From NCBI GenBank assembly GCA_027080135.1, contig JALWUJ010000053.1, positions 1-59,407 on the forward strand: a DNA stretch of 59,407 nt, given 5' to 3'. This document shows positions 1 to 59,407 of this stretch, in pieces. The notes beneath the pieces are model-generated. The model did not search any database, was not told the DNA's origin, and was given only the letters and a program-made list of their open reading frames with translations. A program made the position numbers and the translations under genes. Each line of letters begins with the position of its first letter. Position 1 is the first letter of the stretch. The stretch is from Flavobacteriaceae bacterium (GTDB taxonomy: Bacteria > Bacteroidota > Bacteroidia > Flavobacteriales > Flavobacteriaceae).

Positions 1-1
1 C

Positions 2-745
2 AAAATAGCTGTTTCAATTTTTTTATTTGTAATCTTATTAAGCTGTAAAAACGAAGTTTCAATTGCCCTAACTTCTGAAAATTTTTCTGAAGAATATAAA
101 GGAACTTGCCAAGAAGAAAATTGTGCAAAAGTTACTATCGACTTTGTAAAAATAAATGGAGTAAAAGAAGTTGCCGATAAAATTAACTTCACGATTGGAA
201 GTGCAATGATTTATTTTTTAAATACAGATACTCAAAAAGATATTAAAGTTGCCACCGTTGCCGAAGCTGCAAATCTTTTTATTAATGGATACGAAAACGA
301 CAAAAAACAATTTCCAGATTTAGGTCCTTATGAAGCAGAATTATCGGTGAGTACTTCTTTAATTTCTTCTAAAATTATTTCAATAAAAACTCAATTTTAC
401 AACTATACAGGAGGAGCACACGGAAACACTCAGCTTGGTTTTTTAAATTTTGATCCTATTACAGGTAACGTAAAAACTCTTAATTCTTTAATTAAAAACA
501 AAAAAGAATTTACCGATTTTGTAGAAACTATTTTTAGAGAAAAATACCATATATCAAAAGACGAAAGCATTAATTCTACAGGGTTTTGGTTTGATAAAGA
601 AAAATTTCGCTTGTCAGAAATTATAGGATTTTCAGAAAATAAAGTCATTATTATTTACAATCAATACGATATTGCAAGTTATGCCGATGGTCCCATTGAG
701 ATTGAAATTCCGATGGAGAAAGCCAAACCTTATTTAGCTTTTTAA
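2..745 (+). CDS. DUF3298/RsiV-like lipoprotein, 5' truncated by window edge
   Basis: ORF 206..745 extends in frame to the window start; upstream reads KIAVSIFLFVILLSCKNEV (lipobox-like); motif FYNYTGGAHGNT typical of DUF3298/DUF4163. Confidence 0.75.
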   Translation, partial: KIAVSIFLFVILLSCKNEVSIALTSENFSEEYKGTCQEENCAKVTIDFVKINGVKEVADKINFTIGSAMIYFLNTDTQKDIKVATVAEAANLFINGYENDKKQFPDLGPYEAELSVSTSLISSKIISIKTQFYNYTGGAHGNTQLGFLNFDPITGNVKTLNSLIKNKKEFTDFVETIFREKYHISKDESINSTGFWFDKEKFRLSEIIGFSENKVIIIYNQYDIASYADGPIEIEIPMEKAKPYLAF

Positions 746-1197
746 AGATTTTTCTTCATAGCTAAAATATAACCCAAGTGAATTCCTTCGTGAAAATTGT
801 TAAATTCTAAGGCTTCCTCTATGGTAGATAAAACCGATTTCGTGGATACTGTATATTCTGTAAAGGTTTTAAACAATCCCGCTTTATAATCTTTTTGGGT
901 TTGCTCAAGAGTAGTGAATAACTGACTTTTTAATAATTCAACATCTTCTTTTGTTGCGTTTACTTCAGCTTTGCTTCCTTTTCTAAAAGCTTCTATTTCT
1001 TCTTTTGAAATTAAAGCTGGTAATCCAGATAAAGTATAAGTAAGCAATTGTTGTGTAATCACCACGTGTTTTATGTTCCAAAAAATAGTGTTATTAAACC
1101 CTTCAGGCTTTTTGTTTAGTTGTTCTAAAGGGAAAGTTTCAAGAAAGGTTTTATAAATTGCTCGTGTTTTTAATGTAATATCGAAAGTGTAATCCAT
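742..1197 (-). CDS. DinB-like damage-inducible family protein
   Basis: ORF; likely start MDYTFDITLKTR; DinB-like helices with NTIFWNIKHVVITQQLLTY and HEGIHLGYI. Confidence 0.6.
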   Translation of the reverse strand: MDYTFDITLKTRAIYKTFLETFPLEQLNKKPEGFNNTIFWNIKHVVITQQLLTYTLSGLPALISKEEIEAFRKGSKAEVNATKEDVELLKSQLFTTLEQTQKDYKAGLFKTFTEYTVSTKSVLSTIEEALEFNNFHEGIHLGYILAMKKNL

Positions 1198-1289
1198 CTT
1201 TTTAATTTTGAAATAAAAGTAATGTATTTCAATCTGAAATTGATTAATTTGTAAAAACAATTTAAGATTCTTTCTTGCACAATTTTACT

Positions 1290-1640
1290 ATGAAAAAAAT
1301 ATTCTACCTCTCCACTTGCGATACAAACAAACGAATTTTAAAAGAACTCAACCTTTCTTCAGAATTTGAAAAACAAGACATTAAAAAAAATCTTATTTCT
1401 GAAAGTGAATTAGAAGAAATGTACCAGTTTACAAGGTCTTATGAAGCATTGATTAACAAAAGAGCTAAACTTTATTCGGAACGAGGACTGAAAAACAAAA
1501 CCCTTCAGGAAGAAGATTATAAATTATTATTACTCGAGCATTACACTTTTTTAAAACGTCCAGTACTCATAAATGAGGATGAAATTTTTGTAGGAAACAG
1601 CAAAAGTGTAATCGCTTTGGCAAAACAATCACTCAAATAA
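1290..1640 (+). CDS. ArsC/Spx-like protein
   Basis: MKKIFYLSTCDTNKRILKELN... FLKRPVLINEDEIFVGNSK resembles arsenate reductase-like fold. Confidence 0.6.
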   Translation: MKKIFYLSTCDTNKRILKELNLSSEFEKQDIKKNLISESELEEMYQFTRSYEALINKRAKLYSERGLKNKTLQEEDYKLLLLEHYTFLKRPVLINEDEIFVGNSKSVIALAKQSLK

Positions 1641-1679
1641 ATAATTATCGTTATTTTTGATTGGACTTTAAACCCGTTT

Positions 1680-2690
1680 ATGAATAAAATTTTATTCTTA
1701 CTTATTTTTTTAATTGGCTTTGTAGGAATTGCTCAAAAAGATTCTTTGAGACTTAAAAACAACGATATTATTGTCGGTGAATTAAAATCGATGGTAAACG
1801 GTATTATTACTATGAAAACTTCTTATAGTGATAAAGATTTTAAAATTGAATACATCAATGTAAAGGAAATGTATTTAGACCAAACTTTCTTAATAAATTT
1901 GGTAAGTAAAAACCATTATTTAGGAAAAGTAAAATCGGTTTCTCCCGGAATTGTCGAAATAAATGTGCCTAACAGCATTACCTTCGAAACAAAAATTGAA
2001 AACATTGTCCAATTAAAAGCAATCGACACTAAATTTTGGAGCCGATTTAAAGGGTACATAGACCTTGGTTTCAATTTAACAAAAGCGAATAATTTTAATC
2101 AGTTTTCTGTAGGAAGTGGATTGACTTACGAAAGCGAAATTTGGAATTTTAGGGTTGCATACAGCTCTTTAATTACCAATCAGGACAATGTAGATGAAAT
2201 AAAAAGGGTTGAATGGAACATTAATGCTGAACGGTTTGTTGTAAAGGAATGGTTTGCGATTGTTGATGTTTCATTCCTTTCAAACACAGAACAAGCACTA
2301 AAAGGTAGGGTAAGTACCCTTGGTGGTTTTGGAAAATATGTTATTCGAACAAACAGATTATTTCTTGGTGCTCGAATTGGGGTAAATTATAATATCGAAA
2401 CCTATTTTGACGAAACTTTAGATAAAAACTCTACAGAAGCCAATATCGCTGCCAATTTTAATATGTTTGAATTTGGTGATTTTAATCTAACAACAGATTT
2501 TACTGCCTATCCAAGTTTGTCGGAAAGCGGGCGTTTTCGTTTGGATTATAACTTAAAATTAAAATACGATTTACCGTGGGATTTCTATGTAAAAATAGAC
2601 TTTACCGTTAATTACGATAACCAACCTGCGGTAGTAGGTAACGACTTCGATTATATTTTTAATAGTGGTTTTGGATGGGAATTAAAGTAA
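1680..2690 (+). CDS. DUF481 domain outer-membrane protein
   Basis: Signal peptide, N-terminal small beta domain, C-terminal beta-barrel-like repeats. Confidence 0.7.
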   Translation: MNKILFLLIFLIGFVGIAQKDSLRLKNNDIIVGELKSMVNGIITMKTSYSDKDFKIEYINVKEMYLDQTFLINLVSKNHYLGKVKSVSPGIVEINVPNSITFETKIENIVQLKAIDTKFWSRFKGYIDLGFNLTKANNFNQFSVGSGLTYESEIWNFRVAYSSLITNQDNVDEIKRVEWNINAERFVVKEWFAIVDVSFLSNTEQALKGRVSTLGGFGKYVIRTNRLFLGARIGVNYNIETYFDETLDKNSTEANIAANFNMFEFGDFNLTTDFTAYPSLSESGRFRLDYNLKLKYDLPWDFYVKIDFTVNYDNQPAVVGNDFDYIFNSGFGWELK

Positions 2691-2697
2691 TATTTTT

Positions 2698-3588
2698 ATG
2701 AATCCCAGAGCACTCGCCCTTTTAGCAGCAACTACAGCAGCAGCCATTTATGGAGTAAATCACACCATCGCAAAAAACTTAATGCCAACCGTTATTGAAC
2801 CTTTTGGCTTTATTCTTTTACGAATTAGTGGAGCTGTTGTCCTTTTTTGGCTAGTGAGTTTATTTTATCCTTCCGAAAAAATTGAACGTAGCGATTGGAT
2901 GCGGATTCTTGCCTGTGCATTGTTTGGAATGTCTATTAATATGCTTGCCTTTTTTAAAGGCCTTAGCTTGTCAACTCCTATAAACAGTTCGGTTGTTATA
3001 ACCATGGTTCCTGTTTTGCTCTTAATTATGTCGGCTGTTTTTTTAAAAGAAAAAATTACTTGGCGAAAGTCCATCGGAATTGGTCTTGGGTTAATTGGAG
3101 CTTTATTATTAATTTTCTTCGGAATTAAAACACAACATAATGCACCAAATATTCCTCTAGGAAATGTCTTCTTTATCATCAATGCAACTTCCTATTCTAT
3201 CTATCTAATTATTGTAAAACCTTTGGTTGAAAAATACAGTTCGATTACTTTGATGAAATGGTTTTTCTTATTTGCATTTATAATTAATATACCAATCGGT
3301 ATAAAAGAATTTATTGCGGTAGAATGGTCACAACTTCCATTAGATATTATTTGGAAATTGACTTTTGTTGTGGTGGGAACTACCTTTTTTACCTACCTTT
3401 TTAATATTTATGCACTGAAACAATTAAAGCCATCTACCATTGGTTCGTTTATTTATTTACAACCCATTTTAGCAACTACTTTTGCTATTATTATGGGAGC
3501 AGATTCACTGACAATTATTCGCGTGGCAGCTGCTACATTAATATTTACGGGGGTATATCTTTCTACAAGAAAGCCTAAACGGGTTTAG
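2698..3588 (+). CDS. EamA/DMT family transporter
   Basis: About ten TM segments, two EamA-like halves. Confidence 0.85.
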   Translation: MNPRALALLAATTAAAIYGVNHTIAKNLMPTVIEPFGFILLRISGAVVLFWLVSLFYPSEKIERSDWMRILACALFGMSINMLAFFKGLSLSTPINSSVVITMVPVLLLIMSAVFLKEKITWRKSIGIGLGLIGALLLIFFGIKTQHNAPNIPLGNVFFIINATSYSIYLIIVKPLVEKYSSITLMKWFFLFAFIINIPIGIKEFIAVEWSQLPLDIIWKLTFVVVGTTFFTYLFNIYALKQLKPSTIGSFIYLQPILATTFAIIMGADSLTIIRVAAATLIFTGVYLSTRKPKRV

Positions 3589-3589
3589 A

Positions 3590-3672
3590 GTTCCTGCAAG
3601 GTTTATAAAACCTTGTAGGTATAAAACTTTCCGGTAAGGTTTTAATTAACTTTAACAAAGTTCAGAACCTTG
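3590..3672. repeat. Intergenic palindromic repeat (CAAGGTTT-AAAACCTTG type)
   Basis: tgcaaggtttataaaaccttgtagg plus ggtaaggttttaattaac; same motif recurs at 22143-22290. Confidence 0.6.
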
Positions 3673-3682
3673 TCAAAGTTGA

Positions 3683-4156
3683 TTATAGGTCGCTAGGAAA
3701 TTGCTTAAACTTCCGAGTGTCTTCTTTGGTCAAAATTTTAAAATCTTCGGTTTTATCTAAAGAGTTGATTACCAAAAAAAGCGATTCTGGTAAATCACGA
3801 AGTTTTCTAGTGGTTAAGTCTATCCAACCTCCCATCATAATACAACGTGCCATATTTTTTCCTTCAGCATTGTAAAAATTATGCTGAAATTCAAAATACA
3901 TTCCTCCTTCAGACAAACCTTTCAATTCCAACGAAACCCGAATGGGTTCTCCCGGAAATATTTCCTTAAAATAAAACATGTGTTCGTAAAAAACCACTGG
4001 TCCAATATTGTTTTTAACCATTCCTTTTTGGTCAAACCCCTTTTCCATAAAATAGCTAAGGCGAGTATGACTCATATAGTTTATATAACTGCTATTTGCC
4101 AAATGACGATTGGCGTCCAAATCGTTCCAACGGACTTCAAAATTTTTTATATACAT
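3683..4156 (-). CDS. Acyl-CoA thioesterase (4HBT, hot-dog fold)
   Basis: VRWNDLDANRHLANSSYINYMSHTRLSYF motif. Confidence 0.85.
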   Translation of the reverse strand: MYIKNFEVRWNDLDANRHLANSSYINYMSHTRLSYFMEKGFDQKGMVKNNIGPVVFYEHMFYFKEIFPGEPIRVSLELKGLSEGGMYFEFQHNFYNAEGKNMARCIMMGGWIDLTTRKLRDLPESLFLVINSLDKTEDFKILTKEDTRKFKQFPSDL

Positions 4157-4231
4157 TTTAATTTTTTGGCAAATTTAAATTTACTTTTTGAAGAATGCAT
4201 AGTAATTTCTTACTTTGCTAAAAAAATAATT

Positions 4232-5191
4232 ATGCCCCTTATAAAAAGCGATTACAAACCCTCTTATTTTTTTAGAAACGGGCATTTTTCAACGATGTAT
4301 TCGGCCAAAATAAGACCGAATATTTCTTTATTTCAGCAAAGAGAACGCATTCAATTACCCGATGGTGATTTTTTAGATTTGGACTGGACACCCTCAAAAA
4401 ATCCAACAAACAAAGTGGCTATTGTGCTTCACGGATTGGAAGGAAACGCACAACGAACTTACATAAAAGGAGTTTCCAAATTATTATCTGAAAACAATTG
4501 GGACATCGCTGCAATGAATTTTAGAGGTTGTAGTGGCGAAGATAATCTTAGTTATCAATCCTATCATTCAGGAAAAACAGACGACTTGGAAAGTGTAATT
4601 AGCCATATTCTTGAAAAAGATTTGTATGCTGAATTGGTTTTAGTAGGATTTAGTTTAGGAGCCAATTTATTACTGAAATATTTAGGCGAACAAGAAACCC
4701 TTCCTCCCGAAATTAAAAAAGCCGTTGCCATTTCTGTACCTACAAGTTTACGAGGTTCTTTGGAATGTTTAATGCAACCTAACAATTGGTTGTACAGCAA
4801 GATATTTTTATACAATCTTCGGAAAAAATATAAACTTAAAATGAAACGTCACCCTAACAAAATGAACGTTTCCGATTTAAATAAAATTAAAACTTTAAAA
4901 GATTTTGATGATGTTTACACCTCGAAAGCTCACGGATTTAAAGACGCATACGATTACTACGAAAAAAACAGTAGCAATCAATTTCTTCCAAAAATTAAAA
5001 TTCCTGTTTTGATTATCAATGCAAAAAACGATAGTTTTTTAAATAAAGATTGTTATCCTTTTGAAGCTTCAGAAAAATCGAAAAACCTCTTTTTAGAAAC
5101 CCCATTGTATGGTGGTCATGTAGGGTTTCATCAAAGCAATCAAAACTATTATAGTGAAATTCGTACTTTAGATTTTTTAAATCCATCATAA
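4232..5191 (+). CDS. YheT-like alpha/beta hydrolase
   Basis: Start MPLIKSDYKPSYFFRNGHFSTMYSAKIR; VLHGLEGNAQRTYIKG and GFSLGANLLLKYLGE. ORF-track start 3881 lies inside the opposite-strand thioesterase gene. Confidence 0.85.
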   Translation: MPLIKSDYKPSYFFRNGHFSTMYSAKIRPNISLFQQRERIQLPDGDFLDLDWTPSKNPTNKVAIVLHGLEGNAQRTYIKGVSKLLSENNWDIAAMNFRGCSGEDNLSYQSYHSGKTDDLESVISHILEKDLYAELVLVGFSLGANLLLKYLGEQETLPPEIKKAVAISVPTSLRGSLECLMQPNNWLYSKIFLYNLRKKYKLKMKRHPNKMNVSDLNKIKTLKDFDDVYTSKAHGFKDAYDYYEKNSSNQFLPKIKIPVLIINAKNDSFLNKDCYPFEASEKSKNLFLETPLYGGHVGFHQSNQNYYSEIRTLDFLNPS

Positions 5192-5544
5192 TGGAAGCTC
5201 AAGATCAATTATTTTTAGCCTTTGGATATTGCATTTTTATGCTTTTGGTATCTTTTATTTTTATGAAATTTCCACCTAAAAAAATGAATTATTTTTACGG
5301 TTATCGCACTCGAAGATCTATGGCAAACCAACAGATTTGGAGAGTAGCCAACGAGTATTCGGCTAAACTAATGGTAAAAATTACCTTGATTTCATTTGCA
5401 TTACCTCCTGTGCTTTACTTTCTTTATCCACAACTCAATTTATTAATCACTATAATTATCCATACCGTTATGTTGCTTTCCACCTTATATTTTACCGAAA
5501 AGTTATTGAATAAAGATTTTGACAGGAACGGAAATCCAAAATAA
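5191..5544 (+). CDS. SdpI family membrane protein
   Basis: FYGYRTRRSMANQQIWRVANEYSAKLM motif. Confidence 0.75.
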   Translation: MEAQDQLFLAFGYCIFMLLVSFIFMKFPPKKMNYFYGYRTRRSMANQQIWRVANEYSAKLMVKITLISFALPPVLYFLYPQLNLLITIIIHTVMLLSTLYFTEKLLNKDFDRNGNPK

Positions 5545-5601
5545 TTACTTCTACTACTCCCACAGTATTTTAGTACCTTTGCAGTCTTAAAAAATCAGTT
5601 T

Positions 5602-6459
5602 ATGATTCAGTCCATGACAGGGTACGGCAAATCGGTTTTACAATTGCCCACCAAAAAAATTACGGTTGAAATAAAATCGTTGAACAGCAAAAACCTTGAT
5701 ATCAACACTCGTGTGCCTTCTTCTTACCGTGTAAAGGAATTGGAAATGCGTAAAATAATATCAAAATCCTTAATTCGTGGGAAAGTAGATTTTAATCTTT
5801 TTGTTGAAATTACTGGTGAAGAAACCACTTCCAAAGTCAACAATAGTACTGTAAAACAATATATGAAGCAACTTTCTGAAATTGTAAACACAGATGAAAC
5901 CGAATTGTTAAAAATGGCAATCAGAATGCCAGATACCATGAAAACCGAACGAGAAGAAATTGAAGAAAACGAATTTAAAAGTATTTCTGAAGCAATTTCT
6001 GAAGCCTTAATCGCCATTAACCAATACCGAAGCGATGAAGGAAAAGTATTGGCAAACGATTTTAAAATGCGTTCCAAAAACATTGCCCAATTATTAGAAA
6101 ATATAATCGAAATTGATAGCGATAGAATAGACATTGTAAAAAATAGACTTCGAAAAGCAGTTGAAGATTTAAAAGAAACCGTAGATGAAAACCGTTTTGA
6201 ACAAGAACTCATTTACTACCTCGAAAAATACGACATTACCGAAGAAAAAGTACGTTTACAAAACCATTTAAACTATTTTAATGAAGCCATCAATTCAGAC
6301 GATTCCAACGGAAAAAAACTAGGGTTTATCTGTCAAGAAATCGGTCGAGAAATAAACACCATTGGTTCTAAATCCAACCATGCACCAATGCAACAATTGG
6401 TAGTACAAATGAAAGATGAATTGGAAAAAATTAAAGAACAATCGCTAAACGTTTTATAA
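5602..6459 (+). CDS. yicC: YicC family endoribonuclease-like protein
   Basis: MIQSMTGYGKS N-terminus and C-terminal QEIGREINTIGSKSNHAPMQQLVVQMKDELEKIKEQ. Confidence 0.9.
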   Translation: MIQSMTGYGKSVLQLPTKKITVEIKSLNSKNLDINTRVPSSYRVKELEMRKIISKSLIRGKVDFNLFVEITGEETTSKVNNSTVKQYMKQLSEIVNTDETELLKMAIRMPDTMKTEREEIEENEFKSISEAISEALIAINQYRSDEGKVLANDFKMRSKNIAQLLENIIEIDSDRIDIVKNRLRKAVEDLKETVDENRFEQELIYYLEKYDITEEKVRLQNHLNYFNEAINSDDSNGKKLGFICQEIGREINTIGSKSNHAPMQQLVVQMKDELEKIKEQSLNVL

Positions 6460-7037
6460 TGGCAGGAGGAAAATTAATTGTTTTTTCGGCACCCTCAGGA
6501 AGTGGAAAAACCACCATTGTACAGTATTTATTAAAGCAAGAGGAATTGAATTTAGATTTTTCGGTTTCCTGTACTTCTCGAGAACCTAGAGGCGAAGAAA
6601 TTCACGGAACCGATTATTATTTTATTAGTTTAAAGGAATTTAAACAACATATAAAAAACCACGATTTTCTTGAATGGGAAGAGGTTTATCGCGATAATTT
6701 CTACGGAACTTTAAACTCAGAAATCGAACGGATTTGGGCAAAAGGAAAAAACATAATTTTCGACATTGATGTGGTGGGCGGACTCCGAATTAAAAAGAAA
6801 TACCCTAAAGAAACTTTGGCTGTTTTTGTAAAACCACCCAGTGTAGATGAACTTAAAATACGATTGAAAAAACGCAAAACCGAAAGTGAAGAAAAAATAA
6901 ATATGCGTATTGCAAAAGCATCTGTAGAACTTGCCACAGCACCACAATTTGATTTTGTCATCGAAAATAAAGTGCTGGAAACTGCACTAAAAGAATCTAA
7001 AGATTTGGTGTTAAAATTCATTAAAAAAGATGCCTAA
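6459..7037 (+). CDS. gmk: Guanylate kinase
   Basis: GKLIVFSAPSGSGKTTIV P-loop; SCTSREPRGEE. Confidence 0.95.
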   Translation: MAGGKLIVFSAPSGSGKTTIVQYLLKQEELNLDFSVSCTSREPRGEEIHGTDYYFISLKEFKQHIKNHDFLEWEEVYRDNFYGTLNSEIERIWAKGKNIIFDIDVVGGLRIKKKYPKETLAVFVKPPSVDELKIRLKKRKTESEEKINMRIAKASVELATAPQFDFVIENKVLETALKESKDLVLKFIKKDA

Positions 7038-7638
7038 AAAAGTTGGTTTGTTTTTCGGAACTTTTAATCCCATTCACGTGGGACATTTAATTATTGCCAA
7101 CCATTTAGCAGAACATTCCGATTTAGCAGAAGTTTGGCTAGTGGTTACTCCTCACAATCCGCATAAAAAAAAGAAAACTCTTTTAGACGATATTCATCGT
7201 TTGGCAATGGTAAGAATTGCCATAGAGGATTATCCAAAACTAAAGGCAAGTAATATAGAATTTGGTTTACCCCAACCTAATTATACCGTAAAAACCTTAG
7301 CTGTTTTAGAAGAAAAATATCCTGAATTAGAGTTCTGTTTAATTATGGGCGAAGACAATTTAAAAAGCCTTCATAAATGGAAAAATTTTGAGGTGATCTT
7401 GAAGCGACATGCTATTTATGTGTATCCGAGGGTTACACCTCCATCATCAACAGTTATTAATACGGAAGCTTCCCCTTTTGAAGGGGGATTGAGAGGGATG
7501 TTTACAAAAATAAACGCCCCAATCATTGAAATATCTTCCACTTTTATTAGAAAAAATATTGCTTCAGGAAATGAGATTCGTCCAATGTTACCTAATAACG
7601 TTTGGGAATATTTAGATGAGATGAATTTTTATAAATAG
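7030..7638 (+). CDS. nadD: Nicotinate-nucleotide adenylyltransferase
   Basis: GLFFGTFNPIHVGHLIIA and ISSTFIRKNIASGNEIRPMLPNNVWEYLDEMNFY. Confidence 0.93.
   Translation: MPKKVGLFFGTFNPIHVGHLIIANHLAEHSDLAEVWLVVTPHNPHKKKKTLLDDIHRLAMVRIAIEDYPKLKASNIEFGLPQPNYTVKTLAVLEEKYPELEFCLIMGEDNLKSLHKWKNFEVILKRHAIYVYPRVTPPSSTVINTEASPFEGGLRGMFTKINAPIIEISSTFIRKNIASGNEIRPMLPNNVWEYLDEMNFYK
7429..7503 (+). repeat. In-frame repeat-like insert within nadD (approximate bounds)
   Basis: Encodes VTPPSSTVINTEASPFEGGLRGM, not expected in NadD; ccttttgaagggggattgagaggg resembles an interspersed Bacteroidetes repeat. Confidence 0.55.
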
Positions 7639-7654
7639 TTAACCCACTTTAATT

Positions 7655-9028
7655 TTACTCCTTTATTACTTTCTTAACCAATACACCTTGTCTAGTTTTA
7701 ATGTGGATTAAATATATACCCGTTTTTAATTTAGATAAGTTAATTTGGTGATTTAAAACTTGTGCAGTATGCCACACTTTTTTACCAACCATATCGTAAA
7801 TACTTATAGTTTGTATGGGAAGGTTGCTGTTATGTAACGTAACCATACCCCTTGTTGGGTTAGGGGCAAGTATAATATTTTGTAAACTATTTTCTTCTAC
7901 TCCCAAATAGGTCTGGTTTTTATACCAAGCTACCGTATAATCTGCTATAGATGCTGTTACTACATCTAAATAACCATCGCCATCAAAATCTGCCACATCT
8001 ACACTTTTTGATAAATATTGGTCTAAAGCTATTATTTGTTGCTCTCCAAAATTACCAAAACCATTATTTTTTTGCCAAGCAATTTTACTATCTGCACCCG
8101 AAACATAGACCATATCTTTATTCCCATCATTATCTATATCTGCACTAATAACTTGATATGGTGCATCTACATTGGTGGTTATTATTTGTTTGGTGCCAAA
8201 AGTTCCTAAACCATCAGTATTCTCAAACCAGGCTATGGTATCTCCTCCAAACTCAACAGTTATAATATCATTATCATTATCTCCATCTAAATCATCTGCT
8301 ATTACCCATTGTGTGCCAGCATTATTAACTGCAATAACTTGCTCGGTTCCAAAATCTCCTAAACCATCTAAGTTTTTATGCCATGCAGGTTGATTGTTTA
8401 TACTAGAGGAATCCGATACTAAATCTAAATGACCATCATCATCAAGATCTGATAAAAACAAAGATCTTGGTGTTGTTGCTATTGTTGTTATTGTTTGGCT
8501 AAGAATATAGTTTCCTAATCCGTCAATGTTATTATACCATGTTATTTTATTGTCCAAGCTTGAAGGACATGCAAGATCTAAATCCCCATCATTATCTATA
8601 TCTCCAGCAATTAACATTTTTGGTTGATCTAAGGAAGTGTCTATTATTATTTTATCACTAAAAGTACCTTGCCCATCTAAATTTTTAAACCAAACTACTA
8701 AATCATCAAATAAAGCTGTGGTGATAATGTCTAAATCTCCATCATTATCTATATCTGCCGTAGCTGCAAATCTGTATTCATTTTCTAACTCTGTAATTAC
8801 TTGTTTAGCACCAAAATTACCCAAACCGTCTAGATTTTTATACCACTCTAATGATTGATTACCTATAGAAGCTACTATAATATCCATAAACCCATCACCG
8901 TTAAGATCTGCTGCGTGAACATACCTTGCACCAATGGCGTTGGTAGTTACTATGTTTGAATCACCAAATTGAGCAATGCAATTTGTTGTAAAAAATAAGC
9001 TTAGATAAAAAATTAAAGTAAGTTTCAT
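7655..9028 (-). CDS. FG-GAP/VCBS repeat protein with T9SS type A sorting domain
   Basis: Repeated ADIDNDGDLDI units; C-terminus NPTRGMVTLHNSNLPIQTISIYDMVGKKV...GIYLIHIKTRQGVLVKKVIKE; signal peptide MKLTLIFYLSLFFTTNCIAQ. Confidence 0.88.
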   Translation of the reverse strand: MKLTLIFYLSLFFTTNCIAQFGDSNIVTTNAIGARYVHAADLNGDGFMDIIVASIGNQSLEWYKNLDGLGNFGAKQVITELENEYRFAATADIDNDGDLDIITTALFDDLVVWFKNLDGQGTFSDKIIIDTSLDQPKMLIAGDIDNDGDLDLACPSSLDNKITWYNNIDGLGNYILSQTITTIATTPRSLFLSDLDDDGHLDLVSDSSSINNQPAWHKNLDGLGDFGTEQVIAVNNAGTQWVIADDLDGDNDNDIITVEFGGDTIAWFENTDGLGTFGTKQIITTNVDAPYQVISADIDNDGNKDMVYVSGADSKIAWQKNNGFGNFGEQQIIALDQYLSKSVDVADFDGDGYLDVVTASIADYTVAWYKNQTYLGVEENSLQNIILAPNPTRGMVTLHNSNLPIQTISIYDMVGKKVWHTAQVLNHQINLSKLKTGIYLIHIKTRQGVLVKKVIKE

Positions 9029-9096
9029 TTTGCTCTTTGTTATGTATTGCATACTATTGGCTAGTATTCTTTTTTTAGATTAATAGCAAATAGTTA

Positions 9097-9132
9097 TTTA
9101 ACCATAGCTAAAGCTAGTTAACTATGGTTAAA
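9097..9132. repeat. Inverted repeat between secreted genes (possible terminator)
   Basis: tttaaccatag / ctatggttaaa, perfect 11-bp arms. Confidence 0.55.
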
Positions 9133-9143
9133 TATACAAATTA

Positions 9144-10697
9144 TTAATTGTTATTTTTAAGGATAACATTTTCTTGGGTCTCTCCACTATTGTAATTTTT
9201 AATTACATTATAAAGCCCTGGTTGTAAATTATCTATATAATCAGGGTTATTTACAACAGAAGAATCTTGTTGGGTAATTGTTACATTGGTATTTAAAACA
9301 CCATCGTTAAATTTTACAAGTACTCCACTACTTGCACCCGTGCCTGTATTCCAACATTTTCTAGGCTGTTGTTCCAATTGTGCAATACGTATTGCAAACC
9401 TATCTTTATGAATGATTGTATTGTAGTAATCTATACTTATATCTTTGTTAAAACCATACCACCACAATCCTCCTTCTAAATAACTAAATGAAACATAATA
9501 ATCAGCTGGTTGTGGATATTCCCCATCCGGATAACAGCTTAAAAAAGAATAATCGAACCCTGGTTGAAATTTTGGTGGGTTTGTATTTACCAAAACACTT
9601 GCATCATAAACTCCAACATAAGGTTCGTATAAAGAAGGTACATCTGTTTGTATATCTAGTAAAGCTGGAGTATTCTCTATATATTCTCGCATTCTAACTC
9701 CTTGTCCAGGTGAAAAGACACGATCTTCACAAGGACTAGCATTTAACATTATATTTCTTACATCATCAGGTAATATATCATACTCCTCATCTATACAATC
9801 CATTCCAGTGCCTGTATAAAAACAACCTTCAGTATTCACATATTTAAAGGGGATAAAAACTTCAAGAGCGTCTTCTAGGCTATGCCCTTCATCTAATAGT
9901 TCTTGTAAATGTTCTCTATAAAAGTCAGGGACTGCATTGGTATCATGTATTCTATCTCCTCTACAGTTTGCATTATAATCAGGATTATTTATAATTCTTG
10001 TAGTGTGTTCACAGCCTACACAAGGGTAATTGTTAGAGGTAGTATTAGCATCTGCTGTCCAGCCTATATTGGTGTGACTTAAGCCAAAAATATGCCCAAG
10101 TTCATGATATAAAATAGGCTTAGTAAGTTTATTAATAGACACCAATATTTTATTAATCCCAGTAGCTGCCCCACCAACATCGGTTATCTGATAAGGAACA
10201 TAAATATTAATCATATCTGGCTTATAGTATCCCTGAGCAGTAGCATAATTCCACATATCTCCTCTTTGACAACGACTAATTTTCCCCCAACCATCAGAAT
10301 CAGGACCTAGTTCATCGCAACTAGTCGTTGCTGGATTCCAAATTTCTTCAATAATCCCTGTAGGGCTATTAAACCCATCATAGCCTCTGTATTTAAAAAA
10401 GATATTAAGGTCATTAAACTTAATATTTAATTCTGCAATACTTTCTAATAGCTTTTCTTCTGTGAAATTTGCATCATAACTTCCATCTGGTTTTCTAATC
10501 TGCCAATAATAAACATTAAAAACTATAGGGTCTGCTTCTTGATATATAGTAGGGTCTGTTGAGAACGAATAGTTTTGAGTATCTCCTATTGGCACATAAT
10601 CTGGATTTGCACATTCTATATTTGCATATTGAGAAAATGTAAATTGCACAATACCCAAAATACAAATTAAGGTAAAAAATAGTTGTTTTTTCATCAT
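9144..10697 (-). CDS. Secreted zinc metalloprotease (M43/pappalysin-like), probable T9SS substrate
   Basis: HELGHIFGLSHTN (HExxHxxGxxH); signal peptide MMKKQLFFTLICILGIVQFTFSQ. Confidence 0.8.
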   Translation of the reverse strand: MMKKQLFFTLICILGIVQFTFSQYANIECANPDYVPIGDTQNYSFSTDPTIYQEADPIVFNVYYWQIRKPDGSYDANFTEEKLLESIAELNIKFNDLNIFFKYRGYDGFNSPTGIIEEIWNPATTSCDELGPDSDGWGKISRCQRGDMWNYATAQGYYKPDMINIYVPYQITDVGGAATGINKILVSINKLTKPILYHELGHIFGLSHTNIGWTADANTTSNNYPCVGCEHTTRIINNPDYNANCRGDRIHDTNAVPDFYREHLQELLDEGHSLEDALEVFIPFKYVNTEGCFYTGTGMDCIDEEYDILPDDVRNIMLNASPCEDRVFSPGQGVRMREYIENTPALLDIQTDVPSLYEPYVGVYDASVLVNTNPPKFQPGFDYSFLSCYPDGEYPQPADYYVSFSYLEGGLWWYGFNKDISIDYYNTIIHKDRFAIRIAQLEQQPRKCWNTGTGASSGVLVKFNDGVLNTNVTITQQDSSVVNNPDYIDNLQPGLYNVIKNYNSGETQENVILKNNN

Positions 10698-10820
10698 TAA
10701 TAATTTTAAAATTAAACAATAGTTTTCTATAAGCACAAGATTTCTAGAGATCTTGTACAGTTTTACTTGCAAGTTTTTTGCTAATTAATGTGAGGGAGTT
10801 TGTGCTAAGATATAAAAAAT

Positions 10821-10838
10821 AATGACCGTATGGTCATT
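10821..10838. promoter_or_regulatory. 18-bp palindrome, candidate operator 1 of the XRE regulator
   Basis: aatgacc gtat ggtcatt. Confidence 0.55.
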
Positions 10839-10856
10839 GTTAGTGAATTTTTTATA

Positions 10857-10874
10857 AATGACCTTAGTGTCATT
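10857..10874. promoter_or_regulatory. 18-bp imperfect palindrome, candidate operator 2
   Basis: aatgac cttagt gtcatt, overlaps the annotated start codon of the XRE ORF. Confidence 0.5.
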
Positions 10875-11112
10875 GAATTCAGACACTAAAAATAAAGAGC
10901 TATTGCTTTGGTTAGCAAGAAGAATTAAATCCTTAAGAACAAGTAAGGGCTTAACTCAATTACAATGTTTTAATGACACTAATATTCATTTTGGTAGAAT
11001 TGAACAAGGAAATAGAGATATATCTTTTTTGACTCTTTATAAAATCTGTTGTTATCTAGAAATTAGTCATAAAGATTTTTTTAAAAATTTAGAGTTAGAA
11101 ACTGATAATTAA
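10858..11112 (+). CDS. XRE-family HTH transcriptional regulator
   Basis: LARRIKSLRTSKGLTQLQCF...RIEQGNRDISFLTLYKICCYLEIS helix-turn-helix. Confidence 0.8.
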   Translation: MTLVSLNSDTKNKELLLWLARRIKSLRTSKGLTQLQCFNDTNIHFGRIEQGNRDISFLTLYKICCYLEISHKDFFKNLELETDN

Positions 11113-11120
11113 AAAAACAA

Positions 11121-11205
11121 AGTTTCTGGAAAAAATATTCGTCCTTTATTACCTAAAAATGTTTGGGAATATTTAGATGAGATGAATTTTTATAGAGAGA
11201 CTTAA
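11121..11205 (+). pseudogene. Displaced nadD 3'-end fragment
   Basis: Reads VSGKNIRPLLPKNVWEYLDEMNFYRET*, versus NadD ASGNEIRPMLPNNVWEYLDEMNFYK*; 34 nt identical at the 3' side. Confidence 0.85.
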
Positions 11206-11555
11206 TCAAGAACTTTATTCTCATTTTCAACCAAATACTTTAAAGTTCTATTAACTAGTTCGTTGAGTTTTATTCCTTTTTTTGAAGCAATTTTCGATAT
11301 TTTTTTGTGCACATTACTCGGTATTCTTACATTAAAAACTCCCTTGTAAGTTTTGTCTGGCTCTTTTCCCAATTCTTTACACGTTGCTAAATAATCATCG
11401 ACAGAATCAACAAAGCTATCCTTTAATTCTTGAACAGATTCACCTTCAAAAAGAACCAAATCGTTAATTCCTTCCACTTTTCCGTAGAACACATCATCTT
11501 CAGCACTGTAATTTACAGTACCTATATACTCTTTATAATCTAAATGATTTTTCAT
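11202..11555 (-). CDS. hicB: HicB family antitoxin
   Basis: YIGTVNYSAEDDVFYGKVEGINDLVLFEGESVQELKDSFVDSVDDYL plus C-terminal RHH-like segment. Confidence 0.88.
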   Translation of the reverse strand: MKNHLDYKEYIGTVNYSAEDDVFYGKVEGINDLVLFEGESVQELKDSFVDSVDDYLATCKELGKEPDKTYKGVFNVRIPSNVHKKISKIASKKGIKLNELVNRTLKYLVENENKVLD

Positions 11556-11789
11556 AATCCTAATCTTTCAATAATTTGTTTAATTACATATTGTTTCACA
11601 ATATTACTGGGATGAGGCTTGTGTAAACTTATTATTTCTTGTTTACTATTTACAAATTTTCTTCTGGATCCTCCTGTTTTCCCTTTTTGAGTTTTTTCTG
11701 AAAATCCATAATATTTTTATTAACTCATCCCAAGTTAAATTTTTTGGAATTTGTTTAAATTTCAATATTAATTTTTCAACTTTACTCAT
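11552..11789 (-). pseudogene. hicA: HicA-like toxin, frameshifted
   Basis: Reverse strand MSKVEKLILKFKQIPKNLTWDELIKIL, then in another frame YGFSEKTQKGKTGGSRRKFVNSKQEIISLHKPHPSNIVKQYVIKQIIERLGL*. Confidence 0.8.
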
Positions 11790-11905
11790 ATACAAAGGTA
11801 TAAAAATTATTGTAACTATTTTTTAGTTACAATTATCGTTCTTTTCATCCTTTTTTTGCTGACACTACTATATTTCCGTATTTTTGATTTCAATAAAATT
11901 TATCT

Positions 11906-12907
11906 ATGTCAAATAAACCAAAATTTGCCGTTTTTGGAGGAGGAAGTTGGGCAACTGCCATTGTAAAAATGCTGTGCGAAAACTTAGATGAAGTAGGTTG
12001 GTATATGCGAAACAACACTGCCATTGAATCTATTAAAAAAGAAGGCCGTAACCCCAATTATTTATCTTCGGTGGAGTTTAATGTTTCCAAACTAAAACTT
12101 AGCAACGATATTAATGAAATGGCTTCCTATGCCGATTACTTAATTTTTGTAATTCCGTCTGCATTCGTTTATAAAGAATTAGAAAAATTAACCGTCGATA
12201 TTAAAAACAAAGTTGTTTTTTCTGCTATAAAAGGAATTGTTCCTGAAACAAGTCTTATTGTTGGTGATCATTTTTATACTAATTTAAAAATTCCGTTTAA
12301 AAATATTGGTGTTATTACGGGTCCTTGTCACGCAGAAGAGGTTGCTTTAGAACGACTTTCGTACCTTACCATTGCGAGTGCCGACCAAGAAAAATCGAAA
12401 ATTGTTGCCGATTATTTGAGTAGTGATTATATAAAATGTTCTTTAAGTGAAGACATTATTGGTACCGAATACGCCGCTATGCTTAAAAATATTTATGCCA
12501 TTGCTGCCGGAATTGCCCACGGTTTGGGTTATGGCGATAATTTTCAGAGTGTCTTGATGAGTAATGCAATTCGGGAAATGAAAAAATATGTAAAGAAAAT
12601 TTACAAAATGAAACGCGACATTAATGGTTCGGCTTACTTAGGCGATTTGTTGGTAACAGGATATTCAACCTTTAGTAGAAACAGAATGTTTGGAACTATG
12701 ATAGGAAAAGGTTACACTGTAAAAAGTGCACAGATGGAAATGAGTATGGTTGCCGAAGGTTATTATGCAACCAAAAGTGCCTATCTCCTAAATCAAGAAA
12801 AAGAGAAAAAGGCTAAAACACCTATTATTGATGCGGTTTACGATGTACTTTATAAACATAAAGACGCAAAAAAAACATTTAAAACTTTAACCGAAAAATT
12901 GGATTAA
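11906..12907 (+). CDS. gpsA: NAD(P)H-dependent glycerol-3-phosphate dehydrogenase
   Basis: FAVFGGGSWATAIVKML; GTEYAAMLKNIYAIAAGIAHGLGYGDN. Confidence 0.92.
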   Translation: MSNKPKFAVFGGGSWATAIVKMLCENLDEVGWYMRNNTAIESIKKEGRNPNYLSSVEFNVSKLKLSNDINEMASYADYLIFVIPSAFVYKELEKLTVDIKNKVVFSAIKGIVPETSLIVGDHFYTNLKIPFKNIGVITGPCHAEEVALERLSYLTIASADQEKSKIVADYLSSDYIKCSLSEDIIGTEYAAMLKNIYAIAAGIAHGLGYGDNFQSVLMSNAIREMKKYVKKIYKMKRDINGSAYLGDLLVTGYSTFSRNRMFGTMIGKGYTVKSAQMEMSMVAEGYYATKSAYLLNQEKEKKAKTPIIDAVYDVLYKHKDAKKTFKTLTEKLD

Positions 12908-13303
12908 TTATTCAGCAATTACACAATCCTGACCCATTAAATCTATAAAAACCGCTTTTTCTTCTGAAATACTTTGGGGGTTAAAAACATAAGTACGGTC
13001 AAAAAGTTTTCCTTCAGCAAAAAAAGTAACCATATATTCGTTGGTATAACCGAAAACTTCTTCGGTAATTAATTCAACTTTGGCTCCTGTATGTGGTGGT
13101 AAATCTCCCAATCCGTGACGTAAATTAGAAGTTTTTCTGTCTTTCTTATTTCCTCTAGAAAGCACCAAAACAGATTCAATTATATCTTCTCGATTGTTAA
13201 TTACATACACATTCCAAGACTTTGCTAAAAAGTCTTTATCCCATTCTGAAGCAGCTACTACTTGAATGTTTTCAACTTTTGGAATTTGGATTTCTTTTTT
13301 CAT
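12908..13303 (-). CDS. Conserved hypothetical protein
   Basis: ORF, likely start MKKEIQIPKVENIQ. Confidence 0.6.
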   Translation of the reverse strand: MKKEIQIPKVENIQVVAASEWDKDFLAKSWNVYVINNREDIIESVLVLSRGNKKDRKTSNLRHGLGDLPPHTGAKVELITEEVFGYTNEYMVTFFAEGKLFDRTYVFNPQSISEEKAVFIDLMGQDCVIAE

Positions 13304-13319
13304 AGGTTTTTTTGTCGTC

Positions 13320-13412
13320 CGGATAATTATCAGGAGAAGTCGAGACCTCAATAAAGAATGTCGGCATATTCAAAAGAAACCCCTCGACTACGCTCGGGGA
13401 GACATTCTGGAT
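13320..13412. repeat. REP-like intergenic repeat
   Basis: cccctcgactacgctcggggagac palindrome with ggagaagtcgagacctc. Confidence 0.6.
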
Positions 13413-13416
13413 AAAT

Positions 13417-14445
13417 TTACAAGCTCTTAAACTGCTCTAAAAACCTAACATCATTTTCACTAAACATACGAATATCTGGAATCTGATGAAGCAATAATGC
13501 AATGCGATCTATTCCCATACCAAAGGCAAAACCTGAATACACTTCAGGGTCGATATTACAGTTTTTTAGTACGTTTGGATCTACCATTCCGCAGCCCATA
13601 ATCTCTAACCAACCAGTACCTTTGGTCATTTTATAATCGGTTTCAGTTTCCAATCCCCAATACACATCTACCTCGGCACTTGGCTCTGTAAAAGGAAAAT
13701 AGGATGGACGTAAACGTATCTTAGATTTTCCAAACATTTCCGTAGTAAAGTATTGTAATGTCTGCTTTAAATCTGCAAAACTCACTCCTTTATCTACATA
13801 TAATCCTTCCACCTGGTGGAAAAAACAATGCGATCTAGCCGAAATTGCTTCATTACGATACACCCTTCCCGGAGAAATAGTTCGAATTGGAGGTTCATTA
13901 TTTTCCATATAACGAACTTGCACCGATGAAGTATGCGTTCTAAGGAGAACGTCTGCCCCGACGGTTCGGGGTTTTTCAATAAAGAAAGTATCCTGCATAT
14001 CTCGTGCTGGATGGTATTCTGGAAGATTTAAGGCTGTAAAATTATGCCAATCGTCTTCAATTTCTGGTCCTTCAGAAACATTGAAACCAATTCGTGAAAA
14101 GATATCGATAATTTTATTTTTTACAATAGAAATAGGATGACGAGACCCTAATTCAATAGGTTCACCCGGGCGAGTTAGATCGCCGTAAATTCCTTTTACT
14201 TCTTCTTCGTTGGAAAGAGCAGCTTTAAGTTGATTCACTTTTTCGGAAGCAACTGTTTTTAGCTTGTTTATGGTTTGACCAAATTCTTTTTTCTGTTCGT
14301 TCGGAACATTTTTAAACTCTGTAAAAAAGTCATTTAGTAAGCCTTTTTTTCCTAAATATTTAATTCGGAAAGTTTCTACTTCATCGTGAGACTTTGCAAT
14401 AAATGCCTCAACCTCTGCAATATGTTCTTTTATTTTATCAATCAT
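13417..14445 (-). CDS. pheS: Phenylalanyl-tRNA synthetase alpha subunit
   Basis: [57 protein letters not shown]. Confidence 0.95.
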
Positions 14446-14669
14446 AAGTTTGTTTCAACAATTTGCAAAATTACGTTTTTTGAAATGGCATCGCAACTAA
14501 AAAGGAAAGAAATGAATGCGGAAGATTTAAGACCTCTTCGTTTTATGACAAACGACCTAAGACTTAAAATTTAGAATTTCTCAAGCTCTTAATTACTTCG
14601 AAACATCTTGATGAAAAATCAGGACACTCAGCAAACATGCTAAACTCCCGTCTTCAGTCTTCAAACTTA

Positions 14670-15023
14670 TTAAATCACTTCTTTCTCCACAAAATACTGA
14701 ACCACAGCTTCTTTCATCAACACACTTTGTTCTCCAGCTTTTAAGGGCGGAAGTTTTTCTAAAACTTGATAATGTGGCCAACCTTCTTCATCAAAATAAT
14801 CGAAAGCGTAATAACCAAAAGGCTCTAAGAGTCTACAAATAGCAATATGCATTAGATTTAACTTTTCGTCTTTGCTGTATATTTTTTTTAAATCTCCTTT
14901 TTCTTGAAGACCGATGATATAAATAATAGCATCTAAATCTAAAATATCTCCATCTGCAAACTGATTACTAAGTAAGGTAACCACTTCGTCCCACTGTTTT
15001 TTTAATTCTTCGTCTCTTGCCAT
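14670..15023 (-). CDS. Conserved hypothetical protein
   Basis: ORF with acidic start MARDEELKKQWDEVVTLLSNQFADGD. Confidence 0.6.
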   Translation of the reverse strand: MARDEELKKQWDEVVTLLSNQFADGDILDLDAIIYIIGLQEKGDLKKIYSKDEKLNLMHIAICRLLEPFGYYAFDYFDEEGWPHYQVLEKLPPLKAGEQSVLMKEAVVQYFVEKEVI

Positions 15024-15147
15024 AAATACCTTTCTAGGTAGGTATCTTATAAGTTAATACCTGCTTTTTATTTATCGCAAAGATACATTCAAAATTCAGA
15101 ATTGACATTCAGTAAACGAAACACTATCTTTACCCTAAAATCAATTT

Positions 15148-15720
15148 ATGAACATTTTCGATATCATATTAGGAATCATATTAGTATTTGCATTTATACG
15201 CGGAATGAAAAAAGGACTTTTCGTAACATTAGCCTCCTTAATAGGTCTAGTTTTAGGAGTAATAGGAGCCATTTATTTTTCTGAATATGCAGCAGAATAC
15301 ATTTATCATTGGTTTAATTGGAGTGAACAAACCTGCAATATTGCAGCAAGAGTAGTTACTTTTATTACCGTTGTGGTGGTTATAAATTGGGCTGGAAAAT
15401 TTTTAACTAAGTTGGCCGATTTTGCATTTTTAGGTGTCTTCAACAAACTATTAGGCGGTGTCTTTAACGTCTTGATTATCGCATTTATAATCAGTGTGGT
15501 TTTTATGTTTTTTAATCAATGGAATACTTCCAATTATATAATTTCTGAAGAAAAAACAAAAGACTCTATCCTTTACGAACCCGTTATTGCATTAGCTCCT
15601 TTGGTTCTTCCAGATTTAATTGAAACTGTTGAAGAAATTGAAATTCCAGAAGAAATTATAGACCAAATTAAAGATAAAACTAAAGAAAAAGTTACTAAAC
15701 AAATAGATTCACTTAAATAA
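15148..15720 (+). CDS. CvpA family membrane protein
   Basis: MNIFDIILGIILVFAFIRGMKKGLFVTLASLIGLVLGVIGAIYFS. Confidence 0.88.
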   Translation: MNIFDIILGIILVFAFIRGMKKGLFVTLASLIGLVLGVIGAIYFSEYAAEYIYHWFNWSEQTCNIAARVVTFITVVVVINWAGKFLTKLADFAFLGVFNKLLGGVFNVLIIAFIISVVFMFFNQWNTSNYIISEEKTKDSILYEPVIALAPLVLPDLIETVEEIEIPEEIIDQIKDKTKEKVTKQIDSLK

Positions 15721-15728
15721 TTTTTATA

Positions 15729-15917
15729 ATGAAAAATTCAACAAAAATTGAAGTATTAAAAGATGGTCCTTTATTAGTTCACGGAGCACTGCAAATTAAA
15801 AACAGTAATGGTGAAATTGAAACTAAAGAAAAAGTGACTGCATTTTGTAGATGTGGTGCTTCCCAAAACAAACCCTATTGTGATGGAACTCACAAAAAAA
15901 TAGACTGGAAAGAATAA
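15729..15917 (+). CDS. CDGSH iron-sulfur domain protein
   Basis: FCRCGASQNKPYCDGTHKK. Confidence 0.93.
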   Translation: MKNSTKIEVLKDGPLLVHGALQIKNSNGEIETKEKVTAFCRCGASQNKPYCDGTHKKIDWKE

Positions 15918-16047
15918 AGAATATCGAACCGCAGAATACAGAATAATAAAGTAAAGAAATTAACGATTGTTGAAGTATTGCAAATTTTAGGCGCTAAGTG
16001 TCCCGATTAAAAATCTGGATGTATCGATTAACTGAAATATTTAAAAA

Positions 16048-16923
16048 ATGAACAAACTAAAAAAAGTAAAAACACTCTTACCTGCTATTGGGATTGATAT
16101 GGGCGGCATTCCCGTTAAACAGCCCATGCCCACCCAAAAGGTAAAAAGAATAGATCCTTTTTTGCTCTTGCATCATCTTCGCATTCAGTATTATGATGAT
16201 CGCCCTGCTCGAATTCAAGGAATTGAACCTCATCCACATCGTGGTTTTTCGCCCGTTACTTTTATTGTGGAAGGAGAATTACATCATAGAGATAGTCGTG
16301 AAAATAGCCAAATAGCAATAGCTGGAGAAGTTCAATGGATGAACGCTGGTGCTGGAATTGTTCATAGTGAACGACCTTCGGAAGCATTGGCTCAAAGAAA
16401 CGGATTTCAAGAAATTATTCAACTTTGGATCAATAGTCCTGCTGCTAGTAAAATGAAAGAACCCTATTATCGTCATCTTTCCGAAGAGCAAATACAAGTA
16501 GTTATTTCCGAAGATAAAAAAGTAAAAACCAAAATCATTACAGGAGAATTTAAAGGAACTAAAAGCGATATCCCTACTGAAAGTAAAATACAAATTCTTT
16601 GGGGAAATGCTAAAAAGGAAGGTGTTGAAACCTATCAAATTCCAGAAGGTTTCAACTCAATGTTATACATAATTAAAGGAACACTTAGAATTACTGGCTA
16701 CGGATTTGTAGATGCTGAAAACCTAGTTGTTTTTGAAGAAGAAGGAAATTTCATCACTATCAATTCTATTGAAGATTCTCAATTCTTAATCCTTAGCGGA
16801 AAGCCATTAAACGAAAAAGTATCGCAAAGCGGTCCTTTTGTAATGAATAACCAAACTCAAATTTTAGAAGCCATGCGCGATTACCAAATAGGGAAAATGG
16901 GCGTTTTAATTGAAGAAGATTAA
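16048..16923 (+). CDS. Pirin family protein
   Basis: HPHRGFSPVTFIVEGELHHRDS, MNAGAGIVHSE. Confidence 0.93.
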   Translation: MNKLKKVKTLLPAIGIDMGGIPVKQPMPTQKVKRIDPFLLLHHLRIQYYDDRPARIQGIEPHPHRGFSPVTFIVEGELHHRDSRENSQIAIAGEVQWMNAGAGIVHSERPSEALAQRNGFQEIIQLWINSPAASKMKEPYYRHLSEEQIQVVISEDKKVKTKIITGEFKGTKSDIPTESKIQILWGNAKKEGVETYQIPEGFNSMLYIIKGTLRITGYGFVDAENLVVFEEEGNFITINSIEDSQFLILSGKPLNEKVSQSGPFVMNNQTQILEAMRDYQIGKMGVLIEED

Positions 16924-16925
16924 CT

Positions 16926-17501
16926 ATGAAAACCAACCGACTCGAAGCTTTTAGTGACGGAGTATTAGCCATCATCATTACCATAATGGTCTTGCAATTA
17001 CGTGCTCCAACAGAAATAACTTGGGAAGCTCTTACTCCAATACTACCCATTTTTATAAGTTATATTTTAAGCTTTATTTATATTGGAATTTACTGGAACA
17101 ACCACCATCATCTGTTTCAGATTACCAAAAAGGTAAATGGTAAAATACTATGGGCAAATATGCATTTGCTATTTTGGCTATCTTTAATTCCATTTGCTAC
17201 TTCTTGGATTGGCGAAGACCACTTAATGCTTGTTCCAGTGGTTTATTATGGTATTATATTATTTATGAGTGGTGTGGCTTATTATATACTTCATCAGCAA
17301 ATTATAAAAGCTCACAAGGATGATGAGATTATTCAGAAAGTGTATGAAAACAGGAATAAAGCCTATTTTTCTATGGGACTTTATTTATTAGGAATTGGAC
17401 TCTGTTTTATCCATCCTCTTTTAGGTGCAATTTGTTATATAGTTGTAGCTTTCATGTGGATAGTTCCTAATAAAAAGGTTGAAAAATACATAGAACAATA
17501 A
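16926..17501 (+). CDS. TMEM175/DUF1211 family membrane protein
   Basis: RLEAFSDGVLAIIITIMVLQLRAP. Confidence 0.9.
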   Translation: MKTNRLEAFSDGVLAIIITIMVLQLRAPTEITWEALTPILPIFISYILSFIYIGIYWNNHHHLFQITKKVNGKILWANMHLLFWLSLIPFATSWIGEDHLMLVPVVYYGIILFMSGVAYYILHQQIIKAHKDDEIIQKVYENRNKAYFSMGLYLLGIGLCFIHPLLGAICYIVVAFMWIVPNKKVEKYIEQ

Positions 17502-17561
17502 AAATTTCTTGTCTTTTTAGGAAGAGTAATGGTGAGCAAGATAATTCGTTTTTAATCCTTT

Positions 17562-18341
17562 TTATAATTCTTTTAAATCCGAAAGAGGAATCCAACCATC
17601 TTTTCCGTTGGCAATTTCAATTAAGGCCCAATCTGCATCTTTTTCTTTAATTTGCACTTTAGTTCCTTCATGAAGTGTAAATGAAGTTTCACTACCCAAA
17701 CTCGGCGCTTCTTTTACCTCGATACTTTCGGAAAATATAATAGCTGGTTGATTGTTAATCGTATCTTTATAAGTTGAAAACGCCATAGAAAGAGCTATTC
17801 CGAATAATAAAATGGAAAGCATTGAAGTCACAAAAAACAAACGTTTTCTTTCTTCCGAAAAAGAAAAATAATAAAGCAAAAACAACACGGCAAACACAAC
17901 GGAAAAAACGACAACAGCCTTAGCCCACCCTTCAAAAGTTAAAATTTCTGCCAAGTTAGAATACCATTTATTAAAAATGGTTTGAGGCAAAGGTTCAATA
18001 TCGTCAACAGTGGCATTTTGGGCAAAGGCTAAATTGTTTTTTATATCGCTATCGTTAGGGGCAAGTGCTAATGCTTTTTCGTAATAATAAATACTTGGAC
18101 CAATATTATTGAGCTTATAATGTGCATTACCGAGGTTAAAATACAAATCGGCAGAATGATGCTTGTTTTCTAGAATCTTCATCCATGAGTTGACTGCTTC
18201 TTGATATTTTTCGGCTTTATAAAGCTCTTTTCCTTGCTCAAACAATGGTCCGTTTTGAGCAAAGTTACTACTTACAAAAAGTAGGGCAATTGCCAACAAC
18301 AACTGCTTTAAATAACGTATAATTCTTAACTCATAACTCAT
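17562..18341 (-). CDS. batE: BatE-like TPR + SH3 protein
   Basis: TPR repeats, TM, C-terminal SH3; position in bat operon. Confidence 0.75.
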   Translation of the reverse strand: MSYELRIIRYLKQLLLAIALLFVSSNFAQNGPLFEQGKELYKAEKYQEAVNSWMKILENKHHSADLYFNLGNAHYKLNNIGPSIYYYEKALALAPNDSDIKNNLAFAQNATVDDIEPLPQTIFNKWYSNLAEILTFEGWAKAVVVFSVVFAVLFLLYYFSFSEERKRLFFVTSMLSILLFGIALSMAFSTYKDTINNQPAIIFSESIEVKEAPSLGSETSFTLHEGTKVQIKEKDADWALIEIANGKDGWIPLSDLKEL

Positions 18342-18385
18342 AACTCTTTACTATTTCTTATAAATTTTCGCAAACACCTCTGCTA

Positions 18386-20164
18386 CTACTTAAACTGTTT
18401 ATCTATATTTGAAATTACCGAAACTGCTTTTTTATAATCTTGTTGGATGGTAACATTTGAAGTTGGTGTATAACGGGCAAATTCACAGCTTTTTAACAAA
18501 CTAACAAATTCTGAAACTACTTTATTTTCGACGTTTTTTTCCGAAAGTAAAGCAGCAATTTTTTCTTTTGAAAACTCAGAGGTTACAATATCTAATTTAG
18601 CTCTTAAATAATTATGAAGTGCTCGTTCTAAAGCTTCGTAAAATGCTTCTTGTTTGCTTAGATTCTTTTTGGCTTCCGATAGATATTTTTTTGCCAGTTT
18701 TGTTGCTTTCCGAAGTCGCTTTCCATCAACATCACTTAAACGTTTTCTTCGGCTATTTCCTATTAAAATAAATAAAGGAATAAACAAAAATGGTATTCCC
18801 ACCAACCACCAAAATAGTTTAGAATTGAAGAATATGGGTTTGTTTATAGGACTTAAACTTGTACTTAATTTTATGTATTTAAACTGATCGTTTTTAAGAG
18901 CAATTACATTTTTCTTACTCGTATTTTCTTTTACTACTGTGGTTTGGTTTGGATTAGGGCCGTTTTCTACATTAACAATAATTTCTACAGAAGAAAGGGT
19001 TTTGTACTTTTTTGAAGCCACATCGAAATATGAAAAAGTAATCGGACGAATTGGATAAGTGCCTTTGTACTGTGGAATTACCGTGTAAGTATCTTTTATA
19101 TACCCTTTCATTCCCTTACTATTCACTGTAATTTTATTATCTCGTGTGGGTTCGTAAACCTCAAGAGAACTAGGTAAATTAAGTTTTGGTAAATCGAATA
19201 ATTTTAGGTTTCCGGTACCTTCAACCTTAATATTTAACTCCAATGCTTCGTTGGCATCTAAATTTGTTTTATTAGTTGTTACTTCAAAATTAAAGGTTCC
19301 TACTGCTCCGTTAAAATTGTCTGGTTTTCCTTCAAGTGGAAGAGGTTTTACAGTAATCGTTCTCTTTCCTGCCGAAATAGTTCTGTTTACACGAGTCATT
19401 CTTCGTCTTCCAAAAATATCACGTGTATTTCCTTGTACATCTATGGGAACATCAAGTGTTAGTGGCTCTATGGTTAGTTTACCTGTTTTTTGAGGATACA
19501 AAATAGCTTTTCGTAAAATTACATAGCGGTAAGGTTTTCCTTCATAAGTACCTTGGTAAATTTGAGATTGCCCTTGATTGTCTATATTTTGACTCCAAAA
19601 GTCTTCGTACTTAGGCGAATCTATTTCGCGCCAACTTCTTGTAATACTTACATCATTAGAAACATATAACTTGTAAACTACAGTAATTGCTTCATTTAAA
19701 TAGGGGTTAGAGTTTGAAATTTCAGCTACTAAATGTACATTTTCACTAGCAATATAATCGGCATTATTACCGTCTTTTGGTTTTTTAACGGCAGCCGTTA
19801 CCAATACTTTTATAGGGGTTGTTTTATAAATTTCGCCATCAATTTCGATGGAAGCTTGTTTTATGATAAAGTTTCCTTGTTTTTTTGGTGATAAATAGTA
19901 AGAATAAGTTTTTGAATAACTTCGTACACCATTAATCCACGAGTTGCTTACAGATTGATTAGGACCACCCACCACATTAAAACCTTCAAAACTGGGCGGA
20001 ACAAAATTATCTCCATCTTCATTCATTTCAAAATCTACACGAAGTCGCTCGTTGATACCTAACGTTTTTTTACTCACTTTTGCAACAAAGGATACTTGAG
20101 CTTGGGTCATCCCATAACTCAACATAAAAAACAATATGATGACCGATTTTAATTTCATTACCAA
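18386..20164 (-). CDS. batD: BatD family protein
   Basis: Long BatD-like beta domains, VSNSWINGVRSYSKTYSYYLSPKKQG, C-terminal TM and helical tail. Confidence 0.82.
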   Translation of the reverse strand: MVMKLKSVIILFFMLSYGMTQAQVSFVAKVSKKTLGINERLRVDFEMNEDGDNFVPPSFEGFNVVGGPNQSVSNSWINGVRSYSKTYSYYLSPKKQGNFIIKQASIEIDGEIYKTTPIKVLVTAAVKKPKDGNNADYIASENVHLVAEISNSNPYLNEAITVVYKLYVSNDVSITRSWREIDSPKYEDFWSQNIDNQGQSQIYQGTYEGKPYRYVILRKAILYPQKTGKLTIEPLTLDVPIDVQGNTRDIFGRRRMTRVNRTISAGKRTITVKPLPLEGKPDNFNGAVGTFNFEVTTNKTNLDANEALELNIKVEGTGNLKLFDLPKLNLPSSLEVYEPTRDNKITVNSKGMKGYIKDTYTVIPQYKGTYPIRPITFSYFDVASKKYKTLSSVEIIVNVENGPNPNQTTVVKENTSKKNVIALKNDQFKYIKLSTSLSPINKPIFFNSKLFWWLVGIPFLFIPLFILIGNSRRKRLSDVDGKRLRKATKLAKKYLSEAKKNLSKQEAFYEALERALHNYLRAKLDIVTSEFSKEKIAALLSEKNVENKVVSEFVSLLKSCEFARYTPTSNVTIQQDYKKAVSVISNIDKQFK

Positions 20165-21078
20165 TCTTTCTCTGATTTTATTTTTACTCCTTTTTGCTTT
20201 TTAGCATTAATCTTATCCTGTATTTTTTTCTCTTCATTATTCATAGCTTCTAACAAGTTTTTTACTTGCTGTGGAGATAATTTACCTGGTTGTTGTTGCT
20301 GTGGTTTTTGTTTTTGTTTGTCATCCTTTGGTTTGTCAGGCTTTCCTTTGTCCTTGTCTTTATCTCCTTCTTTCTTATCGTCTTTATTGTCACCTTTGTC
20401 TTTTTGATCCTTTTTATCTCCGTCATCTCCGTCTTTTTTATCCTGATCTTTTTTGTCTTTTTGATCCTTTTTATCTTGATCTTTTTTATCGTCTTTGTCT
20501 TTGTTATCATCATCGCCGCCGCCACCATTTTTTTGTTGGTCTTTTAACAGCTCTTTTGCCAATGCCAAATTATATCGTGTTTCTTCATCTTTTGGATTAT
20601 TCCGAAGGGCATTTTTATAGGCCTCTACCGCTTCTTGGTATTTTTTTTCATTCATATAAGTGTTTCCTAAATTATGAAAAGCTTTGTGTTTGTCTTCTTT
20701 TGATTCGGCAACTGCTGCTGCTTGTTTAAAGCGGTTCATTGCAACATCGTTCATTTCCTTGTTATAATAGGCGTTTCCCAAATTGTATTTTGCCGTATCG
20801 TCCTTTGGATTTAACGAAATTGCTTGGCGATAATCGGCTTCTGCTTTTGGGAAATCTCCTTTAAGCATTTCTGAATTTGCCTTACTTAACATCTCTTCCG
20901 TCTGACGTAATACCTTTTGTTTTTCTTTGTCTTCTTGGGCGTTTTGAGCTTTAACTGAAGGGATTGAGCTAAGAATCAAGATTAATATAAAAAATGATTT
21001 ATTCCACAAAGTTTCACAGAGAAACGCAGAGATTCGCAGAGAAAAAAGATGATGTAATATGTTTTTATTTGCTTTCAT
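20158..21078 (-). CDS. batC: BatC-like TPR protein with DK-rich linker
   Basis: TPR repeats; DKDDKKDQDKKDQKDKK low complexity; between batB and batD. Confidence 0.75.
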   Translation of the reverse strand: MKANKNILHHLFSLRISAFLCETLWNKSFFILILILSSIPSVKAQNAQEDKEKQKVLRQTEEMLSKANSEMLKGDFPKAEADYRQAISLNPKDDTAKYNLGNAYYNKEMNDVAMNRFKQAAAVAESKEDKHKAFHNLGNTYMNEKKYQEAVEAYKNALRNNPKDEETRYNLALAKELLKDQQKNGGGGDDDNKDKDDKKDQDKKDQKDKKDQDKKDGDDGDKKDQKDKGDNKDDKKEGDKDKDKGKPDKPKDDKQKQKPQQQQPGKLSPQQVKNLLEAMNNEEKKIQDKINAKKQKGVKIKSEKDW

Positions 21079-22102
21079 TAAACAGATTTAATTTTTTAAT
21101 CCAAGCTGTTTTTCTTTCTAAAAGAAGCACATCTAACACCAATAAAAATAATGATAAGGCAAGAAACCATTGAAAACGATCTTTAAAATCGGTAAATTGT
21201 TTTGCTTCAAATTCTTTTTGGTTCATACCGTTTAAAATACTTGTTACTTGCTCGATTACTTCTTTAGTATTGCTTCCGTCTATGTATTTTCCGTTGCCTA
21301 TATGGGCTATTTCAGTTAAGGTTTCGGTGTTTAATCTTGTTATTACTTGTTCATTATTTTGATCGCGTTTGTAATGTTGTAAAATTCCGTTTCGTTTAAT
21401 AGGAATGGAGCCTCCATTAGGTGTTCCAACTCCAATAGTAAATATTTTTATTCCCAAATTAGCTGCTTCATTTACTACGGAAGAAATATTTCCTTCATGA
21501 TCTTCTCCATCCGAAATTATAAACAGCACTTTATTAACTTGATCTTCATCATTATAATAGGTTTCTGCCATTTTAATTGCTTCGGTAATGGCTGTTCCCT
21601 GCGATGAAACCATATCGGTATCCATACTTCCCAAAAATAATTTTGTTGTTGAAAAGTCCGTAGTAATTGGCACTTGCGGAAAAGCAGATCCTGCGTAACC
21701 TATAATTCCTACCCGATCGCCTCCCAAACTATTGATAATTTGAGTAATTAATTGTTTGGATTTTTCGATTCGGTTGGGAGCAATATCTTCTGCCAACATA
21801 CTTTTAGAAACATCCAATGCAAAAACCACATCGACACCAGCTCTTGTTACGGTTTCGATTTTTGTTCCTATTTTAGGGTTTACCAAAGCCAAACTTAAAC
21901 TTGCAATGGCTAAGGAAAGTACAATTACTTTTAACCAAGGTTTAAATTTAGACTTATCTGGACTTAAAGATTTTAAGGCTTTTGCGTTGGCGAATTTCTT
22001 TTGAGTATGCTTTTTCCAAAGTAATACCAACAAGAAAAGCACTATTAAACCAGCAATGGCAAATAGTAAGTAAAAGTATATTGGTTTATCTAATTGGTAC
22101 AT
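21065..22102 (-). CDS. batB: VWA domain protein BatB
   Basis: VVFALDVSKSMLAEDIAPNRIEKSKQLI, MIDAS motif. Confidence 0.85.
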   Translation of the reverse strand: MYQLDKPIYFYLLFAIAGLIVLFLLVLLWKKHTQKKFANAKALKSLSPDKSKFKPWLKVIVLSLAIASLSLALVNPKIGTKIETVTRAGVDVVFALDVSKSMLAEDIAPNRIEKSKQLITQIINSLGGDRVGIIGYAGSAFPQVPITTDFSTTKLFLGSMDTDMVSSQGTAITEAIKMAETYYNDEDQVNKVLFIISDGEDHEGNISSVVNEAANLGIKIFTIGVGTPNGGSIPIKRNGILQHYKRDQNNEQVITRLNTETLTEIAHIGNGKYIDGSNTKEVIEQVTSILNGMNQKEFEAKQFTDFKDRFQWFLALSLFLLVLDVLLLERKTAWIKKLNLFNESK

Positions 22103-22142
22103 ATTGACACTAATTTCACGAATTATCGCTAATTTATTTTTA

Positions 22143-22330
22143 TTTTATACCTACAAGGTTTTTTAAACTTTGTAGGAGGTTCTTAATTTTCTCTCTAGGT
22201 TGCTGAGTGATTTTCCAAAGAAAATCGTATCGAAGCAACCTTTTATTATTTTATACCTACAAGGTTTTTAAAACCTTGCAGGAGGTTCTTAATTTGCTGA
22301 GTGTCCCGATTTTTCTTCGGGACACTCAGC
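22143..22330. repeat. Composite palindromic repeat cluster between batA and batB
   Basis: Two ~45-bp direct copies of tacctacaaggttttt...aggaggttcttaattt (22143-22190, 22251-22295) and long stem gctgagtgtcccga...tcgggacactcagc (22296-22330). Confidence 0.75.
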
Positions 22331-22421
22331 AACCTTTATTTATTTTTCTATTTCAAATTTATCACTTCGGCTCCGCTCAGTGACCAAGATTCTCCGGTGA
22401 TTAAGCGGAACCAAAATCACA

Positions 22422-23426
22422 TCAAACAAAACTCCTAAACAAAGTATATCGCAACAACAACTCGAACAATAATAGTCCAAAAGCAAATAATACTAAAGGT
22501 CTAAAGAGTTCGTCATAACTTTTAAATTTTGTTTCTTCGATATCGGTTTTTTCTATTTTATTTATCTCTTCGTATATCTGTTCTAATTTCGTATTACTGG
22601 TAGCTCTAAAATATTTACCACCCGTAGTTTCAGCAATTTGTTTCAGTAAATCTTCGTCTATTTCAACCTGTACATTTCCGTATTGAAATTGTCCGTTGGG
22701 TAAAATTCCGATGGGTGACAATGCCATTCCGTTGGAACCTAATCCTATGGTATAAACTTTAATTCCGAATTCTACTGCCAATTCACTTGCAATTTTAGGG
22801 TCTATAAATCCTGTATTGTTGACTCCATCAGTTAATAATATAATTACTTTTCCTTTGGCACGGCTTTCTTTTAAACGGTTTACGGCAGTTGCCAAACCCA
22901 TACCAATTGCCGTTCCTCCCTCGATAGTAGTATTGTATTTTATGCTTTTTAATGAAGAAAGCACAATGTTTTTATCGCTTGTTAAAGGTGTTTTGGTATA
23001 ACTTTCTCCTGCGTATTCCACCAAACCTAAACGGTCATTGGGTCTTGCTTGAATAAACCTTGAAGCTACTTTTTTTAAGGCTTCTAATCTGTTGGGTTTT
23101 AAATCTCTTGCTAACATACTTGCCGAAACATCGATTGCGATGACAATATCGATTCCTTTAGTAGTTTTAATTCTAGTGGATTCATCTACGGTTCTTGGTC
23201 TTGCCATTGCAACAATAATTAATGCTAAGGAAATTAATCTGAAAACAAAAAGGACAGGACGTACTTTTGCCAACCAGTTTTTAGAGGTTTTAAAGCCTTG
23301 AATATTTGATATTTTTAAAGAAGCGGTTTGTTGTTTTCGTTTCCAAAAAAACCAAAGTATTAGTACTGGAATTACTAAAAGCAACCAGAACAACTGCGGA
23401 TTTACAAACTCGAAATTACTGCCCAT
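22422..23426 (-). CDS. batA: VWA domain protein BatA
   Basis: IVIAIDVSASMLARDLKPNRLEALKKVASRFI. Confidence 0.85.
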   Translation of the reverse strand: MGSNFEFVNPQLFWLLLVIPVLILWFFWKRKQQTASLKISNIQGFKTSKNWLAKVRPVLFVFRLISLALIIVAMARPRTVDESTRIKTTKGIDIVIAIDVSASMLARDLKPNRLEALKKVASRFIQARPNDRLGLVEYAGESYTKTPLTSDKNIVLSSLKSIKYNTTIEGGTAIGMGLATAVNRLKESRAKGKVIILLTDGVNNTGFIDPKIASELAVEFGIKVYTIGLGSNGMALSPIGILPNGQFQYGNVQVEIDEDLLKQIAETTGGKYFRATSNTKLEQIYEEINKIEKTDIEETKFKSYDELFRPLVLFAFGLLLFELLLRYTLFRSFV

Positions 23427-25134
23427 CTTCTTTCTTTTTTGTTTCTGGTGTTATTTCTAACTCAATCGAATTAATGATACGGTCTTTTATAGCTTTTGCA
23501 AATCGTCCGTCGTCTTGATAAACTACCAAAACTTCTTGCAATCCGTTTTCTTGAGCAAACAGTAACAACTCGTAACTACTCTTTTTCTTTAATACTTTTC
23601 CTTTAGAAACTTCAACGTGAAAATCGCCATAAGCCTTGATGCCTTCAATTCCCTTTTCGGTTGTAAAATCGTCACGTTTTACTACCAAATTTTTGGCTCC
23701 TGCTTTTTCAAGAAGGCTCAACATCATATCTAACGAGGATTCCAACTCTAATTTTTGTTCTTGATTAAACTGAATGGAATTCACCATAACATAAAGCGGG
23801 TCGTTAATCTTACCGTAAGTAAAAACACTTTTACGTTTAATTACTTGGCTTTTCGGAATTAAAGAATCTTCGGTTCTTACCAAAACTTCTGGAGTTTCCA
23901 CAATAATTAAAGGTGAACCATATTCACTTTTTATCCATCTTCCTTCGGCAAGGTCTCGCATTTCGTTTCCTAGTACCTTATCTTTTAATTCGTCAAATCC
24001 TTTAATGCTTCCGAAGATTATTGCAGCTAAAATTAAGGTGCCAATAGTTCCTAAAGCAATTTTAATTCGTTTTCTTTTTATGGCTTTTTTCCGAAGTTCT
24101 TCTAAATAAAGAGCATTTTGAAGCAGTTCTTCTTCGGTTGGTTCTGGAATAATTTCTTTGGTTTCGTTAATAATTTCTTCCACAACTGTTCGGTCCACTT
24201 TTGCCTGACCTTCTTGTTCTTTCATTTTGGCAAATTTTATTAAATCTGCACGTTTTAAAATATCATCAATCTTTTTAATAGTTTCGGTGTCGAAGTCAAA
24301 ATTACCCGAATCTTTATGCAACATCAAACGTTCAATTAACTCGTTGGACGTACTTTCCAATGCTGTATCATCTACCTCTCGATCAATATATCTTTTTAAT
24401 ATTTCGGTTAATTCTGAATAGTATCTTTTAGAATTATCATTCTCTAAATAATGTGAATGGTCTAATTCTTTCAACGCTTCAATAGCTTCTTCATAAGGCG
24501 GAAGTTGTTGTTCGGCTTCTTCACGTTTTCTTTTTCTTCTTCGGAAAAACAATAAGACTCCAACCACAATTAGTATTAAAATTGGAATTAACCATGTGGC
24601 TACTTCTTTAAAATCAAACGGAGGTTCTTTTACTTCTAAGGCAGGCTTGATGTGATACATTTTTTGCTTGGTGGTATCTACCAAAACATTAAAAACTTCG
24701 ACCTTTAAAGAATCCGTATCGAAGGGTTTGTTGTTAATAACAATTCGTTGTCTGGGAATGGTATAAGCACCCGAATCGAATTGTGTTAATCCGTATTTTT
24801 TAATAAGTTTTATCTTGTCTTGAAGTCTTGTCGTGTCAATTTTATACGACTCGATGACCTCTAATGGCTTGAAAGTTTGTCCTTCTGGAAATAATACCAA
24901 ATCTGTAGAATCTGCCTCTACTTGAATGGTGTAATGAATCTCTTCGCCTATACGAATGTCGGTGGTGTCTATGGTAGTGGTTACTTGGGAGTATGATGAA
25001 AAACTGAATAGTACCAAAAAAGCTAATAAAGAGATGGCTCGCAAAGACGCAAAGACGCGAAGTTTTGGTTTCTGAGAAAACCCGAAGCTTGCTTTTTCCA
25101 ATTTAATTATTCTATTTTTATTATTCTCTAACAT
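23416..25134 (-). CDS. BatD-like/DUF4381-like membrane protein of the aerotolerance cluster
   Basis: TTTIDTTDIRIGEEIHYTIQVEADS, central TM and charged cytoplasmic domain; operon context. Confidence 0.65.
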   Translation of the reverse strand: MLENNKNRIIKLEKASFGFSQKPKLRVFASLRAISLLAFLVLFSFSSYSQVTTTIDTTDIRIGEEIHYTIQVEADSTDLVLFPEGQTFKPLEVIESYKIDTTRLQDKIKLIKKYGLTQFDSGAYTIPRQRIVINNKPFDTDSLKVEVFNVLVDTTKQKMYHIKPALEVKEPPFDFKEVATWLIPILILIVVGVLLFFRRRKRKREEAEQQLPPYEEAIEALKELDHSHYLENDNSKRYYSELTEILKRYIDREVDDTALESTSNELIERLMLHKDSGNFDFDTETIKKIDDILKRADLIKFAKMKEQEGQAKVDRTVVEEIINETKEIIPEPTEEELLQNALYLEELRKKAIKRKRIKIALGTIGTLILAAIIFGSIKGFDELKDKVLGNEMRDLAEGRWIKSEYGSPLIIVETPEVLVRTEDSLIPKSQVIKRKSVFTYGKINDPLYVMVNSIQFNQEQKLELESSLDMMLSLLEKAGAKNLVVKRDDFTTEKGIEGIKAYGDFHVEVSKGKVLKKKSSYELLLFAQENGLQEVLVVYQDDGRFAKAIKDRIINSIELEITPETKKKEDGQ

Positions 25135-25154
25135 CTAATTTCTTTATTCTCTTC

Positions 25155-25205
25155 TATTTTTTTCGCAGTCACGACTGCTTCCTATAATACCGCAGACACG
25201 TCTGT
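25155..25205. repeat. REP-like palindrome
   Basis: cgcagtcacgactgcttcc and ccgcagacacgtctgtggg. Confidence 0.55.
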
Positions 25206-25221
25206 GGGCTACTATGATAAA

Positions 25222-26103
25222 TCATCGCATTTTAAAATACCCCAATAATTTTTTTACATAACTTTCGTCCACTCGGCAACTCAATGATCCTGCACCACTT
25301 TTCTGAAACGATTCTTTAAAATAACCTACTTTTTCTAAATAATGGGCTTTGTAATGATTTCTAACTCCTTTTGAGCTTGTATTTACCAATACCATTTCTC
25401 CCGTTTCTTGATCTTGCATTTGAACCATTCCGAGGTTTGGAATTTGTTCTTCTTGTTTATCGAAAATCCTGATTCCTGTAACATCGTGTTTGTTGGAAAC
25501 AATTTTTAAGGTATCACGATAATTGTCCGAAATAAAATCGGAAAGCACAAAAACAATGGCTTTTTTCTTGATAACGTTTGAAAAATATTTCAGTGCCATC
25601 GCAATGTCTGTCTTGTTACTTTGTGGTTTGTGTTCAATTAATTCGCGGATAATTCTTAATACGTGAGACTTCCCTTTTTTTGGTGGAATAAACAATTCTA
25701 TTTCATCTGAAAATAAAATAAGTCCGATTTTGTCATTATTCTGAAGTGCAGAAAATGCTAAAGTTGCAGCGATTTCGGTAACGATTTCATTTTTAAACTG
25801 GCTGTCTGTTCCGAAGAACTCTGAACCAGAAATATCCACAATCAACATTAAAGTTAATTCTCGTTCTTCTTCAAAAACCTTGATGTACGGTTCGTTATAA
25901 CGCGCCGTTACATTCCAATCGATACTTCTAACATCATCACCAAATTGGTATTGACGCACCTCGCTAAAAGTCATTCCGCGGCCCTTAAATGTACTGTGAT
26001 ATTCGCCACCAAACATATGATCGCTTAAACGACGTGTTTTGATTTCGATTTTCCGTACTTTTTTTAGAAGTTCTTTTGTGTCCATGGTTTTCAGTCTTGT
26101 CAT
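25222..26103 (-). CDS. DUF58 domain protein
   Basis: GEYHSTFKGRGMTFSEVRQYQFGDDVRSIDWNVTARYNEPYIKVFEEERELTLMLIVDISGS. Confidence 0.93.
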   Translation of the reverse strand: MTRLKTMDTKELLKKVRKIEIKTRRLSDHMFGGEYHSTFKGRGMTFSEVRQYQFGDDVRSIDWNVTARYNEPYIKVFEEERELTLMLIVDISGSEFFGTDSQFKNEIVTEIAATLAFSALQNNDKIGLILFSDEIELFIPPKKGKSHVLRIIRELIEHKPQSNKTDIAMALKYFSNVIKKKAIVFVLSDFISDNYRDTLKIVSNKHDVTGIRIFDKQEEQIPNLGMVQMQDQETGEMVLVNTSSKGVRNHYKAHYLEKVGYFKESFQKSGAGSLSCRVDESYVKKLLGYFKMR

Positions 26104-26178
26104 TCCTGCGGAAGCAGGAATCTTTTTATCATTTAGTTAAATTTTAAAACGATTCCGCAATAAATGCGGAATGACTTT
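26100..26178. repeat. REP-like repeat pair
   Basis: tcattcctgcggaagcaggaatc and gattccgcaataaatgcggaatgac. Confidence 0.6.
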
Positions 26179-27183
26179 CTAAGGCACTTCTATTTCGTTT
26201 ACAATCTTATTAATAATATCTTCTGAAGTTACATTCTCCGCTTCGGCTTCGTAGGTAATTCCGATACGGTGACGCAATACATCGTGAACCACGGCACGAA
26301 CATCTTCAGGAATTACATAACCACGACGCTTGATAAATGCATAACATTTTGAAGCAATTGCCAAGTTGATGCTTCCCCTTGGAGAAGAACCAAAATTAAT
26401 TAATGGATTTAATTCAGCTAGGTTATAATTCTCTGGAGTACGAGTGGCGAAAATGATATCTAAGATGTATTTTTCAATCTTTTCATCCATATACACTTCC
26501 CGAACCGATTTTTGTGCTTTTAGAATTTGCTCTAAAGTCACCACCTGATTTACCTGCTCGAAACCACCTTTTAAATTCTGACGAACAATGAGTTGTTCTT
26601 CAGTAAGTTGTGGGTATTTAATTACGGTTTTTAACATAAAACGATCCACTTGCGCTTCAGGTAACGGATAAGTTCCTTCTTGCTCAATTGGATTTTGAGT
26701 TGCCATTACTAAAAATGGTTTATCCAACGCAAATGTTTCATCGCCAATAGTTACTTGTTTTTCTTGCATCGCTTCTAACAAAGCCGATTGTACTTTGGCT
26801 GGAGCACGATTTATTTCATCTGCCAATACAAAATTGGCGAATATCGGACCTTTCTTTATGCTGAAATCGTTGTCCTTCATATTATAAATCATCGTTCCAA
26901 CCACATCGGCAGGAAGTAGATCTGGTGTAAACTGAATTCGGCTAAAATCACCATGAACTGCTTTTGCCAAGGTATTAATTGCCAAGGTTTTTGCTAGTCC
27001 CGGAACTCCTTCTAATAAAATGTGTCCGCCACCCAACAAACCAATGAGTAAGCGTTCTACCATATGTTTTTGACCGACGATTACCTTATTCATTTCCATT
27101 GAAAGGATATCGATAAAGGCAGATTCTCTTTCTATTTTTTCGTTTAAAGCTCCAATATCTAAAGCTGTTGTTTCTTGTTCCAT
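26179..27183 (-). CDS. moxR: MoxR family AAA+ ATPase
   Basis: GGGHILLEGVPGLAKTLAINTLA, RIQFTPDLLPADVVGT. Confidence 0.95.
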   Translation of the reverse strand: MEQETTALDIGALNEKIERESAFIDILSMEMNKVIVGQKHMVERLLIGLLGGGHILLEGVPGLAKTLAINTLAKAVHGDFSRIQFTPDLLPADVVGTMIYNMKDNDFSIKKGPIFANFVLADEINRAPAKVQSALLEAMQEKQVTIGDETFALDKPFLVMATQNPIEQEGTYPLPEAQVDRFMLKTVIKYPQLTEEQLIVRQNLKGGFEQVNQVVTLEQILKAQKSVREVYMDEKIEKYILDIIFATRTPENYNLAELNPLINFGSSPRGSINLAIASKCYAFIKRRGYVIPEDVRAVVHDVLRHRIGITYEAEAENVTSEDIINKIVNEIEVP

Positions 27184-27367
27184 TTGTGTCTTATTTATTT
27201 AACCTTCCCAAAATTACCAAACCTAAAAGGGGTGTAGGAAATTGGAATGCTAAATTGTAATTTTCTTACCGAAATAGTTGTTAACACTTGGTTAAAAAAT
27301 GCAAAAAAATTATTAAGATTTTTAATCTAATTAATTATTGCTATTTTTATTACTTATTCGGTGAAAT

Positions 27368-27757
27368 ATGGCGCATTATAAAAGTTTTGAAGATTTAGGG
27401 ATTTATCAACTTTCAAGAGTTTTGTGTAATGACATTTGGTTGTTAATAACCGAAACTCCCTTGTCTAAAGATTATAAGTTACGAAATCAAATTAACGGTT
27501 CTTCTGGATCGGTAATGGACAATATTGCAGAAGGGTTTGGAAGAGGAGGAAATAAAGAGTTTATTAATTTTCTTAGTATTGCTAGAGGTTCCTGTTGTGA
27601 AACAAAAGTACAACTTCAAAGGTCTCTTGATAGAAATCATATTGATAATCAAAAATATCTCATTTTAAAAGAAAAGACACAATCGTTAATAGATCAAATT
27701 TCAAAATTTATGAATTATCTTAAATCGTCAGATCGAAAAGGTTCAAAGTACGACTAA
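27368..27757 (+). CDS. Four helix bundle protein (S23/IVS-like)
   Basis: FEDLGIYQLSRVLCNDIWLL...LRNQINGSSGSVMDNIAEGFGRGGNKEFINFLSIARGS. Confidence 0.92.
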   Translation: MAHYKSFEDLGIYQLSRVLCNDIWLLITETPLSKDYKLRNQINGSSGSVMDNIAEGFGRGGNKEFINFLSIARGSCCETKVQLQRSLDRNHIDNQKYLILKEKTQSLIDQISKFMNYLKSSDRKGSKYD

Positions 27758-27789
27758 TAAAGAATAGAAATAATAATAAACAATAGCTT

Positions 27790-28926
27790 TTGATTAACAA
27801 ACGCCTACTCATAAAAAACCTCCTAGCTCACAACGATGAGAGCAGTTTCTATGATAAAAAACGAAAGATAGATTTAGGCTCCAAAGAAGGAAAAGCAAAA
27901 TTCTTAAAACACATTTGTGCGCTGAGTAATAGCAACCCGAAAAACAATAGTTTTATGGTGATTGGTGTAGAAGACGAAACCAACGAAATTAGAGGAGTCG
28001 ATTTTTTTGATGATAGTAAAATCCAAAACCTTATCAATGCTTATTTGACCAATCCGCCTATTATTACCTACGAAAACGTTGCGTTTCCACATTTACCACC
28101 ACATAAAGTAGTGGGCTTGGTAACTATTCGTGCTACGGAAGAAATCACTTCACTAAGAAAAAACATCTGGAAATATTGGGGCGGCTCTATTTTTATGAGA
28201 GACGGTAGTATCTCGATGCCAAAAGATTTTGATATTGAAATAAAAGATGTCAATTCAGAAATTGTAAAAGCCATCGAAAACAAGGCGAAAAACAATATTG
28301 AACACACTTTGGATGGTGTTATTGATTTTATCAATCATCGTCACAAAGATTTAGATTCGCATTATCATGTTTTTAAAGAACAATTTGTGGTTTGTTGGGC
28401 AGGAATTGTAAAAAAAGTTAAAGATGAAACCTATTATTCAAGAGTGGATATCGAACTGATTAACGAGCAAGTACGCTTGTTTTATTCGGCTTTGGATGAA
28501 GTGAGTATTTCATTTTCAGAAAACGATTTCACGATTATTGAATACGTACATCTGGGACTCAACCAACAATATAAATACTATCCTTTAGAGGAAGTGAAAA
28601 TTACTTTTCAGGAAAATGGTTCGTATAAAATAGACAGTAAATTAATTTTTGAACCGCCGCAATTCAACAAAAAAACGTTGTTTCATATTTACAATGCGAA
28701 CAATGCTTTGATTGAAAAATTAAAAAAGGGAATCCCATTAAAGCCTTCCGAAGAAAAAGATTTACAAAGTCTTCCAGCCACTTATTTAATTTGTTATTTA
28801 AACGACTTTACCGAAGCAAAAAACAAGCTTTTGGAAGCCAAACCTTTTTTAAAGAATAGAAATGATTCGGTTTATGATAGCTATAAAGAAACCGTGCGGA
28901 TTTTACGAAAGATGAAATATAGTTAG
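27790..28926 (+). CDS. AlbA_2/Schlafen-like ATP-binding domain protein
   Basis: DESSFYDKKRKIDLGSKEGKAKFLKHICALSNSN...FMVIGVEDE; TTG start. Confidence 0.7.
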   Translation: MINKRLLIKNLLAHNDESSFYDKKRKIDLGSKEGKAKFLKHICALSNSNPKNNSFMVIGVEDETNEIRGVDFFDDSKIQNLINAYLTNPPIITYENVAFPHLPPHKVVGLVTIRATEEITSLRKNIWKYWGGSIFMRDGSISMPKDFDIEIKDVNSEIVKAIENKAKNNIEHTLDGVIDFINHRHKDLDSHYHVFKEQFVVCWAGIVKKVKDETYYSRVDIELINEQVRLFYSALDEVSISFSENDFTIIEYVHLGLNQQYKYYPLEEVKITFQENGSYKIDSKLIFEPPQFNKKTLFHIYNANNALIEKLKKGIPLKPSEEKDLQSLPATYLICYLNDFTEAKNKLLEAKPFLKNRNDSVYDSYKETVRILRKMKYS

Positions 28927-28976
28927 ATTTAGAACCTATTAATTAGATATAAAGCTTTAAAGTAAATTATTTTTTT

Positions 28977-29105
28977 GCCACTAATTCACAAATCCAGTTA
29001 TAAATAATTTGGCGTAAATTTCACAAATAAAAACCCAAAGAGTTTTTTTATTTCTCTTAGTATTCAAGAAAGAATAATAAGAAAGATTCGTGTATTTGTG
29101 GCATT
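28977..29105. repeat. Long imperfect inverted repeat
   Basis: gccactaattcacaaat ... attcgtgtatttgtggc flanking ~95 bp. Confidence 0.55.
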
Positions 29106-29136
29106 TTTTTTACATTAGCATCCTATCAATATTTCT

Positions 29137-30084
29137 ATGAAAAAAATTACACTCCTTCTATTTTTATTAGCCATTATCATTAATGCCAATAGCCAAAACT
29201 TAGTACCTAACCCTAGTTTTGAAGAATATTATGATTGTCCTGACCAGCAAGGTGAGTTTTATGTAGATTTTTGGTTTGAACCTCCATATAAAAGTGACTA
29301 CTCACCAGATTTTTTTATTGATTGTTCTACTGCAAATACAACTGTAGATGTGCCAGAGAACTCAAAAGGTTTCCAATATCCCTATGAAGGTGAAGGATAT
29401 GCGGGAGTATTTTGTTATGGGTATAATTCTGACCAAAGGGAATATATAGAAGTACAGTTAATTTCCCCCTTAATAGAAGGTCAAGAATATGAATTTGCTA
29501 TGCAAGTATCTTTACCCGAAAGATTTGGAAAAGCTATTAATAAATTTGGTGCTTTATTTACAACCGATATTCTTGAAGGTGTAAACGGAGAAACACTAAT
29601 TGAAGCCAACCCTCAAGTAAAATCTGTAGTACCCATAACCGATCAAGATAATTGGACTACAATAACAGGGACTTTTATAGCCGAGGGAGGTGAGGAATAC
29701 CTAACAATTGGGAACTTCTTTTCTGATGATAATGTACAAGTAATTGATGTTCCCAATACAGATTTTTTTATGTGGGGTTATTATTATATAGATGCTGTTT
29801 CACTTACCCCTGTTATTTTAAGTACCAATGATGAAGTTTTAGACAAGCAATTAAAAGTGTATCCTAACCCAACTAGCGATCTAGTAACTATTGAGCTTAC
29901 AAATAATTACTCCTCTATTATAACTTATAAACTCTATACTATTTTAGGTGAGTTAATCTATACCAGCGAAAGCAATAGTCAATTGTTTAGTATAGATATG
30001 AGTGATTTATCTAGAGGTGTCTATCTGTTAGAACTAACCGATGCACAGTCTAATAAAGTGGTGAAGAAGATTAGTAGGCTGTAG
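29137..30084 (+). CDS. Secreted protein with T9SS type A sorting domain
   Basis: Signal peptide; QNLVPNPSFEEY; C-terminal LKVYPNPTSDLVTIELT...LSRGVYLLELTDAQSNKVVKKISRL. Confidence 0.88.
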   Translation: MKKITLLLFLLAIIINANSQNLVPNPSFEEYYDCPDQQGEFYVDFWFEPPYKSDYSPDFFIDCSTANTTVDVPENSKGFQYPYEGEGYAGVFCYGYNSDQREYIEVQLISPLIEGQEYEFAMQVSLPERFGKAINKFGALFTTDILEGVNGETLIEANPQVKSVVPITDQDNWTTITGTFIAEGGEEYLTIGNFFSDDNVQVIDVPNTDFFMWGYYYIDAVSLTPVILSTNDEVLDKQLKVYPNPTSDLVTIELTNNYSSIITYKLYTILGELIYTSESNSQLFSIDMSDLSRGVYLLELTDAQSNKVVKKISRL

Positions 30085-30171
30085 AGGTTAAACAAAAGAT
30101 AAAAGACTCCCGAAATTTCGGGACTGAAAGACGTATGATGTAAGACTGGATTGTGACTAACTGATAAACTA

Positions 30172-30492
30172 TTATGTAATTTCTAATTTAGTGTTATCCA
30201 AAACTACATTAAAATTAATTTCTGCTTTTAGTGCTTTAAACACCCTAATTATTGTTTCGATAGTTGCACTATTAACATTGTTTTCAAGTTTTGATATTTG
30301 AGATTTATTAACTCCAATTAATTTTCCTAATTTTTCTTGAGTAAGTTTTTTTTCTTTTCGAGTTGTTCTTATCATTTGCCCTAATAAGTCCATTCTTAAT
30401 TCGTATTCATATTCGTCTCTTTCTTTAGTTCCTTTTTTTCCGATGTATTTATCTTCCATTTCGGATAAACTGTATGTTTTCATTTTTGTCAT
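30172..30492 (-). CDS. XRE-family antitoxin (HigA-like)
   Basis: MIRTTRKEKKLTQEKLGKLIGVNKSQISKLENNVNSATIETIIRVFKAL. Confidence 0.82.
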   Translation of the reverse strand: MTKMKTYSLSEMEDKYIGKKGTKERDEYEYELRMDLLGQMIRTTRKEKKLTQEKLGKLIGVNKSQISKLENNVNSATIETIIRVFKALKAEINFNVVLDNTKLEIT

Positions 30493-30504
30493 AACATAGA
30501 TTTT

Positions 30505-30869
30505 TTATTCTTCCAAATATTGTTTCATTAGTTGTTCTGCTTTGTTAATCTCCTTTTTCGGAGTTTTTTGTGTCTTTTTAGTAAAACCATTTGTTGCTAT
30601 TACTAAAGTATTTCCTTTATTTCTTTTGTCCCAAAAAGCGAGTAAACGGATTTGTTTATTAGAAAACCTAACTCTAAATTCCCAAATATCTTTATTAATT
30701 TTTTAAAGAATTTCGGATTGTTTGCCTGTTCTGCTATTCTAATATTTTGGAACAATTTTTTATAAGTTTTCTTATCTAAAGTTTGGATAAACTCGTCAGC
30801 ACTTTCCAAAAATATTGTCTTAAAATTATTCAACTCCTTTATTTTAGACAAAAACACAATAAGTTTCAA
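30505..30869 (-). pseudogene. HigB/RelE-like toxin, frameshifted
   Basis: Frame 1 ...NPKFFKKLI, then other frame KDIWEFRVRFSNKQIRLLAFWDKRNKGNTLVIATNGFTKKTQKTPKKEINKAEQLMKQYLEE*. Confidence 0.8.
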
Positions 30870-31110
30870 TATTTAGCAACTTTCGTAAAATACTTTTCAA
30901 TTTCTAACTGTCTTACAACAAATAATAATGTGTTTCATTTACTGTTGCTTGTTTTATAGTTACCATCATCCCGAAAACTATCGGGACTTTATTCTTACGT
31001 CTTTCAGCAAAGCGGTCATATATCTTTATAAAAAAATATAGTCAATTTGGGTGATACATTCTCTTCTGAAAATTTCTTACCTTTATACCTCAAATAATAA
31101 AAATTATAAA

Positions 31111-32253
31111 ATGGGAATATTTGATACTATAAAAGAGAAGTTATCCAACGAGTTTATTGACATAATAGAATGGTTAGACTACACAGACGACACTATTTGT
31201 TACCGTTTTGAGCGTTATCAAAACGAAATTAAAAACAACGCAAAACTCATTGTTCGCGAAGGACAAATAGCTGTGTTTATTAATGAAGGACAACTAGCCG
31301 ATGTTTTTGAACCGGGAACTTATACCCTAAACACTCAAAATATGCCCATTCTAACCACCTTAAAAGGTTGGAAATATGGTTTTAATTCTCCTTTTAAAGC
31401 CGAAGTATATTTTGTAAACACCACCCTTTTTACCGATGAAAAATGGGGAACCAAAAATCCAATTACTTTAAGCGATGATCGTTTTGGATTGATTGAAATT
31501 CGTGCTTTCGGGACTTATGCTTTTAAAATTGAAGATGCAGGAAAGTTTATCATCGACATCGTTGGTACCGATAATAATTTCACCAATTTTGAAATTAACG
31601 AACACCTTAAAAGTTTAATTGCTACTCGTTTTACAGATACGGTTGGTCAAGCAAATCTTCCAATAGAATTATACGCAGCCAATACTACCGAACTTTCTGA
31701 AACCTGTAAAGGAGTGATGGAACCTGAATTTTTAAGTGTGGGTATTTCCTTAGAGAAATTCTATATCGAAAATGTTTCGATGCCAGAAGAACTTAAAAAA
31801 GAAATCTTCGAGTACAGTCGTATTGATAAATTAGATTTGGATAAATTAACCAAATTCAAAACTGCAAAAGCAATTGAAGCAGCTGCCAAAAATGAAGGCG
31901 GAACCGCAGGAGCAGGAATGGGAATGGGAATGGGCTTTGTACTCGCACAACAAATGGGTGGAATGATGAATCCTCAAATGGGCGGACAAAACATTCAAAA
32001 CCAAACAACACCACAAGGCGGAATGATGCCACCACCAATGCCTCCGAGTATTCAGTATTTTTATTCTTACGAAGGGAAACAAATGGGACCAGTAACTTTT
32101 GAACAATTAAAAACATTATTTGCTGGACGTACTGTTAATAAAGATTCCCTAGTTTGGAAACAAGGAATGGCAAACTGGGCACCTTTAAAAGATGTCGAAG
32201 AATTGAAAGCATTTTTAGGCGGAAACACACCTCCTCCACTTCCACCTCAATAA
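31111..32253 (+). CDS. SPFH domain protein with C-terminal GYF_2 domain
   Basis: NAKLIVREGQIAVFINEGQLADVFEPGTYTL; C-terminal YFYSYEGKQMGPVTFEQLKTLFAGRTVNKDSLVWKQGMANWAP. Confidence 0.88.
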   Translation: MGIFDTIKEKLSNEFIDIIEWLDYTDDTICYRFERYQNEIKNNAKLIVREGQIAVFINEGQLADVFEPGTYTLNTQNMPILTTLKGWKYGFNSPFKAEVYFVNTTLFTDEKWGTKNPITLSDDRFGLIEIRAFGTYAFKIEDAGKFIIDIVGTDNNFTNFEINEHLKSLIATRFTDTVGQANLPIELYAANTTELSETCKGVMEPEFLSVGISLEKFYIENVSMPEELKKEIFEYSRIDKLDLDKLTKFKTAKAIEAAAKNEGGTAGAGMGMGMGFVLAQQMGGMMNPQMGGQNIQNQTTPQGGMMPPPMPPSIQYFYSYEGKQMGPVTFEQLKTLFAGRTVNKDSLVWKQGMANWAPLKDVEELKAFLGGNTPPPLPPQ

Positions 32254-32268
32254 TATATATTTTTCTAG

Positions 32269-32298
32269 ACCTCACAGGTTTTAAAAACCTGTGAGGTT
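32269..32298. terminator. Palindromic repeat/putative terminator
   Basis: acctcacaggtttt aaaaacctgtgaggt. Confidence 0.6.
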
Positions 32299-32307
32299 TA
32301 AAATACT

Positions 32308-33423
32308 ATGGAAGAAAAACCTCCTAAAATACCGAAATCAAAAAAATCCGAACTCAAAAAAGCCTGTACCAATTGTGGTGCAGAGCTTTTATATGCTCCA
32401 GGAACCACCGAACTTAAATGTGAATATTGCGGATATACCGAAAGCATAACCCCTACTAAAGAAAGTTTAGAAGAACTAGAGCTTAAAAAATATTTAAGTG
32501 AAATGGGGTCACAATCGTATAGTGAGGAAATCACGATGATACAGTGTAAAAACTGTGGTGCCAATCAGCATGTCGAGGAGAATTACAAATCTCTCAGTTG
32601 TATTTACTGTGCTACTCCGTTGATTATTGAAGATATGTATAAAGAGGAATGGATTGTTCCTGGTGCGGTATTACCATTTCAGATAGACCAGAAAAAAGCA
32701 CATCAAATTTTTCAGAAATGGGTAAAAGGACTTTGGTTTGCTCCCAACAAATTAAAAAAAGCCACTTTAGATCCACAAAATACCAAAGGCTTGTATTCGC
32801 CCTATTGGACTTTTGATGCTCAATTATACGCAGATTACACTGGACAAAGAGGAGAATATTATTACGTTACTCGCACCGTTGGATCGGGAAAAAACAGACG
32901 AACCGTAAGAGAACAAAAAACACGTTGGTATCCCGCTTCTGGGAATGTAAGTGGATTTGTGGATGACACTCTAACCAAGGCTTCTCAGCAAAAAGCAGGG
33001 ATCATTCCGAAGGAAATTGCCAGTTGGAATTTAAAATTACTTCAGCCTTTTGATAGTAGTTTTTTGGCGGGATTTGTTACTGAAAAGTATACCATCCCGT
33101 TAAAAAGTGGTCACGAACAAGCAGAAAAAGTAGCTCAAAATATTGCAGATTCTTGGGCAAGAAGAGATATTGGTGGTGATGTTCAACGGATTTCAACTTT
33201 AGATGTTACTCTTTCTGAAGAAACCTTTAAACACATTCTGCTTCCTGTTTATATAAGTGCCTATAAATTTAAAGGCAAACGCTATAACTTTTTTGTCAAT
33301 GGGCAATCTGGAAAATTAGCTGGACAAAGACCTTATTCGGGTTGGAAAATTTTCTTTTTAGTAGTGACTATCCTGTTAGTAATATTTATCCTTTATATGT
33401 TTTTAAGCAAAGGAGAAGTATAA
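32308..33423 (+). CDS. Zinc-ribbon (TFIIB-type) membrane protein
   Basis: CTNCGAELLYAPGTTELKCEYCGY, CKNCGANQHVEENYKSLSCIYC, C-terminal TM. Confidence 0.85.
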   Translation: MEEKPPKIPKSKKSELKKACTNCGAELLYAPGTTELKCEYCGYTESITPTKESLEELELKKYLSEMGSQSYSEEITMIQCKNCGANQHVEENYKSLSCIYCATPLIIEDMYKEEWIVPGAVLPFQIDQKKAHQIFQKWVKGLWFAPNKLKKATLDPQNTKGLYSPYWTFDAQLYADYTGQRGEYYYVTRTVGSGKNRRTVREQKTRWYPASGNVSGFVDDTLTKASQQKAGIIPKEIASWNLKLLQPFDSSFLAGFVTEKYTIPLKSGHEQAEKVAQNIADSWARRDIGGDVQRISTLDVTLSEETFKHILLPVYISAYKFKGKRYNFFVNGQSGKLAGQRPYSGWKIFFLVVTILLVIFILYMFLSKGEV

Positions 33424-33428
33424 AAAAA

Positions 33429-33460
33429 ACCCTGTTAGATTTTAAAAACCAAGCAGGGTT
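33429..33460. terminator. Putative bidirectional terminator beyond the ALDH 3'-end fragment
   Basis: aaccctg...cagggtt hairpin. Confidence 0.55.
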
Positions 33461-33480
33461 GAATTTATATTAAAATTTAT

Positions 33481-33714
33481 TCTCTACAAATCAAATTTAA
33501 TTCCTTGTGCTAAAGGTAATTCGTCTGAGTAATTTACTGTATTGGTTTGTCTTCTCATATACACTTTCCAAGCATCAGATCCAGACTCACGTCCGCCACC
33601 TGTTTCTTTTTCGCCTCTAAAAGCACCTCCAATTTCAGCACCTGAAGTTCCAATATTTACGTTGGCAATTCCACAATCTGATCCTGCATAACAAAGAAAT
33701 TTTTCAGCTTCTTT
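33481..33714 (-). pseudogene. Displaced aldehyde dehydrogenase 3'-end fragment
   Basis: 234 bp aligned by eye to 37943-38176 with about 11 mismatches; encodes [75 protein letters not shown]. Confidence 0.93.
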
Positions 33715-33848
33715 GGTTTCAAATATTATTTTCACTAAATTAGCAACAGTAACCCACTAGCGAAATAAATTATTTTTTATTTCTCCCCCGCATAGTTGAG
33801 GTGTTTATGAACCTGCCGTACTAAAACGGCAATAAAAACCTTTTAATT

Positions 33849-36800
33849 ATGAAATTTAATTTTACCCCCCCCCCTCAAGTATTATGCCATTGTTATAACT
33901 ATATTGGCTTGTTTTAATGGATTTTCACAAGGAATTTTACAGCCTTCCAATGAAAAATCATATACAGAGTATATGGACAATGTCTTAGAAACCTTAGTAC
34001 AAAATGATGTAAGTATTTTTAAAAATGGAATATTATACGATAGAGTTTATCCTCAAGCTAGATTAGTAGCTTTTAATACTGCTGATACGGTAAATACTTC
34101 TAATTACAATCATTTTAAGAGTTCTTGGAATGAATTATATAAAGCAAGTATTAATCCCAATTTTACACAATTAGAAGATATTGAAAATATTGCTTATCAT
34201 TTTGAAAGAGAAGGAGTAATACAATTTGGTATCATAAATGTTGATTTTACTTATATTAATCCAAGTTCATTAGGATTAAATAATGCTAAACTAGAAGTTG
34301 TAAATTCTAAGATACAAAAGTTAGCCAATATAAATCCTTATATCCATAAAAACGCCACGGTAATATCACCCTTAAACTCAGAAACTTTAAGAGGAGAGAA
34401 TATTACCTTTGAATTTGGTAAAATATTTTTAGAAATGTCAGAAAACCCTATTAAAGAACTGACAGCATATTTTGAAAATAACCAAACCTATCAAATAATT
34501 ACAGCAGGAAATAGCCCTATACCTTCCATAAATGTATCGTTTCAAGAAAGTGGGAATAAAGAAGTTAGGTTTGAAATTACATTTAACGATAATACTACGT
34601 TAACAACTTATTCTAATTTTAGACTAATCGCATCACCACCACCCATAACAGGTGTACAAACTATTGAAGCTACAAAACCTTTTCAAGGCTATGACGAACC
34701 AAGTAGTTGTAACGGCACTTGTTTAGGGCAAGGAGAGTATAAAATTTATCTATCCAGTGAGCATAATAATTTACAAAAACCTTTTATTATTGTAGATGGA
34801 TTTGACCCTAATGACAAAAGAAAAATTGATGCTAGTGAGAGTATTAATTTTGGTGATGATAACATTTTTGACATGATGAGTTATGGAGAAAACCTTAATC
34901 TTGTAAATAAACTTAACATCGAAGGTTTTGATGTTATCATATTAAGTTTTCCTAAATACTTAATTTACACAGAATCATATAATTTGTCTTGGGGTAATGG
35001 TACTATTGATATTAATTTATATAGAGATGGTGGCGTAGATTATATAGAACGAAATGCAAAAGTTTTAGAGGCATTAATAGAGGAAGTAAACACAACATTA
35101 GCAACTAATGGCAGTACGGAGCAGCTTGTTGTAGCGGGACCAAGTATGGGTGCTCTTATTGTACGATATGCCTTAGCAGATATGGAACAAGACAATGAAG
35201 ATCATAACACTAAATTATTTATATCTTTTGATGGTCCCCATAAAGGAGCTAATATAAATATTGGAATACAAAAAGCAATCGATTATTTTGATATTGGTGC
35301 TGCAAAATACGGCTTGGATAATCCCGCAGCTAAACAAATGTTAATTAGTCATTATTTGTCATATTCAGACGGTTTACCTGAAGGAGCTCCAAATTTTAGA
35401 AACACTTTTCAAAGCAATCTTGATAATTTAGGACTGCCACAACAGTCTCGTAATATTGCTGTAATAAATGGTAATTTAACAGGAGACGAAAAAGCTTTTT
35501 CAGGGAGTAATATGGTGTATGCAAATTTAACTGGATTTATTGGGTTTATAAGAACTAAACTATGGACAAACTACACACCTAATTCTGGTAATGCAGAGGC
35601 ATTTAGGTTTTTGTTAAAAGGTTTTTGGGGAGGAGTTACATTTATAGATTGTAAAAAATATACTAAAACTTCTTCGTCAGTTGGTAGTTTAGACAATGCA
35701 CCTGGCGGTTATTTTGCTACTAAGTCTAGGATAGAAGAAGCAACAGGCGTCCCTTTTCCTTGGACTTATCAAGGAGGATTTGGTAATTACCCAATTTTAG
35801 GAGATTATGATTTACCAATACAATTATTATTTCATTCACTTATAAATTATGTTTATATTGATGTAGTAGATGATTTTAGCTTTGTACCAACAAAAAGTGC
35901 TTTAGCTTTTAGTGGTTCAAATAATTTATGGAGAGAATCTATTGGTTGTAGAAATATGGTAGAAACAGGAGAAACACCTTTTGATAGTTATTATGCTCCT
36001 CCTGTAAATCAAGAACATACTTCTCTACATCAATCAAGTGTAAACTGGTTGATGCAGGAAGTTAATGGTCAAGAACAATTACCTACTATGTATTACCAAG
36101 ATTGTATATCAGATATTATTATATCAGATTTAGATGGTTTTGAAGGGCCGTTTTTACTTTGTGGGACAGATCAATTGACTTTAACTACAAATTATGCTGG
36201 TGGTAATGTTTATCATAATTGGTCTGTAGATGGTTTTGTAATTATTTCTGAAAATGATGGAACTATTACATTACAAAGAGATCCTAATTACACACCTCAT
36301 TATAATACTAACATTAGTGTCGCTATAGGTGCTAATGGAATGGAAAGTTTTGCTACCATTAAATGTAGCCCTCCACAATTTGGTATTGATTATGAAAATA
36401 CTACAAATGTAACAATTGCTTTAACAGATGTAGAAAATGAAATTCCATTAAGCCAACAGGCTATCACAGATGTAGATTGGGAGCTAACTAGTGGCAATAG
36501 CTATATACTAAATGCAACTACAGAACTAGCGGAACTTGACGACACTTATTTTACAGGTACTGTTACCCTAACTAATGCTGCGGGCTCAACATCTAAGTCA
36601 TTTTTCTGGCCAGACCCTAATATATGTTATAGTATTGTAAAAGTAGGTACAGACAAATACAATGTTATAGACAGATGTAACTATAATGAGATAATTGATA
36701 CAATGCCTATTAAGGAAATTTATGATATTTATGGAAATAAAATTAGTGATATTCCCATTAATTCTCAGAATTTAGATATTATTAATACAGGCAATACAGG

Positions 36801-36867
36801 CGATATACGCATTATTAGAGTAGTAATAAATGGAGAACAAGTAACAAAAATGATTTTTAAAGACTAA
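33849..36867 (+). CDS. Large secreted protein with alpha/beta-hydrolase-like (GxSxG) core; out of frame at C10 tract in signal peptide
   Basis: ORF 33904..36867 contains GPSMGALIVRYALAD; upstream ATG 33849 reads MKFNFTPP then C10 shifts the frame; nine C would give MKFNFTPPLKYYAIVITILACFNGFSQ. Confidence 0.75.
33865..33874 (+). repeat. C10 homopolymer
   Basis: ttttacccccccccctcaag. Confidence 0.9.
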
Positions 36868-36871
36868 AAAA

Positions 36872-37381
36872 ATGAAACCAATAAATTTTTATATTATATA
36901 CAGTTTGCTTTTTATGTTATGTGCCTCTGTTTCTTGTAACAAAACAGACGATGAGGTTGTACCTACAGGTGACCATACTTTTTCTTGTTATATTAACGGT
37001 GAGTTTTTTGTACCTAAAGGGAGTATAACTTCTTCCCCTTATCATGATGGTTTGTCTTTTTTAAAATATGATTTTTTTAATGCTACAGCTAAAAATAGTG
37101 TTAAAAACGCTATAGTATATTTTACCATTAAAGATTGGGCAGAAGGTACTTTTAATTTAACAACAAGCAATGGTTTGTTTCAGCCTTCAGACCCTAACGA
37201 TATAAATCATGCCATAGTAGGAATTAATGGTATAAAATATTTATCTAAAGAAAATTCGGGCACAGTTACCTTTACAACAGTTACAGAAACAGACGTTAAA
37301 GGAAATTTTGAGTTTACTCTATATAATGAGAATGACGAAAGTGATATTATACATATAACTAATGGTAAATTTGATAATTAA
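36872..37381 (+). CDS. Lipoprotein, hypothetical
   Basis: SVSCNKTDDE lipobox. Confidence 0.7.
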   Translation: MKPINFYIIYSLLFMLCASVSCNKTDDEVVPTGDHTFSCYINGEFFVPKGSITSSPYHDGLSFLKYDFFNATAKNSVKNAIVYFTIKDWAEGTFNLTTSNGLFQPSDPNDINHAIVGINGIKYLSKENSGTVTFTTVTETDVKGNFEFTLYNENDESDIIHITNGKFDN

Positions 37382-37385
37382 AGAT

Positions 37386-37853
37386 ATGAAAAAACATAAC
37401 CTAATAATTTTAGCAATACTAACTATTTTAGTAGTATCATGTAATAAAGATAACAATGATGAGACTATCACTACAGAATCATTACTTATAGGAGTTTGGC
37501 AGCCTACTAAGCTAGGGACAATCTGTAGTAGCGATAATAATAATGAATTTGTCTATACAGCTTGTATGTTAACCAGTAGAACAACTTTTAATGAAGACAC
37601 TTCTTATACAGATGTTTTTAATGTTGATGTTTCTGGTGAATGTGAAAATTCATATACTCTAACTGGAACTTGGGAGGTTGATAGCGAAATAGTTAAAATA
37701 ACTTTTAACGATGGACAACAAATAGAATTCTCTATTTTAAATCTTACCGACAATGCACTTAAACTTGGTCTTGAAGGTGGTGGCTCAGACTCTTTTTGTG
37801 AAGATGGCTCAACAGTTATTCGTAATTATATTGAATATTTAAGAGTAGAGTAA
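37386..37853 (+). CDS. Lipocalin-like lipoprotein
   Basis: VVSCNKDNND lipobox; LLIGVWQPTKL...LTGTWEVD...VKITF. Confidence 0.7.
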   Translation: MKKHNLIILAILTILVVSCNKDNNDETITTESLLIGVWQPTKLGTICSSDNNNEFVYTACMLTSRTTFNEDTSYTDVFNVDVSGECENSYTLTGTWEVDSEIVKITFNDGQQIEFSILNLTDNALKLGLEGGGSDSFCEDGSTVIRNYIEYLRVE

Positions 37854-37887
37854 ATACAAACTATTTTTGGTACTATTACCACCAAAA

Positions 37888-37920
37888 AATCCTACTAGGT
37901 TTTCAAAACCTAGTAGGATT
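37888..37920. terminator. Strong bidirectional hairpin terminator
   Basis: aatcctactaggtttt c aaaacctagtaggatt. Confidence 0.75.
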
Positions 37921-37945
37921 ATAAATTTATCTTTTAAATTATTTT

Positions 37946-39499
37946 CTACAAATCAAATTTAATCCCTTGTGCTAAAGGTAATTCGTCTGAGTAATTTACC
38001 GTATTGGTTTGTCTTCTCATATACACTTTCCAAGCATCAGATCCAGACTCACGTCCGCCACCAGTTTCTTTTTCACCTCCAAAAGCACCTCCAATTTCAG
38101 CACCTGAAGTCCCAATATTTACATTGGCAATTCCACAATCGGAACCTGCATAACAAAGAAATTTTTCAGCTTCCTTCATATCATTGGTCATAATTGCCGA
38201 TGATAATCCTTGTACTACTCCATTCTGAATATCAATGGCATTTTCTACATCTCCCGAATATTTAATTAAATATAAAATAGGTGCAAATGTTTCGTGTTGT
38301 ACAATTTCGTAATGGTTTTCTGCTTCAATAATTGCTGGTTTTACATAGCAACCACTTTCAAATTCTTCTCCACTTAAAACGCCACCTTCAACTAATACAT
38401 TTCCGCCTTCTGCTTTTGCTTTTTCAATAGCAGATAAATACATTTTCACCGCATCTTTATCGATTAGTGGTCCCATATGCTTGGTTTCGTCTAAAGGATT
38501 TCCAATCACAATTTGTTGGTAAGCGCCTACAATAGCATCGCGTACTTTATTATATACAGATTCGTGAATAATCAATCTTCTGGTAGATGTACAACGTTGT
38601 CCGGCAGTACCAACTGCACCAAATACTGCACCTGGAACTACAACTTTTAAGTCGGCAGTTGGTGTGATAATGATGGCGTTGTTTCCTCCTAATTCTAATA
38701 ATGATTTCCCGAAACGTTCGGCAACAGTAGTTCCCACAATTCTACCCATACGAGTAGAACCTGTAGCAGAAATTAACGGAACTCTTTTATCGGTCGTCAT
38801 CATTTCACCTACTTTATAATCTCCGTTGATGATACAAGAAATTCCTTCTGGAAGGTTGTTTTCTTTTAAAATATCGGCGATAATATTTTGACAAGCGATA
38901 GAACAAAGTGGTGCTTTTTCTGAAGCCTTCCAAACACAAACATCACCACAAATCCAAGCCAAAGCTGTATTCCAAGACCAAACGGCTACTGGAAAATTAA
39001 ATGCAGAAATAATACCTACAATTCCTAAAGAGTGCCATTGCTCACGCATTACGTGTCCAGGTCTTTCCGAAGGAATGGTTTGTCCGTTTAACTGTCTTGA
39101 TAAACCAACTGCAAAGTCACAGATGTCAATCATTTCTTGAACTTCGCCATACCCTTCTTGTAGTGATTTTCCCATTTCGTAAGAAACCAACTGACCCAAA
39201 GGTTCTTTTAATTCTCTTAATTTATTTCCAAACTGACGAACAATTTCTCCGCGTTGTGGTGCAGGAACAGCTCTCCATTGTTTAAATGCAGCTTGGGCAG
39301 TTTCAATTACACGGTCATAATCTTCACGAGTAGTTGTTGTTACTTTTCCGATTAATTTTCCATCTACAGGAGAATATGAAGAAATCATTTCTCCTTCAGA
39401 AAACCAATTAGAACCTGTTGAAGTTCCTTGGTTGAGTTCTTTAACTCCTAATTTTTCTAATGCATTTTCAATTCCAAATGCGGTTGCTACAGTAGCCAT
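37946..39499 (-). CDS. Aldehyde dehydrogenase (ALDH7/antiquitin-like)
   Basis: FNFPVAVWSWNTALAWICGDVCVWKASEK, ELGGNNAIIITPTADL, GTAGQRCTSTRRLIIH. Confidence 0.92.
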   Translation of the reverse strand: MATVATAFGIENALEKLGVKELNQGTSTGSNWFSEGEMISSYSPVDGKLIGKVTTTTREDYDRVIETAQAAFKQWRAVPAPQRGEIVRQFGNKLRELKEPLGQLVSYEMGKSLQEGYGEVQEMIDICDFAVGLSRQLNGQTIPSERPGHVMREQWHSLGIVGIISAFNFPVAVWSWNTALAWICGDVCVWKASEKAPLCSIACQNIIADILKENNLPEGISCIINGDYKVGEMMTTDKRVPLISATGSTRMGRIVGTTVAERFGKSLLELGGNNAIIITPTADLKVVVPGAVFGAVGTAGQRCTSTRRLIIHESVYNKVRDAIVGAYQQIVIGNPLDETKHMGPLIDKDAVKMYLSAIEKAKAEGGNVLVEGGVLSGEEFESGCYVKPAIIEAENHYEIVQHETFAPILYLIKYSGDVENAIDIQNGVVQGLSSAIMTNDMKEAEKFLCYAGSDCGIANVNIGTSGAEIGGAFGGEKETGGGRESGSDAWKVYMRRQTNTVNYSDELPLAQGIKFDL

Positions 39500-39700
39500 A
39501 TCTTTTTATTTTTATAATCTATAATTGAGAGTGCAAATTTACGAATTCCTTATGAGAATTTAATAAAAAGAAGATATTTGTCTGTTCGATTGCAATCGAG
39601 AACAAAATAGCAATAAATAGGTTGATTATTTCGGCACTTCGACTGTGCTTCGGCTTCGCTCAGCAACCACGATCAATGTGACATAAAGTAAAACTAAGTT

Positions 39701-40234
39701 CTAGCCAATAAACCTAGGATCCGTTTCCATCACCGTTCCGCAATTATCACACGTTCGCAGTTCTTCTGAAGTATAAAAAGTTTTAAAATGAGGTTGAAAA
39801 TCTTTTTCGACATCTTGAAGCTCAAAATACACTTCATATAATTTATGGTTGCAATTATCACAAAACCACATGAGTCCATCTTTTAGGTTTTTTCCTTTTC
39901 TTACTCTTTCTACCACCAAACCAATAGAACCTTCGCTTCTTCCAGGAGAATGAGGTGTGTTGGCAGGCAACAAAAACATATCGCCCGGACCGAGTTTCAT
40001 TTCTCGTTTTTTACCATTTTCTTGAATGTTAACTTGAATGTTTCCTTCTAATTGGTAGAATAATTCTTCGGTTTCATTAAAATGATAATCTTTACGAGCG
40101 TTAGGCCCAGCGACAATCATTACAATATAGTCTTCCGATTGAACATATAAGTTTTTGTTTGCAACAGGAGGTTTTAATAAATCTCTGTTATCTTCAATCC
40201 ACTTATTTAAATTAAAAGGTTTTGCAATAGCCAT
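39701..40234 (-). CDS. haaO: 3-hydroxyanthranilate 3,4-dioxygenase
   Basis: ARKDYHFNETEELFYQLEGNIQVNIQENGKKREMKLGPGDMFLLPANTPHSP; C-terminal CDNC...CDNC. Confidence 0.9.
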   Translation of the reverse strand: MAIAKPFNLNKWIEDNRDLLKPPVANKNLYVQSEDYIVMIVAGPNARKDYHFNETEELFYQLEGNIQVNIQENGKKREMKLGPGDMFLLPANTPHSPGRSEGSIGLVVERVRKGKNLKDGLMWFCDNCNHKLYEVYFELQDVEKDFQPHFKTFYTSEELRTCDNCGTVMETDPRFIG

Positions 40235-40300
40235 AGCCGTATTTTTATTTTCGTTAAGGTATAAAAATACGGCAAATTTGCTTTATTCTAAAAAGTAATT

Positions 40301-40804
40301 TTATTTACTATAAAAAAGTTGTGTAAAAAAATAGGTTCCATTATCGTTTGCAATAATACCAAAACCAGAATGAGTGTAATTTCCTTCGATGATTGCTAAA
40401 TGTGTAGGGCTGTTTAACCAAGCATTTACAACCGCTTCAGCAGATGTATAACCGTTGGCAACATTTTCTCCAACACGAACAGCTCCTCTGTCTTTTAGAC
40501 CTTCAGAACGAACATTAAAATAGTCATGATTAATTTCATTTACTTCAATCATATATTTTGTATGATCTACTGCATAAGCCGAAGCGTATTGTTGGTCTCT
40601 TTTAATTTCTGAAAGACCAACAGAAACTCTATGTTCATTAATAAGTACGAGAATTTCGTCGGCAATTTCCCAATTGGTTTCTTGGGCTAAATTTAAATCG
40701 ATTGAATAGTTTGCTTCTTGTGTAGTTTCAATTTCATCTTTTGAACAAGATGTAAATAGTACCATAAATGCCAAAGCAAGTAGGCTAAGTTTATAAGTTT
40801 TCAT
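40301..40804 (-). CDS. CAP (SCP/PR1) domain lipoprotein
   Basis: FTSCSKDEIE lipobox; VGENVANGYTSAEAVVNAWLNSPTHLAIIEGNYTHSGFG. Confidence 0.88.
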   Translation of the reverse strand: MKTYKLSLLALAFMVLFTSCSKDEIETTQEANYSIDLNLAQETNWEIADEILVLINEHRVSVGLSEIKRDQQYASAYAVDHTKYMIEVNEINHDYFNVRSEGLKDRGAVRVGENVANGYTSAEAVVNAWLNSPTHLAIIEGNYTHSGFGIIANDNGTYFFTQLFYSK

Positions 40805-41008
40805 TTTGCGGGGACATCAAATTTGGGGCTTGATGTTGAGTCAAATGTAAGAAAAAAAACTCAATTACCAACACTTTATCCTTTTTTATGTGTCGTTTGT
40901 CGATGTTTTGGTTTGATTTAAATGTTTTTTCTTACAAACAAATCTTTTGAATGCTTCGGAATACGTGGCTTTTTCGATTATCTTAGCTTTTTATAAAAAT
41001 ATTTTGAC

Positions 41009-42061
41009 ATGAAACAAATTTTAACACTTTTAATCGGGTTTTTTGTACTTTTAAGCTGTAAAAATGATAATATTTCAATATCAGAAACGTCAATTTCTTC
41101 TAAAACAGTTTCAAAAAAGGAACAAAATTTCGGAATTGTCATTCACGGAGGTGCAGGTACTATTCTGAAAAAAAACATGACCGATTCCTTAGAAAACGCC
41201 TATAAAGAAAAATTAAAAGAGGCCATTACTACAGGTCATACTATTTTAAAAAATGGTGGAACTTCTATTGAAGCTATAACAGCAACTATTAATATCATGG
41301 AAGATTCACCTTTATTTAACTCTGGAAAAGGTTCGGTTTTTACTCACGAAGAAACCAACGAGTTGGATGCTTCTATTATGGATGGAGCTACATTAAACGC
41401 TGGAGCTGTGGCAGGAGTTACACATATTAAAAACCCAATTAATCTTGCTTTGGAAGTTATGAATAATTCACCTCACGTACTGTTAGCTGGAGCTGGAGCC
41501 GAAGAATTTGCTAGACAACAAGGTTTTGAAATGATGGATCCTTCGTATTTCTATACCGAAAAAAGATTTCAATCCCTTCAGAAAGTAAAAGAAAAAGAAA
41601 AACAGAATAAAAGCGTTTCGTTTGAAGATCCGTTTATAAAAGATTCGAAATTTGGAACAGTTGGTTGTGTGGCTTTAGATCAACACGGAAATTTAGCCGC
41701 AGGAACCTCAACAGGAGGAATGACCAACAAACGTTGGAACCGTATTGGAGATTCGCCCATCATCGGAGCGGGAACTTATGCCAACAATGCTACTTGTGCA
41801 GTTTCATCAACCGGTTGGGGAGAATATTTTATTAGAGCAATGGTAGCACACGATATTTCGGCGATGATGGAATATAAAGGAATTACATTACAAGAAGCCG
41901 CAAAAGAAGTTATACAAAACAAAGTTCCTGCTTTGGGTGGTGACGGCGGAATTGTAGCTATCGACAAAAACGGAAACATCGCCATGGAATTTAACACCGC
42001 CGGAATGTACCGTGCTCATATGAATGCTGAAGGGGAATTAACTATTAAAATTTATAAGTAA
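41009..42061 (+). CDS. Isoaspartyl peptidase/L-asparaginase (Ntn hydrolase)
   Basis: GIVIHGGAGTILKK; KFGTVGCVALDQHGNLAAGTSTGGMTNKRWNRIGDSPIIGAGTYAN. Confidence 0.94.
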   Translation: MKQILTLLIGFFVLLSCKNDNISISETSISSKTVSKKEQNFGIVIHGGAGTILKKNMTDSLENAYKEKLKEAITTGHTILKNGGTSIEAITATINIMEDSPLFNSGKGSVFTHEETNELDASIMDGATLNAGAVAGVTHIKNPINLALEVMNNSPHVLLAGAGAEEFARQQGFEMMDPSYFYTEKRFQSLQKVKEKEKQNKSVSFEDPFIKDSKFGTVGCVALDQHGNLAAGTSTGGMTNKRWNRIGDSPIIGAGTYANNATCAVSSTGWGEYFIRAMVAHDISAMMEYKGITLQEAAKEVIQNKVPALGGDGGIVAIDKNGNIAMEFNTAGMYRAHMNAEGELTIKIYK

Positions 42062-42065
42062 TCTT

Positions 42066-42368
42066 ATGAAACCATACTACACAGTAATTTTCACTTCACT
42101 CCTTTCTGAAAACACAAAAGGATATTACGAAATGGCATCAAAAATGGAAACACTCGCCAAACAACAATCTGGTTTTTTAGGAATTGAATCTGCTCGTGAA
42201 ACTATTGGTATTACAGTAAGTTATTGGGAAAGTTTAGATGCCATTAAAAATTGGCAAACTAATATAGAACATTTGGAAGCTCAAAATATCGGAAAAAATA
42301 AATGGTATCAATGGTATAAAGTTAGAATTTGTAAAGTGGAACGGGAATATGAATTTTTTAAAGAATAA
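42066..42368 (+). CDS. Antibiotic biosynthesis monooxygenase-like (ABM) protein
   Basis: YYTVIFTSLLSENTKGYYEMASKMETLAKQQSGFLGIESAR. Confidence 0.82.
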   Translation: MKPYYTVIFTSLLSENTKGYYEMASKMETLAKQQSGFLGIESARETIGITVSYWESLDAIKNWQTNIEHLEAQNIGKNKWYQWYKVRICKVEREYEFFKE

Positions 42369-42372
42369 TTAA

Positions 42373-42831
42373 ATGAAAATTAAACATATTGAACCTTATT
42401 CGACTATAAAGGTTATTTTTTTAATAATATTAGTTTTTGTTATTTCTTTCTTCCTTTATCATGGAGTATTAGCTAGCCTTATTCTTGTTGCTTTTATTTT
42501 TCCTCTTTTACTTCGAGTTGGTTTAGAAATAGATTTAAAAAGAAAAAAATATCGGAAAATAGTATCCTTTTTGGGAATTAATATTGGTATTTGGAGACCT
42601 CTTCCAAAAATTGAATATGTCTCTGTTTTTAAAACAATAAAAAGTAGCAGAATAAGATCTCGAACTGCAGAGACAACACATGGTTTTATTGTTTATAAAG
42701 TGAATCTTTTTTATTTTCATAACAAACACTTAGAAATATATATTTCAGATGAAAAAGAAGATGCTTTTAAGCTAGCAATTAAAATTTCCAAATCGTTGAA
42801 TATTGAGTTTTTTGATGCTACAAAAAAATAA
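42373..42831 (+). CDS. Hypothetical membrane protein
   Basis: Two N-terminal TM segments. Confidence 0.6.
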   Translation: MKIKHIEPYSTIKVIFLIILVFVISFFLYHGVLASLILVAFIFPLLLRVGLEIDLKRKKYRKIVSFLGINIGIWRPLPKIEYVSVFKTIKSSRIRSRTAETTHGFIVYKVNLFYFHNKHLEIYISDEKEDAFKLAIKISKSLNIEFFDATKK

Positions 42832-43105
42832 CCTTTCTGTTAAACTCTTCACAAACAACAAATCACAAACAACAAACTCATAATTAAAACCGTTAAACAC
42901 AAAATCCATCCTTCCAAAAAAAGCTAAAAAACGAACTATTTAATTTGTTTTTAGTAAAAAAAGTGCAATATTTTAATTTTTGGCTCAATAATTGCCTGTT
43001 TTAACAAAATTCCAATTTTGTAATATTTTAATAAAATCACCCTTTTGTAGTACCGTTGTTTTACTCTTTTTTAATACCTTTAATGACCTTTAAAACCATC
43101 AATTT

Positions 43106-46100
43106 ATGAAAATTTTCTTTCGCATTTTTCCTGTTCTTTTTACACTTATTTTTTTTTCTTGCAACAACAAATCAGATTATTCTGAAACAGATAACTTATT
43201 TAAATTCAAAGATTACATTTCTTACAACACCTACGGAAAAAACTCCATTGGAAATTCCATTCGTGTTGAATTAGCAAAACCCTTAGAACAATACGAAAGT
43301 ACACAAGAAATCCCTTCAGAATATCTCAAAATTTCACCCGACACCAAAGGTAGATTACTCATAGAAAACGGAAATATTTTAATCTTTCTACCCGAGAAAA
43401 AACTAATTCCAGATACCGAATATACTGTAACCGTTTTTTTAGATAAGCTCTATGATGATGTAGAAAGAGGGTTTGAATCTTACACGTTTTCCTTTAAAAC
43501 CATCACAGCAAATTTTAAATTGAATTTAGGCGAATTGCAATCCACTTCCAAAGAATGGCAATACATTACAGGTGTTTTGGAGGTTTCAGATTTTATTACT
43601 TCTGAAAAAGCAAGGAAATTAATTACAGTTGAACAAGAAGAAAACAAAAACATTCATATTAATTGGACTTCCAATAATTCGGAAGCAAAGTTTTTCGATT
43701 TTAAAATTGATAGCATACATCGTAAAATTGAAGATTCTAAAATCAAAGTAAGCTGGAACGGAAAAGCCATAAAAGCAGATAATAAAGGAGAAGAAGAAAT
43801 TACCATTCCCGGTCAAAATAACTTTACGGTGGTCGATGTAAAAAGCGTAATTTCTCCTCAAGCATCGCTTTCTATTAATTTTTCAGATCCCATTAAAGAA
43901 AACCAAAATTTTGAAGGGTTAGTAGTTATTGAAAACACTAGCAACCTCCTTTACGAAGTGGATGGCAACGTTTTACACGTATATCCACAAAATAGAATTG
44001 TAGGCGAAGTGAACGTAACCATTTTCAACGGAATTAAAAACACAAGCGACTATTCATTAAAAAAAGAATTTTCCGAACTCATCTCTTTCGAACAAATAAA
44101 ACCTGGAGTCCGACTGCTTTCTAAAGGGGTAATTTTACCTAATTCTAGCAGCAATCCCTTTTATTTTGAAGCGGTTAATTTAAAATCGGTAGATGTACGG
44201 GTTATCAAAATTTTTCAAGATAATATGCTTCAGTTTTTGCAATCTTCAGACTTTGACGATCGTAATTTTTACGACCTAAAAAGAGTGGGAAGACGAATTG
44301 TAAAAAAAACTATTCAGCTTGACCAAACCAATACCAACAATGGTGTTTGGAAAGCTCATGCTCTAAATTTATCCAAACTTTTTAAAGCAGATCCGGGAGC
44401 TTTATACCGTATCGAAATCAGTTTTAAAAGAGAATATACTTCCTACGATTGTTCGTTTGCTTCAGAAGAAAATACTTCTGAAGAGAATGAAAGTTTTGAA
44501 GATGATTATTACTACGAAGATGATTCGGAAAGTGATAATTTAGACGAAGACGAACGAGAAGAACGCTATTGGGACAACGAGCTCTATAGCTGGCGGAAAT
44601 ATCGTTACAACTGGGAACAGCAGGACAATCCTTGCCACGATGCTTACTATAGCGAAGACCGATTTGCCAAAGCCAATATCATTGGTTCAGATTTGGGTTT
44701 AATTGTGAAAAAAAGCGAAAATAACGCCTATCATTTTATCGCAAGTAACCTGCTAACTACCAATCCAGAAAGTGAAGTTGTTATAAAACTTTATAATTTT
44801 CAACAACAATTAGTAGGTTCTACAACAACCGATTTTAAAGGTTTTTCACTTTACGATAGCGACAAAAAAATTGCATTTGCCGTTGCTCAAAAAGGAAATA
44901 ATTACGCCTATGTAAAACTAGATGATGGCAATGCACTTTCGTTGAGTAATTTTGATGTTTCAGGAAAAAAATTACAAAAAGGACTTAAAGGATTTATTTA
45001 TACCGAAAGAGGTGTTTACCGTCCTGGAGATAATATTCACCTAACTTTCGTTCTTAATGACCAAGCAAATAAACTTCCAAAAAACCATCCGGTTAAATTA
45101 GAAGTAACCGATGCTCGGGGAAAATTAGTACAGCGTACCGTAAAAAATGAAAGTGTAGATGGCTTTTATTATTTTCCTATCGCAACCAAAACAAAAGCTC
45201 CCACTGGAAACTGGCGAGCAACTATCTCGGTAGGTGGAGTAAAGTTTACCAAAAATTTAAAAGTGGCTACCATTAAGCCCAATCGTCTTAAATTAAAACT
45301 CAATTTTAATGATGAAATCCTAAATGCAAGCAAGCCTATTAAAGGTTCGGCTTCTGCTTTATGGCTTCACGGTGCTGTGGCTAGAAATTTAAAAATAGCG
45401 ATGGATGTTACTTTACGTTCAACAACTACCGCCTTTAAAAAATATCCAAATTATATTTTTAACGACCCTATTCGTTCTTTTGATAAGGTAGAAATTCCCA
45501 TTTTAGGAGGTGAAAATAACAGTAACTTTCTTTCTTACGACGGAAAAATAAATTTCTCTAAAAAACTAGATATTGGCGATAAAGCTCCAGGAATGTTAAA
45601 AGCTACTTTTTTAACCAAAGTTTTTGAAGGTGGCGGTGATTTTTCCATCGATGTATTTTCAAAAAACGTAGCTCCTTACACACATTTTGTAGGTTTAAAA
45701 GCTCCTGAAACGGAACGTTACGGATCCTACGATACCGATACAGATGTTCAATTTAATGTAGCTACAGTAGATGCTCAAGGAAATGCAAGCGGAAACCGAA
45801 AATTAGAAGTAAAAGTATTTAAAATTGAATGGCGTTGGTGGTGGAACCGTGGTTACGACAACCTTTCACGTTACGAAAACGCTACGGTTCACCGTCCTGT
45901 AAGTCAATTTGAAATTACGACTAAAAGCAACGGAAAAGCTTCGTTTAATGTGAATATTCCCAACGAAGAAGGCGGTCGTTATTTGGTTCGGGTAATCGAT
46001 AAAAAATCGGGACACGCCACCGGAAAAGTAGCCTACTTTTATCAAGATTGGTGGAAAACTCCTACCGATGGAAATTCGGAAAGTGCAAAAATGTTGGTGT

Positions 46101-48706
46101 TTTCGGCAGATAAAGAAACCTATCAAGTAGGCGAAAAAGCCATCATTACTTTTCCTTCTGCAAGCGAAGGGCGTGCGTTAATTAGTGTTGAAAATGGAAC
46201 CGAAGTTCTTTCCAATGAATGGGCAGTAACCAAAAAAGGCGAAACCAAAGTAAGCATTCCTATTACCGAAGAAATGGCTCCCAATGTATTTGTAAATATT
46301 TCATTGCTTCAACCTCACGAACAAACAAAAAACGATTTGCCTATTCGATTGTACGGAGTAATTCCGTTGTTAGTTGAAAACCCTTCCACTCAATTACATC
46401 CAGTTTTAAAAATGCCCGATGTTTTAAAACCAGAAGAAAATTTTACGGTGGAAGTTTCCGAAGAAAACAACAAAACAATGACCTACACCATTGCAGTAGT
46501 AGATGAAGGTTTATTAGATTTAACTCGTTTTGAAACTCCAAAAATTCACGATGCCTTCTACTCAAAAGAAGCTTTGGGAGTAAAAACTTTCGATATCTAC
46601 GATTTAGTCATCGGAGCTTATTCGGGGTCTGTGGACAATATTTACGCCATTGGTGGTGGCGATGAAGCGGCTGGAGCCAAAAACCGAAAAGCAGATCGTT
46701 TTAAGCCCGTAGTTACATTTTTAGGTCCCTTTCATTTAAGAAAAGGAAAAACCGATAAACACGAAATTAAAATGCCCAACTATATTGGTTCGGTAAGAAC
46801 CATGGTGATTGCTGGTGAAAACAAAAATTCTGCCTACGGAAAAACAGAAAAAACAACTCCCGTTCGTAAACCTTTAATGGTTTTGGCATCGTTACCTCGT
46901 AAACTTTCTCCTGGTGAAAAAGTAACCTTGCCCGTAACTGTTTTTGCGATGGAAAACAAGATAAAAAAAGCAACTATTTCTGTAAAAACAGGCAAAGGAT
47001 TAAAAGCTATTAATGGAACTTCAAAAACCATTACTTTTTCTGAAATTGGAGAAAAAATAGTGAATTTTGAATTTGATGTATTAGCTACACCCTTCGACTC
47101 CGCTCAGGGAACGCAAAAGTTTCAAACTATTGAAGTTTTAGTTTCAGGAAATGGAGAAAAAGCGAGTTATAAAGTTGAAATAGATGTGGTCAACCCAAAC
47201 CCTATTTCTCAAAAAACCACTCCATATACTTTATCCGAAAACGCTTCAAAAACCATTAATTTTGAAACCTTTGGCGTGGCAGGAACCAATGGTGCTATGT
47301 TGGAAATTTCAACCTTACCTCCGATGAATTTCGGGAAAAGAATGGAATATTTAATTCGTTATCCTCACGGTTGTGTAGAGCAAACTACATCGTCTGTTTT
47401 CCCTCAATTATTTTTGGATGATATTTTCGATATCACTTTCGATAAGAAAAAAGAAATTGAAAAAAACATAAAAGCAGCCATTGTTAAATTAGGAGATTTT
47501 CAGACCACAAACGGCGGACTTTCGTACTGGCAAGGAGAATCTTCTGCCGACGAATGGGGAACAAATTATGCAGGACATTTTATGTTGGAAGCTAAGAAAA
47601 AAGGCTATGCCTTGCCTATTTCATTTTTAAGCAATTGGTTGCGATATCAGCAAATTACAGCACGTCAGTGGAGAAATAGCAATACGCAATACAATTCGAG
47701 CTTAACACAAGCCTATCGCTTATACACATTGGCTTTAGCAGGAAAACCCGAATTGGCAGCCATGAACCGTTTGCGAGAATCCAAGCATTTAAGTAATGAT
47801 GCCAAATGGCGATTGGCAGCAGCTTATGCTTTAGTAGGAAAAAAGAATTTTGCACAAGAAATAACTCAGACCGCAAACATTAATTTTGCTCCAAGAGATT
47901 ACGATTATTTTACCTACGGTTCGGCTTTCAGAAATAAAGCGATGGCATTAGAAACCATGGTGGCTTTAGGAGATTCTAAGCAGCGAGATATGGCAATTTC
48001 GGTAGCAAAAGATTTGTCTTCGCAACATTGGTATAGCACTCAAGAAACATCTTATGCATTGTTAGCAATGGCGAAAATGGTGTTGAAAAATGGAGGTAAA
48101 TCGATGGATGTTTCTTTTGTTCAAAACAAAAAAACAACCAACATAAAAACCGACAGAGCTGTTGCCCAACGAGAACTTTCGTTTGTGGAAGGAAATAACT
48201 CCATAGAAATTACCAACAAAAAAGAAAATGTGGTCTTTGTAAGTCTTTCTCAAAAAGGAAAACTTCCTCTAGGAAAAGAACTTACCGATAGTAAAAATCT
48301 TTCAGTAAAAACCAACTTTAAAGATGCCTCTGGAAAGTCCTTAAATATTTCAAACTTACGTCAAGGAACCGAAATTACAGCCCAAATTACAGTAACCAAC
48401 CTTTCCAATAATTGGGTTGGAAATGTGGCACTTTCACAAATATTCCCCAGTGGTTGGGAAATTGTAAACACCAGTTTTACAGACTTGGAAGGCAATGCTG
48501 ATGAAAAAGCTCGTTATAAAGATATTCGTGATGATCGTGTGAATTTCTATTTTGATATTTCAGCAAGAAAATCCAAAACTTTTACGGTAAAATTAAACGC
48601 TTCCTATCTTGGAAATTACTATCTGCCAGGAGCACAAACCGAAGCGATGTACGACAACAACTATTATGCTCGTAATAAAGGACAATGGATTTCGGTTAAG
48701 AAATAA
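43106..48706 (+). CDS. yfhM: Alpha-2-macroglobulin family lipoprotein
   Basis: MG domains; GVYRPGDNIHLTFVLND; YPHGCVEQTTSSVFPQL. Confidence 0.92.
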   Translation: MKIFFRIFPVLFTLIFFSCNNKSDYSETDNLFKFKDYISYNTYGKNSIGNSIRVELAKPLEQYESTQEIPSEYLKISPDTKGRLLIENGNILIFLPEKKLIPDTEYTVTVFLDKLYDDVERGFESYTFSFKTITANFKLNLGELQSTSKEWQYITGVLEVSDFITSEKARKLITVEQEENKNIHINWTSNNSEAKFFDFKIDSIHRKIEDSKIKVSWNGKAIKADNKGEEEITIPGQNNFTVVDVKSVISPQASLSINFSDPIKENQNFEGLVVIENTSNLLYEVDGNVLHVYPQNRIVGEVNVTIFNGIKNTSDYSLKKEFSELISFEQIKPGVRLLSKGVILPNSSSNPFYFEAVNLKSVDVRVIKIFQDNMLQFLQSSDFDDRNFYDLKRVGRRIVKKTIQLDQTNTNNGVWKAHALNLSKLFKADPGALYRIEISFKREYTSYDCSFASEENTSEENESFEDDYYYEDDSESDNLDEDEREERYWDNELYSWRKYRYNWEQQDNPCHDAYYSEDRFAKANIIGSDLGLIVKKSENNAYHFIASNLLTTNPESEVVIKLYNFQQQLVGSTTTDFKGFSLYDSDKKIAFAVAQKGNNYAYVKLDDGNALSLSNFDVSGKKLQKGLKGFIYTERGVYRPGDNIHLTFVLNDQANKLPKNHPVKLEVTDARGKLVQRTVKNESVDGFYYFPIATKTKAPTGNWRATISVGGVKFTKNLKVATIKPNRLKLKLNFNDEILNASKPIKGSASALWLHGAVARNLKIAMDVTLRSTTTAFKKYPNYIFNDPIRSFDKVEIPILGGENNSNFLSYDGKINFSKKLDIGDKAPGMLKATFLTKVFEGGGDFSIDVFSKNVAPYTHFVGLKAPETERYGSYDTDTDVQFNVATVDAQGNASGNRKLEVKVFKIEWRWWWNRGYDNLSRYENATVHRPVSQFEITTKSNGKASFNVNIPNEEGGRYLVRVIDKKSGHATGKVAYFYQDWWKTPTDGNSESAKMLVFSADKETYQVGEKAIITFPSASEGRALISVENGTEVLSNEWAVTKKGETKVSIPITEEMAPNVFVNISLLQPHEQTKNDLPIRLYGVIPLLVENPSTQLHPVLKMPDVLKPEENFTVEVSEENNKTMTYTIAVVDEGLLDLTRFETPKIHDAFYSKEALGVKTFDIYDLVIGAYSGSVDNIYAIGGGDEAAGAKNRKADRFKPVVTFLGPFHLRKGKTDKHEIKMPNYIGSVRTMVIAGENKNSAYGKTEKTTPVRKPLMVLASLPRKLSPGEKVTLPVTVFAMENKIKKATISVKTGKGLKAINGTSKTITFSEIGEKIVNFEFDVLATPFDSAQGTQKFQTIEVLVSGNGEKASYKVEIDVVNPNPISQKTTPYTLSENASKTINFETFGVAGTNGAMLEISTLPPMNFGKRMEYLIRYPHGCVEQTTSSVFPQLFLDDIFDITFDKKKEIEKNIKAAIVKLGDFQTTNGGLSYWQGESSADEWGTNYAGHFMLEAKKKGYALPISFLSNWLRYQQITARQWRNSNTQYNSSLTQAYRLYTLALAGKPELAAMNRLRESKHLSNDAKWRLAAAYALVGKKNFAQEITQTANINFAPRDYDYFTYGSAFRNKAMALETMVALGDSKQRDMAISVAKDLSSQHWYSTQETSYALLAMAKMVLKNGGKSMDVSFVQNKKTTNIKTDRAVAQRELSFVEGNNSIEITNKKENVVFVSLSQKGKLPLGKELTDSKNLSVKTNFKDASGKSLNISNLRQGTEITAQITVTNLSNNWVGNVALSQIFPSGWEIVNTSFTDLEGNADEKARYKDIRDDRVNFYFDISARKSKTFTVKLNASYLGNYYLPGAQTEAMYDNNYYARNKGQWISVKK
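47089..47115. repeat. REP-like repeat inside alpha-2-macroglobulin CDS
   Basis: cccttcgactccgctcagggaac encodes PFDSAQGT. Confidence 0.65.
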
Positions 48707-48763
48707 TTTTTTACCATTAAGGAATTAAGTTTTTCTTAATGGTGAAACTAATAAAATTAAATA

Positions 48764-49168
48764 ATGACAAAAAAAGAAGTAACCCAAATGTCCTACGATA
48801 TTGTTGGTTGTGCCATAAAAGTACATCAAGAATTAGGTCCAGGTTTGTTGGAATCTATTTATGAAAGATGTCTTAAATACGAATTAGAATTAAATGGTTT
48901 TGAAGTCATTCAACAACAAAAAATTCCCGTAAAATATAGAGGAAAAGAAATGGATGTTGATTTAAGATTAGACTTATTAATTAACGACACCATTATAGTT
49001 GAGTTAAAGGCTATTGAAAATATTCTCCCCGTTCACGAAGCTCAATTATTAACTTATATGAAGCTATTAAAGAAGCCTCAAGGACTGTTAATTAATTTTT
49101 ATACAGATAAAATTACAAAAACAATGAAGCCTTTTGTGAATGAGTATTTTGAAAATTTAGAGGATTAA
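48764..49168 (+). CDS. GxxExxY protein
   Basis: VIGCAIKVHQELGPGLLESIYERCLKYELELNGFEVIQQQKIPVKYRG-type family. Confidence 0.93.
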   Translation: MTKKEVTQMSYDIVGCAIKVHQELGPGLLESIYERCLKYELELNGFEVIQQQKIPVKYRGKEMDVDLRLDLLINDTIIVELKAIENILPVHEAQLLTYMKLLKKPQGLLINFYTDKITKTMKPFVNEYFENLED

Positions 49169-49210
49169 AAATAGTTAACCATTAAGAAATTAAGAGTCTT
49201 TTCTTAATGC

Positions 49211-49267
49211 CTTAATGGTAAAAAAAGTCAAGGAAATAATAACGTAATTATCTTAATGGTAAAAAAA
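49211..49267 (+). repeat. 16-nt direct repeat spanning pbpC start
   Basis: cttaatggtaaaaaaa at 49211-49226 and 49252-49267. Confidence 0.6.
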
Positions 49268-51586
49268 CATAAAAAAAAACTCCTCCTCTTCCTAGTAGTA
49301 TTCATCTACTGGCTCTTCTGCCTGCCTTCAGAATTCTTTAAATTCCCCACTTCCACCATCGTAGAAAGTAGCAATGGCAATATGCTCGGAGCAAGAATTG
49401 CCGATGACGGACAGTGGCGATTCCCAAAAATGGATTCCGTTCCAAAACGTTTTGAACAATGTATTTTACTTTTTGAAGACGAATATTTTTACCAACATCC
49501 CGGATTTAATCCTGTGGCAATGAGTAAAGCATTATGGCAAAATATCACGACCGATAATCGTCGTGGCGGAAGTACACTCACTCAACAAGTCATCCGAATT
49601 TCAAGAAAAAACAAAAGCCGAAATTATGCCGAAAAACTCATCGAACTATTTCAAGCTACAAGATTGGAAGTCCGTTTTAGTAAAAAAGAAATTCTTAATT
49701 TGTATGCTTCTTATGCTCCTTTTGGTGGAAATGTAGTAGGTTTAGAAACTGCCTCTTGGCGATATTTTGGCATTCCTTCCAACGAATTAAGTTGGGGGCA
49801 ATCGGCAGCTTTGGCAGTATTACCCAATGCTCCTTCGTTGATATTTCCGGGTAAAAACGAAGCTATTTTAAAACAAAAACGAGATCGGTTGTTGTTGAAA
49901 TTATTTCAGAAAAACATCATCAACCAAACCACTTACGAGTTGGCTTTATTAGAACGACTCCCTGGAAAACCACTTCGTCTTCCAGAATATGCTCCCCATC
50001 TCACCGAAAAAATTAGAAGAGAACACCCAGGAAAAAGAGTGCAAACTACCATTGATTTTCATCTTCAGAAAAAAGCAAACCGAATTGCAAAAGAACACTA
50101 TTATTCCCTTCGGCAAAACCAAATTAACAACCTTGCTATTTTGGTTTTAGATGTAGAAACTCGAAATGTTTTGGTGTATGTTGGAAACGCTCCCACCACC
50201 AAAAAAAATAACAATTATGTAGATATTATTGACAAATCTCGAAGTACAGGAAGCACTTTAAAACCTTTTTTATACGCTTCTTTATTAGATGCTGGCGAGT
50301 TGCTTCCTAACACGTTGGTTGCCGATATTCCCACAAATATTAATGGCTATAGTCCTAAAAATTTCGATAAAAAATACCATGGTGCCGTTCCTGCAAGCGA
50401 GGCACTTTCGCGTTCGTTAAACATTCCTGCGGTAAGAATGTTACGGGAATATGGTTTACAACGATTTTATAACAAACTCAAGAAAACAGGCTTAAAGTCC
50501 ATTAATAAAACCCCCGATTATTATGGACTTGCATTGATTCTAGGAGGAGCAGAAAGCTCGCTTTGGGAAGTAACCAATGGGTATGCTGGAATGGCTTCCA
50601 CTCTTAATTTTTTTAATAAATCTTCTAGTGAATATCGAAGTCACGAATTTGTAGAACCCAATTATTTAAAGGAAGAAAAAAATAACTTTGGAACTGTTTC
50701 TGCAAATCCTTCCGTTTTTAATGCAGGAGCTATTTTTGAAACCTTGAACACTCTTCAAAAAGTGAATCGTCCTAGAGGAGAAGAAAATTGGAAATTTTTT
50801 AGCAACTCGCAACCTATTGCATGGAAAACGGGTACCAGTTTTGGTTTTAAAGATGCTTGGGCAGTTGGTGTAACTCCAAAATATGCTATTGGTGTTTGGG
50901 TAGGTAATGCTGATGGGGAAGGTCGTCCGGGGCTAACAGGAGTGCAAGCAGCGGCACCTATTTTGTTTGATGTTTTAAACGATTTACCAGCAAAAACAGA
51001 ATGGTTTGCAACTCCCTACGACGAACTTATAGAAGCCGATATTTGCACTAAAAGCGGACATTTAGCCAGTGATTATTGCAATGAAACCACCAAAGAATGG
51101 ATACCTAAAAACGGTATAAAAACCATTTCTTGTCCTTATCATCAAAAAGTGTTTTTAGATAGAACAGAAATGTATAGAGTAAATTCCTCTTGTTATTCTT
51201 TAGCTGAAATGAAACAAAAAAACTGGTTTTCACTTCCACCCATTTTAGAATATTATTACGCTCCTTTGCATCCTGAATACCAACCTTTACCTACATTTAA
51301 AAAAGATTGTTATCAAGCAGGAGAACAAAAAATGGAATTTATTTATCCCAAAAAAAACGAAGAAATTATCTTGCCAAAAGACTTTGATGAAACTACAAAT
51401 CCAGTAGTGTTTAAACTGGCTCATCGTTCTCCCGAAACTATGGTGTATTGGTATCTAGATTCTGAATTTATTGGAACTACACAAACATTCCATGAGCTTT
51501 CAATTACACCAAAACCTGGGAAATATATTTTATCTGTGATGGATCAAGATGGAAATGAGTTGCGACAAAAAGTGGTTATAAAGTAG
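49256..51586 (+). CDS. pbpC: Penicillin-binding protein 1C
   Basis: RRGGSTLTQQVIR; SRSTGSTLKPFLYASLLDAGELLPNTLVADIPTNINGYSPKNFD; C-terminal PBP1C domain. Confidence 0.93.
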   Translation: MVKKHKKKLLLFLVVFIYWLFCLPSEFFKFPTSTIVESSNGNMLGARIADDGQWRFPKMDSVPKRFEQCILLFEDEYFYQHPGFNPVAMSKALWQNITTDNRRGGSTLTQQVIRISRKNKSRNYAEKLIELFQATRLEVRFSKKEILNLYASYAPFGGNVVGLETASWRYFGIPSNELSWGQSAALAVLPNAPSLIFPGKNEAILKQKRDRLLLKLFQKNIINQTTYELALLERLPGKPLRLPEYAPHLTEKIRREHPGKRVQTTIDFHLQKKANRIAKEHYYSLRQNQINNLAILVLDVETRNVLVYVGNAPTTKKNNNYVDIIDKSRSTGSTLKPFLYASLLDAGELLPNTLVADIPTNINGYSPKNFDKKYHGAVPASEALSRSLNIPAVRMLREYGLQRFYNKLKKTGLKSINKTPDYYGLALILGGAESSLWEVTNGYAGMASTLNFFNKSSSEYRSHEFVEPNYLKEEKNNFGTVSANPSVFNAGAIFETLNTLQKVNRPRGEENWKFFSNSQPIAWKTGTSFGFKDAWAVGVTPKYAIGVWVGNADGEGRPGLTGVQAAAPILFDVLNDLPAKTEWFATPYDELIEADICTKSGHLASDYCNETTKEWIPKNGIKTISCPYHQKVFLDRTEMYRVNSSCYSLAEMKQKNWFSLPPILEYYYAPLHPEYQPLPTFKKDCYQAGEQKMEFIYPKKNEEIILPKDFDETTNPVVFKLAHRSPETMVYWYLDSEFIGTTQTFHELSITPKPGKYILSVMDQDGNELRQKVVIK

Positions 51587-51594
51587 CATTTCCA

Positions 51595-51624
51595 ACTTTG
51601 CCAAAGTTCTAAACTTTGGTAAAG
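51595..51624. terminator. Intergenic hairpin
   Basis: ctttgccaaag...ctttggtaaag. Confidence 0.5.
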
Positions 51625-51643
51625 ATATTAACGTGAAACAATC

Positions 51644-52117
51644 TTAAATTCCCCAATTACGATAAGGAGTATTACTTAAAAGCGAATTATAATACCGAAC
51701 ATCGCCAGTAACTTCCTTCCCTAACCAAGAAGGCTTTTTAAAAGTTTCATTTTCTGAAGTTAGCTCAATTTCGGCAATAATTAATCCTTCATTTTCACCA
51801 TAAAATTCATCTACTTCAAAAATATGTTTGCCTGATTTTATTTCGAATCTTGTTTTTTCAATTAGATTTGGTTCACAAATTTTTAAAAGCATTTCAGCTT
51901 CTTTAACAGGGATTTGTTTTTCCCATTCCATTCGGGTGGTTCCTTCTTTATTTGAAATTCCTTTTACGGTTATAAAAGCTTCTTCTCCTTTAATCCTAAT
52001 ACGAACCGTGCGTTCTTTATGAGTATTTAAAAACCCCTGAACGATTTTTGTTTTTTGGAAGGCTTCTGTTTTGAATTCTTCAGAAAGGACTAAATATTTT
52101 CTTTCTATTTCGAGCAT
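51644..52117 (-). CDS. CYTH domain protein
   Basis: MLEIERKYLV; RTVRIRIKGEEAFITVKG. Confidence 0.93.
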   Translation of the reverse strand: MLEIERKYLVLSEEFKTEAFQKTKIVQGFLNTHKERTVRIRIKGEEAFITVKGISNKEGTTRMEWEKQIPVKEAEMLLKICEPNLIEKTRFEIKSGKHIFEVDEFYGENEGLIIAEIELTSENETFKKPSWLGKEVTGDVRYYNSLLSNTPYRNWGI

Positions 52118-52181
52118 GATTATATTCCTATAAAAAGGAATCTTTTAAATTATCTTTGACAAAGATAAACCTTTATAAAAG

Positions 52182-53279
52182 TTGGATGAAACCCTTTCAT
52201 ATAGAAAAATAATCCACGTAGATATGGATGCGTTTTACGCTTCGGTAGAGCAATTGGACAATCCCGAATTGCGTGGAAAACCAGTTGCTGTTGGCGGAAG
52301 TTCAAAACGCGGAGTGGTAAGTGCCGCTAGTTATGAAGCTCGAAAATTTGGAGTTAGAAGTGCTATGAGTAGTGTGATTGCTCTTAAAAATTGTCCTGAG
52401 TTAATCTTTGTAAAGTCAAACTTTAAACGATATCACGAGGTCTCGGACCAAATAAGAAAAATATTTCACGAATACACCGATTTGGTAGAACCACTTTCTT
52501 TAGATGAAGCCTATCTTGACGTTACCGAAAACAAAAAAGGGAATCCGAGTGCGACTTTAATTGCTGAAGAAATAAGACAAAAGATTAAAGAAAAAACAGG
52601 ATTGAATGCTTCTGCTGGAATTTCCATCAATAAATTTATTGCTAAAATTGCAAGTGATATCAACAAACCAAACGGACAAAAAACAGTACCTCCCGATGAG
52701 GTTTTAGAATTTTTAGAAAGACTGGATATCAAGAAGTTTTATGGAGTTGGAAAAGTAACCGTAAAAAAAATGTATCGCTTAGGAATTTTTACTGGACTGG
52801 ATTTAAAACAAAAATCGAAAGCGTTTTTAGAAGAGAATTTTGGAAAAAGTGGTCGGTATTATTATCACGTAGTTCGAGGAGAACATCACAGTCCTGTAAA
52901 ACCTTCGAGAACCCGAAAATCATTAGCTGCTGAACGCACTTTTAGTGAGAATATCACTTCAGAAATATTTATGCTAAAAAAGCTAGAAACCATTGCCGAA
53001 GAAGTAGAACGCCGTCTTAAAAAAAGCAAAGTCGCTGGAAAAACCATTACTCTTAAAATTAAATACAGTGATTTTACACTCCAAACCCGAAGCAAAACTT
53101 TGCCTTTGTATATTTCGACCAAGGAATTAATTCTTGAAAATGTTAAAGAATTGTTATTTCAAGAACCCATGAAAAACTCGGTACGGTTGTTGGGAATAGC
53201 CCTATCGAATCTGAACAACGAAAAAGGAAAAGTTCCTAAAGAAAAAGTGGTGGCGGTTCAATTACAATTTGATTTTTAA
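52182..53279 (+). CDS. dinB: DNA polymerase IV
   Basis: IIHVDMDAFYASVEQLDNPELRGKPVAVGG; SLDEAYLDVTE; TTG start. Confidence 0.95.
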   Translation: MDETLSYRKIIHVDMDAFYASVEQLDNPELRGKPVAVGGSSKRGVVSAASYEARKFGVRSAMSSVIALKNCPELIFVKSNFKRYHEVSDQIRKIFHEYTDLVEPLSLDEAYLDVTENKKGNPSATLIAEEIRQKIKEKTGLNASAGISINKFIAKIASDINKPNGQKTVPPDEVLEFLERLDIKKFYGVGKVTVKKMYRLGIFTGLDLKQKSKAFLEENFGKSGRYYYHVVRGEHHSPVKPSRTRKSLAAERTFSENITSEIFMLKKLETIAEEVERRLKKSKVAGKTITLKIKYSDFTLQTRSKTLPLYISTKELILENVKELLFQEPMKNSVRLLGIALSNLNNEKGKVPKEKVVAVQLQFDF

Positions 53280-53285
53280 ATAGAG

Positions 53286-54476
53286 TTAGCCTTTTTTTAA
53301 TATTTTTTTAGTTACAACACCTTCTTCAGTTTGTAATTGCATAAAGTAGATACCATTACTAAAGTTTGAAACATTAATGGTATTTATGCCTAGCAAAAAC
53401 TTTCCCTCTTTTACTATTTTTCCATGGATGTTAAATAGTTTAAACGTAGTTTTTGACTTCGTTGAAACAACTAAAAAATCTGTTGTAGGATTAGGGTATA
53501 TCTTGACGAAGGATTGATTAAAATCGAAAACACTTAATGCTTCACATTCTTCTTCGTTATTAACAAAAGTAGTATTGGCATCAATAGACCAATCCTCTAA
53601 ATAGGAAGCACTTGCGTTATCTACAAAAATACAATCAAGATTAGACGACGTGGCATCAAAATAAATTATTGAAGCGTTATTGCCGTTTCTTATATCTATA
53701 TTATTTAATTGAGCATTGGAATGAGCAACAAGTCTTTCTAAATTAATATTCTCTGTAAGTATTAATGAAGACAAATTATTATTTATACAACCTAGATTAT
53801 TTAATTGAATATTATTAGATGTTTCTAAATTTTCTATGCTATTATGTCCAATATTTAAAGTTGTTAATTCGATATTTTGAGAAATATCTATACTTGTTAA
53901 TTGATTGTCCCATGCAATTATATCTGATAAAACAACACATTGAGTAATGTTTAAATTGGTAAGTTGATTGCTATGGCAATCGAGCAAAGTAAGTGAAGAA
54001 CATTGAGAAAGATCTAAACTGATTATCTGGTTTTCATAACATTCAATAGTGTGTAAATAAGAACTATTTAACTCTAAATTTGTTAAATAATTCCCCATAC
54101 AAACCACCCAAGTTAGCTCAGTATTATTAGATAAATCTAAGGCAGTAAGGTTATTAAATGCACAACCAACTATAGATAGGGCAGTATTTTGAGAAAGGTC
54201 AATACTACTAACTTGGTTATAACTAAAATCTAAAAACTCTAAAGCTATAAAATCTTCAATCCCTGTAAGATCTGTTATTCCATAAAAAGAAGGTAAGTCT
54301 AAAGTAGTAACTGTATTAATATTAGCAGTTAAAACAAGGCCATTATTTGGAATACCATCCCCCATTCCTGTATTTTCTAAATAACCTTCAAAAACAGGAT
54401 CTGGTATTACAGTGTATTGTGCGGAAATAATTGTTGTACTTAACAATAAAAATATAAAAAATATTTTTTTTTTCAT
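53286..54476 (-). CDS. Secreted leucine-rich-repeat protein with T9SS type A sorting domain
   Basis: LDLSNNTELTW/LDCHSNQLTNLNITQC repeats; IYPNPTTDFLVVSTKSKTTFKLFNIHGKIV...GIYFMQLQTEEGVVTKKILKKG. Confidence 0.9.
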   Translation of the reverse strand: MKKKIFFIFLLLSTTIISAQYTVIPDPVFEGYLENTGMGDGIPNNGLVLTANINTVTTLDLPSFYGITDLTGIEDFIALEFLDFSYNQVSSIDLSQNTALSIVGCAFNNLTALDLSNNTELTWVVCMGNYLTNLELNSSYLHTIECYENQIISLDLSQCSSLTLLDCHSNQLTNLNITQCVVLSDIIAWDNQLTSIDISQNIELTTLNIGHNSIENLETSNNIQLNNLGCINNNLSSLILTENINLERLVAHSNAQLNNIDIRNGNNASIIYFDATSSNLDCIFVDNASASYLEDWSIDANTTFVNNEEECEALSVFDFNQSFVKIYPNPTTDFLVVSTKSKTTFKLFNIHGKIVKEGKFLLGINTINVSNFSNGIYFMQLQTEEGVVTKKILKKG

Positions 54477-54486
54477 AAATTGTATT

Positions 54487-55633
54487 TTAATGATTTATAA
54501 TAATCTGTTTAATAGTTAGTTCTCCATTTTCAAAAAAATGAAGATAATAAATTCCTTCATCTAAGGAAGATACATCTAGGGTATTTAATACATTTTGGCT
54601 TTCTCCAGAAAGTACTACATTACCATAACTATCGCATAAATTAAAAGTGTAAATAGTGTTAAATGCCTTGTTTGTTAAATCTAAGTTTAAAACTTCGTTT
54701 GAAGAATTTGGATAGTAATTAAGTAATGAAGTAGCACAAGGATTTACTGCCGAGTTAGAATATGTTGAAACCAATTGAAGAAAAGGAAATACTGCTAAAG
54801 CTGTTTTTATTCTTTTACTTTGCTCAAATGTTAAATATTCCATACAATAGGGATGAGAATAAGACATGATGTTTTTTTCGTCTGGGTCATACCAATCTCC
54901 ATTATCCTCAACCCCACTTCCTGTCCATTCGCAATTTGATAAATCTATATTAAAACCCATATTAGGGTCTGCTGGAGTATCTGTAATATAATCTCCACAA
55001 ACATCAGAGTTTGAACCATCTACAAGTTCATCACATGCATCTGGGTCTTCGTTTGAATCTTCTCCATGATGTGTATGCCATAAATTAAACACGTGTCCCA
55101 TTTCGTGAGAAAGAATGTGAGATTTTGGCAACGAATATAAAAGCTCTTCATATCCTACAAAATAACCAGTAACCATAAGCTTTGAAGTTTCTCCTACATT
55201 TGTTGTTGAACCATAACCCAATCCAGTAACAGGGTGTACAACAGAATCATCAAACAAATAAATATCTACTCCATCTTGATTCTCTGGTAAAGAAAGCCAA
55301 TAACCAGCAGGATTATCAAATATAGCCGTATCATCAATATAATTTATAATATTATCCCAATCAAAATATATTTGATATGGATTAAAATCAAGATCTAGAT
55401 AACTTAACGCCTCATTAACATCTGAAATAGATTGTCCACCAGTATGGTTATCTTTTCTAATCACATGAACATATATTTTAACACAAAAAGCATACTGTGA
55501 ATAATCTGGGTGTGTTGTATTTAACAGAAGGGATTTATTTGGAGAATAATCTGAGGTAATACAGTAATCTTGACCCTTAATACTAAAAGTAAACAAAAGA
55601 ATTAATAGCGGTAAGTAGCGGTAAGTTTTTTCA
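54487..55633 (-). CDS. Secreted zinc metalloprotease (M43-like) with T9SS tail; start region out of frame because of a 10-bp tandem repeat
   Basis: SHEMGHVFNLWHTHHG; T9SS-like tail. ATG 55631-55633 followed by (ACTTACCGCT)x2 runs into TAA; the body frame resumes LPLLILLFTFSIKGQ. Confidence 0.78.
55607..55626 (-). repeat. 10-bp tandem repeat x2 in signal-peptide region
   Basis: agcggtaagtagcggtaagt. Confidence 0.85.
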
Positions 55634-55732
55634 TAATTGTTGCATTATCTAATAATTATGAATAAATATACAAAAAAAATGATTATTAAAATAATAACAA
55701 TACTCATCATATATCTAATTATGATTAACATG

Positions 55733-55882
55733 TAATTCTTGAAAATGTTAAAGAATTGTTATTTCAAGAACTCATGAAAAACTCGGTACGGTTGTTGGGA
55801 ATAGCCTTATCGAACCTGAACAACGAAAAAGGAAAAGTTCCAAAAGAAAAAGTAGTGACGGTTCAATTACAATTTCATTTTT
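55733..55882 (+). pseudogene. Displaced dinB 3'-end fragment
   Basis: 150 bp aligned by eye to the end of dinB from 53128 with about 7 mismatches; encodes ILENVKELLFQELMKNSVRLLGIALSNLNNEKGKVPKEKVVTVQLQFHF*. Confidence 0.95.
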
Positions 55883-55983
55883 AATGGAGTCTCGCAAAGA
55901 CGCAGAGACCGCAAAGCAAAACAGAAAATAATATATGTGAGAAAACTACTTAATCTTTTTTTTAACCCTAACACACTCACATT

Positions 55984-56787
55984 ATGAAAACTGTAAAAAT
56001 TGTAAGCATTGCTTTAGTTAGCACTATTGTATTCTTCTCTTGTAAAAATGAGGAAAATACTCCCGAAACAATCAATCCTTCATCAACCAATTTAGCTCTT
56101 ATAGAAGCTATTCCTTCCGAAGAAATTTCGACAAACGAATATCTTTATGTCACTGCTTCCACCGGACTTAGTTTAAGAGAATATGCCAATTTACAAAGCG
56201 AAAAACTAGCGGTTATGCCTTACGGAACTCGTGTAAAAGTAATTGCTTCTGAAAAAAAACCAACAATGAAAGTTGGCTCAATTAAAGGTGGAATGGACGA
56301 AATTGAATACAACCAAAAGAAAGGTTTTGCCTTTAATGGTTTCTTATCTAAATATTTCCCACCTGAAAAAGGAATTTCGGCAAAACGATATGCTGAAGAA
56401 TTGAAAGTAGATTTTCCAGACATTTCATTTTTAAAAACGGTTGGAGGAACGGCAAGCAGACCCACCAATACAGAAACATTGATTTTACCTGAAGCACAAT
56501 GGAATGAAGCATTTAATATAGCTCAAAATCTGTTTAAATTTCCAAAAGAATTTGTGTTCCCTTCTTCAAAAGGAAAGGATTTTGAAACCATTAAAGAGAA
56601 AAAGTTTCAGAGAGATGCTTCCAAAGCACTCAAAAGTTCTTGGACAAGTGAATTGCAGGTTTCTCGAAAAGACGAAGCTGTAACAAAAATTGAATATGTT
56701 TATAAAAACAAAGGTTTTTCAAAAGTTGTGAGTATTATAAAAGAAGAAAACTCTATGAAAATTTCAAGCACAGAAATAGTAGAATAA
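55984..56787 (+). CDS. SH3-domain lipoprotein
   Basis: FFSCKNEENT lipobox; LYVTASTGLSLREYANLQSEKLAVMPYGTRVKVI. Confidence 0.8.
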   Translation: MKTVKIVSIALVSTIVFFSCKNEENTPETINPSSTNLALIEAIPSEEISTNEYLYVTASTGLSLREYANLQSEKLAVMPYGTRVKVIASEKKPTMKVGSIKGGMDEIEYNQKKGFAFNGFLSKYFPPEKGISAKRYAEELKVDFPDISFLKTVGGTASRPTNTETLILPEAQWNEAFNIAQNLFKFPKEFVFPSSKGKDFETIKEKKFQRDASKALKSSWTSELQVSRKDEAVTKIEYVYKNKGFSKVVSIIKEENSMKISSTEIVE

Positions 56788-56872
56788 AAATTAGCGATAG
56801 GACGGCTTTGAGTCATCCTATCGCTTTTAAAATACCGTATTAATTTTGTAATTTGGCAACAAATAAAAAGCA

Positions 56873-57766
56873 ATGCCAGGATTTCCTCCCATTATACTTT
56901 ATGCAATTCCGTTTTTTGTGATTTCTATGCTTTTAGAATTGTATGTAACACTTAAAAAAGACATAAAAACCTATACTGCAAAAGATGCTTTTTCTTCTAT
57001 AGCAATGGGTTTGGGCAATGTAGCGATTGGCTTTTTAAGTAAAATGATTGTTTTAGGTGCCTTGCTATATGTGTATGAAAACTTTCGCTTATTTACGATT
57101 CCTATCACTTGGTGGAGTTTTGTTTTGTTGTTTTTTGCAGACGATTTTTCGTATTATTGGTTTCACAGAGTTTCCCACGAAAATAGATTGTTTTGGGCAT
57201 CGCATGTGATTCATCATTCTTCAAAACATTATAATTTAAGTACCGCTTTACGGCAAACTTGGACGGGCGGATTTTACTCTTTTTTGTTTTGGTTATGGCT
57301 TCCTTTAATTGGTTTTCATCCCGGAATGATACTATTTCAGATGGGAATAAGTTTAATATACCAATTTTGGATTCATACCCAAGTGATTCAGAAAATGCCT
57401 AAATGGTTTGAAGCAGTTTTTAATACTCCTTCGCATCACAGAGTTCATCACGGAAGCAATCCCATATATTTAGATAGAAATCACGCAGGAATTTTAATTA
57501 TTTGGGACAAGCTATTTGGAACCTTTCAGCCCGAATTAGAAGAAGAAAAAGTAACTTATGGTTTAGTTAGTAACATAAATACTTACAATCCCATTATCAT
57601 TGCTTTTAAGGAATGGATTGCTCTTTTTAAAGATGCTTTTACTGGAAATAAATCTTTAGCAAACCGAATAAAATACCTCTACAAACCTCCAGGTTGGACA
57701 CATGATGGAAGCGGAAAACTATCGGAAGATTTACGAAAAGAGTGGTTAAAAAATCAAGCTAACTAA
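56873..57766 (+). CDS. Sterol desaturase/fatty acid hydroxylase family protein
   Basis: HRVSHENRLFWASHVIHHSSKHYN; HRVHHGSNPIYLDRNHAG histidine boxes. Confidence 0.93.
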   Translation: MPGFPPIILYAIPFFVISMLLELYVTLKKDIKTYTAKDAFSSIAMGLGNVAIGFLSKMIVLGALLYVYENFRLFTIPITWWSFVLLFFADDFSYYWFHRVSHENRLFWASHVIHHSSKHYNLSTALRQTWTGGFYSFLFWLWLPLIGFHPGMILFQMGISLIYQFWIHTQVIQKMPKWFEAVFNTPSHHRVHHGSNPIYLDRNHAGILIIWDKLFGTFQPELEEEKVTYGLVSNINTYNPIIIAFKEWIALFKDAFTGNKSLANRIKYLYKPPGWTHDGSGKLSEDLRKEWLKNQAN

Positions 57767-59189
57767 TCTGAGAAACTCGAAGCGTATTTACCATCCCTTT
57801 TTCTTTCACCGGCATTGCTGCAAGGTTAATTAAGTAATCATTTTCTTGAACAAAACCTTTTTCGAAAGCTATTTCATTTACATCTTTTACCGTTTCGTCT
57901 GTACTAACATATTTATCGTAATAAAACGATTTTACGCCCCATAATAAATTAAGTCTAGACAGAATACGTTTGTTGGAAGTAAACACTAAAATATGTGCCG
58001 CTGGACGCCAAGCAGAAATCTGAAACGCCGTATAACCACTATTGGTTAAAGTACAAATTGCTTTGGCTTTTATCTCGTTTGCCATATGTGCTGCGTGATA
58101 ACAAATAGATTTGGTAATATACCTTTCGGTTTTAATGGAAGGCGGTTTTTGTGGAACCGAAATTAATGGTGAATTTTCAACTTTACTTAAAATATCAGCC
58201 ATTTTCTTGATTACTTCAACAGGATATTTTCCAACAGAAGTTTCCCCAGAAAGCATCACGGCATCTGCTCCATCCATCACAGAATTTGCTACATCGTTTA
58301 CCTCAGCTCTTGTAGGCGTAAGCGAATCGATCATCGTTTCCATCATCTGAGTGGCTATAATTACAGGAATCCTTGCTTTTTTTGCAGTTAATACCAATTG
58401 TTTCTGAATTAAAGGAACTTCTTCAGCAGGAACTTCCACACCTAAATCACCACGAGCTACCATTAGTCCGTCACAATAAGCAACAATTTTTTTAATGTTA
58501 CCGACTCCTTCAGGTTTTTCAATTTTTGCAATAATGGGTATTTTATAATCACTGTGTTTAGCGATTAATTTTTGTAATTTCTTTAAATCTTTGGCATATC
58601 TTACAAATGATAATGCAATCCAATCTACTTCTTGAGAAATGGCAAAAATAGCATCTCTTTTGTCTTTATCTGTTAATGCTGGTAATGACAATTTAGTATT
58701 GGGAAGATTTACTCCTTTTCTAGAGTTTAATATTCCTCCTTGAATAACCCTTGTCTTTACGGTATCAACACCATTTGTATCTGTTACTTCAAAAATAAGT
58801 TTCCCGTCATCTACTAAAATTCGTTCTCCCACATTTACATCTTCAGGAAAATTATTATAATTCATATAAACCCGTTTTTGGGTTCCTTCAAATTCTTTGC
58901 CTGTACAAAAATCTAATTCATCACCATCCTTTACTTCAACTCCTTCTTTCATCATACCTACTCGTAATTTTGGTCCTTGTAAATCGGCAAGAACTGCAGT
59001 ATTAGTTCCAAGCTCTTCACCGAGTTCTCTGATTATTTTAATGTTTGATTTTACAATATCATAATCGGCGTGAGAAAAATTAATTCTGAAAACATCAACG
59101 CCTTCTAAAATCATATTTTTCATAATCTCTCTTCTACTTACGGCTGGCCCTAAGGTTGCCACAATTTTTGTTCTTTTCTGATTTGGCAT
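57759..59189 (-). CDS. pyk: Pyruvate kinase
   Basis: RTKIVATLGPAVSRREIMKNMILEGVDVFRINFSHA; MVARGDLGVEVPAEEVPLIQK. Confidence 0.97.
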   Translation of the reverse strand: MPNQKRTKIVATLGPAVSRREIMKNMILEGVDVFRINFSHADYDIVKSNIKIIRELGEELGTNTAVLADLQGPKLRVGMMKEGVEVKDGDELDFCTGKEFEGTQKRVYMNYNNFPEDVNVGERILVDDGKLIFEVTDTNGVDTVKTRVIQGGILNSRKGVNLPNTKLSLPALTDKDKRDAIFAISQEVDWIALSFVRYAKDLKKLQKLIAKHSDYKIPIIAKIEKPEGVGNIKKIVAYCDGLMVARGDLGVEVPAEEVPLIQKQLVLTAKKARIPVIIATQMMETMIDSLTPTRAEVNDVANSVMDGADAVMLSGETSVGKYPVEVIKKMADILSKVENSPLISVPQKPPSIKTERYITKSICYHAAHMANEIKAKAICTLTNSGYTAFQISAWRPAAHILVFTSNKRILSRLNLLWGVKSFYYDKYVSTDETVKDVNEIAFEKGFVQENDYLINLAAMPVKEKGMVNTLRVSQIS

Positions 59190-59192
59190 TAG

Positions 59193-59407
59193 TTAAAAAA
59201 TTAGATTGTCTTTAGATTTAATTTTATCTGTATCAACTTCATAAGCAGATATTACTTGTTTAATTTCATTAATGGATGAAATTAAATTTCTGGTGGAAAC
59301 TTTTTCATAATCTGAATGAATTTTAAGAAAAAAATCTGCCGTTTTAAATTCATTAATTAAAAAAACTGTAATTGATTTTTCTGAATATAACTCGTTAAAT
59401 AATCCAC
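59193..59407 (-). CDS. IPExxxVDY family protein, truncated by window edge
   Basis: Reverse strand ends ...SINEIKQVISAYEVDTDKIKSKDNLIF*, immediately upstream of pyk. Confidence 0.65.
   Translation of the reverse strand, partial: GLFNELYSEKSITVFLINEFKTADFFLKIHSDYEKVSTRNLISSINEIKQVISAYEVDTDKIKSKDNLIF

Follow-up and report, generated by a model that had tools for sequence, protein, structure and literature searches.

The 59,407-nt stretch of DNA analyzed here, referred to as the window, carries on its minus strand a gene for a predicted secreted metalloprotease whose leader is interrupted at a short tandem repeat, which raises the question of whether the gene has been turned off reversibly by slippage or has simply been inactivated. 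The only usable ATG of the gene (55634-55632, minus strand) opens a frame of 10 codons, MKKLTATYRY* (55602-55634), that is closed by a TAA at 55604-55602. Codons 3-10 of this leader, in the region coding for the signal peptide, hold two copies plus one base of a 10-bp, non-triplet unit (ACTTACCGCT; 55606-55626, minus strand), which Tandem Repeats Finder returned over the same interval as 2.1 copies of the plus-strand unit TAGCGGTAAG with 100% identity. An A6 run in codons 2-3 (55626-55631, minus strand) shares the first base of the repeat and constitutes an alternative slippage site. The body of the gene is read in a frame of 385 codons from stop to stop (54490-55644), ending at 54487, in which neither ATG nor GTG was found 5′ of the mature part. 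From its 5′ end this frame reads CNNYEKTYRYLPLLILLFTFSIKGQDYC..., which resembles a signal peptide and lies in a frame other than that of ATG 55634. As assembled, the gene lacks what is expected of T9SS cargo, namely a Sec signal peptide at the N-terminus that is read in the frame of the start codon.

On re-reading the sequence, the coordinates of the repeat and the aborted peptide at two copies were found to be as the first-pass annotation had given them, and its translations for zero and three copies proved correct when checked by hand; either of these repeat counts restores the full-length frame. The zero-copy leader would be 15 aa long, as compared with about 17-25 aa in the intact leaders of the genome's Por-tail genes, and is therefore the least likely ancestral form. 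Addition of one A to the A6 run also brings ATG 55634 into the frame of the body, giving MKKTYRYLPLLILLFTFSIKGQ, so the assembled sequence is silent on whether the A6 run or the 10-bp repeat slipped. Indeed, a one-base change in the A6 run is as short a route to the observed state as a change in the decamer.

The body frame (54487-55596, minus strand), as defined by its ORF, profile matches, and alignment, contains the zinc site HEMGHVFNLWH, the Met-turn NIMSY, and a C-terminal Por_Secre_tail sorting domain (PF18962; E=2.7e-9, over the cut-off). The zinc site, a DTPADP stretch, and the Met-turn aligned with six homologues, and the H, E, G, H, H, and M columns were invariant in this alignment of about seven sequences. 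We predict from these features that the gene encodes a secreted, T9SS-type metalloprotease that is M43/M12-like. It shares with M43 (pappalysin/ulilysin-type) and M12-like T9SS metalloproteases the HEXXHXXXXXH motif, the Met-turn, and the Por_Secre_tail, but differs in having N where the zinc motif usually has G and in scoring just below the Pfam cut-offs (20.9 bits vs. 23 for PF05572, Peptidase_M43; 24.6 bits vs. 27 for PF13574, Reprolysin_2). A PDB search with the protein returned weak matches to the sorting domain and to ulilysin (2cki) only, and an AlphaFold model, built on a shallow alignment, was discarded as being of no use (pLDDT 34.8). The nearest relative of the metalloprotease is a paralogue on another contig of the same genome (C159), with 43% identity and an intact leader. 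In all, 46 Por-tail matches were found in the genome, making it likely that T9SS machinery genes are present. Its T9SS cargo, together with the genes that it contains, points to Flavobacteriaceae as the probable family of the genome.

An out-of-frame start is unusual for this family. The best 30 loci obtained from 400 genomes included 29 from other genomes, and in all 29 of these an in-frame ATG was followed by a signal-peptide-like leader, leaving the window gene as the sole exception. The leader DNA was also searched for in 18 sister genomes, where only weak, AT-rich upstream matches and no repeat-bearing relative were found. The nearest relative in another group, from a gut Porphyromonadaceae MAG (L036; 53% identity in the best segment), is itself frame-broken, at an internal G8 in the catalytic domain (about 5414-5440 of that locus).

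Markov simulation of windows of like composition (30 runs) gave an expectation of 0.23 perfect 10-bp doublings per window, so one such doubling somewhere in the window is unremarkable and amounts to weak evidence. The position of the decamer is stronger evidence than its presence. In 300 kb of the genome, a non-random sample made up of the window and 37 regions chosen for their secreted-protein genes, we found five perfect arrays with non-triplet units of 10-17 bp, and the only genic one, the decamer of the metalloprotease leader, coincides exactly with the frame break. No further 10-bp leader repeat was seen among 329 signal-peptide-like ORFs. Arrays of 7-8-bp units occurred nine times in leaders vs. 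once at codons 60-80, but were rejected as a specific signal as they are mostly T-rich, probably owing to hydrophobic codons. No DNA hairpin above chance was detected at the decamer repeat, and a scan for sigma-70-type promoters gave fewer sites than were found in shuffled sequences. Elsewhere in the window, at 18312-18352, a 7-bp repeat with several overlapping ATGs was observed at the start of a gene for a signal-peptide TPR/SH3 protein that is in frame as assembled.

The age of the lesion can be gauged from the state of the body and from the site in which the gene resides. An old pseudogene would be expected to show several inactivating lesions, and the first-pass annotation had named an accumulation of nonsense mutations in the body as the observation that would speak against its proposal. 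We looked for such changes and found neither stops nor frameshifts in 369 codons, which favors a recent or reversible lesion. The metalloprotease gene lies between dinB (52182-53279, plus strand) and a gene for an SH3-like lipoprotein (55984-56787, plus strand). These genes adjoin one another, within 66-166 bp, in 17 of 18 sister genomes, and in the 18th the contig ends first; none has the metalloprotease at this site, marking it as an accessory gene. Self-BLAST and comparison with the 18 sister genomes showed that the 3′ end of dinB is present twice in the window: as the functional end (53128-53279, plus strand) and as a displaced, drifting copy next to the lipoprotein gene (55733-55884, plus strand), with 95.4% identity between them. 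Of 152 sites, 7 distinguish the two copies, whereas 15 or more separate either copy from any sister species, so the dinB ends separated within this lineage. About five of the changes are derived in the displaced copy, and some of these alter the protein. The insert also carries, 3′ of the metalloprotease gene, a gene for an LRR protein with a Por_Secre_tail (53286-54476, minus strand), the ATG of which lies 10 nt past the metalloprotease stop; this spacing suggests that the two are probably co-transcribed. The LRR gene has an A10 tract of its own in codons 2-4 (54464-54473), which is in frame.

Neutral decay of the metalloprotease was simulated assuming that indels make up 5-10% of substitutions and that the dinB copies diverged only after the insertion (an origin of the insert in a donor strain would shorten the time). 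At the rate of the displaced dinB copy (0.026-0.033 per site), the probability of a body without lesions was about 0.007-0.07, rising to 0.14-0.27 at half that rate (0.013). The low chance of drift without lesions suggests that the metalloprotease probably worked during much of its time in this genome and that the lesion in its leader is either recent or reversible.

These results lead us to favor, with a probability of about 0.45, the reading that the metalloprotease leader is in a slippage-type OFF state which, given the intact body, is potentially reversible. The gene would have been gained recently and its leader would then have changed in length, in either the decamer array or the adjoining A6 run. 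Ribosomes starting at ATG 55634 would stop after 10 codons and no enzyme would be exported; replication slippage would alter the length of the tract, and a gain or loss would turn the gene ON again. We infer that cells of the population truly differ in tract length and that this has consequences for the cell. Two 10-bp units and an A6 run are below the tract length at which frequent slippage is expected, and with only two repeat units a decamer switch should be slow and of low rate. Thus, of the earlier proposal of slippage-driven switching or recent inactivation, the frame break at a slippage-prone, non-triplet leader repeat with an intact body was upheld, but switching by the 10-bp unit itself was not, in view of its two copies and the alternative offered by the A6 run.

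The same facts could follow from ordinary inactivation, in which a one-off indel, in the repeat or of a base in the A-run, yielded a young pseudogene that is bound to decay and does not switch. We consider this quite possible: with only two units the tract is short for phase variation, the gene is accessory at the dinB site, and three further Por-tail genes in this genome are broken in their bodies by stops or a frameshift (L144, L128, and L138, on contigs C31, C20, and C148), which makes plain decay a serious rival. Such an indel, however, would have had to fall in the sole genic non-triplet array rather than elsewhere in 1.1 kb, it is accompanied by no second lesion, and the arrangement is repeated, with poly-C tracts, among related genes, as described below. 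It is unlikely that the break is an assembly or consensus error and that the true leader is in frame, for instance with a seventh A or a different number of repeat units. The assembly is a draft in 173 contigs, is 81% complete, and may blend strains, and the break does lie in a low-complexity stretch, but a 21-bp repeat and an A6 run are short relative to current read lengths and nearly all other long genes in the window are intact.

Expression of the gene as it stands, from a TTG at 55596 or through slippage of the ribosome or the polymerase on the A-run, is less likely still. While a TTG-started frame exists, it begins MFTFSIKGQ, and the absence of a hydrophobic core in this sequence implies that the product would not be exported; the close homologues start at in-frame ATGs. 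The AAAAAAC sequence does not have the register of a classical -1 slippery heptamer, and a run of six A residues is short for polymerase slippage. A TTG start and ribosomal frameshifting were rejected on the grounds of the lost signal peptide and the register, respectively.

A stronger case for phase variation than that of the decamer is presented by poly-C tracts in the leaders of other secreted enzymes. The first-pass annotation had stated that another cassette of the window also has a broken leader. This was right, and the link that it provides is stronger than the decamer finding itself: a lipase-like gene (33849-36867, plus strand) carries a C10 tract (33865-33874) at the same place, behind its start codon (33849-33874 for start and tract). 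The ATG frame stops early, the body encoding the lipase-like secreted protein is open (33904-36867), and C9 or C12 would be in frame (MKFNFTPPLKYYAIVITILACFNGFSQ). This gene is probably phase-variable. In a sister genome (G003), a homologue of the window metalloprotease, itself of the M43 type and carrying a Por-tail match, has an out-of-frame C8 leader that closely resembles the leader of the lipase-like gene. In a scan of 400 genomes, tracts of C8-C11 between the start and the hydrophobic core were found in other genera as well, out of frame in five further genomes (G096, G329, G083, G305, and G118) and in frame in two (G068 and G417). Across species and genes, the assembled poly-C leader tracts range in length from 8 to 11; two are in frame and seven are not. 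The products of G096 and G083 have 35 and 34% identity, respectively, to another metalloprotease of the window (9144-10772); that of G329 has reprolysin-like, PKD, and Por-tail domains; that of G068 is similar to the N-terminal end of the window's lipase, but only along a short segment (E=7e-6); and that of G305 has a weak S8 match, below the cut-off. No family was matched by the G118 product in a profile search. These cases were hand-picked from matches to ATGAAAN{4,20}C8, which occurred in 20 of the 400 genomes vs. 17 for a reversed control, i.e., with no raw enrichment, and so the claim for poly-C leaders rests on inspection of single loci.

Some further features were observed around these leaders. 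Positions 1-300 of a locus on another contig of the genome (L161, contig C131) nearly duplicate the upstream region and poly-C leader of the lipase gene, with C9, but are followed by a different secreted gene, which suggests that upstream regions and gene bodies have been reshuffled. A short AT-rich hairpin with TCTCCCCCGC lies some 40-75 nt 5′ of several secreted-protein genes of the genome (window 33759-33791; L161 253-285; L162 1501-1533; L136 about 2444-2480; L121 about 2455-2485). In other genera, too, CTCCCC occurs 5′ of genes with poly-C leaders. It was rejected as a mark of cargo genes in general, since it preceded only 3 of 93 secreted-type genes and none of 119 others.

The metalloprotease and lipase-like genes belong to inserts of a common form. 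Self-comparison of the window revealed three inserts of secreted-protein genes, each between direct repeats of the 3′ end of the adjoining core gene. The duplicate of the nadD end lies beyond the first cassette (11108-11194, plus strand; partner 7546-7633; 88 bp, 84%), that of the aldehyde dehydrogenase end beyond the second (33424-33714, minus strand; partner 37884-38176; 293 bp, 91%), and the dinB repeats described above (53128-53279 and 55733-55884; 152 bp, 95%) flank the third. No recombinase or integrase gene was found inside the three cassettes, that at dinB consisting of the metalloprotease and LRR genes only. In sister species the sites are empty or occupied by other genes; the nadD-gpsA gap, for example, is about 70 bp in most sister genomes and holds different inserts in others. 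The flanking duplication was absent from inserts in the same 3′ ends in three sister genomes (G014, G009, and G012), and is therefore not a constant feature of the site. The arrangement is like that of integrative elements at gene 3′ ends in that the insert lies between two copies of the host 3′ end, the gene remains intact, and the displaced copy drifts, but differs in that no integrase lies between the repeats and that these are long and diverged (88, 152, and 293 bp; 84-95%). Long, diverged repeats are more suggestive of single-crossover uptake of DNA, and we infer that the cassettes arose by homologous recombination of incoming DNA. Recombination between the 152-bp dinB repeats would delete the metalloprotease cassette.

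Slipped-strand mispairing at simple sequence repeats causes translational phase variation in Neisseria, Campylobacter, and Helicobacter (PMC6321876, PMC2823697). The metalloprotease leader is similar to these systems in that an early, non-triplet repeat puts the start out of frame with an intact body in a gene for a surface or secreted protein. Unlike the poly-C or poly-G tracts of 8-11 bases that are typical there, the repeat described here is made up of two 10-bp units, belongs to a Bacteroidota gene for T9SS-type cargo, and is known from one assembled sequence. A search of the open-access literature, outside which most subscription journals lie, gave no description of T9SS cargo genes with poly-C leaders. 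The decamer may be a weaker variant of the poly-C leader switch or a fresh knock-out. In the former case, it would be a weak, atypical relative of a family habit in which tract changes, mainly in poly-C, in the n-region of the signal peptide switch secreted degradative enzymes. The wider proposition, that n-region tracts (mostly poly-C, here 10-bp) toggle T9SS-type exported degradative enzymes across the family so that part of the population pays for them, and that the genes travel as cassettes at core-gene 3′ ends, is rather doubtful at present.

Phase variation by repeats is well described in host-adapted pathogens and much less so in Bacteroidota, for which the literature is dominated by promoter inversion. 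If it operates in free-living relatives as outlined here, annotation would be discarding working genes for exported proteases and lipases as pseudogenes, and the secretion of costly, shared enzymes would be open to study as a heritable ON/OFF trait.
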